A DNA stretch of 40,843 nucleotides from a virus, in IMG/VR virus record IMGVR_UViG_3300020125_000389, positions 1 through 40,843 of that record. The stretch is one strand, 5' to 3'. Of the stretch, positions 1 to 40,843 are shown one piece after another. How positions within the stretch are numbered: position 1 is the stretch's first letter; every line of letters starts with the position of its first letter. Under the pieces are notes generated by a model. The model saw nothing but the letters and a program-made list of their open reading frames with translations. It did no database searches and was not told the DNA's origin. Position numbers and translations under genes: made by a program.

Positions 1-50
1 CGTGGGATCAGATTCCGGCTGAGAGTCAAGAGGACGCGCGGGCGTCATGA
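1..50 (+). CDS. 3' end of an unidentified gene (partial)
   Basis: The reading frame beginning at base 3 is open from the window edge to a TGA at 48-50 and encodes only about 15 residues ending in DARAS. The TGA overlaps the ATG of the next gene as ATGA, the junction used by almost every gene pair in this region. That pattern is the only reason to believe this is a real gene end. Nothing can be said about function. It indicates that the element continues upstream of the window. Confidence 0.35.
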   Translation, partial: WDQIPAESQEDARAS

Positions 51-283
51 CCCCCGAATTCAGCGCGGTGGATCCCGACACCTGGCCGGTCGTTCTCACG
101 CCCGCGCACATCAGCGCGATCTACCAGCGCTCCGTGGGCGGGATTCTGAAAGCCTGCCAGCTCGGTCGGTTCATCCCGGCGCCGTACAAAAAGAACCCGT
201 CTCGGTGGCGCAAGGCCGACGTCCTGCGCGACGTCGTGGGCACCGCGAATTTCGCCAAGGGCGCATTCAGGCGCGCGTCATAG
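47..283 (+). CDS. Small helix-turn-helix (excisionase/MerR-like) protein
   Basis: A 78-residue protein. Residues 17-60 look like a minimal helix-turn-helix of the excisionase/MerR N-terminal kind: an LTPAHISAIYQRS helix, a second helix IGGILKAC-like (VGGILKACQLG), then the short wing PSRWRKADVL in which an arginine-tryptophan pair precedes a final helix. Such proteins bind DNA as small architectural or regulatory factors in phages. It starts with ATGA overlapping the preceding stop, so it is probably co-translated. An excisionase role is possible by family resemblance, but no integrase is visible in the window, so a transcriptional or DNA-bending role is equally likely. Confidence 0.7.
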   Translation: MTPEFSAVDPDTWPVVLTPAHISAIYQRSVGGILKACQLGRFIPAPYKKNPSRWRKADVLRDVVGTANFAKGAFRRAS

Positions 284-293
284 GGACCGAGTC

Positions 294-707
294 ATGGGCA
301 GCGACAGCATCCGAGCGTCGTCCTCGTCAGCTCCAGTCCGGTCACCGGACAACGCCCGACCCTCGATGGACGACATCCGACCGCAGATGGCGAAGGCAGT
401 CCATCGCGGTCCATCCGCCAGACTCGCCTGGAGCGCCGTCGTCAAAGATGCGTTGATTCGGCACTACGGCAGTCTGAAGGCGGCAGCGTTTTACCTGGGC
501 GAGTACGACCCGTCGCAGCTCACGCGCGACCTCGAGAGTGGCAAGTTCAAGTTCGAACGCCTCGAGTTGTGCGACGACGAGGCGAAGGCCTTCATCGCCG
601 CCGCGATCTACGAGGCCTTCGGGGACGCCGATCCGAAGTCGCGCATTCAGCGACTGATTCGCGAAGGTCGTCGGATCCTCGACGAGCTCGCCGAGGCGGT
701 CGCATGA
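294..707 (+). CDS. Phage hypothetical protein with HTH-like central region
   Basis: A 137-residue protein. The first ~45 residues are Ser/Pro/Arg-rich and probably disordered. Residues 50-90 (ALIRHYGSLKAAAFYLG followed by DPSQLTRDLESGKFKFERLE) read as a helix-turn-helix in which two helices are separated by a Gly-Glu-Tyr turn. The C-terminal third is helical and acidic (AKAFIAAAIYEAFGDADPKSR). Methionines at codons 25 and 33 are alternative starts that would remove the disordered leader. Its stop overlaps the start at 704 (ATGA). A DNA-binding role is inferred only from the helical pattern. Confidence 0.65.
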   Translation: MGSDSIRASSSSAPVRSPDNARPSMDDIRPQMAKAVHRGPSARLAWSAVVKDALIRHYGSLKAAAFYLGEYDPSQLTRDLESGKFKFERLELCDDEAKAFIAAAIYEAFGDADPKSRIQRLIREGRRILDELAEAVA

Positions 708-1174
708 AGCTCTCGGTTGGCGACCTCGTGACGGTCGACCGACGCAGCGGCGTCAACGCGGCTGGCGCGCGCGCGGTCGTCGTCGAGGCGTACACGCTGA
801 TGGAACGCGAGCACCGCGACGCGAAGCGGGCGCCACGCCCCGGCTGGATGCTGTTGTTCGAGGACGGCCGCGCGGACGGTTTCTCGCCTGGTGACTGCAC
901 GCTCTTCGAGGTACGGCGCGTCGGCCATTGCGCCGCCGTCGCCGGCTACGTGTTTCGCAGCATGACGCACCTCGCTGCGGACTACCGAGCTGGATTCTTC
1001 GGCCCGGCATGGGCGGCCGTGATCGGCGTAGCCTCTGCTCAACAACCACCGCGCGGCACCAACTGCGGCAACTGCCTGATGGAGCGCGTCGAGATCGTCG
1101 TGCTCAACGATGGCGTCTGTCCGAAGTGCGGCGCGGATTACCGTCAGGCTGCTCACGGAGGCGGTGCGCGATGA
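704..1174 (+). CDS. Hypothetical protein with C-terminal zinc ribbon
   Basis: A 156-residue protein starting at the ATG that overlaps the upstream stop; a longer reading frame upstream is out of context. The N-terminal half (KLSVGDLVTVDRR, AVVVEAYTLMERE, GWMLLFEDGRADGF) resembles a small SH3-like beta barrel with a GD-V turn. The C-terminus holds two cysteine pairs, CGNC near residue 122 and CPKCGADY near residue 144, a typical treble-clef or rubredoxin-type zinc ribbon. It is one of about nine small zinc-ribbon proteins in the window. Function unknown; nucleic-acid or protein binding is the usual role of such folds. Confidence 0.7.
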   Translation: MKLSVGDLVTVDRRSGVNAAGARAVVVEAYTLMEREHRDAKRAPRPGWMLLFEDGRADGFSPGDCTLFEVRRVGHCAAVAGYVFRSMTHLAADYRAGFFGPAWAAVIGVASAQQPPRGTNCGNCLMERVEIVVLNDGVCPKCGADYRQAAHGGGAR

Positions 1175-1713
1175 AGCGACAGAACCCGATCTGCCGGACC
1201 GCGCCGAACTGGATCGCGCGTCGGCTGCAGGATGAGGCCGCCCTCGCGCCCCTAACCGGCCAGGACTGGCCGGCGCTCCAGGCGTTCCTCCATCTCGTCG
1301 TGCTGTACGGGCAGTCGGACGCACTCGGCCGCGCGCACGCGCTCCACGCGATGCGCCACGCGGTGCAGGCGATGCAGCCGTCGACACGCCACCTTGCGAA
1401 GGCAGGCATCCCGCACGCGCTCGATTGGGAGGACGAAGATCGGATCTGGTCCGCGATCACGCCAGCCACGTGCGAGCAGGACATAACCGCTGAACGCGAG
1501 GCGCACGCGCGCTGGTCGACCAAGATTCTCAGCGCCGACCTCGTGCGCGTGGAGACCTTGGCGAACCTCCGCGAGGTACACGAACTCACGCCGGCGGATC
1601 AGGCAGCGATGCGGGCCGTATTGAGCGACCGCCAACGGATGGCGGAGAAGCTCAATACGCACAGCCTGAGCGATCGCGAATTCGTGACGCCGCGCGGCGT
1701 GGTCAGCAACTGA
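1171..1713 (+). CDS. Hypothetical phage protein, mostly helical
   Basis: A 180-residue protein beginning at the ATG of an ATGA overlap. It is largely alpha-helical with a His/Ala-rich centre (LGRAHALHAMRHAVQAMQPS near residues 52-71) and no recognised catalytic motif. The C-terminal segment (ELTPADQAAMRAVLSDRQRMAEK) is a predicted amphipathic helix. No signal peptide or membrane segment. It sits in a run of coupled early genes, and its stop again overlaps the next start. I do not recognise the family. Confidence 0.6.
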   Translation: MKRQNPICRTAPNWIARRLQDEAALAPLTGQDWPALQAFLHLVVLYGQSDALGRAHALHAMRHAVQAMQPSTRHLAKAGIPHALDWEDEDRIWSAITPATCEQDITAEREAHARWSTKILSADLVRVETLANLREVHELTPADQAAMRAVLSDRQRMAEKLNTHSLSDREFVTPRGVVSN

Positions 1714-1826
1714 TGCCGCTGCTAGCGCCGGAGCCGTCGATCGTGTGGCGCGTCATCGAGGTCGCGGTGCTCGCCGGCGCCGCGCTGTTTTCGGTCGTGG
1801 TTGTGGCGCTCGTGTTTCGGAAGTAA
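1713..1826 (+). CDS. 37-residue single-pass membrane protein
   Basis: A very short gene whose ATG overlaps the preceding stop (TGATG). Residues 12-33 form one strongly hydrophobic helix (VIEVAVLAGAALFSVVVVALV) followed by FRK, a positive-inside stop-transfer tail. The topology suggests N-out/C-in. Similar tiny membrane proteins are common in phage early regions and may modify the host membrane, but there is no sequence evidence for a specific role. The overlap and clean hydrophobic segment support it despite its size. Confidence 0.55.
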   Translation: MPLLAPEPSIVWRVIEVAVLAGAALFSVVVVALVFRK

Positions 1827-1924
1827 GCGCGGCGGTTCGGAAGGGGGGGAGACCGCGGCGGCAAAGACGCGGCCTCCCTGGGTCCAGGTAAACGACTCAG
1901 GCTTTGTGGGGGCTCGAGACGTCT
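1827..1924 (+). promoter_or_regulatory. 98-bp intergenic gap, possible control region
   Basis: This is the first real gap between genes. It contains a short inverted repeat CCTGG-GT-CCAGG at 1877-1888 and a G-rich run just after the preceding stop. I see no convincing -35/-10 pair. A regulatory role is inferred from the break in the chain of overlapping genes only. Confidence 0.2.
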
Positions 1925-2416
1925 ATGGCCCGGTTCAGTGTAACACCCGTGTCGGCCGTCGCTCGCGGCCAGAAGTCGCGATGGCTGACCACGATGGATG
2001 CCGCGCGGATGTTGCAGTTGACCCGCTGGGGCGTGTGGTGGCTGGCACGGCAGCGCGACCTCGAGGTGGAGCGGACGGCATCTGGTCAATTGCTCTTTCA
2101 TCGCAAGGCGGTGGAGGAGCTCGTCCTGAAACGCGCGGAGGCGCGTCTTCGCCGGCGCCCGGAGGTGCTGCGAGGGTTGCGATTGGTGCACAACGACGTC
2201 GAGCCGCAGCAGCTCGTGCTGCCCCTGGCAGCGGCCGCCGGCCGACGAAAGGTCACTCCACGAGTGTTGAGTGAAGCGGCGGCAGTTCCGCGGCAAATCG
2301 GCGTGAGTCGTATAAGCGCGGCTACGTTACCTGCGGCTGCCGATCGGAAGCGCATGGCGAAGGTGGAGGTCGATGGCGGACGGATTCGACGCGCCGTCGC
2401 ACGTGACGGCCGGTAG
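1925..2416 (+). CDS. Helix-turn-helix DNA-binding protein
   Basis: A 163-residue protein. Residues 20-70 fit the excisionase/MerR-like HTH pattern: WLTTMDAARMLQLTRWGVWWLARQ, then VERTASGQLLFHRKAVEELVLK, in which a beta wing precedes a final helix. The remainder is basic and low in complexity. The ATG at 1925 is chosen because the protein from there starts just before the HTH; a start at 1904 is also open. Its last 44 bases overlap the next gene in another frame, a longer overlap than elsewhere here. Probable regulator or DNA-architecture factor; target unknown. Confidence 0.6.
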   Translation: MARFSVTPVSAVARGQKSRWLTTMDAARMLQLTRWGVWWLARQRDLEVERTASGQLLFHRKAVEELVLKRAEARLRRRPEVLRGLRLVHNDVEPQQLVLPLAAAAGRRKVTPRVLSEAAAVPRQIGVSRISAATLPAAADRKRMAKVEVDGGRIRRAVARDGR

Positions 2417-2636
2417 GCGGCTCACCGCACGCGAGCTCGTCACGATTCGAGCTGCGCTCCGCCTCTGGATCGAAACCGAGGCCGCCGCGATTCCGGACGC
2501 GTGCCATGTCGAGGTCGGACACCCCGGACTGATCCTCACCGACGACGAGATCGAGCGGCTCCTCGTGGCGCTCGCCTATGCGGACACGGCGATCGTGTGC
2601 GCAGCGCCGGCGAAGCGGGATCCGAGGCGCCCATGA
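2373..2636 (+). CDS. Hypothetical small phage protein
   Basis: An 87-residue protein with two helical segments (LTARELVTIRAALRLWIETEAA and DDEIERLLVALAYADTAIV) joined by a loop containing VEVGHPG. There are no cysteine clusters or membrane segments. It overlaps the preceding gene by 44 bases and its stop overlaps the next start (ATGA). Family not recognised; the composition suggests a small cytoplasmic helical protein. Confidence 0.55.
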   Translation: MADGFDAPSHVTAGRRLTARELVTIRAALRLWIETEAAAIPDACHVEVGHPGLILTDDEIERLLVALAYADTAIVCAAPAKRDPRRP

Positions 2637-2782
2637 CGTGGATCGTCGCGGTGGCGATCGCCGTCGTCGTCACCGTGGCCGTGCGGCGCCGCGTACGCCG
2701 CCACCGTCAGGAGGCGCCGGTGTTGACGCGGGCCGAGCTCGTGAAGCGCGGATGGGCCGACGACCTGGAGCGCCGTCGGTGA
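2633..2782 (+). CDS. 49-residue membrane-anchored small protein
   Basis: The ATG overlaps the preceding stop. Residues 2-17 are hydrophobic (TWIVAVAIAVVVTVAV) and followed by a strongly basic stretch RRRVRRHRQ, giving an N-terminal anchor with a cytoplasmic tail under the positive-inside rule. The tail (LTRAELVKRGWADDLERRR) is amphipathic. It may be a small phage membrane effector; no specific function can be assigned. Confidence 0.5.
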   Translation: MTWIVAVAIAVVVTVAVRRRVRRHRQEAPVLTRAELVKRGWADDLERRR

Positions 2783-2928
2783 AGTCTCTCGTGACGTCGA
2801 CGCACCGCGTGGGGCAACGCGGTCGCGATCGGCGTGGGCCTCAAACCCGGGATCACGGAAGGGAGGTTCATCACCTGCCGATCGACGCGCGCGCGAATCC
2901 CAGCGCGCGAACGATCGACGAGAAATAG
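2779..2928 (+). CDS. Small hypothetical protein, GTG start
   Basis: A 49-residue basic and polar protein starting at a GTG that overlaps the preceding TGA (GTGA) and ending at TAG. There is no hydrophobic segment and no recognisable motif (HHLPIDARANPSARTIDEK at the C-terminus). Evidence is limited to the overlap pattern and frame openness, so it could be spurious. Confidence 0.35.
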   Translation: MKSLVTSTHRVGQRGRDRRGPQTRDHGREVHHLPIDARANPSARTIDEK

Positions 2929-3089
2929 CGGCATCGGCGTCGGGCTCGCCAACCCGTCGTCGCAGTGAACAGCGGCGACCTACACAGGTACGCGCCACGA
3001 CCCTTCATTGATTCGGGACCACCCGCGCGCCAGTCGTTGCTCAGGCGGCGACGCGCGGTGTGAGGTCCCGTTTGTGCCGGAGGACCGCG
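2929..3089 (+). promoter_or_regulatory. Gap before the replication module, probable promoter region
   Basis: About 160 bases without a supportable gene separate the early small genes from the replication leader peptide. No strong -35/-10 match is visible. The only marked signal is the GGAGGA ribosome-binding site at 3079-3084, which belongs to the next small gene. A promoter or copy-control region is expected here from context only. Confidence 0.25.
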
Positions 3090-3167
3090 ATGCGAATGTG
3101 GAGCCGAGGAACAGTTGCTGAGTTTATCAGACTACGCGCGCGCCGTACACGCCGCCACCACCTATGA
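3090..3167 (+). CDS. 25-residue leader peptide coupled to the replication initiator
   Basis: This short frame starts with ATG at 3090 exactly five bases after a perfect GGAGGA Shine-Dalgarno (3079-3084) and stops with a TGA at 3165-3167 that overlaps the ATG of the initiator gene (ATGA). The initiator itself has no Shine-Dalgarno of its own. The peptide is highly basic (MRMWSRGTVAEF then IRLRARRTRRHHL). The arrangement resembles leader peptides whose translation drives initiator synthesis by coupling, such as tap-repA of IncFII plasmids. An inverted CTGA/TCAG pair at 3117-3129 lies inside it. That translation of this peptide sets initiator level is inference. Confidence 0.55.
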   Translation: MRMWSRGTVAEFIRLRARRTRRHHL

Positions 3168-4189
3168 GCGGTCGCTACGTGACGCGTGTGCTCGAGTCCG
3201 GGTTGCCGCTGCATTTGACGCGCACAGCGGTGGCCTGCGCAACGTTCGCCGACGACAAGGACGGCCGGCGAATCTGGCCGTCGGTCAAGACCCTCACGGA
3301 CCTCACGCGACAAAGTGAACGCACCGTGCAGAACCATTTGAAGGCGCTGCGCGAGCTCGACGTCCTCGAGGTGGTGGAGCCGGCGACGCGGTACCGAGCC
3401 ACGCACTACCGGATGGTCCTCGAGAAGTTGCCGAGACGAGACCCCGACGAACGGCCGCCGGCCAGTCAAGTCGCTGCACCCATCGTTGCACCCATGGTTG
3501 CACCCATGCCATGGGTGCAAGATCAGCCCGTCATGGGTGCAACCCAGGTTGCACCCGATCCGTCAGTACGATCCTCCAGTACACACACGTACCGCGCGCG
3601 CGCGAGAGAACGAGCCCCCGAACCGAAACTGCCGCTCGTCGGCGCAGTGCCGCACCGAGCTGCCGGCGAGCACAGAGCTCACGCTTGGTGCAGTCGACGT
3701 GGAATCTGCGTTACGAAATTCTTGCACCGAGAGTTCGTCGGCCAGATCGGCGGACCAGCGCGGACGCGCGAGGCGCGTGTCTTCGCGTTTTACGCGGAGA
3801 CCATGACGGACCTGTCGCATCGCGACACGATCGGCGACGTCTTGAAATTCTGGCGTGCCGCGTTCGACGCCCGATTCGGAACAGTGGCGCCTGGGCGTTC
3901 GCGACCCTCCGTGCCGTCGACGACGCTCGGTGACGACGTCTGGTCCGACGTTCTGCGTCGGCTCGAGCTCAAGGTCAGCAAACACAATTTCTGGACCTGG
4001 TTTCGCGGCACCGAGCTCGCGCGCGACCGCCGCACCTTGATTGAAGTCGCAGCGCCCCTCGAGCGCGGGCAGTTCATTACGAAGCACTTTTCGAAAGAGC
4101 TCACCGCGGCGGTGGAAGAAGTCCGAGCGGGCACCAGAGTCGTATTCGTGGAGACGAAGGCCTCGTCAGCGAAGCGGAGGCACGGGTGA
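3164..4189 (+). CDS. Replication initiator: winged-helix N-terminus plus DnaA-N-like C-terminus
   Basis: A 341-residue protein. Residues 15-85 form a winged helix-turn-helix of the phage O/HTH_36 kind (WPSVKTLTDLTRQSERTVQ, then NHLKALRELDVLEVVE, wing ATRYRATHYRM). Residues ~100-145 are a Pro/Val-rich linker encoded by 12-base iteron-like repeats. Residues ~175-245 are a helical segment, and residues ~257-330 resemble the DnaA N-terminal domain (VWSDVLRRLELKVSKHNFWTW, then LIEVAAPLERGQFITKHF), which in DnaA contacts the replicative helicase. The plan matches lambda O: an origin-binding domain, an origin inside the linker-coding DNA, and a helicase-recruiting C-terminus. No helicase or loader is visible nearby, so host DnaB is probably recruited. 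Translation is coupled to the leader peptide at 3090. Confidence 0.8.
   Translation: MSGRYVTRVLESGLPLHLTRTAVACATFADDKDGRRIWPSVKTLTDLTRQSERTVQNHLKALRELDVLEVVEPATRYRATHYRMVLEKLPRRDPDERPPASQVAAPIVAPMVAPMPWVQDQPVMGATQVAPDPSVRSSSTHTYRARARERAPEPKLPLVGAVPHRAAGEHRAHAWCSRRGICVTKFLHREFVGQIGGPARTREARVFAFYAETMTDLSHRDTIGDVLKFWRAAFDARFGTVAPGRSRPSVPSTTLGDDVWSDVLRRLELKVSKHNFWTWFRGTELARDRRTLIEVAAPLERGQFITKHFSKELTAAVEEVRAGTRVVFVETKASSAKRRHG
3473..3559 (+). repeat. Iteron-like repeats, candidate replication origin
   Basis: Six copies of a ~11-12-base element with core TTGCACCCAT lie inside the initiator gene: direct copies at 3473-3484 (GCTGCACCCATC), 3485-3496 and 3497-3508 (both GTTGCACCCATG) and 3548-3559 (GTTGCACCCGAT), and inverted copies at 3510-3520 and 3532-3543. 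The first three are head-to-tail with a 12-base period. Copies 3498-3508 and 3510-3520 form a perfect 11-bp inverted repeat with a 1-base centre. The placement in the linker-coding part of an O-like initiator gene is the classic lambdoid origin position. Partial copies may lie near 3693 and 3722. Confidence 0.7.
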
Positions 4190-4452
4190 GGACCTGGATG
4201 CGCACGCGCGTCGACGAGACACGCTGCGGTCGGTGCGGCGGCCGCTACAAGGCCGGGACGCCGATGCTCGTGCTCGAGGCCGTCGGCTGGCGGCGGCCGC
4301 TGCGGCGCTGCCCGACCTGTGCGGGCGAGCCGGTGCCGGCCGACGTCGCCGCTCTGCCGGAGGAACTGCCGAGGGGTGAACGGCCGCAGATGCGCGCGGT
4401 CAGAACGGCGGCGCTCGACGACAAACAGCGTCAACTCGGAGGCGATCAGTGA
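4186..4452 (+). CDS. Small zinc-ribbon protein
   Basis: An 88-residue protein starting at a GTG that overlaps the initiator stop (GTGA); an in-frame ATG at 4198 is an alternative. It has two cysteine pairs, CGRC at about residue 14 and CPTC at about residue 42, framing a short beta segment (GTPMLVLEAVGWRRPLRR), which fits a zinc ribbon. The tail is polar. It sits between the replication initiator and the HerA-like ATPase and its stop overlaps the ATPase start, so it may belong to the replication or DNA-processing module. Specific role unknown. Confidence 0.65.
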   Translation: MRTWMRTRVDETRCGRCGGRYKAGTPMLVLEAVGWRRPLRRCPTCAGEPVPADVAALPEELPRGERPQMRAVRTAALDDKQRQLGGDQ

Positions 4453-4778
4453 CGGCGCGCGCGCTCCACCTCGCGAAGAACCTGAAGCTGCCGCTCGACG
4501 CGGTGACGCAAACGTTCGCGATCTTCGGGAAGCGCGGCTCCGGGAAGACGAACGGCGCCACGGTGCTCGTCGAGGAGATGCTGCGCGCGAATCTGAACGT
4601 CGTCGTGCTCGATCCTGTTGACGCCTGGTGGGGTCTGAAATCGAGCTTCGATGGGAAGTCCGCAGGATTGCCGATCTACGTCTTCGGCGGGCCGCACGCC
4701 GATCTTCCGCTCGAGTCGACGGCCGGCACGCTGATCGCGGACCTTGTTGTCAAGGAACGGCTCCCGCTCGTGCTGTAG
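4449..4778 (+). CDS. HerA/FtsK-like ATPase, N-terminal part (ends at in-frame amber)
   Basis: 109 residues, GTG start overlapping the preceding TGA. Residues 22-45 contain a textbook Walker A (GKRGSGKT, residues 27-34) followed by a hydrophobic strand and LDPVDAWWGL, as in HerA/VirB4-type DNA-translocating ATPases. The frame stops at TAG 4776-4778 and continues without any shift in the gene at 4779. Homologous ATPases are single chains, so this is the N-terminal piece of one gene split by an amber codon. Options are a recent nonsense mutation, read-through or suppression, or a true two-subunit ATPase made by stop-restart at TAGATG. Alone it has the P-loop but no Walker B. Confidence 0.7.
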   Translation: MTARALHLAKNLKLPLDAVTQTFAIFGKRGSGKTNGATVLVEEMLRANLNVVVLDPVDAWWGLKSSFDGKSAGLPIYVFGGPHADLPLESTAGTLIADLVVKERLPLVL

Positions 4779-6206
4779 ATGAAGACGTGGGGCGTCGGCG
4801 AGCGCGCGCGGTTCGTCACTGACTTCGCCAAGCAGCTGCTGCGGACCAACAGCGAGCCCGTCATGGTCATCCTCGAGGAAGCCGACGCGTTCATCCCGCA
4901 GCGGCCGGCGAAGGGCGAAGAGGCGATGCTCGGCGAGATGGACCGCATGGTGCGGTGGGGCCGTTCGAGCGGCATCGGGTGCACGCTCATCACGCAGCGG
5001 TCAGCGAAGGTCAACAAGGACGTGACCACGCAGGCCGAGACGTTGATCGCGTTCCGGACGACCGGGCCGCAGGACCGCGACGCGATCGACAACTGGATCA
5101 AGTTCCACGCCGGCGAGGCGAAGCGCGACGAACTGCTATCGACGCTGCCCGAGCTCGCGACGGGCACGGCCTGGGTGTGGTCGCCGGAGTGGCTGGACGT
5201 CTTCGACCGGTACGCGTTCCGCCGGCGGACGACCTACGACTCGGCGTCGACGCCGAAGGTAGGGGAGAAGCGGCCGAAGCCGAAGGAGCTCGCGCCGGTT
5301 GACCTAGAGAAGTTGCGCGGGCAGATGGCGGCGACGATCGAGCGCGCGAAGGCGGAGGATCCGCGCGAGTTGCGCCGGCAGATCGCCGCGCTCAAGCGTG
5401 AACTTGAGGATCCTCGCAACAGCCCGGCCCCGTCGCGGCCGCAGCCGAAGGTCATCGAGAAGCCGGTCCTGAAGGAAGCGCAGCTGAAGCGCCTCGAGGC
5501 GGACCTCGTGCGATTCGACAAGGCCGCCGAACGCCTGACCACGGCGTGGGGCGTCATCCGCGAGCTCGCCGATCGTCTCGCCGCGAATGGGAAACTGATC
5601 GCCGCCGCGATCGACCAGACGCGTCAACCACTTGCCGGCCGTCGCGAGGAACGGACCTCGCGCGCGGTCTCACTCGGCGTCACCCCGGCGCCACCATCGC
5701 GCGGAATGGGAAGCCGCGGCCGGCAATCGATCGCCTCGGGCAACGGCGACGCCGCGCTCGGTCGTGCCGAACGCGCGATCCTCGCGGCGGCCGTCCAACG
5801 TCTGCCGAAATCATCGTCGCGCGCGCAGTTGGCGGTGCTCTCGGGCTACTCGATCAAGAGCAGCTCGTTCGCGAACGCGCTCGGTGCGCTCCGATCGCAG
5901 GGCCTGATCGCCGGCGCCGGCGACGACAATCGCGCAACCGACGCCGGCGCCGCGGCGCTCGGCGCGTTCGACCCCTTGCCGACCGGCGACGAGCTCGTGC
6001 GCTACTGGCAGGGCCAGCTTGGCAAGGCGGAGGCCGCGCTGCTCGAGGTGTTCGTTCGCCACTATCCGCACGACGTCGACAAGGACACGCTCTCGAAAGA
6101 GAGCGGCTACTCGGCCTCGAGCAGCAGCTTTGCGAACGCGCTCGGCAAGCTGCGCACGCTCGAGCTCGTCACCGGCCTGCGCGCGAGCGAGGAGCTGTTC
6201 GTATGA
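4779..6206 (+). CDS. HerA/FtsK-like ATPase, C-terminal part with duplicated C-terminal domain
   Basis: 475 residues in the same frame as 4449-4778, starting at an ATG directly after the TAG. Residues 28-37 hold the Walker B-like strand (VMVILEEADAF), and residues 60-105 the conserved segment GRSSGIGCTLITQRSAKVNKD and TTGPQDRDAI typical of HerA-type phage ATPases. The region ~165-300 is helical and probably coiled. The C-terminus contains two related ~60-residue units (around residues 328-390 and 407-470), each with a GYS-x-x-SSSFANALG-x-LR motif that looks like a winged-helix DNA-binding repeat. No strong Shine-Dalgarno precedes the ATG, so translation would rely on reinitiation or read-through. 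Likely role: DNA translocation or processing in replication or recombination. Confidence 0.7.
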   Translation: MKTWGVGERARFVTDFAKQLLRTNSEPVMVILEEADAFIPQRPAKGEEAMLGEMDRMVRWGRSSGIGCTLITQRSAKVNKDVTTQAETLIAFRTTGPQDRDAIDNWIKFHAGEAKRDELLSTLPELATGTAWVWSPEWLDVFDRYAFRRRTTYDSASTPKVGEKRPKPKELAPVDLEKLRGQMAATIERAKAEDPRELRRQIAALKRELEDPRNSPAPSRPQPKVIEKPVLKEAQLKRLEADLVRFDKAAERLTTAWGVIRELADRLAANGKLIAAAIDQTRQPLAGRREERTSRAVSLGVTPAPPSRGMGSRGRQSIASGNGDAALGRAERAILAAAVQRLPKSSSRAQLAVLSGYSIKSSSFANALGALRSQGLIAGAGDDNRATDAGAAALGAFDPLPTGDELVRYWQGQLGKAEAALLEVFVRHYPHDVDKDTLSKESGYSASSSSFANALGKLRTLELVTGLRASEELFV

Positions 6207-6685
6207 AGACGACGTTCAACACACCGGCCGGCGTCTGTCGATTCTGCGGCTGCTCGGAGTACGACGCGTGCGAAGAGGGCTGCTATTGGGCCGATCGTAC
6301 ATTCCGCCTCTGCTCGACGTGCGTGCCGGCGGCGCGCGCGGAAGGTAAGCATCTCCGCGCGGTTCGGCGCGCCGGTTATCAGATCGACGACGCCTGGCTG
6401 CGCGCCTACCACGCGGGTTTCATCGTCGGTTGGTTCGCCGTGACAGCTCGGAGTCCTTACGGCCGCAACCCGCACGAGACACGCGTCCTTCAATCGTCCT
6501 GGGAAATGGGGCAGCGCGCGGGCGCGACCGCCCGTCACGGCTACACGACCACGATCGGGCCGGTGAACGCCGTGCCGCGGCGCGCGATCCTCGTCGGAGG
6601 CCACGTCGGTTCGGCGCGCTCGAGACGCGTCGTTGCCGGCCGTGGCCATGGTGCGCGCGATCGGCGCTCCTGGAGCCGCGCATGA
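6203..6685 (+). CDS. Cysteine-rich phage protein with Rmf/CrpP-like segment
   Basis: 160 residues, ATGA overlap with the ATPase stop. The N-terminus has the phage zinc-binding pattern C-x2-CGC-x5-AC-x3-GC-x-W followed by CSTC (residues ~12-38). Residues ~65-110 contain AYHAGFIVGWF and NPHETRVLQSSWEMGQRAG, reminiscent of the short G-x3-G...NP...W-x2-G motif of the ribosome-modulation-factor/CrpP family; this similarity is weak. The C-terminal ~40 residues are Arg-rich and low complexity. It may bind metal and nucleic acid. Function not known. Confidence 0.65.
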   Translation: MKTTFNTPAGVCRFCGCSEYDACEEGCYWADRTFRLCSTCVPAARAEGKHLRAVRRAGYQIDDAWLRAYHAGFIVGWFAVTARSPYGRNPHETRVLQSSWEMGQRAGATARHGYTTTIGPVNAVPRRAILVGGHVGSARSRRVVAGRGHGARDRRSWSRA

Positions 6686-6888
6686 ATCAGCGGGCCGACC
6701 GCGAGCTCGAGGAATGGATCGACGTCGAGCTCGAGTTCTACGTGAAGGGCCTGATCAACGAGCGCGACTACGCGATCCTTCGGCGCAACCTCATCGACAT
6801 CGCGCGCGCTGAGCGCAGACGCAGATCTCCGCGGCAACCGGGAACCTCGTTGGCAGTGAAGAGCCATGCCAGGACCAGTGTCGGATAG
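6682..6888 (+). CDS. Small helical hypothetical protein
   Basis: 68 residues starting with ATGA overlap. The first 50 residues are an acidic to basic helical hairpin (ELEEWIDVELEFYVKGLIN, then RDYAILRRNLIDIARAERRRR). No motif, signal or membrane segment. It overlaps the next gene by 23 bases. I do not recognise it. Confidence 0.5.
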   Translation: MNQRADRELEEWIDVELEFYVKGLINERDYAILRRNLIDIARAERRRRSPRQPGTSLAVKSHARTSVG

Positions 6889-7111
6889 CTTCGATCCCGA
6901 ATTCGGCACCGGCGAGAACGCCGACTTCGTGCGCACCGCGATCGAGGCCGTGCGGACGCGGGTCTGTCGCGGCCTGCCGGACGAGCTGCGCAACATCGTC
7001 GAGGTCGCGCGTGAGGGTCCGCGTCGCGGCAAGAGATTGGCGGTGTTGCTGACAGAAAACGAGCGGCGTGTGCTGCGGTTCGCGCTCAATCGCGCGCTGG
7101 AGTCGATCTGA
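6866..7111 (+). CDS. Hypothetical small helical protein
   Basis: 81 residues, mostly helical (DFVRTAIEAVRTRVCRGL and LLTENERRVLRFALNRALES). The C-terminal part resembles a short leucine-rich helix pair found in many phage accessory proteins. It overlaps the upstream gene by 23 bases, and its TGA overlaps the ATG of the DUF5131 gene. No function can be assigned. Confidence 0.55.
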   Translation: MPGPVSDSFDPEFGTGENADFVRTAIEAVRTRVCRGLPDELRNIVEVAREGPRRGKRLAVLLTENERRVLRFALNRALESI

Positions 7112-8019
7112 TGAGCGATCGCAGCGCGATTCAGTGGACGGACGCGACGTGGAACCCGACGACGGGCTGCACGAAGATCTCGCCGGGCTGCGCGCACTGC
7201 TACATCGAGACGACGCCGGCGTTTCGGGTCCGGCATCGGCAGTTCGACGCGAAGGGCCACATCCCGCTGCAGCTGCACGATGATCGACTGACGCAGCCGA
7301 TGCGCTGGCGCGAGCCGCGCCGGATCTTCGTCAACAGCCTCAGCGACCTCTTCCACCGCGACATCCCCGCCGACTTCATCGACAAGGTCTTCGCGGTGAT
7401 GGCGCTGACGCCGCAGCACACGTTTCAGGTGCTGACGAAGCGCGCGCCGCGAATGTGCGACTACGTCTGCGCCCGCATCCAGGGCACTGAGCGCGAAGTC
7501 CTCAATGACGCGATTCAGTTCGCGATGGACGAGGCCCCGCGAGGCTGGCAGCTGAGCGGCGCGCCGTACGCCTGGCCGTTACCGAACGTCTGGCTCGGCG
7601 TCAGCGTCGAGAACCAGCGGCTCAGGCGGCGCATCGACTACTTGCTCGAGACGCCGGCCGCTGTCCGCTTCGTCAGCGCCGAGCCGCTGCTCGAGGATCT
7701 CGACTTCACGCCGTACCTGGCCGGTGACGCGCTCGCGGCGCCGGGTCCTGGGGGCTTCCGCAAAGGGCCGAAGCTCGATTGGGTGATCGTCGGCGGCGAG
7801 TGGACCCGCTCGCTCGCGGACGCGCGCGAATGTCGGCTTGAGTGGATCGATTCGCTCGTTGAGCAATGTCACGACGCCGGTGTCGCTTGCTACGTCAAGC
7901 AGCTCGGACGGCAGCCGCGGGCCGCCGACAACCTCTACCTCAATCTTCGCGACAAGCACGGCGGTGACCCGGCCGAGTGGCAGACGCCGTACCCGCGCGA
8001 ATTTCCGGCGACCGCATGA
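7111..8019 (+). CDS. DUF5131 family protein (phage Gp37/Gp68-like)
   Basis: 302 residues, the family's usual length. The diagnostic N-terminus is present: IQWTDATWNPTTGC then SPGCAHCY, giving cysteines at 20, 27 and 30 in a radical-SAM-like CX6CX2C arrangement. Further family blocks are RIFVNSLSDLFH, FQVLTKRA, LPNVWLGVSVENQ, RFVSAEPLLEDLDF, WVIVGGE and the C-terminal CYVKQLG. The biochemical activity of the family is not established; the cysteine motif and TIM-barrel-like spacing suggest an iron-sulfur enzyme. It is common in phages and plasmids. One oddity is that the usual Ala after CY is replaced (CYIET). Coupled to both neighbours by overlaps. Confidence 0.88.
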   Translation: MSDRSAIQWTDATWNPTTGCTKISPGCAHCYIETTPAFRVRHRQFDAKGHIPLQLHDDRLTQPMRWREPRRIFVNSLSDLFHRDIPADFIDKVFAVMALTPQHTFQVLTKRAPRMCDYVCARIQGTEREVLNDAIQFAMDEAPRGWQLSGAPYAWPLPNVWLGVSVENQRLRRRIDYLLETPAAVRFVSAEPLLEDLDFTPYLAGDALAAPGPGGFRKGPKLDWVIVGGEWTRSLADARECRLEWIDSLVEQCHDAGVACYVKQLGRQPRAADNLYLNLRDKHGGDPAEWQTPYPREFPATA

Positions 8020-8363
8020 CTGGCCGGCACGACGCGTATCGCACGCACCTCCGCAATTGTCTCCTCGACGGCAACGTGCCGGAGCATCTGCACGAGGGCC
8101 TCGTCGCGTATTTGACGGAGCGTCGCCCCGTCGGGTCGTTCCTGCACGCGGTGCTCGCGAACGACCTGACGCAGGCGATCACGCGCGCGGATCCGATCTC
8201 GACGCTGGGTCTGCGGGAAACCGTGTTGTTCCTGTTGAATCACGCGCCGGCGCCGGCGTGGGGTTCGCACGAGCAGGTCGATGCCGGGAATTTCCGGGTT
8301 CAGGTTGCGAGCTGGAAGGTTGCGGCGCTCCCGCGGAATCGCAAAAGGAGGAGGACAGAGTGA
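8016..8363 (+). CDS. Hypothetical mobile-element protein
   Basis: 115 residues, ATGA overlap. The centre (EHLHEGLVAYLTERRPVGSF and LHAVLANDLTQAITRAD) matches a short helical motif frequent in phage and plasmid proteins of unknown role, in which a G-L-V...R-P-V-G-S-F-L...V-L-x-N-D-L pattern is conserved. The C-terminus is basic. No catalytic residues are apparent. It lies between the DUF5131 protein and a membrane protein. Confidence 0.6.
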   Translation: MTGRHDAYRTHLRNCLLDGNVPEHLHEGLVAYLTERRPVGSFLHAVLANDLTQAITRADPISTLGLRETVLFLLNHAPAPAWGSHEQVDAGNFRVQVASWKVAALPRNRKRRRTE

Positions 8364-8695
8364 TCGGCAAGCTGACGCCAGAGCGAACCGAGCCCTATGC
8401 GCTGCCGATCGCCCTCTGGACAGACGTGAGCTGCATCCTGGCGAACGTGGTGATGGCGCTGTTGAACGTGCTCGCGGGCAATTGGACGATCGCCACGATC
8501 GAGATAGGCACAGTCGCGGCGTGTGGCGCGCTGCTGCAGGGGATGATCTACGCGGCGCGGCGGCATCAGTTGTGGACGAAGCGCGCGACGGCGGACGTCG
8601 AGTCGGCGGAGCACACGCGCGCGATGCTCGCGAAGCAGCACGAACTGATGAACCGCGACTTGGTGGCCGCGGCCGCGGCGGAGCGCCGGCATTGA
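8360..8695 (+). CDS. Two-pass small membrane protein
   Basis: 111 residues beginning at a GTG that overlaps the preceding stop and is preceded by a very strong Shine-Dalgarno (AAAGGAGGAGG at 8343-8353). Residues 14-36 and 42-64 form two hydrophobic helices (LWTDVSCILANVVMALLNVL and TIATIEIGTVAACGALLQGM). A cytoplasmic helical tail follows (RRHQLWTKRATADVESAEH). The strong ribosome-binding site suggests higher expression than its neighbours. Role unknown; it is far from the lysis cassette, so a holin role is not favoured. Confidence 0.6.
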   Translation: MIGKLTPERTEPYALPIALWTDVSCILANVVMALLNVLAGNWTIATIEIGTVAACGALLQGMIYAARRHQLWTKRATADVESAEHTRAMLAKQHELMNRDLVAAAAAERRH

Positions 8696-9270
8696 CCGAT
8701 GTCTCCAACGTTCCTCGTGAAACGTCTGCGACAGTCTCAGACATTCGTCGTCGCATCGATCTGTCGGACTGGCTGACGAAGGCGCAGGCGGCCGACGCGA
8801 TCGGCGTCTCGACGAAAGCGATCGAGCGGTTCGCGAAGGCGGGGAAGCTCGAACAGCGTAGCCGACCGCAGGCGCACGGGCCGAACGTGGTGGTCTATTT
8901 CCCCGACGACGTCGCTCGGCTCGCGTCTGAGCGCCATCCAGAGGCTCCAGCGTTCGTTTTGCCGGCGGTCCCGGAGTCGTCACGCGCGAACGGTCGTCCG
9001 GTGGCGACACCGGCGTCGGGGTTGGAGCTCACGGCGCCGCCAACCGACGAGCCGATCCGGGCGCTTTTCGCGGCCGCGCTCCGCGCCGTCTTGTCTCAGA
9101 CGTCTCAGACATCGCCCGTGTCGCAGACGTTGTTCCTGACGATCGCCGAGGCGGCGGCCGTGTCCGGGCTGTCGCAGGCCTGCCTGCGAAGGATGATCGG
9201 CGAGGGGACGTTGCAGGCGATCCGCGACCGCGGCTGGCGCATCCGCCGGCGGGACCTGGAGCAGCTATGA
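8692..9270 (+). CDS. Protein with two helix-turn-helix (excisionase-like) domains
   Basis: 192 residues read from a TTG overlapping the preceding stop (TTGA). Residues 25-75 form a first HTH_17/MerR-like domain (WLTKAQAADAIGVSTKAIER and FAKAGKLEQRSR, wing to VVYFPDDVARLAS). Residues ~145-192 form a second (FLTIAEAAAVSGLSQACLRR then GWRIRRRDLEQL). The linker is Pro/Ala-rich. Two HTHs in one chain imply binding to paired sites or DNA bridging. The linker DNA carries direct repeats of TCTCAGAC near 8733 and 9096-9111. If the TTG is not used, ATG/GTG starts within the first 20 codons are absent, so the start is uncertain. Confidence 0.65.
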   Translation: MTDVSNVPRETSATVSDIRRRIDLSDWLTKAQAADAIGVSTKAIERFAKAGKLEQRSRPQAHGPNVVVYFPDDVARLASERHPEAPAFVLPAVPESSRANGRPVATPASGLELTAPPTDEPIRALFAAALRAVLSQTSQTSPVSQTLFLTIAEAAAVSGLSQACLRRMIGEGTLQAIRDRGWRIRRRDLEQL

Positions 9271-9503
9271 CACGCGATCAGATCGCCGAAGACTTGATGA
9301 CGCTTGTCGTTCGCATCGGCAACGAGCTGCCGCCACTTGACGACTCTACGCTGCCCGCTGACATCCGCGCCGCCGAGTGGGCGTACATCAAGGGTCTTGC
9401 TTCAGCCGAGATTCTTCGGCTGCGGGATCGGCTCGTGGGCCTTGCGGCGCCGCAGTCGTTGTCGGAGCTTGCCGAGAACAGTGGGCCGTCGGTTCGACGA
9501 TGA
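9267..9503 (+). CDS. Hypothetical small protein
   Basis: 78 residues starting with ATGA overlap. Helical, with DLMTLVVRIGNELPPLDD and AAEWAYIKGLASAEILRL. The C-terminal 15 residues are polar. There is no recognised motif. Its stop overlaps a tiny frame at 9500 that looks like a duplicated remnant of the upstream HTH gene. Confidence 0.5.
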   Translation: MTRDQIAEDLMTLVVRIGNELPPLDDSTLPADIRAAEWAYIKGLASAEILRLRDRLVGLAAPQSLSELAENSGPSVRR

Positions 9504-9559
9504 CGATGGCGGATGGCGGCGGCCGCGGCTGGCGCATCGCGGATCTCGAGCAGCTCTGA
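9500..9559 (+). pseudogene. Remnant duplicating the end of the double-HTH gene
   Basis: This 19-codon frame ends GRGWRIADLEQL-stop, nearly identical to the end of the gene at 8692-9270 (DRGWRIRRRDLEQL-stop), with shared bases CCGCGGCTGGCGCATC in both. It starts with ATGA overlap. It probably records a partial duplication followed by deletion. It could still be translated as a micropeptide. Confidence 0.4.
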
Positions 9560-9601
9560 GCACACATGCACAGGACTGCGCACGCAAGCCTTTTGTTCGG
9601 A

Positions 9602-9629
9602 TTGAAGCTGGCGATCGTTATGGCAGAAT
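9602..9629 (+). promoter_or_regulatory. Candidate sigma70-type promoter for the lipoprotein gene
   Basis: TTGAAG at 9602-9607 and CAGAAT at 9624-9629 are separated by 16 bases, each matching four of six consensus positions. The pair lies in a local dip of GC content, upstream of a ~135-base untranslated leader. Predicted only by eye. Confidence 0.35.
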
Positions 9630-9630
9630 A

Positions 9631-9766
9631 AGCGAGCCGCGCCGGTGTTTGCGCACCGACGCAGCTCTCACCACACAACCGCTCGCGGGTAAGGCGAGAC
9701 GGCCCGAGGCTGTTCTCCACTCTACCCGACGTGCGGCAAGGCGAGATAAGGACCAAAGGGGAACCC
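9631..9766 (+). other. Untranslated leader of the PKD lipoprotein gene
   Basis: About 135 bases precede the lipoprotein start with no gene. The leader carries the direct repeat AAGGCGAGA at 9692-9700 and 9738-9746, and a GGGTA (9688-9692) / TACCC (9723-9727) pairing that could close a ~40-nt stem-loop. The sequence ends in an AAAGGGG ribosome-binding site at 9755-9761, five bases before the ATG. I could not match it to a known riboswitch class. Confidence 0.35.
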
Positions 9767-11080
9767 ATGAAACGCCTGCTCTGTGTTGCCGCCCTGGCCG
9801 CGTTCGTGTGCGCGGGCTGCGCTGCGGATACGTCTTCGCCCACGAGTCCGTCGAAGCTCCCTGCGGCCGGCGCGCCGGCGCGCCTCGAGCTCAATGCGGT
9901 CGTCCCGACGGGCGCGAACGGCGGCACGGCGAGTGTCACCGCACGCGTGCTCGATGGGTTCGGCGCCGTCGTCGTCGGAACGCCCGTCGACTTCAGCGCC
10001 TCGAGCGGCACCTTCAGCGAGACGCCGGCGATGACGTCCGACAAGGGCATCGCGTCGACGCTCCTGACGGCGGATCCGGGAACGGTGACGATCACCGCGA
10101 AGACCGCGAGCATCCAGAGTCAGACAACCGTCTCAGTGCAGCCACGCGTCGTAACGGCGCCGCCACCGGTCAGCTTGCCGCCGCCACCACCGCCAGGTCC
10201 GCCCGCGCCTGGTCCGTTCTCGGTCAGCGCGACGTCGACCGCCGTACAACTCGGTACGGCGACGTCATTCATGGCGACTGTCGGCGGCGCGACGCCGCCG
10301 GTGCGCGCGACTTGGGATTTCGGCGATGGCGGCAACTTCACGGGCACGTCAGTCGGCAATCAGCCGACCGCGTCGCACAAGTACGCCACGATCGGGAGCT
10401 TTCATGCGACCGTAATCGTCACGGATGCCGCCGGCCATTCGGGATCGGCAGCAACCGACGCCCAGGTGACGGACGTGCCGCCACCGCCGCCGCCGCCACC
10501 AGCGACGTTGACCGTGACACTTGCGGCGTCGCCAGCGTCGGTCGCAGCGTTCACGGCGACCACGCTGACCGCGACGGCGACCGCGACGAACGGTGCGGCT
10601 GCGGCAACGTCCTACACGATCGATTGCGGCGATCTAACCCCGGTCCAGGTCGGCCCCTCGAACGCACGGACCTGCACGGGCTACTCGACGCCAGGCAGCA
10701 AGACGGCCAGCGTGACGGCGACGAACGGAACGCAGACCGCCACAGCGCATGCGACCGTGAACGTGACCAATGCGCCGACGCCGACGATCGTCGTGGACTG
10801 TTCGACGGGAACATCGTCAACGCCGGGTCCAGCGGTCGCTGTCGCCTGCAATGTGTCGGCAACGCTCGGCACGACGCCCGTCGACCCCGCGACGATCACG
10901 ATTACCAACTGGGCGTGGGGCGACGGCACGCCGAACGGCACGACCGGCCTCGGCCAGGTCTCGCAGTCTCATGCGTACACGTTGCCGAGCGGCACTACTG
11001 GCTACGCGGTGATCGTGACGGCGACGGTGCCCAATGGCGGCGCTGCCGGAATCGGAACGGGTCACGCGATCGTTCACTGA
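9767..11080 (+). CDS. Surface lipoprotein with Big_1-like and PKD-like domains
   Basis: 437 residues. The N-terminus is a lipoprotein signal peptide (MKRLLCVAALAAFVCAGC, lipidated Cys18; the -3 residue is an unusual Cys). Residues ~40-125 resemble a bacterial Ig-like Big_1 domain (TARVLDGFGAVVVGTPVDF, then SDKGIASTLLT). Pro-rich linkers (PPPPPPG and PPPPPPPPA) separate PKD-like domains: one with TWDFGDGGNFTG, a second with SYTIDCGD, a third with NWAWGDGTPNG. Such proteins are anchored in the outer or cytoplasmic membrane and display beta-sandwich domains. It has its own leader and Shine-Dalgarno and sits outside the overlapping gene chain, which fits a lysogenic-conversion moron. Candidate roles are adhesion or superinfection exclusion; neither is shown. 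Confidence 0.8.
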   Translation: MKRLLCVAALAAFVCAGCAADTSSPTSPSKLPAAGAPARLELNAVVPTGANGGTASVTARVLDGFGAVVVGTPVDFSASSGTFSETPAMTSDKGIASTLLTADPGTVTITAKTASIQSQTTVSVQPRVVTAPPPVSLPPPPPPGPPAPGPFSVSATSTAVQLGTATSFMATVGGATPPVRATWDFGDGGNFTGTSVGNQPTASHKYATIGSFHATVIVTDAAGHSGSAATDAQVTDVPPPPPPPPATLTVTLAASPASVAAFTATTLTATATATNGAAAATSYTIDCGDLTPVQVGPSNARTCTGYSTPGSKTASVTATNGTQTATAHATVNVTNAPTPTIVVDCSTGTSSTPGPAVAVACNVSATLGTTPVDPATITITNWAWGDGTPNGTTGLGQVSQSHAYTLPSGTTGYAVIVTATVPNGGAAGIGTGHAIVH

Positions 11081-11112
11081 GAGTCGGCGTGGTTGTTAGT
11101 TACGATGAAACC

Positions 11113-11328
11113 ATGACCGATCCGACGTACGTGCGCGCACAGATCGACGCGAATCCCGTCTGGAAGTTGGCGTTTCGACTGAGCGAGGTCGACAATGACA
11201 ATGCGCCGATCGGGTGGTCACGCTACACCCACATCGCGCGGTGGCTGATCGAGACGTTCGAGATGACGGAAAAATCAGCCGCCCCCCGGCCACGAAGGCG
11301 ACGATCCGATCAGGACGTGACAGGGTAG
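11113..11328 (+). CDS. Small hypothetical protein
   Basis: 71 residues, starting at ATG 11113; an in-frame GTG at 11089 would add eight residues. The core (NPVWKLAFRLSEVDNDNAPIG then SRYTHIARWLIETFEM) is helical with conserved-looking Trp residues, and the tail is highly basic (RPRRRRSD). It ends one base before the convergent Ku gene. I recall similar short phage proteins with a W-K-L-A...IGW-x-RY-x3-A-WL pattern but cannot assign a function. Confidence 0.6.
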   Translation: MTDPTYVRAQIDANPVWKLAFRLSEVDNDNAPIGWSRYTHIARWLIETFEMTEKSAAPRPRRRRSDQDVTG

Positions 11329-11329
11329 G

Positions 11330-12163
11330 TCACGCGACGCTGCGCACGCGCTTTTTTTTCGGTCCCGCCTTCGCCGGCGTCTTTTTCTCGCGGCTCAGCG
11401 CCTCGAGGCTTTTCTTGAGGGCCTCGGAAAGGTTGACCACCGGCGGCGCCGGCACAGGCGTCAGGCCGACGATGTCTTCGCCGGCGATCTTCGCGTCGAT
11501 GATGCGCTGGAGGCCGGCGCGGTACTCGTCGGTGAACTCGGCAAAGTTCAACGGCCCTTCGAAGGCGCCGATGACTTTCCGCGCGAGCTTGATCTCGTCG
11601 GGTCGGCCGATCGCCGGCACTGCCGCGAGCTCGTCGACCGCCTCGATCGGTCGAATCTCCGCCGAGTGATGCAGGGTGTGCATGGCGAGCGCGCGCGCAA
11701 GCGGCCGAACGGCGACCAAGTACTCGCGGCCGTAGAGCGCGAGCTTCCCGATGCCCACCTTGCCCTTCATGGCATCCCGCATCAACGCGAAGGCCTCCGC
11801 GCCTGGCGCCTCGGGCGCGAGATAGTAAGTCCGATCGACAAACATCGGATCGAGCGCCGCTGCGTCGGCGAACTGCACCAGATCGATGACGCGGGTCGAC
11901 GGCGGCCGCACCTGGTCGAAGTCGGCGTCGTCGAGCACGACGTAGCGGTTCTTCTCGAATTCGAACCCCTTGACGATTTCCGCCTGTGGAACCTCGCGGC
12001 CGCAGGTCGCGCACCAGCGGCGCTGCTGCATGCGGGTGTGGCATTCGGCGTGGAGCTGGTTGAACCCGAGCGAGCCGCTCGCCTCCGTCGCCGGAAAGAC
12101 TTTGATCGGGATGTTCACCAAGCTAATCTTGAGGAATCCCTTCCACGTCGGTCGAGCGGCCAT
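11330..12163 (-). CDS. ku: Bacterial/phage-type Ku protein (non-homologous end joining)
   Basis: 277 residues, a normal length for bacterial Ku. The start (MAARPTWKGFLKISLVNIPI) is the canonical Ku opening, followed by the central block HAECHTRMQQRRWCATCGREV, the conserved FEFEKNRYVVLDD, the Ku core near TYYLAPEAPGAEAF, and YGREYLVAVRP. The C-terminus is Lys-rich (REKKTPAKAGPKKKRVR) as in DNA-binding Ku tails. Ku homodimers encircle double-strand ends and recruit LigD; no ligase gene is visible here. A GAGG sequence lies eight bases upstream of the ATG. It is encoded opposite to all neighbours, so it has its own promoter. Ku genes are known in mycobacteriophages Omega and Corndog, where they assist genome circularisation; a similar role is inferred. 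Confidence 0.93.
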   Translation of the reverse strand: MAARPTWKGFLKISLVNIPIKVFPATEASGSLGFNQLHAECHTRMQQRRWCATCGREVPQAEIVKGFEFEKNRYVVLDDADFDQVRPPSTRVIDLVQFADAAALDPMFVDRTYYLAPEAPGAEAFALMRDAMKGKVGIGKLALYGREYLVAVRPLARALAMHTLHHSAEIRPIEAVDELAAVPAIGRPDEIKLARKVIGAFEGPLNFAEFTDEYRAGLQRIIDAKIAGEDIVGLTPVPAPPVVNLSEALKKSLEALSREKKTPAKAGPKKKRVRSVA

Positions 12164-12253
12164 TAGCACCTCTGCGCAGCACGCCGCGCGCCAGCGCGGC
12201 TCGTCTGTATTTGTAAACGGCCCAAACCTTGATACTGATCTGTTTTCGGACGA
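12164..12253. promoter_or_regulatory. Divergent control region between Ku and the zinc-ribbon/HTH gene
   Basis: Ninety bases separate the divergent starts at 12163 (reverse) and 12254 (forward). The segment 12200-12250 is less GC-rich than its surroundings (ATTTGTAAAC, TTGATACTGATC), which fits promoters firing in both directions, but no clear -35/-10 pair stands out. The Ku ribosome-binding site lies at its left end. The forward gene has no Shine-Dalgarno and may be leaderless. Confidence 0.35.
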
Positions 12254-12706
12254 ATGGATTGCAGCCATTGCGGATCGCCGTTGGGCGCTGATCTCTCCTG
12301 CGTCGCGTGCAGGCCATCGCAAGCCGCCCCTGACGATCCCGAAGGCGCGTCGGGCGGCGGCAATCCGGAGCTGCCGGCCGGCGATCGCCGGGCTTCCGGC
12401 ATCGAGCGTCGCGACGCCCGGCGGCAGCGTCCCGTCGCCGGCGGCACCCGGCTGACGGATCCGCCGCTCACGACGCGCGCCTGCGCCGACTACATGGGGT
12501 TCAGCCCGGAGTGGATTCGCCAGGCCATCGAACACGGGCACTCGAACCAACAGGGTCTGACGGTGCGCCTCGAGGCCGAGACGCTGACGGTCAACGGTCG
12601 TCGCCTCCACCGCATCCACCTCGACGAGTTCATTCGCTTCCTGAAGGCCTACGGCTGGAAACGCGTCCCTCGGCACCCGCGCGAGCCCGCCGGCGTCCTG
12701 TCCTGA
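12254..12706 (+). CDS. Zinc-ribbon plus helix-turn-helix protein
   Basis: 150 residues. The N-terminus has two CxxC pairs (CSHC at 3-6, CVAC at 16-19), then a disordered Gly/Arg/Pro stretch to residue ~70. Residues 72-145 form an excisionase-like domain: LTTRACADYMGFSPEWIRQA, a wing containing TVNGRRLHRIH, and a final helix LDEFIRFLKAYGWKRVPR. The HTH half is a clear paralogue of the next gene (ACADYLGFTREWIR ... YGWKRxP/IGWKRMP). Likely a DNA-binding regulator; the zinc ribbon could mediate dimerisation. Confidence 0.65.
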   Translation: MDCSHCGSPLGADLSCVACRPSQAAPDDPEGASGGGNPELPAGDRRASGIERRDARRQRPVAGGTRLTDPPLTTRACADYMGFSPEWIRQAIEHGHSNQQGLTVRLEAETLTVNGRRLHRIHLDEFIRFLKAYGWKRVPRHPREPAGVLS

Positions 12707-12747
12707 GGGCCGGCCGCGGCCGCGCGCGATTGGCGCGCCTGGAGCCG

Positions 12748-12774
12748 CCAACCGAGCCAACCGAGCCAACCGAG
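12748..12774 (+). repeat. Three tandem 9-bp repeats
   Basis: CCAACCGAG is repeated three times without mismatch at 12748-12756, 12757-12765 and 12766-12774, in the 166-base gap between the two paralogous HTH genes. It may be a protein-binding array (for example for those HTH proteins) or a simple slippage repeat. Confidence 0.6.
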
Positions 12775-12872
12775 ATTCTGGACCGTTGCTCAGCCGCCGC
12801 GCGCGGGCTGACTCTACAGGCAGCGGCACGCGCGACCCCCTCGCGCGCTCCTCCTCAACACGAAAGCCATTG

Positions 12873-13109
12873 ATGCCCGTTCCGATGACGGCCCAGGCCT
12901 GCGCTGACTACCTCGGGTTCACGCGGGAGTGGATCCGCGTCGCCATCGTCCACGGCGTCATGGTTGACGGTCACGTCGTGAAGCTCGAGGCCGAGATCGT
13001 GCCGTCTGGATCGCGTCGCAGCTACCGCATTCACGCCGACAAGTTCATCGACTTTCTGACGGCGATCGGCTGGAAGCGGATGCCGATGCTGCGGTGCGAC
13101 AACAACTGA
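12873..13109 (+). CDS. Excisionase-like helix-turn-helix protein
   Basis: 78 residues, essentially one HTH domain: MTAQACADYLGFTREWIRVA, a wing with VPSGSRRSYRIH, and the final helix ADKFIDFLTAIGWKRM. It is a paralogue of the C-terminal half of the 12254-12706 product. ATG 12873 gives a compact domain; the frame is open further upstream to 12786, but that adds low-complexity sequence. It could be a regulator or a DNA-bending factor. Next gene begins two bases after its stop. Confidence 0.65.
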   Translation: MPVPMTAQACADYLGFTREWIRVAIVHGVMVDGHVVKLEAEIVPSGSRRSYRIHADKFIDFLTAIGWKRMPMLRCDNN

Positions 13110-13110
13110 C

Positions 13111-13449
13111 ATGGGGATGGCTCCGCTGCGTCCCTGTGTGCATCCAAAATGCGGCGCGCCGACATCGACGGGCCGTTGCGCGGCGCACACGCGCGTGCGC
13201 GAACAGCAGCGGCCGAACGTCGACGTGCGCCGCTTGTATCGAATGGCGCGCTGGCAGCAGCTGCGCCATCGGGTCCTCAGCGAAGAGCCGCTCTGCTGCG
13301 ACTGCATCGCTGAGAACTGCATCACGGCCAGCACCGACGTCGACCATCAGATTCCGCATCGCGGCGACCTCGAGCTGTTCTGGTCGCGCGAGAACCTCCG
13401 CGGTCGCTGCCATCGCTGTCACTCGCGGAAGACCCAGCGAGGCGAATGA
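13111..13449 (+). CDS. HNH endonuclease (packaging-associated)
   Basis: 112 residues. The HNH beta-beta-alpha fold is readable: CDC at 63-65 and the DH pair D78-H79, followed by RENLRGRCHRCHSRKT, which supplies the Asn95 and the final His104, with CxxC pairs (C63/C65 region and C100/C103) for the structural zinc. An additional N-terminal zinc knuckle may be formed by C9, C14 and C23. Such HNH proteins commonly lie next to terminase genes and cooperate with TerL in cutting concatemers at cos sites; terS begins 1.5 kb downstream here. Role by association. Confidence 0.85.
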   Translation: MGMAPLRPCVHPKCGAPTSTGRCAAHTRVREQQRPNVDVRRLYRMARWQQLRHRVLSEEPLCCDCIAENCITASTDVDHQIPHRGDLELFWSRENLRGRCHRCHSRKTQRGE

Positions 13450-13922
13450 TGGCGATGCTCCCGTTCGCAAATACCGACGGCTTGCGTGATTACTACGAGA
13501 ACGGCGGCGAGCTCGCGCCGCGGCGCCCGTCAAGGTGGATCTCGATTGCCTTCTTGGTGATCGCGGCGTTCCTGCTCGGCCTGGCGCTCGGCGCACGCCT
13601 CGAGGCCTCCGAGCCGTGCATTCGCCTCAAGGTGCGGCCGCAGCTGATGCTGCAGCGCGGCGACATCAACATCCAAACACGGATTCAGCCACACGCCGAT
13701 CACCGCGCCTTCGCGATCGCCTGGAATTCCGACAACGGCAGTGAAGGGAGCTCGGGACCCACGCCGCTCGAGGGCGAGCACGCGCGGTCGCTGTTCGATC
13801 TGTGGCTGCACGATCAGCCGGCCGGTAACTACACGTTCATCGCCCGCGTGTTCGATAGCACCGGCCACGCGCTCGGCAGCGATCGACAGCAGATCCACCA
13901 GCCCGACGAGCCGCCCCGATGA
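13446..13922 (+). CDS. Single-pass membrane protein with exported domain
   Basis: 158 residues, ATGATG start overlapping the HNH stop. Residues 30-50 are hydrophobic (WISIAFLVIAAFLLGLALGA) and follow an Arg-rich cytoplasmic segment, so the ~105-residue C-terminal part would be outside the cytoplasm. That part looks like a beta-sandwich (CIRLKVRPQLMLQRGDINIQ, FAIAWNSDNGS, NYTFIARVFDS). No enzyme motif is visible. It could be a superinfection-exclusion or envelope protein; this is speculative. Confidence 0.6.
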   Translation: MMAMLPFANTDGLRDYYENGGELAPRRPSRWISIAFLVIAAFLLGLALGARLEASEPCIRLKVRPQLMLQRGDINIQTRIQPHADHRAFAIAWNSDNGSEGSSGPTPLEGEHARSLFDLWLHDQPAGNYTFIARVFDSTGHALGSDRQQIHQPDEPPR

Positions 13923-14140
13923 CCGCGACGGAGTCCTCGCGTCGTGAAGCTCTTCGGCAGACGTTCCTGACACGGAAGCCTGTCTGCCTCGTACATCTCC
14001 CATCGCGGCGGTGCGGCCGCGGCTACTCACAGCCGGTCTTCACCATCGACGACGTGCGCGTCTCGGCGGCCGTCTGGCAGCTTGCCTTCGACGGCCGATT
14101 GACGCGCGCGCGTGAACGGTGGCTCGAGGAATTCGAATGA
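13919..14140 (+). CDS. Hypothetical protein, paralogue of the 36706 gene product
   Basis: 73 residues, ATGA start. The C-terminal half (TIDDVRVSAAVWQLAFDGRL and TRARERWLEEFE) shares the pattern IDDV-x-VS-x2-VW-x-LA-x4-L-x2-AR-x2-WLE with the protein at 36706-36918, far away in the lysis cassette. The N-terminus has two Cys residues. Cytoplasmic; function unknown. Confidence 0.55.
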   Translation: MTATESSRREALRQTFLTRKPVCLVHLPSRRCGRGYSQPVFTIDDVRVSAAVWQLAFDGRLTRARERWLEEFE

Positions 14141-14403
14141 CACTCGAGGATTACTTCACATCGGAATTCGCGAACGGTGCGATCGACTTCTTGCTGCGCG
14201 CCCATGTGTGGAACGGCGTCGTCGAGATCTACATCCATCCATCCGGTCGCGACGGATCGACCACGCCCACGTTGATTGTGGACGGCGACTTCGTCCGGCC
14301 GAAGTTCGCGCAGCACGCCACGAGCGCGGATGCCGACCGTTCGAATCGCGAGCGGCTCGAGCTTCGCAATCTGATGTTCGACGAGAGTGATGGCTCTGAA
14401 TGA
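14137..14403 (+). CDS. Hypothetical protein
   Basis: 88 residues from the ATG overlapping the previous stop; an upstream ATG at 14119 is less likely. The N-terminal half is alternating hydrophobic (IDFLLRAHVWNGVVEIYIHPS and TLIVDGDFVRPKFA), suggesting a small beta-rich fold, and the C-terminus is a charged helix. Unrecognised. Located in the cluster of small coupled genes ahead of the terminase. Confidence 0.5.
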   Translation: MTLEDYFTSEFANGAIDFLLRAHVWNGVVEIYIHPSGRDGSTTPTLIVDGDFVRPKFAQHATSADADRSNRERLELRNLMFDESDGSE

Positions 14404-14690
14404 ATCAACCGCTGCGCCGCCACGAGTTCTGCGACTCCTGCGGCGAGGACGTGACTTTGGATCTGGGCCACGCGTGTGACTGGTGCGGCGGCTGTCGTGT
14501 GCACTGCACGTGCGATCACCTCGGCGAAGTCCGCGTCACCAAGCGACGCGAGTCTCAGCGACGCACGCATGGCGCAGGTACCGACCGCTGCGCTGTTGCT
14601 CGGTGTGCTGGGGGTAGGGGGGTCGAAAGTCTGCAACCCTGGGCCGCGCGGACCGTGCGGCGGGTTCGCGCGCGCGCGTGCAGCAAATGA
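14400..14690 (+). CDS. Cysteine-rich (zinc-binding) small protein
   Basis: 96 residues, start coupled by ATGA. Residues 10-40 hold CDSC, CDWCGGC and CTCD, enough ligands for two zinc sites and reminiscent of RING-like or rubredoxin-like knuckles, plus conserved His13-like residues. The C-terminal half after ~residue 50 is Arg-rich and low complexity and overlaps possible start sites of the next gene, so the true protein may be read differently there. Confidence 0.5.
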   Translation: MNQPLRRHEFCDSCGEDVTLDLGHACDWCGGCRVHCTCDHLGEVRVTKRRESQRRTHGAGTDRCAVARCAGGRGVESLQPWAARTVRRVRARACSK

Positions 14691-14712
14691 AATCGCCTAT
14701 GGGGCAGGCCTG

Positions 14713-14958
14713 ATGCGGGACCACCGGACCGATCGAGCGACGCGCGACCTGCCGGCCGGCTATCAGTTCGGCGACGCGCGCTGGCGGCGGCCGTCTGAGA
14801 ACGCCGCCGAGCAGCTGTGCCGGCGCGCGCCACGATGCGGGTACTGCCGCAACCAGCTTCTCGACCAGATCTACGTGTTGGTAGCCGGGGAACCGTTCTG
14901 CAGCTATGACCACTGGCGGATGGATTTGCTTGAACGAATGCACCGGTTCCTCAGCTGA
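14713..14958 (+). CDS. Small zinc-ribbon protein upstream of terminase
   Basis: 81 residues from ATG 14713. The frame is open further upstream (ATG 14569), but that adds a Gly/Pro-rich stretch, so the shorter form is preferred. The core is CGYCRNQLLDQIYVLVAGEPFC followed by SYDHW, a CxxC...C...H zinc site. The N-terminal DLPAGYQFGDARWRRPS is polar. Its stop overlaps the ATG of the small terminase (TGATG). Confidence 0.55.
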   Translation: MRDHRTDRATRDLPAGYQFGDARWRRPSENAAEQLCRRAPRCGYCRNQLLDQIYVLVAGEPFCSYDHWRMDLLERMHRFLS

Positions 14959-15461
14959 TGCCGGGGACCGCGAATTCCGGCGGCCGCAACAAGAAGACGG
15001 CCGCGCAGCATCGCCTCGAGGGCACGTTCCAGAAAAGCCGCCACGCCGGCGACGTCGGCGCAGCGTCGGAACCACCGAAGGGTCGGCCGGCGCCGCCGAA
15101 GCGACTGAAGGGCGACGCGCTCGCCGAGTGGACGCGCATGTGCGACCGGCTCGAGCTCGCGCGGACGCTCTCGCTCGTCGACGACGCCGTCCTGTATCGC
15201 TACTGCCAGCTGCACGCGCGCGCCGAGCGCCTCGAGCGGCAGATCGCGGCCCTGAAATCGGCGTTCTACGTCGACCACATGGGCAACGAACGCGTGCACC
15301 CGGCGTTCGCGCAGCTGCGCGCGCACGACCAGGCGCTGCGCGGCTATCTCGTGGAATTCGGGCTGACGCCGGCGGCGCGGTCGCGCGTGAAGCCCGCCGA
15401 CGCGCCGGCTGACAAGGATCCGTTTGCGGAGTTCAGCGGAACCGATGATGCGACGCACTAG
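14958..15461 (+). CDS. terS: Terminase small subunit, P27 family
   Basis: 167 residues, typical for P27-type small terminases. It starts with the family pattern MPGTANSGGRNKKTAAQHRLEGTF-like basic N-terminus, then PPKRLKGDALAEWTRM, a long helical region (VLYRYCQLHARAERLERQIAA) and the motif VHPAFAQLRAHDQALRGYLVEFGLTPAAR. The small subunit recognises the phage packaging site and loads the large subunit. It overlaps the large subunit start by 17 bases, giving tight coupling. The identification rests on these family blocks and position. Confidence 0.9.
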   Translation: MPGTANSGGRNKKTAAQHRLEGTFQKSRHAGDVGAASEPPKGRPAPPKRLKGDALAEWTRMCDRLELARTLSLVDDAVLYRYCQLHARAERLERQIAALKSAFYVDHMGNERVHPAFAQLRAHDQALRGYLVEFGLTPAARSRVKPADAPADKDPFAEFSGTDDATH

Positions 15462-17343
15462 TCAGATCGCCGTACTCGTCCTGCTGTTCGTGTTCGGCCT
15501 CGCGGTCGGCCACGCGACGGCTGCGATCTACGTGCAGCGCAAGACGATCGGCCCGGCCGCGCGGCCGCAGACCGTGCGTCGTGGGCCGAACGACCCCACG
15601 GACGACAACGTCGTCGACGCGTATGCGCGCGACGTGGTCGCGGGCCGTGTGCCGGCAGGAAGGTACCACCGCCTGGCCTGCGAGCGGCATCTCCGCGATC
15701 GGGCGCGCGAAGGCACCGAGGGGTTCCCGTACCGGTTCGAGCTCGCGCGCGCGGAACGGTTCTTCCGGTTCTCCGAGAAGTTAAAGCACTACAAAGGCGA
15801 GTGGGCGGGGCAGCCGATTGTCCTGCAGCCGTACCAGAAGTTTCGGCTCGGCTCGGTGTTCGGCTGGGTGCATACCGAGACCGGCCTCCGTCGGTTCCGC
15901 ACCGCCTACAACGAGATCCCGCGCAAGAACGGCAAGTCGCTCGAGGCGGCGATCGTCGCGCTGTATGTGACCTTCTTCGACGGTGAGCCAGGCGCGGAAG
16001 GCTATTGCCTGGCGACGAAACTCGGCCAGGCGATGTTCGTGTTCCGCGACGCGAAGAAGCTCGTCGCGTCGAGCGGCCTGAAGGAGCGCATCAAGCCGGC
16101 GGCCAAAGCGCTCTCGCGCGCCGACTCGGAATCGAAGCTGGCGCCGCTCGGCGCGAACCCGGAAGACGGCCTCAACCCGCATCTCATCGTCATCGATGAG
16201 TTCCACAAGCTGGTCAACCGCGACCTGATCGACGTGATGGAAACGGCGACCGGCGCACGCCGGCAGCCGCTGTTTTTCTACATCACGACGGCGGGCGACG
16301 ACCTGGTGTCGCCGTGCGGCGATCAGCACCAGTACGCGTGCCAAGTCCTCGACGGTGTGTTTGTCGACGAGACGCTGTTCGCGTTCATCGCGCATGCCGA
16401 TGTCGAGGACGACTGGCTCGACGAGCGGACCTGGGCGAAGGCCAATCCGAACTGGAACGTCTCGATCAAGCCGGACGACATGCGCGCGCTCGCAACGAAG
16501 GCGCGCAACATGCCGTCGGCCGCGGCGACGTTCAAGCAGAAGCGCCTGAATCTCTGGGTGAACACCGCCGCCCCGTGGCTGTCGATCGACGGCTGGCGCG
16601 CCGGCCAGACAACCGGGGACCTCGAGCAGCTCCGCGGCCGGGCGTGCTGGGTGGGCGTCGACCTCGCGTCGAAGATTGACCTGGCGGCCGCCGCGTTCGT
16701 GTTTCCGCCGGCGAACCTGCGCCGCCGGCCACCGACCGAGGAGGACGCCGGCGAGGACGAGGCGGCGGCGGCGCCGGCGAAGGAACCGTGGCGCTACCTC
16801 GTGAAGTGTGTCACCCCGGCGGAGACACTCGTCGAGCGGGCCCGGCGCGATCGCGCGCCATATGAACAGTGGGTCGCTGACGGGCACCTCATCACCACAC
16901 CGGGCAACCGGATCGATCAGGACGCGATCCTCAACGTCATCGTCACCACGGCGCGAGACCTGGGGCTCGAAGTCCGGCATGTCGGCGTCGACCCGTGGAA
17001 TGCCGGGAACATCGAAAAGGACCTGCAGGAAGCCGGGTTCAACGTCGTCGAGGTGCCGCAGACCTTCGCGTACCTGAGCGCGCCGAGCAAAGAGTTCGAA
17101 GCCGAGGTCCTCGACGCGTGCGCCGATGCTGGCGGCAACCCGCTGATGGCGTGGATGGTCAGCAACGCCGTCGTGCAGCGCGACGGGAAAGACAACATCC
17201 AGCCGATCAAACGAAACAGCCGTGGCCGCATCGACGGCGTGGTCGCGGCGCTCATCGCGAAGGCGCTGGTGCTGCGCGCCCCGGACCAAGCGCCCTCGGT
17301 CTACCTGACGCGCGGCGTCCTCGACCTTGGAGATTTCGTATGA
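15445..17343 (+). CDS. terL: Terminase large subunit (ATPase/nuclease), with hydrophobic N-terminus
   Basis: 632 residues from ATG 15445. The ATPase has the terminase-type Walker A RKNGKS (160-165) and Walker B LIVIDEFH with D251-E252, and a coupling motif FFYITTAGDD near 278. The RNase H-like nuclease shows its three acidic positions: WVGVDLAS (D406), HVGVDPWN (D516) and IDGVVAAL (D597). It drives DNA packaging and cuts concatemers. Residues 7-30 are a strongly hydrophobic helix (QIAVLVLLFVFGLAVGHATA) not expected in this family; conserved sequence begins only near residue 60 (YARDVVAGRVPAGRY). An in-frame GTG at 15532 would remove it, so the start is uncertain. Confidence 0.95.
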   Translation: MMRRTSQIAVLVLLFVFGLAVGHATAAIYVQRKTIGPAARPQTVRRGPNDPTDDNVVDAYARDVVAGRVPAGRYHRLACERHLRDRAREGTEGFPYRFELARAERFFRFSEKLKHYKGEWAGQPIVLQPYQKFRLGSVFGWVHTETGLRRFRTAYNEIPRKNGKSLEAAIVALYVTFFDGEPGAEGYCLATKLGQAMFVFRDAKKLVASSGLKERIKPAAKALSRADSESKLAPLGANPEDGLNPHLIVIDEFHKLVNRDLIDVMETATGARRQPLFFYITTAGDDLVSPCGDQHQYACQVLDGVFVDETLFAFIAHADVEDDWLDERTWAKANPNWNVSIKPDDMRALATKARNMPSAAATFKQKRLNLWVNTAAPWLSIDGWRAGQTTGDLEQLRGRACWVGVDLASKIDLAAAAFVFPPANLRRRPPTEEDAGEDEAAAAPAKEPWRYLVKCVTPAETLVERARRDRAPYEQWVADGHLITTPGNRIDQDAILNVIVTTARDLGLEVRHVGVDPWNAGNIEKDLQEAGFNVVEVPQTFAYLSAPSKEFEAEVLDACADAGGNPLMAWMVSNAVVQRDGKDNIQPIKRNSRGRIDGVVAALIAKALVLRAPDQAPSVYLTRGVLDLGDFV

Positions 17344-17522
17344 CGCGTCGCGCCACAACGTTCGTGACCGAGAACGTGCGCGGCCTGCTCGTCCTCGCCG
17401 GCGCGTCCTGGCTCTACATCGGCCTCGCGGGATTCTCCGCGCACGCGGCCGACATGTTCGCAGGCGCGCTGCTGATGGGCATCGGCGCGTATCCGTACCT
17501 GCACCGGAAAGGCACACGCTGA
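17340..17522 (+). CDS. Small two-pass membrane protein between terL and portal
   Basis: 60 residues, ATGA overlap with terL and TGATG overlap with the portal gene. Two hydrophobic helices (GLLVLAGASWLYIGLAGF and ADMFAGALLMGIGAYPYL) with a basic C-terminus. Membrane proteins are not normally made in this spot of a head operon. It could be a holin-like or membrane-targeting accessory; no function is indicated by sequence. Confidence 0.6.
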   Translation: MTRRATTFVTENVRGLLVLAGASWLYIGLAGFSAHAADMFAGALLMGIGAYPYLHRKGTR

Positions 17523-19090
17523 TGGACATCCTCGGGCGATTGCTCGGCGGCGACGATCTGTGGGCGGGCGTGCCCGGGCCCATGTCGGACTTTTGGTACG
17601 GCCCGGTCGGGTCCATGACGGACGCCGGCGTGCGCGTCGACGTCGAGACCGCGAAGAAGATCAGCGCCTGGTACCGCGGCCGCGACATCCTCGCGACCGT
17701 CCTCGCGATGCTGCCGCTGCCGCTCATGGAACGGCTGCCGAACGATGGGGGCTCGCAGCCGGCGACGCAGCATCCGTTGTACGACGTCCTGCACGACAAA
17801 CCGAACGTCTGGCAGGACTCGTTCCAGTGGCGTCGCCAGCAGATGTATCACCTGATCGACTACGGGAACGGGATCAACCGCATTGTGTCCGGCGCTCGCG
17901 GCTTCGTCGACGAGCTCCATCCGGTGCATCCCACGCTCGTTGATCCGCCGCGGCAGCTGGCGAACGGCCGCCTCGTCTATGACATTCGCAATCCGAAGAC
18001 GAGTCAGAAAGAGACGTTCACGCAGGATGAAATCTTTCACCTGCGCGGCGCCTCCGACGACGGCCTGTGGGGCAAGGGCATTCTCGAGTACGCGCGTCGC
18101 AGCCTCGGCACGGCGTCGGCGACGGAGAGCTACGCCGCCAATATTTTCTCGCGCGGCACCCTGAACGGCGGCGTGATCGAGAACCCCGGCATGCTCGACA
18201 AAGAGGCCGCGAAACGCATGGCGCAATCCTTCGTCACGGCCGCGAAGGACTGGCACATGCCGAAGGTGCTCGAGCAGGGCTCGAAATTCGTTCCGAACGA
18301 GATGACGCCCGAAGACGCGCAGATGTTGCTGTCGCGCAAGTACACCGTCGACGACATCGCGCGCTGGCTCGGGGTGCCGCGGTTGATGCTCGAGAACAGC
18401 GATCCGAGCTTCGGGAACGCCGAGCAGTTCACGCAGAACTTCATCGATTTCATGATGGGCCCTTGGCTGTCGCTCTGGGAATTCGCCATCCGCGATCAGC
18501 TGATCCTGGCGCCGCAGAAGTACTTCGCGCGCTTCACGCGCCAGGCGCTCGTCCGCGGGAATTTCAAGGACCGCATGGACGGGCTGCTCGCCGGCGTCAA
18601 CGGCGGCATCTACACGGCCGACGAAGCGCGCGCGATCGAAGACCTGAACAAACGCGGTGGCAAGGCGGATGAACTCCGCGAGCCGCAGAACATTACCGGC
18701 AAGCCGCAGGCGCCCTCGTCGTCGTCGCCAGTGACGCCGCACGCACCGGCGAAACCGAGGCCCGCGCCCGCGGCCGCGCGCGCGGAGGCGATCGTCGTCG
18801 CCTCCGCCGCGCGGCTCCTGCGCAAGGAAGTCGCGGCGGTCCAGAAGCTCGCCGTGCGTCACGCCGCAGACGGCGACGCGTTCGCGGCCGCGGTCACCGA
18901 GTTCTATCTCGCGCACGCCGAGCTCGTCGAGCAGACGCTGGCGCTCTCTCGGCCCGAGGCGCACGTCTACTGTTCGCAACAGGCCGCGCAGATCCTCGGG
19001 GGCGACTGGATCGCGGCGCTCGAGCTGTGGAAAACCGATCACTACGCGACAGGGCTCGCCGCCTTGGCGCTCGACGAGGAGGCAGCCTAA
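17522..19090 (+). CDS. Portal protein, HK97 type
   Basis: 522 residues. The family's core is visible: DVETAKKISAWYRGRDILATV near residue 40, PLYDVLHDKPN, WRRQQMYHLIDYGNGINRIV, DEIFHLRGASDDGLWGKGIL, the segment TLNGGVIENPGMLDKEA, and DIARWLGVPRLMLEN followed by FTQNFIDFMMGPWL. Portals form the dodecameric vertex ring through which DNA enters and leaves. The C-terminal ~110 residues after a Pro/Ala linker form an extra helical domain, longer than in HK97 gp3, which may be a helical barrel. Overlaps the next gene (TAATG). Confidence 0.93.
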   Translation: MDILGRLLGGDDLWAGVPGPMSDFWYGPVGSMTDAGVRVDVETAKKISAWYRGRDILATVLAMLPLPLMERLPNDGGSQPATQHPLYDVLHDKPNVWQDSFQWRRQQMYHLIDYGNGINRIVSGARGFVDELHPVHPTLVDPPRQLANGRLVYDIRNPKTSQKETFTQDEIFHLRGASDDGLWGKGILEYARRSLGTASATESYAANIFSRGTLNGGVIENPGMLDKEAAKRMAQSFVTAAKDWHMPKVLEQGSKFVPNEMTPEDAQMLLSRKYTVDDIARWLGVPRLMLENSDPSFGNAEQFTQNFIDFMMGPWLSLWEFAIRDQLILAPQKYFARFTRQALVRGNFKDRMDGLLAGVNGGIYTADEARAIEDLNKRGGKADELREPQNITGKPQAPSSSSPVTPHAPAKPRPAPAAARAEAIVVASAARLLRKEVAAVQKLAVRHAADGDAFAAAVTEFYLAHAELVEQTLALSRPEAHVYCSQQAAQILGGDWIAALELWKTDHYATGLAALALDEEAA

Positions 19091-19350
19091 TGGCACGTCC
19101 GTTCCTATCGCCGCCGCCGGGCGGGCATCTGCTCGGCCAGCCGTGCACGCTGGCGAATCTCTCACTGCCGGTGAACGCCACGCTGACCTGTAACTGCGGC
19201 GCGTCCGACGACACGACGATGCACGTCGTGGCGAGTGCGCCGGTGCAATGTCCCGGCTGTCACAAGGTCTACGTCCTGTCGTTCAACCCAGCCAATGGGC
19301 AAGTCGCCGTTCAAATGGCCGACGTCGCCACAATCGAGGAGCCGTCATGA
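19090..19350 (+). CDS. Zinc-ribbon protein between portal and protease
   Basis: 86 residues starting at ATG in TAATG. Two cysteine pairs, CNCG near 36 and CPGC near 55, bracket a beta strand (TTMHVVASAPVQ), a clear zinc ribbon. The N-terminus is Pro/Gly-rich. Located inside the head operon, so it may be a minor head or assembly factor. Overlaps the protease start (ATGA). Confidence 0.6.
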   Translation: MARPFLSPPPGGHLLGQPCTLANLSLPVNATLTCNCGASDDTTMHVVASAPVQCPGCHKVYVLSFNPANGQVAVQMADVATIEEPS

Positions 19351-20237
19351 AGTATCTGCACATCGCCCGGTACGTGTCGTCGACGCTGTGGGCGATCACG
19401 CCAGAGAAGATGGCCGAGCTCCTCGAGGTGCTGGCCTTCCGCGCCGCCGGCCACACCTTCTCGGCCGAAGAAATTCGCGCGCGCATCGGTGACGGCGGCG
19501 GATCCGGTGGCGGTCCGTCGAAGCGCGGCGGCGTCGCGGTCATTCCCATCCGCGGCGTGATCGCGAACCGGATGGGCGGCATGGACGAGGGCAGCGGCGG
19601 CACGTCGGCCGAGCGCATTGCCGCGATGCTCGACCAGGTGGGCGCCGACGCCAGTATCGGCACCGTCGTGTACGACATCGACTCCCCGGGCGGCACGGTG
19701 CCTGGCATCCAGGAGCTCGCGGCGAAGATGTTCGCGCTGCGGAACGCAAAGACCCAGATCGCGCAGGTCAACAGCCTGGCGGCGAGCGCGGCGTACTGGC
19801 TCGCGAGTCAGTGCGACGAGATTGTCAGCGTGCCGAGCGGGACGGCGGGATCGATCGGCGTGTTCACGGCGCACAAGGACCTGTCGAAGGCGCTCGAGAA
19901 CGAAGGCGTGAACGTGACGCTGATCTCGGCCGGGAAATACAAGGTCGAAGGGAATCCGTTCGAACCCCTCACCGAGGACGCGCAGGCGGTGCTGCAAGCG
20001 CGCGTCGACGAGGCGTATGGCCAGTTCGTGAAAGACGTGGCGCGCGGCCGCGGCGTGTCGCAGACGGCGGTTCGGGACGGGTACGGCCAGGGACGCGCGC
20101 TCGGGGCGAAGGATGCGCTCAAGGCGGGGCTCGTCGACGCGATCGGCACGCTCGAGGAGACGATGGGCCGAGTGATCGGCGGTCGATCATCGAAAGCGGG
20201 GACGCGCGCGTCCTCGGCGCGGCGCCTGCTGCTGTGA
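19347..20237 (+). CDS. S49-family prohead maturation protease
   Basis: 296 residues. The SppA/protein C fold is readable: VAVIPIRGVIANR (64-76), the oxyanion strand VVYDIDSPGGTV (107-118), the nucleophile Ser147 in NSLAASAAYW, and the general base Lys199 in ISAGKYKVEGNP. The C-terminal GYGQGRALGAKDALKAGLVDAIG is also conserved in the family. It cleaves the delta domain of the capsid protein and itself during head maturation. The N-terminal 55 residues are a family-typical leader with a Gly-rich linker. GTGA coupling links it to the small RHH gene downstream. Confidence 0.93.
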   Translation: MKYLHIARYVSSTLWAITPEKMAELLEVLAFRAAGHTFSAEEIRARIGDGGGSGGGPSKRGGVAVIPIRGVIANRMGGMDEGSGGTSAERIAAMLDQVGADASIGTVVYDIDSPGGTVPGIQELAAKMFALRNAKTQIAQVNSLAASAAYWLASQCDEIVSVPSGTAGSIGVFTAHKDLSKALENEGVNVTLISAGKYKVEGNPFEPLTEDAQAVLQARVDEAYGQFVKDVARGRGVSQTAVRDGYGQGRALGAKDALKAGLVDAIGTLEETMGRVIGGRSSKAGTRASSARRLLL

Positions 20238-20401
20238 AACCGCGCGGGCGGCCGCGCGTCGGGGTCGAAGAACCGTCGGCCGACGTCCATCTGACGATGC
20301 CGGCGAGCCTCTACGACCGCGCGTACGCCGCCGCGTCGAAGGCGCAGATCTCGGTGCCGGAACTCATTCGCCGGACGCTGGCGGCGAATTTAGAAACCTA
20401 A
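20234..20401 (+). CDS. Ribbon-helix-helix (CopG-like) DNA-binding protein
   Basis: 55 residues, GTG start overlapping the protease stop (GTGA). After a basic AT-hook-like stretch (KPRGRPRVG), residues 17-52 give a textbook ribbon-helix-helix: strand ADVHLTMPAS, helix 1 LYDRAYAAASKA, turn, helix 2 SVPELIRRTLAANL. RHH proteins are dimeric repressors. Placement between the protease and the capsid gene, directly upstream of a large hairpin, suggests it may regulate the capsid transcript or autoregulate. This role is inference. Confidence 0.65.
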   Translation: MKPRGRPRVGVEEPSADVHLTMPASLYDRAYAAASKAQISVPELIRRTLAANLET

Positions 20402-20464
20402 AATCGACAGCCCGAACCGGCGGCTTCATCATAGGGCTACACGAGCAACGCGACTTCCTTTGAA

Positions 20465-20529
20465 GGCGCGTGTGAGTCGAGACCGTGGCGGCGATATCGC
20501 CGCGCGGCCGACACGCACGCGCCTTTTTT
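20465..20529 (+). terminator. Large hairpin with U-tract between protease and capsid genes
   Basis: GGCGCGTG at 20465-20472 pairs perfectly with CACGCGCC at 20516-20523, followed at once by six T (20524-20529). Inside the loop, a perfect palindrome GGCGATATCGCC sits around 20489-20500 and would form a second hairpin. This fits a rho-independent terminator or attenuator placed 38 bases before the capsid start. Structure is predicted from the sequence only. Confidence 0.55.
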
Positions 20530-20566
20530 CGTTGGTGGGGTCGCGTGGCGCTGAGAGGACATATCC

Positions 20567-22114
20567 ATGAGATTCACGACGCTGCCGTTCCTGATGGCGA
20601 TGGTCATGGCCATCGCGCACATGCCGACGGACATCTACCAGATTTGCGCCTGGAACCACGGCACGGAACAGGTGGAGCCGTGGCGGACGACGATTTCAAC
20701 GCTGCCGGCGGTGCAGCGGCTGGTGCTCGCGGCGACGCGCCTGCGCGCCTGGCTCGCTGAATTGACCGACGTCCCGCTGCTCGCCAGCGAAGTCGGCGCG
20801 GTCGGCAACATCAAGCAGCTCCTGCAGGACGAGGCCGACAACAAGGCCGCCATCCGCAAGGCGAAGAAGGAAGGCCGCGAGCTGAACGCGCTCGTCGAGC
20901 CCACGCCGGAGCAGACCACTCGCCTCAGTGCGGTGCTCGCCGAGCTCGACGCGCTCGAGGCGAAGCAGGACACCATCGACGCCGATCTGGCGCGCGCGCG
21001 GCGGCTCCAGGACGACGAGCGGACGGCGCCGTCGATGCCGGCGATTCAGCTCGGCGCCGATCACGCCACCGAAGCGCCGGTCACGCTTGGCCAGTTCCTC
21101 CAGGGCATCGCTTACACGATGACCGGCAAGGCCTCGCAGCTCTCGCCGGCGGTGCAGGCGGCCGTCTCCGGCGCCTCGTCCGGCGATCCGACGGCCGGTG
21201 GCTTCCTGGTGCGCGCGGACTGGAACACTTCACTGCTCGACAAGATGAAGGAAGAGGGCGTACTCGCCCCCCAGTGCCGCACGATTCCGATCGGCCCCGA
21301 GTCGGACGGGATCGAAGCGCCGTATGTGAACGAAACGAGCCGGGCGACCGGATCGCGATGGGGCGGCGTGCAGGTCTACCGCGCCGCGGAAGCGGCGTCG
21401 GTGACGGCGAGCAAGCCGACGCTCGGCAAGTTCGAGCTGCGCCTCGACGACTTGATGGGCCTGTTCTACGCGACCGATCGCCTGCTGCGCGATACGACGG
21501 CGCTCGAAGCGATCGCGATGGACGCGTTCCCGTCAGAGTTCGCCTTCAAGTTGGACGACGAAATTCTCCGCGGCGACGGCGCCGGCCAGTGCCTCGGCGT
21601 GCTGAATTCGCCCGCGCTGGTTACCGTGGCCAAAGAAAACGGGCAGACCGCCGCGACGATCAAGGCGGAGAACATCATCAAGATGTACGCGCGGATGCTC
21701 GCCAGCCGCGTGAGCACCGCCAAGTGGTACATCAACCAGGAGTGCCTGCCGCAGCTCCAGCAGATGTATGTCGCGATTGGCACGGCCGGGCAGCTGATTT
21801 ATATGCCGCCGAACGGCCTCGTCGATGCGCCGTACGGCACGCTCCTCGGCCGACCGGTCGTCCCGATTGAACAGGCCTCCGGCCTCGGCACGGTGGGCGA
21901 CATCCTGTTCCTCTCGCTCGCGCGCGACTATGTCCTCATCGACAAGCCGATGACCTCGGCATCGTCGGAACACGTGCGCTTCCTGTTCAACGAGAAGACG
22001 TTCAAGTGGGTGTACCCGATCATCGGCCGGCCGAAGCTGCAGGCCGCCATCACCCCGTACAAGGCAACGACCGCGACGACGCTGTCGCCGTTCGTGGCGT
22101 TGGCGGCTCGGTAA
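20567..22114 (+). CDS. Major capsid protein, HK97 fold, with hydrophobic N-terminal extension
   Basis: 515 residues. An AGAGGA ribosome-binding site at 20554-20559 fixes the start. Residues ~80-155 are the charged helical delta/scaffold region (ADNKAAIRKAKKEGRELNAL, AELDALEAKQDTIDADLARA). The mature shell follows: GGFLVRADWN, GIEAPYVNET, KFELRLDDLMGLFYATDRLL, FKLDDEILRGDGAGQCLGVLN, and the C-terminal GRPVVPIEQASGLGTVGDILF with LFNEKTFKWVYPIIGRPKL. Residues 1-25 are unusually hydrophobic (RFTTLPFLMAMVMAIAHM) with a Trp/Cys segment following, which is not normal for HK97-type proteins and would be removed with the delta domain if cleaved by the upstream S49 protease. Confidence 0.93.
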   Translation: MRFTTLPFLMAMVMAIAHMPTDIYQICAWNHGTEQVEPWRTTISTLPAVQRLVLAATRLRAWLAELTDVPLLASEVGAVGNIKQLLQDEADNKAAIRKAKKEGRELNALVEPTPEQTTRLSAVLAELDALEAKQDTIDADLARARRLQDDERTAPSMPAIQLGADHATEAPVTLGQFLQGIAYTMTGKASQLSPAVQAAVSGASSGDPTAGGFLVRADWNTSLLDKMKEEGVLAPQCRTIPIGPESDGIEAPYVNETSRATGSRWGGVQVYRAAEAASVTASKPTLGKFELRLDDLMGLFYATDRLLRDTTALEAIAMDAFPSEFAFKLDDEILRGDGAGQCLGVLNSPALVTVAKENGQTAATIKAENIIKMYARMLASRVSTAKWYINQECLPQLQQMYVAIGTAGQLIYMPPNGLVDAPYGTLLGRPVVPIEQASGLGTVGDILFLSLARDYVLIDKPMTSASSEHVRFLFNEKTFKWVYPIIGRPKLQAAITPYKATTATTLSPFVALAAR

Positions 22115-22147
22115 TCGGGTTCTGGAACTGACACAAGGAGCGACGTC

Positions 22148-22627
22148 ATGAGCCGTCCATTTTCTCTGCCGCTGGCCGTCCATCCGGTCCTGCTGCGCCA
22201 CCACTCGACGACCAACGGCGGGTTCACCTCGTCGGTCGTCACGCTGAAGCAGGGGCTGAAGGCGTGGATCTACGTGTACCTGACGCAGGCCGTCGGGAAT
22301 GCGACGCTGTTGACGCCGCGCCAGGCGACGACGATCGCCGCCGGGACCAACGCGGTCCTGCCGGCGGTGCCGATCTGGTCGAACGAGGACGTCGCCGCCA
22401 GCGACACGCTCGTCGCGCAGACGGCGGCGGCGAATTACACGGTCCTGAACGACGTCAAGCGAAAGGTCGTCGTCTTCGAGATCGACCCGGCCGTGCTGAC
22501 CGACGGATACCCGTGCGTGTACCTCACGGTCAGCGATTCGACGCAGGCGACGAACTTCGCGACGGTCGTCGCGCACATCTACCAGGCGAACCAGGTGGCC
22601 ACGCCGCCGAGCGCCATTCTCGACTGA
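22148..22627 (+). CDS. Structural protein candidate (head accessory)
   Basis: 159 residues, preceded by a strong AAGGAG (22136-22141). It is beta-rich and polar: GGFTSSVVTLKQGLKAWIYV, KRKVVVFEIDPAVLTDGYPC, LTVSDSTQATNFATVV. Position directly after the capsid gene and a strong ribosome-binding site suggest a head decoration or fibre protein. Not recognised beyond that. Confidence 0.65.
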   Translation: MSRPFSLPLAVHPVLLRHHSTTNGGFTSSVVTLKQGLKAWIYVYLTQAVGNATLLTPRQATTIAAGTNAVLPAVPIWSNEDVAASDTLVAQTAAANYTVLNDVKRKVVVFEIDPAVLTDGYPCVYLTVSDSTQATNFATVVAHIYQANQVATPPSAILD

Positions 22628-22659
22628 TTTCGGATCCGGACGAAGGAGCAGAGGACGCT

Positions 22660-23127
22660 ATGCCGAATCTCAATCAGTCGCAGGTCGACGTGCTCGCTAC
22701 CGATTTGTGGGGCGCGCGGGTCGACCGCGCGACCGCGGCGCTGCCGGCGACGACCCACTCGGCGATCTTCACCATCACCGGCGGCCGCGTGATCGTCAAC
22801 ATGATCCTCGGCGAAGTCACCGTCGCCGTGCAGGCGCAGGCGAACAACACGAAAGTGACGTCGTATCCGACCGTCGGATCGGCGGTCGACCTGTGCTCGG
22901 TCACGGACATCAACGGCCTCGAGGTCGGGGGCAAGCTGCTCGTGCCTGGCATCGCGGCCACGGCGCTGACGAAGGCGAACGCCGGCGCTGTGATCGCACC
23001 GGCCGGTTCGTTCGTGATCGCGATCGGCGCGATTCATCTCGATTGCGCCGCGACGAACACCGGCTCGATCAAGTGGACGTGCTTTTGGACGCCGTTCGAT
23101 GACGGCGCGCTGCTGGTCGCGGCGTAG
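22660..23127 (+). CDS. Structural protein candidate (head accessory)
   Basis: 155 residues with GAAGGAG and AGAGG upstream. The N-terminus (MPNLNQSQVDVLATDLWGAR) is followed by a regular beta pattern: TTHSAIFTITGGRVIVNMIL, GEVTVAVQAQANNTKVT, GSFVIAIGAIHLDCA. This alternation and the G-x-I/V-x2-G repeats resemble trimeric decoration proteins, but I cannot name a family. It is the second of three similar-sized genes between capsid and connector. Confidence 0.65.
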   Translation: MPNLNQSQVDVLATDLWGARVDRATAALPATTHSAIFTITGGRVIVNMILGEVTVAVQAQANNTKVTSYPTVGSAVDLCSVTDINGLEVGGKLLVPGIAATALTKANAGAVIAPAGSFVIAIGAIHLDCAATNTGSIKWTCFWTPFDDGALLVAA

Positions 23128-23157
23128 ACGATTCGATTGAAGGAGTAGAGGCGCATC

Positions 23158-23799
23158 ATGGCGAACGATTCACTCGAAGTCTACGGACGCAAAGTCGCAG
23201 CGGGCTCGGGATCGGCGACGCAGCCGGTCACGATCGACGAACTCCAGGCGCTCTTCAGCTCACAGAAGCTGCCGCCGTACACCGACCAGGTGCGACGCGG
23301 GACCTCGTGGGCGACCATGAGCACCGCGGCCGTCGCCGGTCTCGTCGTGCGGCCGACGACCACGGCCGCGTTCGAGATTTTCAACGGCTATCCGGGCGGC
23401 GGCAAGAGCCTGATCATCGATCGCGTCTTCTATTTCAACCTCGTCTCGACGAACGTGGTCGAAGGCTTCTCGGGCTGGGCGATGGTCACCAAGCCCAAGG
23501 CTGCGGTGACGAGCGGATCGTTCGCCGTCACCAGCAACCAGGGCCAGAAAACCTACGCGGGCCCGGTCATCGCCGCGGCGTCGACGACCGTCGTCGACAA
23601 CGGCTGGTACCCGTGGACCAACGCGTACAACAAGGGTGCGGGCGGTGTCGTACCGTTCGGCGCCGTCATCGGCAACGTCGACGGCCGCCTCATCGTGCCG
23701 CCGCAGTGCTCGCTGTGCCTGCATGTCGTCTCCTCGCTCGTCGGCGAGACGTTCACGCAGGGCGCCTTCTGGTACGAAGAGCAGATCACGCTCGAGTAA
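23158..23799 (+). CDS. Structural protein candidate
   Basis: 213 residues, with GAAGGAG and AGAGG upstream. Beta-rich with aromatic residues: AAFEIFNGYPGGGKSLIIDR, VFYFNLVSTNVVEGFSGWAM, SLCLHVVSSLVGETF. The GGGKS is not a P-loop context. It probably belongs to the same head-surface set as the two preceding genes. Function unknown. Confidence 0.65.
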   Translation: MANDSLEVYGRKVAAGSGSATQPVTIDELQALFSSQKLPPYTDQVRRGTSWATMSTAAVAGLVVRPTTTAAFEIFNGYPGGGKSLIIDRVFYFNLVSTNVVEGFSGWAMVTKPKAAVTSGSFAVTSNQGQKTYAGPVIAAASTTVVDNGWYPWTNAYNKGAGGVVPFGAVIGNVDGRLIVPPQCSLCLHVVSSLVGETFTQGAFWYEEQITLE

Positions 23800-23818
23800 C
23801 CACGCCGGTTGATGCGAC

Positions 23819-24772
23819 ATGGCGTTGTTCCTCGTTGCCGCTCCGGCGACGGAGCCGCTCACGGTGGCCGAGGTCAAGGCCCATCTCCGGCTGGACTCCA
23901 GCGACGGTGAGCCGGCGCCGACGGCGCTGACGTGTGCGCTCGCCGGCGCGGGCGCGGGGAACGTCGACAACGGCGCGCATCGGTACCTGGCCACGTTTGT
24001 CACCGCCGACGGCGAGACCGACGCCGGCGCGATCTCCGCGGCCGTCAGCGTCGCGGACAAAACGGTCAACGGAAAAGTGGTGCTGACGATTCCGGTCGGC
24101 GGCAGCGCCGTCACGACCGTGAATCTCTATCGCACCGCCGCCGGCGGGTCGACGTACCTGAAACTCGATCACGTCGTCAACGGCGTCACGACCTACACCG
24201 ACAACATCGCGGACAGCGCCCTCGGCGTGCAGGCGCCGACCACCAACACGACGGCCGATCCGCAGCTCGTCGCGTGGATCGCCGCGGCGCGGCAAACCGT
24301 CGAGACGTTCACGCATCGCGCGCTGATCACCCAGACGTGGGATCTGAAGCTCGATACCTTTCCGGACTGGTCCAGGTCCGACTCGCCCTGGGCGCCACTG
24401 GTGCTGCCGAAGCCGCCCGTGCAGTCGATCACCAGCATCAGCTACATCGACACGAATGGCGCGACACAGACGTGGACGGCGTCCCTGTATGACACCGACC
24501 TGCCGGTGGGCGACTACGCCGCGCCGGCGCGCGTCGTGCCGGCGTACCAACAGATTTACCCGGTGACGCGCGAGGTACCGAACGCGGTCACTGTGCGCTT
24601 CGTCGCCGGCTACGGTGGGGCATCGGCGGTGCCCTTTGCCCTCAAGGCGGCGATGAAGCTCCTGATCGGCAACTGGTGGATGAACCGGGAGGCGGCCGCG
24701 ATCATCCGCGCGTCGGCCGACGTGTTGCCGTTCGGCGTCGAGGCGCTGCTCTGGCCGTTCAAGGCGTTCTGA
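23819..24772 (+). CDS. gp6-like head-tail connector with inserted repeat module
   Basis: 317 residues, about twice the normal length. Residues 11-30 (TEPLTVAEVKAHLRLDSSD) are the start of the gp6-like connector fold and continue after an interruption with DPQLVAWIAAARQTVETFTH and RALITQTWDLKLDTFP at 148-181, then LPKPPVQSITSISYID. Between them (residues ~34-146) lies a ~110-residue beta-rich module ending VNLYRTAAGGSTYLKLDHV, YTDNIADSALGVQAP, which recurs in the tail hub at 32897. Connectors sit under the portal. An insertion at this place should face outward, but that is inference. Confidence 0.85.
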   Translation: MALFLVAAPATEPLTVAEVKAHLRLDSSDGEPAPTALTCALAGAGAGNVDNGAHRYLATFVTADGETDAGAISAAVSVADKTVNGKVVLTIPVGGSAVTTVNLYRTAAGGSTYLKLDHVVNGVTTYTDNIADSALGVQAPTTNTTADPQLVAWIAAARQTVETFTHRALITQTWDLKLDTFPDWSRSDSPWAPLVLPKPPVQSITSISYIDTNGATQTWTASLYDTDLPVGDYAAPARVVPAYQQIYPVTREVPNAVTVRFVAGYGGASAVPFALKAAMKLLIGNWWMNREAAAIIRASADVLPFGVEALLWPFKAF

Positions 24773-25134
24773 TGGCGACGGGCTTCACCGGCACCATCGG
24801 CGAGAAACGCGAGCGCGTGCGGATTGAACAGCCCGTGCTGACGTCCGACGGGCAGGGCGGCCACACGCAATCGTGGGCGCTGCTGAAAGTTGTGAACGCG
24901 GAGATCGTGCCGCTCGGGTATCGCGACGCGCTGCGCGCGGCGCAGATCACGTCGGAGCTCGCGCTGGCCATCACGATCTGGTGGACGCAGCCGGCCCGCC
25001 TCGACAGCACGCGCGGGATCTCGGTGAAGGACCGCGTCCGTTGGGGCAGCCGAACGTTGCAGGTTGAGAGCGTGCAGAACCCTGACGGCCGACGCGTCGA
25101 GCTGCGCCTGCTCTGTTCCGAGGTGCAGGCGTGA
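24772..25134 (+). CDS. Head closure protein (SPP1 gp16/HK97 gp7-like adaptor)
   Basis: 120 residues, the family length, starting in TGATG. It shows the head-tail joining signature: a short N-terminus with GEKRERVRIEQPVLTSDGQG, the conserved Gly-Gly turn (GGHTQSW), VVNAEIVPLGYRDALRAAQI, and the final beta pair ISVKDRVRWGSRTLQVESV and VELRLLCSEV. It forms the ring closing the connector. Overlaps the next gene as GTGA. Confidence 0.85.
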   Translation: MATGFTGTIGEKRERVRIEQPVLTSDGQGGHTQSWALLKVVNAEIVPLGYRDALRAAQITSELALAITIWWTQPARLDSTRGISVKDRVRWGSRTLQVESVQNPDGRRVELRLLCSEVQA

Positions 25135-25610
25135 CGAGCTACTCGGCGCTCTCGCCGGTCTCGGCCGCGATCTATGGGCAGCTGAACGTCGCCGCGCTGA
25201 CGACGCTCGCGCCAGGTGGCATTTGTGACGACGTCGCGCAGAACACCGGCTACCCGTTCGTGTTCTACGAGGTGAGCGAGCAGCCCCGCGGCGGCTTCGG
25301 CACGGAGGCCGGCACGGACCTCCTCGAAATCGACCTCACCGTGCATGTTTACAGCCAGTACGAGGGGCTCCTCGAGGCGCAGACGGTAATGGCCAAGGTG
25401 ATCGAGCGGCTTCGGGATCCGATCACGGTGACGGGCATGGCGAACTGGGCCGTCTTCCATGACGCGACGATCCCGGTGGGCGACGAACTGATCGCCGGCG
25501 TGAAGGTGAAGGAGCTCGTCGCGAAGTTCCGGCTCTACGTCGAGGAAACGGACACGACGGTCACCGGCACGGGCGCCTCGAATTTCATTGACGGCGGTTG
25601 GACGCAGTGA
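25131..25610 (+). CDS. Tail terminator/completion protein (DUF3168/gp17-like)
   Basis: 159 residues from a GTG. The pattern AIYGQLNVAALTTLAPGGIC followed by YPFVFYEVSEQPRGG, then LEIDLTVHVYSQYEGLLEAQ and VIERLRDPI matches the tail terminator family that caps the tail tube. C-terminal extension of ~25 residues is polar. Overlaps the next gene by GTGA. Confidence 0.8.
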   Translation: MTSYSALSPVSAAIYGQLNVAALTTLAPGGICDDVAQNTGYPFVFYEVSEQPRGGFGTEAGTDLLEIDLTVHVYSQYEGLLEAQTVMAKVIERLRDPITVTGMANWAVFHDATIPVGDELIAGVKVKELVAKFRLYVEETDTTVTGTGASNFIDGGWTQ

Positions 25611-26905
25611 GCCTGAACCACGCCTTCGTCTCGCCGAAGCCAGACGGCGCCGATGTGACGCTGCTGCGCCCGTCGAACTGGAACGCCGATCACGTGTTCT
25701 CGGGCGGCGTCGCCGGCAACCTGTTGGTACGCGACACCGGCCCATCGGGCGGCACGTCCTGGTCCGACGGCATGCTCTGGCGCGCGAAGGGGCTGTTTAT
25801 CAAGGGACCGTCAGGCCCGAGTCTGATTCTCCAGTCCGGGAGCGTCGTCGAGAGCAACAGCCAATCGCCACTCGTGATCGGCCGCGGCGCCGACGGCACC
25901 GTCTGCACGACGTTCATCGACGCCTTCGGTGGCATCAACACGGTTGCCGCGATCCGGCTGCTCGGTAACTTCTCGAACATGGGCAGCATCGCGTCCGACG
26001 GAACGTTCACGCCGGTCAGCACCGCCGGCAGTGGCATCAGCAGCATGATCGACTGCCTGTCGGATACGACCGTCGGGATCGTGGTCAAGACGGCGCCAGG
26101 CGGGACCTTTTACGCCGCGCAGTTCCTCGACTCGACCGGGAAGTTCGTCCACAGCATCAAGGAGGACGGCACCCTGAGCTGGGGCGCGGGTGTCGATCAC
26201 GCCTCCGAAGATACGACGCTCGGCCGCATCGCCGCCGGGAAGCTGCAGCTCGGTGGCGGCAGCGCGCAGATGCTGCTCTTCGGCGGGTCCGGGTCGAGTA
26301 ACGCCGCCATCAAAGGCAGCGGCACGACGATTTCGATCCGACGGAGCGACGACGCCGCCTACGCAGAACTCGACGTCGCGACGATTCACCCCGCTTCCGG
26401 CATCGACTTCCGCCTGAAACAGAACGCGGTCGACGCGTTCACATCGATCGACAGCGGGGCCGTGGTCAACACGCTGTACCTCCACGGCGGCAAGGTCGGC
26501 ATTCAGACAGATCCCGTCGCGCGCTTTCACGTCAACGACGGCAGCGCGAACTTCATCGCGTCGAACAATTCGTTCGGCAACGATTGGATCGTCCTCACGA
26601 ACGACATCAACCTGGCATCGTCGAAGTACTTCCTGGCGGAGAGCGCGTCGGCCGGCACGCTGCTCAATGCGCGTTCTGGTCTGATCCTCTCATTCAAGAT
26701 CGGCAACGCCGAGAAGTGGCAGATCGACGCCAACGGCCTCTTCAAGCCGTCATCGACGAACACGATCGTCGCGAAGACGAAAGCCGGTACGCCGGTCGAT
26801 GGCGACTTCGCTGGCGTGGCCGACGGCATGGTCGTCGTCGACACGACGGCGAACAAGATCTGGGTGCGCACCGGCAGCGCCTGGAAAGGCGTGGCGGTGG
26901 CGTAA
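25607..26905 (+). CDS. Fibre-like structural protein
   Basis: 432 residues from GTG 25607 (an ATG at 25598 is also in frame). The opening SLNHAFVSPKPDGADVTLLR then PSNWNADHVFSG is a recurrent N-terminus of phage appendage proteins. The body consists of Gly/Ser-rich beta strands of ~20 residues (GGINTVAAIRLLGNFSN, GSIASDGTFTPVSTAGSG, LSWGAGVDHASEDTTLG), suggesting a beta helix or trimeric fibre, and the end (DFAGVADGMVVVDTTANKIW) is typical of fibre C-termini. Its place between tail terminator and tail tube suggests a head or neck fibre. Exact role unknown. Confidence 0.7.
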   Translation: MSLNHAFVSPKPDGADVTLLRPSNWNADHVFSGGVAGNLLVRDTGPSGGTSWSDGMLWRAKGLFIKGPSGPSLILQSGSVVESNSQSPLVIGRGADGTVCTTFIDAFGGINTVAAIRLLGNFSNMGSIASDGTFTPVSTAGSGISSMIDCLSDTTVGIVVKTAPGGTFYAAQFLDSTGKFVHSIKEDGTLSWGAGVDHASEDTTLGRIAAGKLQLGGGSAQMLLFGGSGSSNAAIKGSGTTISIRRSDDAAYAELDVATIHPASGIDFRLKQNAVDAFTSIDSGAVVNTLYLHGGKVGIQTDPVARFHVNDGSANFIASNNSFGNDWIVLTNDINLASSKYFLAESASAGTLLNARSGLILSFKIGNAEKWQIDANGLFKPSSTNTIVAKTKAGTPVDGDFAGVADGMVVVDTTANKIWVRTGSAWKGVAVA

Positions 26906-27045
26906 TGGCGAACACAATCGAGCATCACCTGAAGTTAATCGCTGGCGACTTGTTGATCACGCTCGCAAAGCTCTCCGCTGAGAACGAGGCGCTGCGCGAG
27001 AACCAGCGGCCGCCGCGGAAGCCGAAGCCGGACGCGAAGCCGTGA
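26905..27045 (+). CDS. 46-residue coiled-coil protein
   Basis: TAATG-coupled to the fibre gene. A single helix with leucine heptads (HHLKLIAGDLLITLAKLSAE then NEALREN) followed by a basic Pro/Lys tail (RPPRKPKPDAKP). It may act as a small assembly partner or trimeriser; no family is recognised. Ends in GTGA with the next gene. Confidence 0.5.
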   Translation: MANTIEHHLKLIAGDLLITLAKLSAENEALRENQRPPRKPKPDAKP

Positions 27046-27227
27046 CGAGCCAGCAGCAGACCGCGGGGCTCGTCGACGCGAGCGGGAAGCCGGCGCGCCG
27101 GCCCGAATCGAAGATCTGTCCGCGCTGCGCGGCGGGACCCGAGCGCCGCGTCCTGTCGGGCGGATTCGGCGCCGTGCACGACGTCTGCGGCGCGTGCGGT
27201 CACGATTTCGAGGAACGGACGCTATGA
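27042..27227 (+). CDS. Small zinc-ribbon protein
   Basis: 61 residues, GTG start. Contains CPRC near 26-29 and CGAC near 50-53 (VCGACGHDFEE), a compact zinc ribbon. N-terminus disordered. Unknown role in the tail region; coupled to both neighbours by overlaps. Confidence 0.55.
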   Translation: MTSQQQTAGLVDASGKPARRPESKICPRCAAGPERRVLSGGFGAVHDVCGACGHDFEERTL

Positions 27228-27430
27228 ACGGGCAGCACTACGTGGCGCTCGTGCGCTTGTCGAATAAAGACGACGAGACGTTGGCCGACGTCGGCGAGCG
27301 CTGCCATCGCGTGCCGGCGTCGAGCCTGCCATGGCTGCTCGAGACGGGGCGGATTGAATTCTTTACCTCGGCGCGCGCGTTGGCGGCGTCGGGCTGGGCG
27401 GATTTCGAGTGCCCGGAGGGCGAAGCATAA
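27224..27430 (+). CDS. Hypothetical small protein
   Basis: 68 residues, ATGA start. Beta-alpha pattern: YVALVRLSNKDDETLADVGE, CHRVPASSLPWLLETGRIEF, SARALAASGWADFECP. It resembles short 'KOW-less' phage accessory proteins but no family match is certain. Ends immediately before the tail protein gene. Confidence 0.5.
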   Translation: MNGQHYVALVRLSNKDDETLADVGERCHRVPASSLPWLLETGRIEFFTSARALAASGWADFECPEGEA

Positions 27431-28411
27431 ATGGCCGGCAAAGTCGGATCAGCGTCCTTCAGCGTGCTGCTCATCGACGGATACAACCTGCTCGCCGCGA
27501 AAGTGCAGGGCATCACGCACAAGGTCGAATCGATCCTGCACAGGACCGATGGGCTCGGCGATGGGACCGAGGCGCAGGGCCCCACGGGGGTGTCGAAGGC
27601 CACGTTGACGCAGACGGGCGCCTTCTTCGACGACTCGGTGAACGGAATGCACGCGCTCCTCAGCGCGGCCGCCAGCGGCACCGTCAGCCGGCTCGTGGCG
27701 TACGCGTTCGCCGGCAACATCATCGGCAAGCCATTCGTCGGGGCACAGGGCCTCTACGCGCAGACCTACGAGGTGCTCGGCAAGAGCCCGGCGCTCACGA
27801 ACGCGAACGTCACCTATACGGCGTCGGGCCAGGTGGACCGCGGCGTGATTCTGCAGAACCAGACCGCGCGCACCGCCACCTTCTCGACGAAGACGGACGG
27901 CGCCTCGGTCGACTACACGCTCAACGCGTCGCAGCGCGCGTTTCCGATCGCGTCGATCAGCACCGCGAATCCCGGCGTCGTCACGACGTCGGTGCCGCAT
28001 GGGCTGACGACCGGACAGAAGGTCCTGATCTCGGGCACGACGACGACGCCGTCGGTCAACGCGGAACAGACCGTGACCGTGCTGACGACGACGACGTTTT
28101 CGATTCCGGTGAACGTGACGAGCGGCCAGGCCGGCGCCGGCGGCCAGTTCGTGCTGTCGAACACGGTCAATGGCGGCGTCGGCTACCTTGAGGTGAGCGA
28201 CTACTCCGGCTTCACGAACGTCGTCGTGAAGATCCGGTCGTCGGCCGACGACACCACGTACGCCGACCTGATCACGTTCACGACGGTGACCGCGGCGCCG
28301 ACGGCCGAGCGGCTGACTGTCGCCGGCACCGTCGACCGGTACCTGTGCGTCACCGGGACGGTGACCGGCGCCGGCAGCATCACGCCGTTCGTCGGGTTCG
28401 CGCGGAACTGA
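27431..28411 (+). CDS. Tail protein candidate with inserted Ig-like module
   Basis: 326 residues. The N-terminal part (LIDGYNLLAAKVQGITHKVE, DGLGDGTEAQGPTGVSKATL and GAFFDDSVNGMHALL) resembles tail-tube-like proteins, where an E/D-rich strand and a PTG motif recur. Residues ~175-235 carry a module common in phage virion proteins (VPHGLTTGQKVLISGTTTTP, VTVLTTTTFSIPV), inserted between tube-like halves, and the last third (GYLEVSDYSGFTNVVVKIR) returns to beta structure. Either this protein or that at 28729 could be the major tube subunit. Confidence 0.7.
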   Translation: MAGKVGSASFSVLLIDGYNLLAAKVQGITHKVESILHRTDGLGDGTEAQGPTGVSKATLTQTGAFFDDSVNGMHALLSAAASGTVSRLVAYAFAGNIIGKPFVGAQGLYAQTYEVLGKSPALTNANVTYTASGQVDRGVILQNQTARTATFSTKTDGASVDYTLNASQRAFPIASISTANPGVVTTSVPHGLTTGQKVLISGTTTTPSVNAEQTVTVLTTTTFSIPVNVTSGQAGAGGQFVLSNTVNGGVGYLEVSDYSGFTNVVVKIRSSADDTTYADLITFTTVTAAPTAERLTVAGTVDRYLCVTGTVTGAGSITPFVGFARN

Positions 28412-28413
28412 CG

Positions 28414-28617
28414 ATGGTGACGCCGCAGCAGCTCGTCGAAGGCCTGCAGCACGCCACCGAGCTCGAGCAGCGCGCGCGGGCGCATTTCGAAGCGCACAGG
28501 GAGGACCTCCCGGAGCGCGACGCATCGCTCGTCGTGCTCCGGCACGCGACGGCGCTGAAACGATCGTTCGAGCAGTGGATCGCCGCGCGCGCGTTGCGCG
28601 CGGCATTGATGAAGTAA
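28414..28617 (+). CDS. Small helical hypothetical protein
   Basis: 67 residues starting two bases after the preceding stop. Entirely helical and charged: PQQLVEGLQHATELEQRARA, HFEAHREDLPERDASLVVLR, ALKRSFEQWIAARALRAAL. Possibly a coiled-coil assembly factor. It is followed by the repeated untranslated element. Confidence 0.5.
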   Translation: MVTPQQLVEGLQHATELEQRARAHFEAHREDLPERDASLVVLRHATALKRSFEQWIAARALRAALMK

Positions 28618-28628
28618 CAGCGGATTTC

Positions 28629-28728
28629 GTTCGGAAGCTCAGAACGCCCGCCTCGCCCCGCAGCCCCGTCAGGCTGCCGCGCCTGGCCGCCGTGATGCGC
28701 CCAATGCCCATAGCGGCAGGAGGCAGAC
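28629..28728 (+). ncRNA. Repeated 5'-UTR element, copy A
   Basis: Roughly 100 bases before the gene at 28729 are closely matched by 35850-35947. Shared blocks include AGCTCAGAACGCCCGCC (28636-28652) and CGCGCCTGGCCGCCGTGATG (28678-28697), and distance to the ATG is the same to one base. Hairpin 1 is GCAGCC (28660-28665)/GGCTGC (28672-28677). Hairpin 2 is TGCC/GGCA around 28704-28717. GCCGCC at 28686-28691 can pair with GGCGGC at 28731-28736 just inside the coding sequence, which would enclose the AGGAGG ribosome-binding site (28718-28723). Probably a structured cis-regulatory leader; no known RNA class recognised. Confidence 0.6.
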
Positions 28729-29154
28729 ATGGCGGCAGGCAAGCACGGGTCAGCAGAAATCACGATCGCGTACGACGACGCCCCAGGCGGGACGCTCCGC
28801 ACCATCACAGCGTTCGTGTTGACGATGGGCGCGGTGAAGCTCGCCTCGAACATGCAGGCGAACACGCCGTTCGGCGCGACGGTCGAAGGGATGCTGCCGA
28901 CCGGCGTCAGCAAGATCGACCAGATCACCATTCACGGGTACTGGGACGACACCGCGGTCACCGGGCCGCACGTCGTCTTCATCGCGCCCGACACGTCGCC
29001 GCAGGCCTCGACGCGGACGCTGCAGATCGTGTTCGGCAACGCGAGGACGTGGACGTCCGAGGGCTACCTCGTGAGCTACGCCGTGCTCGGCAAGAACGGC
29101 AACCTGACCGAGTTCGACGCGGTGCTGCAGCAGAACTCCGGCGCCTGGTCGTAA
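28729..29154 (+). CDS. Probable tail tube (major tail) protein
   Basis: 141 residues, with AGGAGG five bases before the ATG. It is a compact beta-rich protein: GSAEITIAYDDAPGGTLRTI, GYWDDTAVTGPHVVFIAPDT, RTLQIVFGNARTWTSEGYLV and a final YAVLGKNGNLTEFDAVLQQN. This size and the position immediately upstream of the frameshifted tail chaperones are where the tube subunit is expected. The strong ribosome-binding site and long leader also fit an abundant virion protein. No sequence family is certain. Confidence 0.7.
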   Translation: MAAGKHGSAEITIAYDDAPGGTLRTITAFVLTMGAVKLASNMQANTPFGATVEGMLPTGVSKIDQITIHGYWDDTAVTGPHVVFIAPDTSPQASTRTLQIVFGNARTWTSEGYLVSYAVLGKNGNLTEFDAVLQQNSGAWS

Positions 29155-29190
29155 CCGAACCGGCGCCGCAGGGCACCAGCAGAGACACGC

Positions 29191-29229
29191 GCCGGCCGGC
29201 TGCGCACGCGCAGCTCGCCGGCCCTTTTT
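29191..29229 (+). terminator. Rho-independent terminator/attenuator after the tail tube gene
   Basis: GGCCGGC (29194-29200) pairs with GCCGGCC (29217-29223), and an inner TGCG/CGCA stem (29201-29212) with a CACG loop extends it; five T (29225-29229) follow. It stands between the tube gene and the tail chaperones, where lowering transcription after an abundant gene would make sense. Confidence 0.75.
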
Positions 29230-29245
29230 CGCCTGGAGACGTTCG

Positions 29246-29671
29246 ATGTCGATTTTCGCGAGCCAGACGCAGGACACGGTCGCGCTGCCGTTCGATCCGC
29301 CGCACACCGTCACGATTCAGAAGCTCTCGGGCAAAGACCTCGAGGCCGCGCAGTTCGTGCACATGACGGGCGTGGCGACCGGCCGCGGCCGCAACTGGGC
29401 GACGACGTTCAGGCGGCTGGCCGCCGCCGGCGTCGCGACGAATGCCGACGCGCAGAAGGTGCTCAGCGATCCGTTGAGCGGCTACGACCGGCTGACCCTC
29501 GCGAAGGCGGGCGTGAAGGCTTGGACGTACGCAGAGGAGGTGACGCCGGCGGCGATCGACGACCTCGTCGAGGAGGCGCTCGAGTTCTTCGCCACGGCCG
29601 TTCTGAAGCTGACGAAGCCGGCGCTGTTTCAGACCGACGAGGAACGAGAGGCGGCGCGAAAAAACGGCTGA
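29246..29671 (+). CDS. Tail assembly chaperone, short form (gpG-like)
   Basis: 141 residues. The fold is a small alpha/beta protein with LPFDPPHTVTIQKLSGKDLE, a central helix pair, and an acidic helix VTPAAIDDLVEEALEFFATA, typical of gpG-type chaperones (TAC_N). The frame ends at TGA 29669-29671, three codons after a slippery A AAA AAC. This form is made by ribosomes that do not shift. It coats the tape measure protein before tube polymerisation. Confidence 0.85.
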   Translation: MSIFASQTQDTVALPFDPPHTVTIQKLSGKDLEAAQFVHMTGVATGRGRNWATTFRRLAAAGVATNADAQKVLSDPLSGYDRLTLAKAGVKAWTYAEEVTPAAIDDLVEEALEFFATAVLKLTKPALFQTDEEREAARKNG

Positions 29672-29961
29672 CGCTCCTGCACCGCGCGCTCGATGGGCAG
29701 GGGCCGCAACCGTTTGAACATTTCATCGGGCGGCTCTGTGAGGAATTCCAGTGCTTGCCGTCAGAGGCGTGGGCCGAGTGGCTCCGGCTGCCGGCGGGGT
29801 TCCTCGAGCAGATCGTGGAATACCGGCGCTACGCGGACATGAAGTTCGCTGTCGACAGGGCGACGACGCCGACTGAACGCGCGCGCATCCGCGCGACGCC
29901 GATGGGCGAGCTCGCGGAACGCATCTACCTGGAACTCGCAGGCGAGGAGATCAGTGGCTGA
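29246..29961 (+). CDS. Tail assembly chaperone, -1 frameshift fusion (gpGT-like)
   Basis: Ribosomes slipping back one base on A AAA AAC (29659-29665) leave the 0 frame and read RLTLLHRALDGQGPQPFEHF onward, adding 98 residues and ending at TGA 29959-29961; the fusion is ~238 residues. The extension (GRLCEEFQCLPSEAWAEWLR, YRRYADMKFAVDRA) looks like the T domain that recruits tube subunits. There is no plausible separate start for the downstream frame, and its position between tube and tape measure is where nearly all long-tailed phages use this mechanism. The next gene overlaps the stop. Confidence 0.85.
29659..29665 (+). other. Programmed -1 frameshift site (A AAA AAC)
   Basis: The heptamer is in the correct phase: 0-frame codons read CGA AAA AAC, and slipping re-pairs both tRNAs on AAA AAA. 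The 0-frame stop follows 3 bases later. It is one of the most efficient bacterial slippery sequences. No internal Shine-Dalgarno was identified at the usual 10-14 base spacing. Confidence 0.85.
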
Positions 29962-30385
29962 CGGAATCACGATCGAAGTCGACGCGGCCGGGCTGATCGA
30001 CGCGTTCGAGTCGCTGCCGGCCACGATCCGCACGCTCACGCGCGGTGCGGCCGAAGTCACCGCGCAGAACATCGCGCGTGAGGCGCGGGCGCGTGTGCCA
30101 CGGCGCCACGGGAAGCTCACGGCCGCGCAGCAGGGCCGACCGCCACTCGAGGACCTGATCGACGTGTTGCCGATGCGGAACGGGACCGGCTACGTCGTCA
30201 TCGTCCAAGAGGTCGACCCGGAGGCGATGTTCCTGCCCTGGCAGCTGGAGTACGGCACGCAGCACATGGCCCAGCGGAAGTTCTTTTTCCCGTCGGCGCG
30301 GCTCGAGCGTGGGGCCCACGAACGCCGCATGAACGATGCGTTGTCCCAGGCGATCGAGATCGCCAGCGCGATTGGAGCGAAGTAG
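29954..30385 (+). CDS. HK97 gp10-like tail/neck protein
   Basis: 143 residues, GTG start overlapping the chaperone frame. Family hallmarks: helix LIDAFESLPATIRTLTRGAA, IAREARARVPRRHGKL (usually AxxxAPxxTG.L), and the diagnostic EYGTQHMAQRKFFFPSARLE near 95-114. In HK97-like phages this family sits before the tube gene; here it lies between chaperones and tape measure. The product may act at the tail terminator ring or the tail initiation complex. Confidence 0.85.
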   Translation: MADGITIEVDAAGLIDAFESLPATIRTLTRGAAEVTAQNIAREARARVPRRHGKLTAAQQGRPPLEDLIDVLPMRNGTGYVVIVQEVDPEAMFLPWQLEYGTQHMAQRKFFFPSARLERGAHERRMNDALSQAIEIASAIGAK

Positions 30386-32320
30386 GTGGCTGGCGATCCA
30401 CAGATGTACGTGAAGGTCGCGGCGAACATCGAGCAGCTGAAAGCCTCGATGGCCGAAGCGCGCGCCGAGATCGCCAAGGTTGGGGAATCCGGCAAGAGCA
30501 GCCTTGACGGGTTCAGCGATCGGCTCGAGCACCTGGGTGAGCGCGTCGCCGAGTACTTCGCGTTGCGCGAGGTGGCCCATTTCGTCGAAGGCCTCCTGGA
30601 GGGCGCGCACGCGCTCGAGATTCTGAGCCAGCAAACCGACATCAGCGTGGAGGAGCTGCAGGTCCTCGGCGCCGCGACCGCCGAATTCGGGATCGACACC
30701 GAAAAGCTTGGCACGCTCATCTTTCAGCTCAGTCGACGGATCGCCGGCGGCGACGAGTCCGCCGCGGCGGCGCTCCACATGATGGGCATGAGCATGGACG
30801 AGGTGAAAGGGCTCCAGGGCGAAGAGCTCTTTCTGACGATCGCGCGCGGCCTGAACACCCTCGAGGGCAACGCGCGAGATCTCGCGGCAACGGATCTCTT
30901 TGGCGGCCGCGCCGGGAAACAGGTCCTCGCCTTCTCGAAGGACGTCGACGGCGCGATGGAAGCCGTCCGCGGGTCGGTCTCGCTGGCCAGCGAGGAATCG
31001 GTGAAAAACCTCGCCGCGATGGAAGTCCAGATCACGCGGATGCAGACCAGTTTTCATAACTGGGCCACCGAGGTGCTCGGCGAAGTCGCGCAGGGGTTCA
31101 ACGTTCTCAAAGATGCGAATACGCAAGGCGCGAGCAAATGGGAAATCTTCGTCGCGATGGTGAAAGACGCGGCTGAGAGCACGCTCCCTGGCGTCGGCGC
31201 GAGCACGAGGAATCTGACCCAGCTGCTGCTCGACCACAACGTCGTGGCGAAGGACTCCGCGGACGCGACGGCGCACGCGAGCGCGGCCCACAAGGAAGCG
31301 GCCGTCGCGCTCGACGCGCACGCGCAGGCCGAGAAGTTCATGGCCGCGCTCATCCTCGACAACGCGAAACCGATCCTCGACTGGCAGCGCCAGGACCTCG
31401 ACCAGCTCCGGGAGATGGGCGCGCTGACGGCGAAGAATGCGGAAGCCATCGGCGTGAACGCCGCCCAGCTCAAAGTCTACGAACAGGGTGTGAAGGCCTC
31501 CGCCGAAGCGACGAAGCAGTGGAACGAGATCGTCGCGAAGATGGACAAGGAAACCTTCACGCTGGCGATGGAGCACGAAAAACAGTGGCGGAAGGAGCAG
31601 CAGGACCGGCTGAAGCTCACCAACGAGGCCATCCTCGCGGAGTTCGACGCGCAGCGAACACTGAACGCCGAATGGGGCCTGAATGCCGCGGGCGCGATTC
31701 AGATCCAAACGTCGGCGCTTGACGTCTTGAATCAAAAACTCACTGTGCTGCACGCGTCGAGATTGGAAGGCATCTCCCAGGAGAAGCAAGAACAAGTCCT
31801 CATGGACGAATACACGCAGGCATTGCTCGCCGAGGCGCAGGCGCAGGATGCGGAGAATGCCGCATTGGCCGCAGTGCCGCCGCTCGTGAACGCCGCCAAC
31901 TCGACGGTCAAGCAGTTCACGGGCACGCTGGCCCTGGGGATCACGAACATCGACGCGTTCAACAAGGCGCTCAGTGAGTTCTACGATCAGTTCGCCGGCA
32001 GCAACGTCGGAACGCCGGAAGTGGCGGGCGCGAACGTCCCCGTCATCCTCTCGAACGGCGGGCGGCGCACGATTCAACCCCGCGCGAGCGGCGGTCCCGT
32101 CGACGCCGGCAGCACCTACATCGTCGGTGAGCGCGGCCCCGAGACCCTGGTGATGGGGAACGCGAACGGGTTCATCGTCCCGAACGGCGCCGGCAGCGCC
32201 GGCAGCGCCGGCGCGACACAAATCATTCAACTCGTTGTTGACGGCCGCGTCCTCGCGGCGGTCGTGAACGACCACATCACGCGCACCATGCGCCAGAGCC
32301 GGCAGTTCCCGGTCTCGTAA
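30386..32320 (+). CDS. Tail tape measure protein
   Basis: 644 residues from a GTG three bases after the preceding stop codon begins. It has the composition and layout of tape measures: N-terminal MYVKVAANIEQLKASMAEAR and a long helical body with repeated Ala/Lys/Glu/Gln heptads (HEKQWRKEQQDRLKLTNEAI). Residues ~55-205 (ISVEELQVLGAATAEFGIDT, ATDLFGGRAGKQVLAF) match the prophage tail length domain. The C-terminal ASGGPVDAGSTYIVGERGPE is the usual tail signature of this family. Its length predicts a tail of about 95-100 nm if the common 0.15 nm per residue holds. No clear lysozyme or peptidase domain. Confidence 0.93.
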   Translation: MAGDPQMYVKVAANIEQLKASMAEARAEIAKVGESGKSSLDGFSDRLEHLGERVAEYFALREVAHFVEGLLEGAHALEILSQQTDISVEELQVLGAATAEFGIDTEKLGTLIFQLSRRIAGGDESAAAALHMMGMSMDEVKGLQGEELFLTIARGLNTLEGNARDLAATDLFGGRAGKQVLAFSKDVDGAMEAVRGSVSLASEESVKNLAAMEVQITRMQTSFHNWATEVLGEVAQGFNVLKDANTQGASKWEIFVAMVKDAAESTLPGVGASTRNLTQLLLDHNVVAKDSADATAHASAAHKEAAVALDAHAQAEKFMAALILDNAKPILDWQRQDLDQLREMGALTAKNAEAIGVNAAQLKVYEQGVKASAEATKQWNEIVAKMDKETFTLAMEHEKQWRKEQQDRLKLTNEAILAEFDAQRTLNAEWGLNAAGAIQIQTSALDVLNQKLTVLHASRLEGISQEKQEQVLMDEYTQALLAEAQAQDAENAALAAVPPLVNAANSTVKQFTGTLALGITNIDAFNKALSEFYDQFAGSNVGTPEVAGANVPVILSNGGRRTIQPRASGGPVDAGSTYIVGERGPETLVMGNANGFIVPNGAGSAGSAGATQIIQLVVDGRVLAAVVNDHITRTMRQSRQFPVS

Positions 32321-32333
32321 AAGGAAGATCACG

Positions 32334-32897
32334 ATGAGTCTCGGTTATCGCAAAACGCTAGTGAGTGCACAGGGCGACGGGCCGACCTTGACCGCGGCAG
32401 CGGCGGCAACGTGCCTGCCCGGCCAGGCGAAGGTGCTGATCCCGGGCGGCGCCTTCGATGCGCCCGGGAAGATGCTCCTGATCAAGGCCTCCGGCCGCAT
32501 CAGCTCGGTCATCACGACGCCGGGCACCGCGCGCTTCGACGTGCGCCTCGGCGGCACGGTGATGTTCGATAGTCTCGCGATCCTGCTCGATTCGGTCGCC
32601 GCGCACACGACCGTCGGCTGGACGCTCGACCTCCAGTTGACGATGCGCACCTCTGGAACGGCCGCGACGTTCTGGGGTCAAGGGACGTGGACGTCTGAAG
32701 ACATCCTCGGCGTACCCGCGACAGCACCCAAGGGCGTGCTCTCCGCGATCTTGCCGTGGAACTCGGCCCCGGCCGTCAGCAGCAACACCTTCGACGCGAC
32801 GGCCGCGAACACGCTCGACCTGTTCTTCACCCAGACCGTGGCGACGGGCAGCCTGACCCTGCACCAGTACATGGCCGAGATCGTCTCGTTCGAATAA
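32334..32897 (+). CDS. Distal tail structural protein candidate
   Basis: 187 residues with AAAGGAAG upstream. Beta-rich: PGKMLLIKASGRISSVITTP, GTARFDVRLGGTVMFDSLAI and TLDLQLTMRTSGTAATFWGQ. The pattern (a Gly-Arg-Ile-Ser-Ser core and trailing DLFFTQTV) occurs in phage proteins between tape measure and hub. It may form a tail-tip ring or a decoration. TAATG overlap with the hub gene. Confidence 0.7.
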   Translation: MSLGYRKTLVSAQGDGPTLTAAAAATCLPGQAKVLIPGGAFDAPGKMLLIKASGRISSVITTPGTARFDVRLGGTVMFDSLAILLDSVAAHTTVGWTLDLQLTMRTSGTAATFWGQGTWTSEDILGVPATAPKGVLSAILPWNSAPAVSSNTFDATAANTLDLFFTQTVATGSLTLHQYMAEIVSFE

Positions 32898-35824
32898 TGC
32901 CGGGCGCACCCTTCGCAGCTCCGTGGCGGAAACGCCGGCCCGCGCTGCCCGCGGTCACTCCGATCGCGCCGGCGGCCCCGGACGTACCGAGTTCGCCGAG
33001 TCCGGCGGACACAGCGACGGCGTACTACACGCTGCTGTCGTGGGTGTCAGCGCGCGCGACGAAATTCGACATCTATCTCGACACCGTCAACCCGCCCGTC
33101 ACGATCGTCGTGCCGAAATACAACACGACCTCGTACGTGCCGACGCTCGCGGCGAATACGACCTACTACTGGAAGATCGTCGCCTTCAATGATGGCGGAT
33201 CGGCCACGGGGCCGGTCTGGTCCTTCACGACGCCGGCCGCGACGGCGATCCTCTTCTCGCTGGCGGGTACGATTGTCACGTCGAACGCGCGGTTCGGCAC
33301 GCTGTCCATCTCGGATGTGCTCGGCCCGTCGCCGAACACTGGCCGCGTCCTGTTCGACACGCCTCCGACCGCGGGCGCCGCGGTCGCGATCGGCCTCGGC
33401 ACTCTTGACAAGGCCAAGTTGATCTTCGGCGGGGAAGTGCAGGCCGTCGATCAGACCTACGTGGGTACGCCGGCGGCGAGCACGCTCTATCCGGCGACGC
33501 TCATCGATTACACATTCCAGATCAACAAGCGCCGCCCTTTCGGGACATGGACGACCACCTCGGCGTCAACGATCGCGCGCTACCTCGTCGCGGTGTTCGC
33601 GCCGGGCTTCACCGCGACGCATGTGCAGGACGGCCTGCCGGCCGTGTCGATCACCTTCGACGGGTCACAGGATTTCATGACCTGTCTGCGAGCCCTCGCC
33701 GCGGCCATTAGCGACAGCACGAACACCGGCAAGACGAAAGTCGACTACGCGCAAGACGTGTGGCTCTATCTCACGTATACCGGCGAGCAGCCTGATCCGA
33801 TCGACAACGCGCATCCACCGCTCAATTTCCCGTCGCCGATTACGTTCAGCGTCGATCACTCGCAGGTTCGGACACGGTGCTACGGCAAGGGCCACGGCGA
33901 GCTGCTCCTTGCGGATGTCGGCGTGGGCGAAACGATCCTGCCGATCGCGGACGCCTCGATGTTCAACCCGGCGGGCGGACAGGCGATCGCGGGGACGATC
34001 GCGGGCGGCGCGCAGACCCAACGACTCACCTATGACGGCGTGCAGCTCGGGGGCAGTGGGTCACTGGTCGGCCCTGGCGCGTCGCCGAGCACGGCGCTAG
34101 TCGCGACGATCGCGGCCGGCACGGGGATCGACGTAGGCACGCATCAGTGGGCCTACACCGATGTCACCGCCGCCGGGGAATCGTTGCCGAGCCCGTTGGC
34201 GACGAAGGTCGTCGCGTCGACGCTGCCCACGCCGCCGAGCATGGGCGGGAACACGAACACGGCGGGCGATGTCGGCTTGGGGGTCGGCGGTTACCTCTGG
34301 GCCGTGACGCACGTCAACGCGGCCGGCGAAACCCTGCCGAGCGCGACGTGCTTTCTCGCGACCGATCAACAGGTGGCCGATCCGGCCGCGCCGACCAACG
34401 TGACGAAGGACGCCGGATTCCCGACATGGGGGGGAACCACCATCAATCTTGAATTCGCCGTGCTGTTTCGCAACAGCGATGGATCGTTGCACACTGCGAT
34501 CAGTTCAGCATTCACGATTACGCTGCACACGGGCGATCCGGGCGGCGGTCACGTCTCAGGCGCGTTTTCATCGGATTCGCGCGTCGCGTACGTGGACGTC
34601 TATCGGCGCGATCCCGCGCAGGGCGCGGCCTGGTACCACGACACACATGTCGCGTCGACCCCGAACGTGCCGGGATCGAACTACAGCATCTTGTGGAGCA
34701 TCCAGGACGGCACGTTCGTCGGGGCGGCGCCGACGTCGAATTGGGTGTTTCGCCGCCCGCAGCTCCAGTCGATTCCGATCGGCGGCGCGAGCACCACGGC
34801 GCGCAAGATCTACCGCACCGTCGTCAACGGGTCGCAGCTGAAACTCTCGTTCACGATCAACGACAACACGACGACGTCCGCCTTCGACTCGACGACCGAC
34901 GCGAACCTCGGCGCGAACGCGCCCACGTCGAACACCGCGACCACGGCGCAGGTGGCGCTCTCGGGGATTGCCGCGGGACCGGCCACGACGACGCAGCGGA
35001 AGGTCTATCGCACGGCGGCGAACGCGGCGCAATTGAAACTGTTGACGACGCTCGCGGACAACACGACGACGACGTTCACGGATTCGACCGCCGATAGCGC
35101 CCTCGGCGCGAATGCGCCCTCGAGCGACACGTCGGGGTTGCCCCAGCCGACCGGCCAGATCCTGGCCGGCTCCACGGCGATCACGACCTCGAGCGCGGCG
35201 CCCTTCGCGGCCAACGGCGGCTGGGCGATCATCGGCCAGAACGTCATTCGCTACACCGGGATCGCGACCAACACGTTGACAGGCGTGCCGGCCAGCGGCG
35301 TGGGGGCGCTCCTGACCTCGGTGGTCTCAGGCGCGCAAATCCTGGCGGCGCCGGCGCTGACGAACATCAATAGCGCCAACGGCGTCCCACTGGCGCTCGC
35401 GAAGGGCTCGAAGGTGAACATCTGGGTGCAGCGCGACGACCTGGCCGCGCAAGCGGCACTCGGCGCGCTCGAACTCGACGCCAACGGCCAGCCGACCGAC
35501 GGCATCCGCGAATACACGATCACCGACGAGCGCAGCACCGAAGCCACCATGAAGGCGCTCTGTGACGCGGACCTCGCGATCTTTAGTCGCCCGATCGTGT
35601 CCGCGGTCTATCACACGCGCGATCCAAAGTCGAAGAGCGGCCGCACCGTCTCGATCAACCTGACGAGCGGCGGCACGACCTGGGCCCGCAGCGGCGACTT
35701 CACCATTCAGCACGTCGAGCTTTCCTTCGATGGGCCGGCGCTGAATCCGCGGTATGCCGTAACGGCGACGTCCGTCGCGTTCACGTTGAGCGATTTACTG
35801 CGCCACGTGGCGCTGACGGGCTGA
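32897..35824 (+). CDS. Tail hub/tip protein with FnIII and repeat modules
   Basis: 975 residues. Residues ~30-115 form an FnIII-like domain (YYTLLSWVSARATKFDIYLD ... NTTYYWKIVAFNDGG). Residues ~115-370 fit a hub or gp27-like domain (TLYPATLIDYTFQINKRRPF, SITFDGSQDFMTCLRALAAA). The middle (~405-740) holds beta modules: GTHQWAYTDVTAAGESLPSP and GGYLWAVTHVNAAGETLPSA, then two tandem copies of a 'K-x-YRT ... LKL ... DNTTT ... LGANAP' repeat starting near 637 and 701. The C-terminus (~840-975: VNIWVQRDDLAAQAALGALE, FTIQHVELSFDGPALNPRYA) returns to hub structure. The modules look inserted between hub halves and likely face the host surface. Confidence 0.85.
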   Translation: MPGAPFAAPWRKRRPALPAVTPIAPAAPDVPSSPSPADTATAYYTLLSWVSARATKFDIYLDTVNPPVTIVVPKYNTTSYVPTLAANTTYYWKIVAFNDGGSATGPVWSFTTPAATAILFSLAGTIVTSNARFGTLSISDVLGPSPNTGRVLFDTPPTAGAAVAIGLGTLDKAKLIFGGEVQAVDQTYVGTPAASTLYPATLIDYTFQINKRRPFGTWTTTSASTIARYLVAVFAPGFTATHVQDGLPAVSITFDGSQDFMTCLRALAAAISDSTNTGKTKVDYAQDVWLYLTYTGEQPDPIDNAHPPLNFPSPITFSVDHSQVRTRCYGKGHGELLLADVGVGETILPIADASMFNPAGGQAIAGTIAGGAQTQRLTYDGVQLGGSGSLVGPGASPSTALVATIAAGTGIDVGTHQWAYTDVTAAGESLPSPLATKVVASTLPTPPSMGGNTNTAGDVGLGVGGYLWAVTHVNAAGETLPSATCFLATDQQVADPAAPTNVTKDAGFPTWGGTTINLEFAVLFRNSDGSLHTAISSAFTITLHTGDPGGGHVSGAFSSDSRVAYVDVYRRDPAQGAAWYHDTHVASTPNVPGSNYSILWSIQDGTFVGAAPTSNWVFRRPQLQSIPIGGASTTARKIYRTVVNGSQLKLSFTINDNTTTSAFDSTTDANLGANAPTSNTATTAQVALSGIAAGPATTTQRKVYRTAANAAQLKLLTTLADNTTTTFTDSTADSALGANAPSSDTSGLPQPTGQILAGSTAITTSSAAPFAANGGWAIIGQNVIRYTGIATNTLTGVPASGVGALLTSVVSGAQILAAPALTNINSANGVPLALAKGSKVNIWVQRDDLAAQAALGALELDANGQPTDGIREYTITDERSTEATMKALCDADLAIFSRPIVSAVYHTRDPKSKSGRTVSINLTSGGTTWARSGDFTIQHVELSFDGPALNPRYAVTATSVAFTLSDLLRHVALTG

Positions 35825-35849
35825 AGAAGGCTTCGAAGTAATCCGATCC

Positions 35850-35947
35850 GTTCGTAGCTCAGAACGCCCGCCGCGCCCCACAGCCTCGAACCGCTGTCGC
35901 GCCTGGCCGCCGTGATGGCTCAGTGCCCAGACGGGCAGGAGACTGAC
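35850..35947 (+). ncRNA. Repeated 5'-UTR element, copy B
   Basis: Second copy of the element at 28629-28728, about 75-80% identical by eye. Hairpin 1 is ACAGC (35880-35884)/GCTGT (35893-35897); its closing pair is A-T where copy A has G-C, with the rest of the stem kept, so the pairing covaries. Hairpin 2 is TGCCC/GGGCA around 35922-35936. GCCGCC at 35906-35911 can pair with GGCGGC at 35950-35955 over the start codon. AGGAG at 35937-35941 is the ribosome-binding site. An ATG inside it (35915) is in frame but is not conserved in phase in copy A, so it is probably not the start. Confidence 0.6.
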
Positions 35948-36469
35948 ATGGCGGCGCCGACGATCACCCGCACGGCTATCACCGGCACGACGCCCTACGG
36001 ACGCGAGATCGCCGCGGCCGCGGCGGCGCACCAGCTCTCGCCGGAGCTGCTCGAGGCGCAGGTCGTCGTCGAGTCCAGCGGCCACGCGGACGCCTTTCGG
36101 TTCGAGCCCGGGATCCTCGCGCAGCTGCAGGCTGGCCAACTAAAGCCGAAGCGCCTGCCCGCGAATCCCGTCGACCGCCGCATCGCCTCGAGCTACGGAC
36201 TGCTGCAGATCCTGTACGTCACCGCATGCGACTACGGCTTCGCCGGCGAGCCCGAAGAACTCTTCGTGCCGGCCATCGGCCTCGACTACGGCGCTCGACA
36301 CCTCGCGACGTTGCTCGCCTGGGCGCACGGCGATTACGCGCAGGCCTTCGCGGTCTACAACGGCGGACACGGCGGCAATGGGTCGCCGCCGTTTCGGAAC
36401 CAGGCGTATGCGGACCGCGTGTTCGCTGCGCGCGATCACCTCGGAGCGGGTCATGACGATCGATCGTGA
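35948..36469 (+). CDS. Lytic transglycosylase (SLT-type), probable endolysin
   Basis: 173 residues. Slt/goose-lysozyme-like pattern: PELLEAQVVVESSGHADAFR with catalytic Glu42, then IASSYGLLQILYVTACDYGF (the GLLQI/GLMQI motif), LDYGARHLATLLAWAHGDYA and FAVYNGGHGG. It cleaves peptidoglycan between MurNAc and GlcNAc. There is no signal peptide, so a holin is needed, which the next gene may supply. As the first gene after the tail hub and behind a dedicated leader, it could also be a virion-associated lysin; endolysin is favoured by the following holin-like gene. Confidence 0.85.
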   Translation: MAAPTITRTAITGTTPYGREIAAAAAAHQLSPELLEAQVVVESSGHADAFRFEPGILAQLQAGQLKPKRLPANPVDRRIASSYGLLQILYVTACDYGFAGEPEELFVPAIGLDYGARHLATLLAWAHGDYAQAFAVYNGGHGGNGSPPFRNQAYADRVFAARDHLGAGHDDRS

Positions 36470-36716
36470 GGAATTTCTCTATCACATGGGGCTGCTACGC
36501 GACGACGTGAAGGGCGTGAAGACAAGCGTCGACTCGCAGAGCGTGCGGATCGCGCAGCACGACACCGATATCGCGCTCCTCCAGGAGCAGGCGAACGCGT
36601 CGAGGGCGGCTTCACGCGAGACGCGCCGCTCGTTCGACGGGATTCTTGGCGGCGTGATCGGTGCGGTCGCGACGGTCGTCGGCGAGTGGCTGATGAGACG
36701 CGCGCATGGCTCATAG
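36453..36716 (+). CDS. Holin-like coiled coil with C-terminal membrane helix
   Basis: 87 residues overlapping the transglycosylase gene by 17 bases. Residues 1-60 are a charged coiled coil (DDVKGVKTSVDSQSVRIAQH and TDIALLQEQANASRAASRET). Residues 63-82 are a hydrophobic helix (FDGILGGVIGAVATVVGEWL) ended by MRRAHGS. This plan (coiled coil then one C-terminal TM) occurs in XhlA/class III-type haemolysin-holins. Role inferred from topology and neighbourhood. Confidence 0.65.
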   Translation: MTIDREEFLYHMGLLRDDVKGVKTSVDSQSVRIAQHDTDIALLQEQANASRAASRETRRSFDGILGGVIGAVATVVGEWLMRRAHGS

Positions 36717-36918
36717 GCGCGGTCTTCACGCGAACGCCCGCGAGGGGTTCTTGCTGACGCCGCCGCGGCTCGCGTGGCGCGGCGAGCAGCACTACATCGA
36801 CGACGTGCCCGTCAGCGAACGCGTCTGGCTGCTGGCGTACGGCAACGACCTGGCCGCGGCGCGCGCCGCCTGGCTCGAGGACTGTGAGGCGGCCGCGGCC
36901 GCGGGAGCAACGATATGA
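36706..36918 (+). CDS. Hypothetical protein, paralogue of the 13919 gene product
   Basis: 70 residues overlapping the holin-like gene by 11 bases. It shares YIDDVPVSERVWLLAYGNDL and AAARAAWLEDCE with the protein at 13919-14140. Cytoplasmic, no catalytic motif. The N-terminus is basic. Role unknown; presence in both early-gene and lysis clusters suggests duplication. Confidence 0.5.
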   Translation: MAHRRGLHANAREGFLLTPPRLAWRGEQHYIDDVPVSERVWLLAYGNDLAAARAAWLEDCEAAAAAGATI

Positions 36919-37718
36919 GATTTGTCACGAAAGCCGTGTGGGCCGTCCTGGTGCTCGCGATCGCGGCGCCGACCCACGCGCAAGACGCCGTCGACCTGTC
37001 CTCGTGCGTCCAGACGCCCGGCGGCGTCGACGCCTGGGCGCGCACGGCGACCATCACCCACCTCGAGCTCTCGAGCGCCGGGTTTCACATCGACTTCGAC
37101 AAGCAGGCGAGCTGGCCCGACGTCACGCCGCCTGGATGGGACGGGCCGATCCGGTGGACGGTCTGGCTCGGCGCGCAGGTCGACGGGCGCTGCCACCTCG
37201 CGGCGAGCCTCAACGTCTGGAACCGCTCCGACAGCTACGGCGGGCCGGTCGACGAGGCCTGGCACTGGCCAAAGGATCTCTGGTACCTCGACCACGCGCT
37301 GCAGGCGCACACGCCGGCCGCCGGCGAGACGGTCTACCTGATGGTGACAGCCGGCGCCGAGCGCGGCCTCTCTGCGTTCAAGGTCGCCGAGCGGTCGCAG
37401 CTGATCGCGATTCCGTTCGGCGCCGGCTCGTGGTCGTTCACGCCGTCGCTGCCGCCGGCGCCGCCGCCTGTCGTGATACCGCCCGTGGTATCGCCGCCGC
37501 CTCCCGTCGTCGTCCCGCCGGTTGTCCCGCCCGCGCCGCTGCCGAGCGTCATCACGTGTCCTGACACGTCATTACTCGAGGCCAAGGTCGACGCGGTGGG
37601 AAAGGACGTCCGCGAGCTGCGCGCCGAAGTCGAGTCCGCCTGGAAGCAGTACGTGATGCCCGCGCTCAAGTACGGCGCCGCGATCGCCGCCGGCTTCATC
37701 GCGAAGGGGAAGCTGTGA
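36915..37718 (+). CDS. Exported protein with Pro-rich stalk and C-terminal helix
   Basis: 267 residues. A Sec signal peptide (MRFVTKAVWAVLVLAIAAPTHAQ; cleavage after AHA or AQ) leads a ~155-residue globular domain with paired Cys (SCVQTPGG, GRCHLAASLN) and many Trp (WDGPIRWTVWLGAQ, WHWPKDLWYLDHAL). Then a Pro/Val-rich stalk (residues ~175-215) and a C-terminal coiled coil (LEAKVDAVGKDVRELRAEVE) ending in a weak hydrophobic segment (YGAAIAAGFIAKGKL). It could span the periplasm like a spanin, but no lipobox is present. Function not established. Confidence 0.65.
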   Translation: MRFVTKAVWAVLVLAIAAPTHAQDAVDLSSCVQTPGGVDAWARTATITHLELSSAGFHIDFDKQASWPDVTPPGWDGPIRWTVWLGAQVDGRCHLAASLNVWNRSDSYGGPVDEAWHWPKDLWYLDHALQAHTPAAGETVYLMVTAGAERGLSAFKVAERSQLIAIPFGAGSWSFTPSLPPAPPPVVIPPVVSPPPPVVVPPVVPPAPLPSVITCPDTSLLEAKVDAVGKDVRELRAEVESAWKQYVMPALKYGAAIAAGFIAKGKL

Positions 37719-38224
37719 AGGCGCTCGCGATTGTCTTCCTGCTGCTCGTCCCGACGGTCGCTCATGCGCAGGCGACGCGGTTCGATCCGAATTTGGCGCT
37801 GCCGACGCTCGCTGAGCGCCACGCCGCCGACATCGCGAGCTGGGCGACGGTGACGACGTCGATCGCGCTCGATGCCGTGAGCACGTGGACGACGCACTGC
37901 GAGGCCACGTGGGACGAGTGTGAAGGCGCGCTCGTCAACGCGGGCCTTCGTGTCGGGGTCACGTTCGGCGCCGCGCAGCTCGTCAAGGTCGTCGCGCATC
38001 GAGTGCGACCGTGCGCGCCGGCGTGCGGCATCGATGCGCCGGACACCAGCTTCTACTCGCTGCACACCGCGTTCGCCGCGGAGGCGATCGGTGGGCCGCG
38101 GCTCGCGATCGCGCTGCCGCTGGCGATCGGCACGGGCGGGCTCCGGATCGCGGCCGGCAAGCACTACCTCACCGACACGATCGTCGGCGCCCTGGCCGGC
38201 GCACTCGCGGGGCGCATCCGATGA
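37715..38224 (+). CDS. Exported PAP2-family phosphatase
   Basis: 169 residues with a signal peptide (MKALAIVFLLLVPTVAHA). The PAP2 triad motifs are complete: K91-x6-R98-P99 (KVVAHRVRP), the YSLH loop with S115 and H117 (PSGH equivalent), and R144-x5-H150-x3-D154 (RIAAGKHYLTD). PAP2 enzymes dephosphorylate lipid pyrophosphates such as undecaprenyl-PP or phosphatidylglycerol phosphate at the periplasmic membrane face. Hydrophobic stretches at ~80-90 and 128-142 suggest membrane attachment. Finding it in a phage lysis cassette is unusual; a role in envelope modification is inferred. GTGA-coupled upstream. Confidence 0.85.
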   Translation: MKALAIVFLLLVPTVAHAQATRFDPNLALPTLAERHAADIASWATVTTSIALDAVSTWTTHCEATWDECEGALVNAGLRVGVTFGAAQLVKVVAHRVRPCAPACGIDAPDTSFYSLHTAFAAEAIGGPRLAIALPLAIGTGGLRIAAGKHYLTDTIVGALAGALAGRIR

Positions 38225-38646
38225 TGCTCGCGATACTGGCGATCCTCGTCGTTGGTCCCGTCGTTCCGGATCCGCAGCTGACGCCCGGCGTCGCGCGGCC
38301 GATGACAACCGCGCAAGTGTGCTCGACCAAGTGGGGCAAGGACCGACGCCACGTCACCGTCGCGATGAGGAAGCAGGTCTTCGCGCGGTACCGCGTGCCG
38401 TACGCGAAGCATGCGCTCTACGAAGTCGACCACGACATCTCGCGCGAGCTCGGCGGCGCCGACGACATCGACAACCTGTGGCCGCAGCCATGGACCGGTG
38501 GCTACAACGCCCACATGAAGGACCGTCTCGAGAACCGTCTGCATCGCGAGGTCTGCGCCGGCACGCTGTCGCTCGAGCGCGCGCAGCAGGCGATCCGCGG
38601 CGACTGGCGCGTCGCCTTTCGCCGGTATTTCGGAGACCCGCGATGA
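38221..38646 (+). CDS. HNH-type nuclease-like protein with hydrophobic N-terminus
   Basis: 141 residues, ATGATG start overlapping the PAP2 stop. Residues 2-14 are hydrophobic (MLAILAILVVGPVVP), a possible short signal or anchor. The conserved part is YEVDHDISRELGGADDIDNL, WPQPWTGGYNAHMKDRLENR, LHREVCAGTLSLERAQQAI, matching a family annotated as HNH endonucleases (DH at 70-71, Asn85 and His98). Similar proteins in many bacteria also carry signal peptides, which suggests activity in the periplasm, for example degrading incoming DNA. Function not proven. Confidence 0.75.
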   Translation: MMLAILAILVVGPVVPDPQLTPGVARPMTTAQVCSTKWGKDRRHVTVAMRKQVFARYRVPYAKHALYEVDHDISRELGGADDIDNLWPQPWTGGYNAHMKDRLENRLHREVCAGTLSLERAQQAIRGDWRVAFRRYFGDPR

Positions 38647-39083
38647 CGACGAACCTGCACCACGGCGATCGCTTCAGCGGCCTCGCCAGAACCGAGGACC
38701 TCGAGGACGGCATTCACGCGCGGCTGCTCGAGCCGCTGGCGTACACGACGAAAGACGGCTGGCGAATCACCGTGCCGGCGGGCTTCGTGACTGACTTCGC
38801 GTCGATTCCGCGGCTGCTGTATGTTCTCATTCCCCCGCGCGGCCGCTACAACCGGCCGGCGATCGTGCACGACTTCCTGTACCACTACGCGCCGATCGAT
38901 CCGATGACGGGAAAGCCGTGCACGCAGGCGCGGGCCGATTCGATCATTCGAGAGGCCTGCGAGGACGTCGACGACCGCCTCACCCAGCGCTGGGCGATCT
39001 ATCTCGGGTTGCGCGTCGGCGGCTTCATGGCGTGGCACGAGTACCGCGCGAAGAACGATCAGCTGGAGACGCGGGCGGCCTAA
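38643..39083 (+). CDS. DUF1353 family phage protein
   Basis: 146 residues, ATGA start. Family hallmarks: LLEPLAYTTKDGWRITVPAG followed by FVTDFASIPRLLYVLIPPRG, NRPAIVHDFLYHY and ADSIIREACEDV. DUF1353 proteins are found near lysis or tail genes of many siphoviruses; the HDFLYH motif suggests a metal-binding or hydrolytic fold, but activity is unknown. Its stop is followed by a 42-base gap. Confidence 0.85.
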   Translation: MTTNLHHGDRFSGLARTEDLEDGIHARLLEPLAYTTKDGWRITVPAGFVTDFASIPRLLYVLIPPRGRYNRPAIVHDFLYHYAPIDPMTGKPCTQARADSIIREACEDVDDRLTQRWAIYLGLRVGGFMAWHEYRAKNDQLETRAA

Positions 39084-39125
39084 CGCGGACCTTCCTGCAG
39101 GATAATCGGCGGCCAGGGGGTGTGT

Positions 39126-39350
39126 ATGGAGTGGAACGCCGATCAGTTCGTCGACACCATCAAGACCGAGCTCGACCACGGCACGAAGTACTTCTCGACG
39201 CGCGGCAACCAGCAGCTCGCGAACGTCCAGGCCGTGGCGCGCGAGCTGAAGGAATCGGGCCGCGTGATCGTCGAGCCCCACGTGCCGCGCGAGCAGCTCG
39301 ACAAGGTGATCGGCACGATGGACACGACCGCGACGACGTCCGGTCGCTGA
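39126..39350 (+). CDS. Small hypothetical protein
   Basis: 74 residues with AGGGGG five bases before the ATG. Helical with WNADQFVDTIKTELDHGTKY and LANVQAVARELKESGRVIVE. Not coupled to the upstream gene. It is the last forward-strand gene of the block, ending before paired hairpins. Unrecognised. Confidence 0.5.
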   Translation: MEWNADQFVDTIKTELDHGTKYFSTRGNQQLANVQAVARELKESGRVIVEPHVPREQLDKVIGTMDTTATTSGR

Positions 39351-39374
39351 CGCGGACGAGGGTAGAGAACGAAT

Positions 39375-39424
39375 CGGCGAGCCGCTTCTGTTCGAACACG
39401 GCTCGCCGACCGAACGCGTTCGGT
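39375..39424. terminator. Two adjacent perfect inverted repeats, probable bidirectional terminator
   Basis: CGGCGAGCCG (39375-39384) and CGGCTCGCCG (39399-39408) form a perfect 10-bp stem with a 14-base loop. Directly after it, ACCGAACGCGTTCGGT (39409-39424) is a perfect 16-base palindrome. No long T-run follows on either strand. They lie exactly between the convergent forward block and the reverse-strand genes, so a bidirectional terminator is the simplest reading. A recombination or protein-binding site is an alternative. Confidence 0.5.
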
Positions 39425-39538
39425 TACTTCGTCTTGATGTGCTGCTTCTCCCAGGTATTGGCCGGTTTCCGATCAGCAGTTTTCTTGCTGATGAACTGAC
39501 CATTCCCGGAGTCGCGGCGCACAGTCTTGGTGGCCATG
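39424..39538 (-). pseudogene. Frameshifted small basic protein gene
   Basis: From ATG at 39538 the reverse strand reads MATKTVRRDSGNGQFISKK and then stops early (NC-TGA) after a run of five A (T at 39480-39484 on the forward strand). Removing one A restores TADRKPANTWEKQHIKTK ending at TAA (39424-39426). The restored protein, ~37 residues, resembles a widespread small bacterial family of the form K-T-V-x-R-(D/S)-x3-G-x-F-(V/I)-x-K ... KP-x-T. A homopolymer indel, real or from sequencing, is the likely cause. Confidence 0.5.
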
Positions 39539-39705
39539 GACGACCTCGTTCGTTGGTGAGCTGCCACCTTCAAGCCTTGACCACCGACGCGGGAGGCGCC
39601 ACAATCGCTGCTGTAGGGGCAAGCGGGGGTTCGGCTTCGGCCGGGCAGCTGTTTGACCGTCGTGTCGGCGGATCCTGCTGCACAGGCAGGACCGCCGATC
39701 CGTCT
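39539..39705. terminator. Gap with a strong hairpin behind the toxin gene
   Basis: No gene is supported here. A 12-bp stem with one bulged A, CGGCGG-A-TCCTGC (39666-39678) with GCAGGACCGCCG (39686-39697) and a 7-base loop, lies just after the toxin stop on the reverse strand. There is no U-tract, so it may terminate poorly or protect the mRNA 3' end. Confidence 0.4.
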
Positions 39706-40128
39706 TCAACGCGATCGCAGCGGCACGACGTTGGTGTCGTCCTCGCGGCGTCGCGTGTGATTCACAATCCATCCGAAAAATTCGTCCTGTCCAACGACGC
39801 CGCGCGCCACGTCTTCGAACATCGTGGCGATGGCATCCTCGTCCTCGACAAGCGCATGGCCGTTGACGTCGAGAAACGTAGTCATCGCGAGCAGGGCGGT
39901 GCGTTTATTGCCATCCACGAATGGATGGTTCGCGATCAGAAAGAACGCGTAGGCCGCCGCCTTCTCAGCCACTGTCGGATAGAACTCGGTCGATCCGTAT
40001 CCTTGCTGCGGCTGGAACACGGCCGACGCCAACAGGTGCTCCGAGCGCACGCCGCTGGCGCCGCCGAGTTCAAGAATCATCGTGTGAAATTCAAGGACTT
40101 CATCGACCGTGAGATAGATCAGACCCAT
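39706..40128 (-). CDS. doc: Doc-type Fic toxin (death on curing)
   Basis: 140 residues, normal for Doc. The Fic core is readable: LTVDEVLEFHTMILELGG, VRSEHLLASAVFQPQQGYGS, YPTVAEKAAAYAFFLIANH, and the active-site loop HPFVDGNKR (H68, D72, N74, K75, R76). D and K in place of the usual E and G of AMP-transferring Fic enzymes mark the Doc subgroup; P1 Doc phosphorylates EF-Tu and stops translation. It lies three bases behind the antitoxin gene and would be co-transcribed. Likely a maintenance or anti-phage module. Confidence 0.92.
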   Translation of the reverse strand: MGLIYLTVDEVLEFHTMILELGGASGVRSEHLLASAVFQPQQGYGSTEFYPTVAEKAAAYAFFLIANHPFVDGNKRTALLAMTTFLDVNGHALVEDEDAIATMFEDVARGVVGQDEFFGWIVNHTRRREDDTNVVPLRSR

Positions 40129-40131
40129 CGA

Positions 40132-40368
40132 TTACCTCGCCAAACGCTCCAGTGACTTGCGGTGTTTCGTCATCATGCGGCGCGCCGACGCGCGCGCCTC
40201 GTCTTTCGTTGCGTACCGATGCGGTTCAATCACGATGCGATCGCCTTCCAGCGAGATCTCGACCTCTGCGTTCGGATCGTCGAGCGCGAGTTGGTCGATA
40301 AACGGCTTCGGCAGCACGACGCCGCGCGAGGACGGGCCCATCTGCGTCAGTCGCTTCACGAGAGGCAT
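40132..40368 (-). CDS. AbrB/MazE-like antitoxin paired with Doc
   Basis: 78 residues with AAGGAG (40377-40382, reverse) before the ATG. The N-terminus (VKRLTQMGPSSRGVVLPKPF, then IDQLALDDPNAEVEISLEGD and RIVIEPH) is a SpoVT/AbrB swapped-hairpin DNA-binding domain. The C-terminal ~30 residues (TKDEARASARRMMTKHRKSL) are helical and probably the toxin-neutralising part. Classical Doc is paired with Phd; AbrB-type partners are known from genomic surveys. It should autoregulate by binding the AT-rich region upstream. Confidence 0.88.
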   Translation of the reverse strand: MPLVKRLTQMGPSSRGVVLPKPFIDQLALDDPNAEVEISLEGDRIVIEPHRYATKDEARASARRMMTKHRKSLERLAR

Positions 40369-40440
40369 AACAGTCGCTCCTTCCCTGAGAATGAATACGA
40401 ACTAAATATATATTATGTCGGTATGCGATTGCAAGGTTTG
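40369..40440 (-). promoter_or_regulatory. AT-rich promoter/operator of the toxin-antitoxin operon
   Basis: On the reverse strand, TTGCAA (40434-40429) and TATATA (40412-40407) are spaced by 16 bases, and the perfect palindrome AATATATATT (40405-40414) overlaps the -10. This is the most AT-rich stretch in the window. The palindrome is a natural operator for the AbrB-like antitoxin. Predicted by eye. Confidence 0.55.
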
Positions 40441-40456
40441 TTTCGGGGGAGCTGGC

Positions 40457-40735
40457 TTACGGCCGCTCGAGCGCCTTGCGCTCTTGTTCGGCCCACGCGA
40501 TCGCGAGCTCGCGCGGCGTGCGCGCCGGATCGAGGCGCTGATCGAAGCGACGGCTAAACGCGAATTCCTCGTTCTTCCAAAACTGCGCTTCGACACCGTG
40601 CTCGCCGTGGTCGACGAGCTCGCAGCGCACGCGGGTGTGGTTCACGAGGAACTCGAAGAGCAATGCGCCGCGTTTCGGTTGGCGCGGCGCCGGCGGCCGG
40701 TGATGCGGCGCGTAGAAGGGCACGTCGTCGGTCAT
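40457..40735 (-). CDS. Hypothetical protein upstream of the toxin-antitoxin operon
   Basis: 92 residues from ATG 40735 (the frame is open to 40813, where another ATG would add a basic low-complexity leader). Core: LLFEFLVNHTRVRCELVDHG, EHGVEAQFWKNEEFAFSRRF, TPRELAIAWAEQERKALE. It looks like a short alpha/beta cytoplasmic protein. Separated by 88 bases from the antitoxin start, so not in the same operon by overlap. Unrecognised. Confidence 0.55.
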   Translation of the reverse strand: MTDDVPFYAPHHRPPAPRQPKRGALLFEFLVNHTRVRCELVDHGEHGVEAQFWKNEEFAFSRRFDQRLDPARTPRELAIAWAEQERKALERP

Positions 40736-40843
40736 CGGCGGTCCCACACGTCGGCACCACGATCGCGTTCCATTTCGCTCCGAAACCTTCCGCAATTCTC
40801 GCGATTCGTCCATCGTGACGGACGCCGACGATCGAGCGAAGGC

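Follow-up and report, generated by a model that had tools for sequence, protein, structure and literature searches.

A probable replication origin inside a phage initiator gene, and the initiator family to which that gene belongs

Does a cluster of short repeats in the middle of a phage replication initiator gene mark the origin at which the phage begins to copy its DNA? The question was raised by an earlier note on positions 1 to 40,843 of IMG/VR record IMGVR_UViG_3300020125_000389, a stretch of 40,843 nucleotides that is referred to here as the window. The record is a 40.8-kb virus contig, in which terminase, portal, protease, major head, and tail genes lie downstream of the initiator gene. 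Origins inside initiator genes are already known from phage lambda and repABC plasmids. In lambda, iterons in the middle of gene O, in the segment encoding the linker of the protein, are followed directly by an AT-rich stretch (PMC7466680). The origin is likewise inside the initiator gene in repABC plasmids, whose repC contains an intragenic oriV; that of p42d is without iterons (PMC3155836). Our analysis indicates that positions 3474-3582 of the window are probably a replication origin inside the phage's initiator gene, where the initiator would occupy iterons, an adjacent element would open, and the helicase would be recruited.

The initiator gene and its repeats

The initiator is a protein of 341 aa with an N-terminal winged helix, a disordered linker that bears the repeats, and a weak DnaA_N-like C-terminal domain. 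The features of its gene are:

3164-4189, plus strand: initiator gene, 341 aa, matching PF13730 (HTH_36) and PHROG 391/270/678/1032 (replication initiation)
3317-3355, plus strand: codons of the recognition helix, aa 52-64 (ERTVQNHL...), placed by AlphaFold2 and by covariation with the iteron core
3317-3319 (E52) and 3332-3334 (N57), plus strand: putative specificity residues, from covariation with the iteron core
3935-4108, plus strand: DnaA_N-like domain, aa 258-315 (PF11638, 22.1 bits, under the cut-off of 24.6)

The HTH_36 match scored 26.4 bits, above the Pfam cut-off of 25, and the replication-initiation PHROGs phrog_391 (1e-9) and phrog_270 (1.5e-9) were matched as well. AlphaFold2 returned a confident winged helix over aa 1-100 (pLDDT in this block mostly 88-97), with recognition helix 52-64 and wing strands at 68-72 and 81-84. 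The linker and the remainder of the protein were modeled at low confidence, and the DnaA_N-like C-terminal region was not resolved in the model. A fold search of the PDB gave no match at E below 0.001, the structures returned being generic winged-helix proteins only. The DnaA_N-like domain is presumed to be a helicase-recruiting module. An initiator of another clade (L396, 1501-2571) has the same layout of HTH_36, linker iterons (CCCCGAAG), and C-terminal DnaA_N, the last at 27.3 bits and thus above the Pfam cut-off.

The repeats fall within the linker-coding part of the gene:

3474-3483, plus strand: iteron 1, CTGCACCCAT, one mismatch to TTGCACCCAT
3486-3495, plus strand: iteron 2, exact TTGCACCCAT
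3498-3507, plus strand: iteron 3, exact TTGCACCCAT, left arm of the perfect 23-bp inverted repeat 3498-3520
3511-3520, minus strand: iteron 4, exact TTGCACCCAT, inverted, right arm of 3498-3520
3533-3542, minus strand: iteron 5, exact TTGCACCCAT, inverted, 22 bp from iteron 4
3549-3558, plus strand: iteron 6, TTGCACCCGA, two mismatches, forming the inverted pair 3535-3556 with iteron 5

The earlier note had described six copies, and the repeats are real at 3474-3558; four of them are exact and two imperfect, however, rather than six being equal. Its description of three copies head to tail at a 12-bp period (3474, 3486, and 3498 on the plus strand) with two inverted (3511 and 3533) was accurate, as was that of the perfect inverted repeat at 3498-3520, which has an 11 + 1 + 11 structure. 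The second inverted repeat, 3535-3556, has arms of 10 + 2 + 10. The placement of the repeats in the linker of a winged-helix initiator is borne out by the HTH_36 match and the AlphaFold2 model, in which the linker is of low confidence. The repeats all lie inside the extent of 3473-3559 given in that note, but the origin likely continues to ~3582.

Counted over the whole window, the 10-mer TTGCACCCAT is not over-represented. Five ATGGGTGCA 9-mers occur inside 60 bp, and there is no comparable cluster elsewhere in the 40.8 kb. When the linker was recoded synonymously with the peptide fixed, none of 200,000 trials reached the five exact 7-mer cores observed, the maximum being three. When the gene's own codons were permuted gene-wide, five cores occurred in 6 of 50,000 trials and the observed six never did; these permutations also never gave more than three of the 9-mers, versus the five observed. 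The copies in the window span three settings of frame and orientation, being read as VAP (GTT GCA CCC), WVQ (TGG GTG CAA), and GAT (GGT GCA ACC). The window repeats are real and are selected as DNA, as had been proposed. A predicted minimum of GC skew near 3.5 kb is absent, as the cumulative skew simply climbs across the region.

Covariation of recognition helix and iteron core

No close relatives of the window protein were found by tblastn in phages or by a peptide scan of IMG/VR, and the family was therefore reached through other members. A DNA scan of IMG/VR for three TTGCACC at short gaps, blind to the encoded protein, recovered a dozen or more further HTH initiators whose linkers contain the core, read in frames and orientations that differ from those of the window. 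The same scan also brought up collagen-like tail genes. Members of another phage gene family (L017, 12259-13236, minus strand; L116, 8205-9107, plus strand) have TTGCACC-type triplets near the gene start, partly read as WCKL/GANW, and by eye are not HTH initiators. Relatives were then chosen by protein and not by motif, from 18 named phage genes and loci in viral and genome collections, giving 386 homologous initiators, of which 177 were non-redundant. No phage match was found for L107. The window protein belongs, as a divergent member, to these HTH_36 initiators, which are often annotated as primosomal protein I, replication protein O, or hypothetical.

A linker cluster, in which one of four cores occurs three or more times, was present in 131 of the 177, beginning at ~aa 95 (sd 11) and spanning ~100 nt; the other 46 had no callable cluster of the four core classes. 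The check that the earlier note had called for, conservation of the repeats against synonymous drift in homologous initiators, is strongly positive. All but one of the genes with TGCACC or TGACA cores use 2-5 settings of frame and orientation. That linker cores in relatives are read in several frames and both orientations argues that selection acts on the DNA. Copies in the same orientation most often lie 21-22 bp apart in genes of the TGCACC and TGACA classes, and 17 or 22 bp apart in those of the CCGAAG class. The 12-bp period of the window is unusual among these relatives, but a distance of 22 bp separates its two inverted copies.

The core varies together with the recognition helix. We aligned the helices in the frame S-x-R-[TSA]-V-Q-X and compared residue X with the core. 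Tyr or Asn at X occurred with GGTGCA in 73 cases (window included) and with GGTG[A/T]CA in none, whereas Arg occurred with GGTG[A/T]CA in 24 cases and with GGTGCA in none, among the 177 relatives (Fisher test, 24:0 versus 0:73, 3e-23, a value that ignores kinship). The window helix, SERTVQNHL (VQN), with the core GGTGCA/TGCACC, matches the Y/N class. In a clade with Ala or Gly at X, helix position 2 takes this part, Asp going with CCGAAG (21:0) and Glu with CCGCAG (7:0). Contrasting pairs can be 62-69% identical outside the helix and still differ in both X and core, and contrasting Asp/Glu pairs reach up to 80% identity. On the best tree, which was built without the helix columns, residue and core each change seven times; restricting the comparison to strongly supported branches leaves only two independent switch pairs, both concordant and too few for a sign test. 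In a test set of 64 new genes picked by the second element described below, all 21 callable predictions agreed with no contradictions, and 18 genes had a prediction but no callable core.

Residue X alone was rejected as a universal code. In the main set, 14 of 38 Arg members and 4 Asn members had no callable core of the predicted class, as was the case for 17 Arg, Tyr, or Asn members of the test set, none of which was called as the opposite class. Some Arg members bear other cores (e.g., CCGGCAAA). The rule holds within the S-x-R-T-V-Q context and is not universal. Initiators of Arthrobacter-type phages (L133, L134, L381, and L382) have VQN or VHS helices and mixed repeats (GGGTGAA, ACGGTTC, and CACCCCG) that the simple rule explains only in part.

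A second element 3' of the iterons

The DNA directly 3' of the iterons, which the earlier note had passed over, contains a second repeated element in the family. A drop in GC of 13.5 points (sd 7.3, n = 131) occurs within 40 bp of the last iteron, and the motif found there is a tandem (G)AACC[A/G]TCA, present across all four core classes; in enteric relatives it takes the form AACCAGTCA. It is encoded as EPSxEPS, RTIxEP, or NHQ. Strict copies of either form number at least one in 91, at least two in 52, and at least three in 28 of the 131 genes, with a mean of 1.37 per gene versus 0.14 expected from synonymous recoding. The copies use all three frames and are mostly spaced by 10-11 bp, and they lie on one strand only, with 0 on the other. 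The 356 kb of flanking DNA held just one pair. When IMG/VR was scanned for three AACC[A/G]TCA repeats, 120 loci were recovered, and at 90 of these the repeats lie in a gene that matches HTH initiators significantly; by eye, about half of the remainder looked like truncated or divergent initiators, and most of the others were simple repeats. Tandem AACCATCA repeats were also seen in two replication-like proteins (L626, ~11506-12424, plus strand; L547, ~6810-7587 in reverse complement numbering), which are DnaD-like in appearance and have no significant HTH-initiator match. As these two genes carry the repeats, the second element may be common to unrelated initiator families.

In the window, two stretches beyond the iterons are candidates for further parts of the origin:

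3557-3582, plus strand: candidate unwinding element, GATCCGTCAGTAC GATCCTCCAGTAC, a degenerate AACC[A/G]TCA tandem adjoining the last iteron as in relatives
3676-3735, no strand assigned: candidate outer part of the origin, weak (GC 52% versus ~67%, the lowest 60 bp of the gene region)

At the predicted place, the first stretch contains a copy with a single mismatch and a second, weak copy. With a permissive matrix, which was drawn after the window had been seen, the pair is by far the best in the window (17.9 versus 2.5); a strict matrix puts the first copy at rank 13 of 81,666 and the second at rank 705. The match to the AACC[A/G]TCA element in the window itself is good, not decisive. No clear AT-rich unwinding region was seen directly at the iterons of the window, where the GC dip is only mild. 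The second stretch, ~120 bp past the iterons, contains stray cores at 3687 (GGTGCA) and 3723 (TGCACC) and is possibly an outer part of the origin.

Proposed mechanism, alternatives, and significance

The window and its relatives read as iterons plus an unwinding element, a logic like that of lambda. We infer that several initiator molecules would bind the TTGCACC iterons via the N-terminal winged helix, in which Asn57 of helix 52-64 would represent the Y/N class that goes with GGTGCA. Their binding would strain the adjacent 3557-3582, the likely counterpart of the lower-GC AACC[A/G]TCA tandem repeats of the family, and this element would open. The C-terminal DnaA_N-like domain would then bring in the host replicative helicase, and the origin would fire. 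Domain I of DnaA contacts DnaB, which suggests, by analogy, direct recruitment of the helicase in the window and in L396. In lambda, the opened strand is bound by O and P, and binding to single-stranded unwinding elements is known for some plasmid initiators (PMC5043065); the AACC[A/G]TCA repeats could by analogy be read as a single strand. Counting against the origin reading are the absent GC-skew minimum, the degenerate second element and mild GC dip of the window, its unusual 12-bp period, the DnaA_N match under the Pfam cut-off, and the 46 relatives with no callable cluster.

It is unlikely, though it is the best placed of the alternatives, that the sites form an operator within the gene, bound by the initiator's winged helix for autoregulation or copy-number control, while replication starts elsewhere. 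The covariation suggests binding by the protein's own helix and does not thereby show initiation, so that it would suit such an operator as well. However, the sites are ~300 nt inside the gene and not at a promoter, and the lower-GC repeated element on a fixed side of them is the layout of the lambda origin, iterons and then an AT-rich region (PMC7466680). That the sites serve another DNA-binding protein of phage or host, for packaging, partition, or repression, is more improbable again, as the core changes with residues of the initiator's own recognition helix, even between close relatives. Selection on a Val-Ala-Pro linker, with the repeated DNA as a by-product, might be suspected from the three copies that give (I/M)VAP in one frame, but is very hard to credit when the inverted copies encode WVQ and GAT, the repeats are lost on synonymous recoding, and the cores of relatives occur in several frames and both orientations. 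A recent, functionless tandem duplication in a tolerant linker could give the slippage-like 12-bp period of three copies, but is just as implausible given the inverted copies, the same core in proteins mostly 14-60% identical pairwise, and a core that is predictable from a helix residue.

The origin reading of the earlier note is supported overall, and its parallel with the lambdoid origin in gene O applies to the place and layout of the iterons, in the linker-coding middle of the initiator gene and followed, in lambda, by an AT-rich stretch. It does not extend to the protein, which has no match to PF04492 (Phage_rep_O) and by sequence is not a relative of lambda O. In a profile comparison of lambda O with an HTH_36 set the probability was 0.1%, the N-terminal domains having no detectable sequence relationship. 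The lambda iterons also differ, and the lambda AT-rich region is without AACC[A/G]TCA repeats. The lambda-type layout, iterons in mid-gene and then a region of lower GC, is seen at the level of the family. In a plasmid derived from an Stx phage and dependent on its own origin, silent disruption of an iteron abolished transformation (PMC7466680). The RP-C profile gave weak matches in some relatives of the window protein, one just under the cut-off. The HTH_36 initiators of PHROG 391/270/1032/678 share the domain, the linker position, and probably the layout of iterons plus second element with the window, which differs in its 12-bp spacing, its degenerate second element, and its DnaA_N-like C-terminus, those of the others being DnaT-like or unrelated. 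A further likeness is to RepA of the PLE satellites of Vibrio cholerae, for which the excerpted account describes covariation of the DNA-binding domain with the iterons and swapping of modules (PMC8263062). As described in those excerpts, PLE RepA differs in having a RepA_N domain, an intergenic origin, two groups only, and no residue-level rule (PMC8263062).

The surrounding family makes this locus more interesting than a single lambda-like origin. What appears to be new is that, across hundreds of phage initiators, one or two helix residues predict the repeated core, and that iterons of any core class are followed by a second motif with a fixed polarity. Searches of open-access papers turned up no account of the residue-level rule or of the AACC[A/G]TCA element, and those for the motifs returned primers and unrelated work only. 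We hypothesize, with the chances about even, that phage and prophage initiators of Proteobacteria, Actinobacteria, and other groups form a large superfamily whose origins describe themselves. Each gene would encode a helix that binds DNA and would also contain, in the linker part, the sites for this helix, with a readable code from residue to base. Most would share the tandem AACC[A/G]TCA, which would serve opening or helicase loading whatever the code and would be used by unrelated DnaD-like initiators too. If the residue-level rule and the second motif hold, one could locate origins and predict incompatibility groups directly from the sequence of many prophages whose initiators are annotated "primosomal protein I" or "hypothetical", and each initiator gene would be a natural pair of protein and site for the study of how DNA recognition evolves. 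The common second element also raises the question of which protein or DNA property it serves.

Two other genes near the initiator gene were noted. An in-frame TAG at 4776-4778, with an ATG directly after it, divides a HerA/FtsK-like ATPase gene at 4449-6206, and both halves match successive parts of phrog_2666; this may reflect a pseudogene, a sequencing error, recoding, or stop-restart. A DUF5131/phrog_2045 gene is located at 7111-8019, near the replication module.

Follow-up and report, generated by a model that had tools for sequence, protein, structure and literature searches.

A duplicated leader before two late phage genes, with a predicted fold that closes the translation start

Some phage genes carry leaders that restrain their own translation. 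In the relevant part of PMC3014915, the T4 genes e (lysozyme), soc, 49 and I-TevI are described as having self-inhibiting leaders, in which a helix takes in the Shine-Dalgarno sequence and/or the AUG. For gene e the same part of that source reports that the helix silences the longer early transcripts, that the 5' strand of this helix contains a late promoter, leaving the late mRNA without that strand, and that the leader is present in only some of the T4 relatives. Repeated sequences tied to translation starts are described, in the pertinent part of PMC3203893, for cluster K mycobacteriophages, where the SAS/ESAS elements stand at the starts of different genes; the ESAS are imperfect 17-bp inverted repeats with a variable spacer, lie upstream and are found at several genes of a genome, Anaya having 16 repeat halves.

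The stretch of DNA analysed here (the window), a virus record 40,843 bases long, carries late tailed-phage genes (terminase, portal, major head, tape measure) on its plus strand. A preliminary description had proposed that an untranslated leader is duplicated almost end to end in front of two late genes. This was confirmed by BLASTN against the window and the other loci collected, which aligned 28628-28736 with 35849-35955 (83.5% over 109 nt, E 3.2e-26). Both leaders, A and B (Table 1), lead into ATGGCGGC at the start codon, and in copy B this sequence precedes a protein unrelated to the tail-tube protein that follows copy A. One frame stays open throughout A; in B it does so too, once past a stop at the 5' edge, and only there does it match the reading frame of the downstream gene. 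The claim that the copies have no coding capacity in a common phase holds, because 1-nt indels put A, B and a third copy (in contig L013, see below) mutually out of phase. A conserved protein-coding stretch was rejected as an explanation, since the indels and the stop at the 5' edge of B leave no open frame common to all copies.

Table 1. Positions in the window of the two leaders, their parts and the adjoining genes
Feature	Position	Strand	Remarks
Short ORF, 67 aa	28414..28617	+	directly 5' of leader A; relatives in L013, L139, L141, L147, L152, perhaps L153
Leader A	28618..28728	+	111-nt gap from short-ORF stop to tail-tube start codon; alignment with B begins at 28628
Block GAACGCCCGCC, copy A	28642..28652	+	identical in A, B and L013; outside the modelled stems
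Hairpin 1 (P1), copy A	28660..28677	+	GCAGCC/GGCTGC
P2 5' strand GCCGCCGTG, copy A	28686..28694	+	putative partner of the start codon
Hairpin 2, copy A	28705..28718	+	directly 5' of Shine-Dalgarno sequence; inner pair C x C
Shine-Dalgarno-like AGGAGG, tail-tube gene	28718..28723	+	
P2 3' strand CATGGCGGC, copy A	28728..28736	+	start codon within
Probable tail-tube protein, 141 aa	28729..29154	+	ATG at 28729; predicted fold resembles those of tube proteins, lambda gpV among them
Leader B	35825..35947	+	123-nt gap from long-tail-protein stop to transglycosylase start; alignment with A begins at 35849
Block GAACGCCCGCC, copy B	35862..35872	+	same block as in A
Hairpin 1 (P1), copy B	35880..35897	+	ACAGC/GCTGT, double change relative to A
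P2 5' strand, copy B	35906..35914	+	
Hairpin 2, copy B	35924..35937	+	TGCCC/GGGCA
Shine-Dalgarno-like AGGAG, transglycosylase gene	35937..35941	+	
P2 3' strand, copy B	35947..35955	+	start codon within
Probable SLT lytic transglycosylase, 173 aa	35948..36469	+	ATG at 35948; PF01464, 7.1e-8; N-terminal extension apparently missing in three relatives

The identities proposed for the two downstream genes were borne out. The product of the gene after leader A is, to judge from its predicted fold, a tail-tube protein: the best of five structure models (pLDDT 85.0, the five spanning 85.0 to 45.6) was matched by Foldseek to tube proteins, for example lambda gpV (7t2e, 3.2e-5, TM 0.65, 11% identity), and comparison of the protein with Pfam and PHROG gave 0 matches. 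The gene after leader B probably encodes an SLT transglycosylase, as indicated by the family match to PF01464 (7.1e-8). Its N-terminal extension is absent in L010, L011 and L012, if the nearest ATG is taken as their start. Upstream, leader B adjoins the gene for a long tail protein, and leader A a short ORF, which had 0 matches in Pfam (window copy); this ORF belongs to a family of 66-76 aa that lies between two tail genes in some relatives and is missing from others. Two further features of the neighbourhood were noted. An ORF 3' of the transglycosylase gene (37715-38224) matches PAP2 phosphatase (PF01569, 1.1e-7), and diverged repeats at 24170-24258 and 34770-35135, common to two virion-region genes and present in L013 too, look like a repeated protein domain.

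The third copy stands 5' of the orthologous tail-tube gene in L013 (tail-tube proteins 90% identical), with 76% identity to A over 109 nt (BLASTN, E 9.7e-14). When the gap from the nearest upstream likely stop to the ATG was compared over 21 tail-tube loci (the window and 20 of its 21 relatives' loci, L016 being left out as its contig begins 104 bases upstream), it amounted to 111 nt in the window, 105 in L013 and 96 in L153, and to 9-34 nt in the other 18. The short ORF is present and the leader absent in L139, L141, L147 and L152 (ORF identity 42-57%). The leader of about 100 nt is thus an insert between the stop codon and the Shine-Dalgarno sequence. At the position corresponding to B, L013 has no leader copy, and a GH108 lysozyme gene directly follows that of the long tail protein. 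The lysozyme (L013:16734-17246) combines GH108 with a peptidoglycan-binding domain, and its counterpart in the window (35948-36469) is the SLT transglycosylase. As leader B is absent from L013, where another lysozyme is found, B would belong to the insertion or replacement that brought the transglycosylase gene into the window's lineage. We infer that the tail-tube leader is the older copy and that leader, Shine-Dalgarno sequence, start codon and first two codons were copied as one piece before the incoming transglycosylase gene, in which case the N-terminal extension of the transglycosylase is to be expected. A GAAGTAA upstream of both A and B was considered as a clue to the direction of copying, and alone was not significant (0.129).

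A covariance model (R1) was built from the three copies and used to search 25 whole viral records, 23 of them besides those of the window and L013. Building a model and searching with it had been suggested as a check. A, B and the L013 copy were recovered at 9.2e-16 or better, and nothing else in these records scored better than 0.01. That the element was found in only two phages, with 18 of the 21 tail-tube loci having no leader and R1 finding no other copy, would suit the view that the tail-tube start region was dragged by chance in front of the transglycosylase gene and is a recombination relic with no regulatory role. We regard this as improbable, as long identical non-coding blocks still persist in the paralogues (83.5%) and in the orthologue (76%), and the insert is kept in both lineages. 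Taking into account the duplication, the third copy in L013, the position between stop codon and Shine-Dalgarno sequence and the absence of a common coding frame, the assignment as a cis-acting leader is well supported by the sequences.

Three pairings had been put forward for the leader RNA. In hairpin 1 the compensatory change, a closing G-C in A against A-T in B, is present in the sequences; pairing is kept through G-C to A-U in B and C-G to U-A in L013, the sixth pair is lost in B, and the loop differs from that of A in four of seven columns in B and in five of seven, one of them a gap, in L013. Hairpin 2, said to be kept, is not identical in the two copies, its inner pair being C x C in A, and a hairpin directly 5' of AGGAG was found in A, B and L013. 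(A short GCCCGC/GCGGGC hairpin lies directly 5' of AGGAGG at the tail-tube start of L151, at L151:9964-10000, with no long leader.) The third pairing, P2, is possible as described: GCCGCCGTG can pair with CATGGCGGC in both copies, and GCCGCCG pairs with UGGCGGC of the start region in A, B and L013, the last without the two inner pairs of A and B.

Folding of the leader alone gave structures that were not more stable than those of shuffled sequences (z 0.02 and 0.19), and with flanks and start region included z was -1.74 and -1.42. Over the three copies, 20 pairs were formed in 91.7% of cells with double changes at two pairs; in slid controls 25-57% of cells were paired and there were zero double changes, the structure itself having been drawn on these sequences. 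Covariation above chance, the other support sought for the stems, was not reached: 62 of 500 shuffles were as high as the two observed double changes, with three sequences giving little power, and the core of P2 is uninformative in this respect because it is invariant. Paired columns carried fewer substitutions than unpaired ones, the counts being 4/40 and 14/63 between A and B, 6/40 and 24/64 between A and L013, and 7/40 and 29/63 between B and L013, a comparison biased by the drawing of the structure on the same sequences.

The best fold of A is a long interrupted stem of 22 pairs that includes the start codon. The late mRNAs of phage T7 are processed by RNase III into separate mRNAs, and a long imperfect hairpin, as a target of an RNase III-like enzyme or as a shield of the 5' end, could likewise provide separate mRNAs for the two genes. 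This stem, together with the location of the repeated, structured element between cistrons on the same strand, is compatible with such a role in processing or stability. We consider this role improbable, however, because the stem is bulged and unlike between the copies, and cleavage of a stem containing the start codon would need to leave the Shine-Dalgarno sequence intact.

The preliminary description had the P2 pairing enclose the ribosome-binding site, and this gains support from opening energies, defined as the cost, in the predicted fold, of unpairing positions -16 to +8 within -60 to +35. The values were 24.3 kcal/mol for A, 21.5 for B, 21.0 for L013 and 20.6 for L153, as against 8.9-14.7 for all 19 homologous tail-tube starts without the leader and 4.4-17.6 (mean 11.9) for 23 further starts in the window that were chosen by hand from its ORFs, some of them uncertain. 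When only the upstream part was shuffled, the observed closure was reached in 11 (A), 11 (B), one (L013) and none (L153) of 300 shuffles. Equal or tighter closure was seen at arbitrary positions in the same sequences, namely at 8/988 for A, 42/988 for B, 49/654 for L013 and 31/653 for L153. Among 82 called starts, which include B and L153, none exceeded A or B, two exceeded L013 and three L153, B being in each set; as the gene caller behind these was crude and its minus-strand calls doubtful, weight was put on the controls with 19 relatives and 23 starts. The start of L143, without the long leader, exceeds most of its own shuffles (3/100), yet reaches only 13.8 kcal/mol. It is a sound statement that the leader starts are, in predicted closure, on a par with the tightest 1-8% of arbitrary sequence, and that the starts without leader in the 19 and 23 sets are predicted to be less closed. 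Being related, A, B and L013 make up a single observation of this, and L153 makes a second. In all four leader cases the ribosome-binding site and the start codon are thus predicted to be buried. This prediction also bears on the suggestion that hairpin 2, as a standby site or by presenting the adjoining Shine-Dalgarno sequence, promotes initiation and boosts translation. The hairpin that adjoins AGGAG on its 5' side in A, B and L013 would agree with it, as would a similar one recognised by eye in L151, which has no long leader, but with the whole region including the start codon predicted closed in the four leader cases such a booster is very improbable.

The second observation, L153, encodes a tail-tube protein that is 39% identical and has a 96-nt gap with a strongly closing predicted fold (z -2.74, 3 of 200 shuffles as good), whose minimum-energy and centroid structures differ in detail. 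By eye, TTGTGA/TCACAA next to the AUG, GCC/GGC after the AUG and CGCCG/CGGCG 5' of the Shine-Dalgarno sequence can be recognised. The R1 score of this leader is 8 bits, below those of matches in L152 (14.5, and 11.3 on the other strand) and L139 (10.9, other strand); the 14.5-bit match lies upstream of the tail-tube gene, largely within the short ORF. An ORF of about the same size occupies the short-ORF site of L153 and is 23% identical in the multiple alignment, pairwise BLASTP finding no relation between the two; with the L153 tail-tube protein as query, only the protein itself was returned. The L153 leader is a look-alike at the same site, of undemonstrated homology, and may be unrelated.

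If the element acted as DNA, it would be a late promoter or a binding site of a phage or host regulator, copied to give the transglycosylase gene a promoter of its own, and the RNA pairing would be a by-product of GC-rich sequence. Such a regulatory site is a serious rival to the RNA leader, although we think it clearly less likely. Apart from the start region, no invariant stretch is longer than GAACGCCCGCC; it takes no part in the modelled stems, which leaves room for a DNA site, and its only exact matches in the window are those in A and B; within two mismatches it is rarer than in shuffles (38 vs 52.7, window). Hairpin 1 could equally be a DNA dyad, and comparable closure occurs at 0.8 to 7.5% of arbitrary positions. 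On the other hand, the duplicated element takes in the Shine-Dalgarno sequence and the start codon, and the four leader starts are more closed than all others in the 19-relative and 23-start sets. A search of both leader regions for sigma-70-like promoters, the only type covered, found none. No terminator-like or promoter-like site was found at the leader regions, and a sigma-54-like reading made by eye in A was dropped, its spacing not being kept in B and L013. Of two other invariant blocks, CTGGCCGCCG with up to one mismatch occurs in the window more often than expected from shuffles (25 vs 12.6, reached by 0/100 shuffles), on either strand and outside the leaders too, and GGGCAGGAG is as frequent as expected (10 vs 10.7).

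Database searches agreed with the initial impression that no known RNA family is represented. Rfam 15 had 0 matches in the window at the gathering score; around A five sub-threshold matches were obtained at E up to 10, and for leaders B, L013 and L153 there were 0 at E up to 1. The best match around A, Hammerhead_II (20.4 bits, cut-off 37, E 0.06), spans 28553-28623, nearly all of it inside the short ORF that precedes the leader. In a DNA comparison with 50,697 phage records leader A had one match at E 0.3 and B, L013 and L153 had none; the tail-tube protein found no match in the same collection, and scans of a genome collection revealed no relative of it. Exact-pattern scans of viral contigs gave no new copy among the matches listed and returned the known L013 contig once (as L159). 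BLASTN of the three leaders against the 120 stretches listed by one of these scans showed no true new copy among the matches listed; that of L064 (6e-5) was rejected, as it falls inside an ORF of another contig. None of 21 pattern matches in the genome collection reached E 0.1 with R1 (best 0.12, L172). Nor did R1 find anything at E 1e-4 when 398 genomes from a single phylum were searched, a negative of little weight, the phylum having been picked only for a chance match and the filters being stricter. No title or abstract among the literature matches listed describes this leader.

The reading we favour, tentatively and at somewhat less than even confidence, is that of a self-closing untranslated leader of two late genes, which keeps the genes silent on read-through mRNA and opens when a transcript starts locally or the RNA is cleaved. 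The 3' half of the leader would fold onto the start region, GCCGCC pairing with GGCGGC after the AUG, and with a hairpin directly 5' of the Shine-Dalgarno sequence, itself in or beside paired stretches, ribosome binding would be blocked. On long transcripts reading through from upstream the gene would be silent or weakly expressed, and it would be translated only if the 5' strand of the lock were missing or opened. Most simply, opening would come about by a late transcript starting inside the leader, or by an RNase cut, as in T4 gene e, and the copied leader would bring the incoming transglycosylase gene under the control of the tail-tube gene. No sigma-70-like promoter that would directly support this proposed opening step was seen in either region. 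Translational coupling is unlikely to open the lock, since 68 nt in A and 81 nt in B separate the upstream stop from the 5' strand of P2. Tail-tube protein is made in bulk, so a lock at its gene would need efficient opening.

For the cis-regulatory RNA of the preliminary description this means that the cis-acting leader stands, whereas its RNA nature is plausible but unproven, given that 62/500 shuffles match its covariation and R1 found no copies beyond the three in the 25 viral records. Of the functions it had suggested, timing is the better half, boosting being opposite to the predicted fold, and a lock is more likely than a booster. A bolder version of the self-closing leader, to which we give little credence, is that the whole of it, start codon included, was duplicated to time an acquired cell-wall enzyme with a tail gene, that a similar lock, with no sequence similarity that could be detected, arose or survived at the corresponding site of the distant relative L153, and that the conserved unpaired block and hairpin 1 form the sensing or opening part. 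If the self-closing leader is real, phages could transfer a translational switch, ready-made and start codon included, from one gene to another, an incoming lysis-type gene would gain safe timing at once, and the T4 lysozyme principle would extend to phages without close records in the searched phage collection. The leader would be a small, testable switch.

Morons are late-region insertions with their own regulation. As with these, a gene is present here in one phage and not in its relative, and has arrived with its own upstream stretch; unlike in morons, this stretch was apparently copied from a resident gene, and no terminator-like or promoter-like site was found in it. With the SAS/ESAS, as far as the part of their description cited above goes, the leader shares the association of a repeated sequence with the starts of different genes. 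It was not assigned to them, since there are two copies in the window and one in L013, and the 17-bp inverted-repeat build is absent; unlike ESAS, the two copies here are about 100 nt long, include the start codon and have stems of 5-9 pairs. The T4 gene e leader, in the features given by the source cited, is similar in that its helix includes the Shine-Dalgarno sequence and/or the AUG, which here is a matter of prediction, and it has a late promoter; in our phage the promoter search, which covered sigma-70-like sites, found none of these. The parallel would be one of logic, and no relation in sequence is claimed. Unlike that of gene e, the leader described here is duplicated and serves a virion gene as well as a cell-wall enzyme gene.
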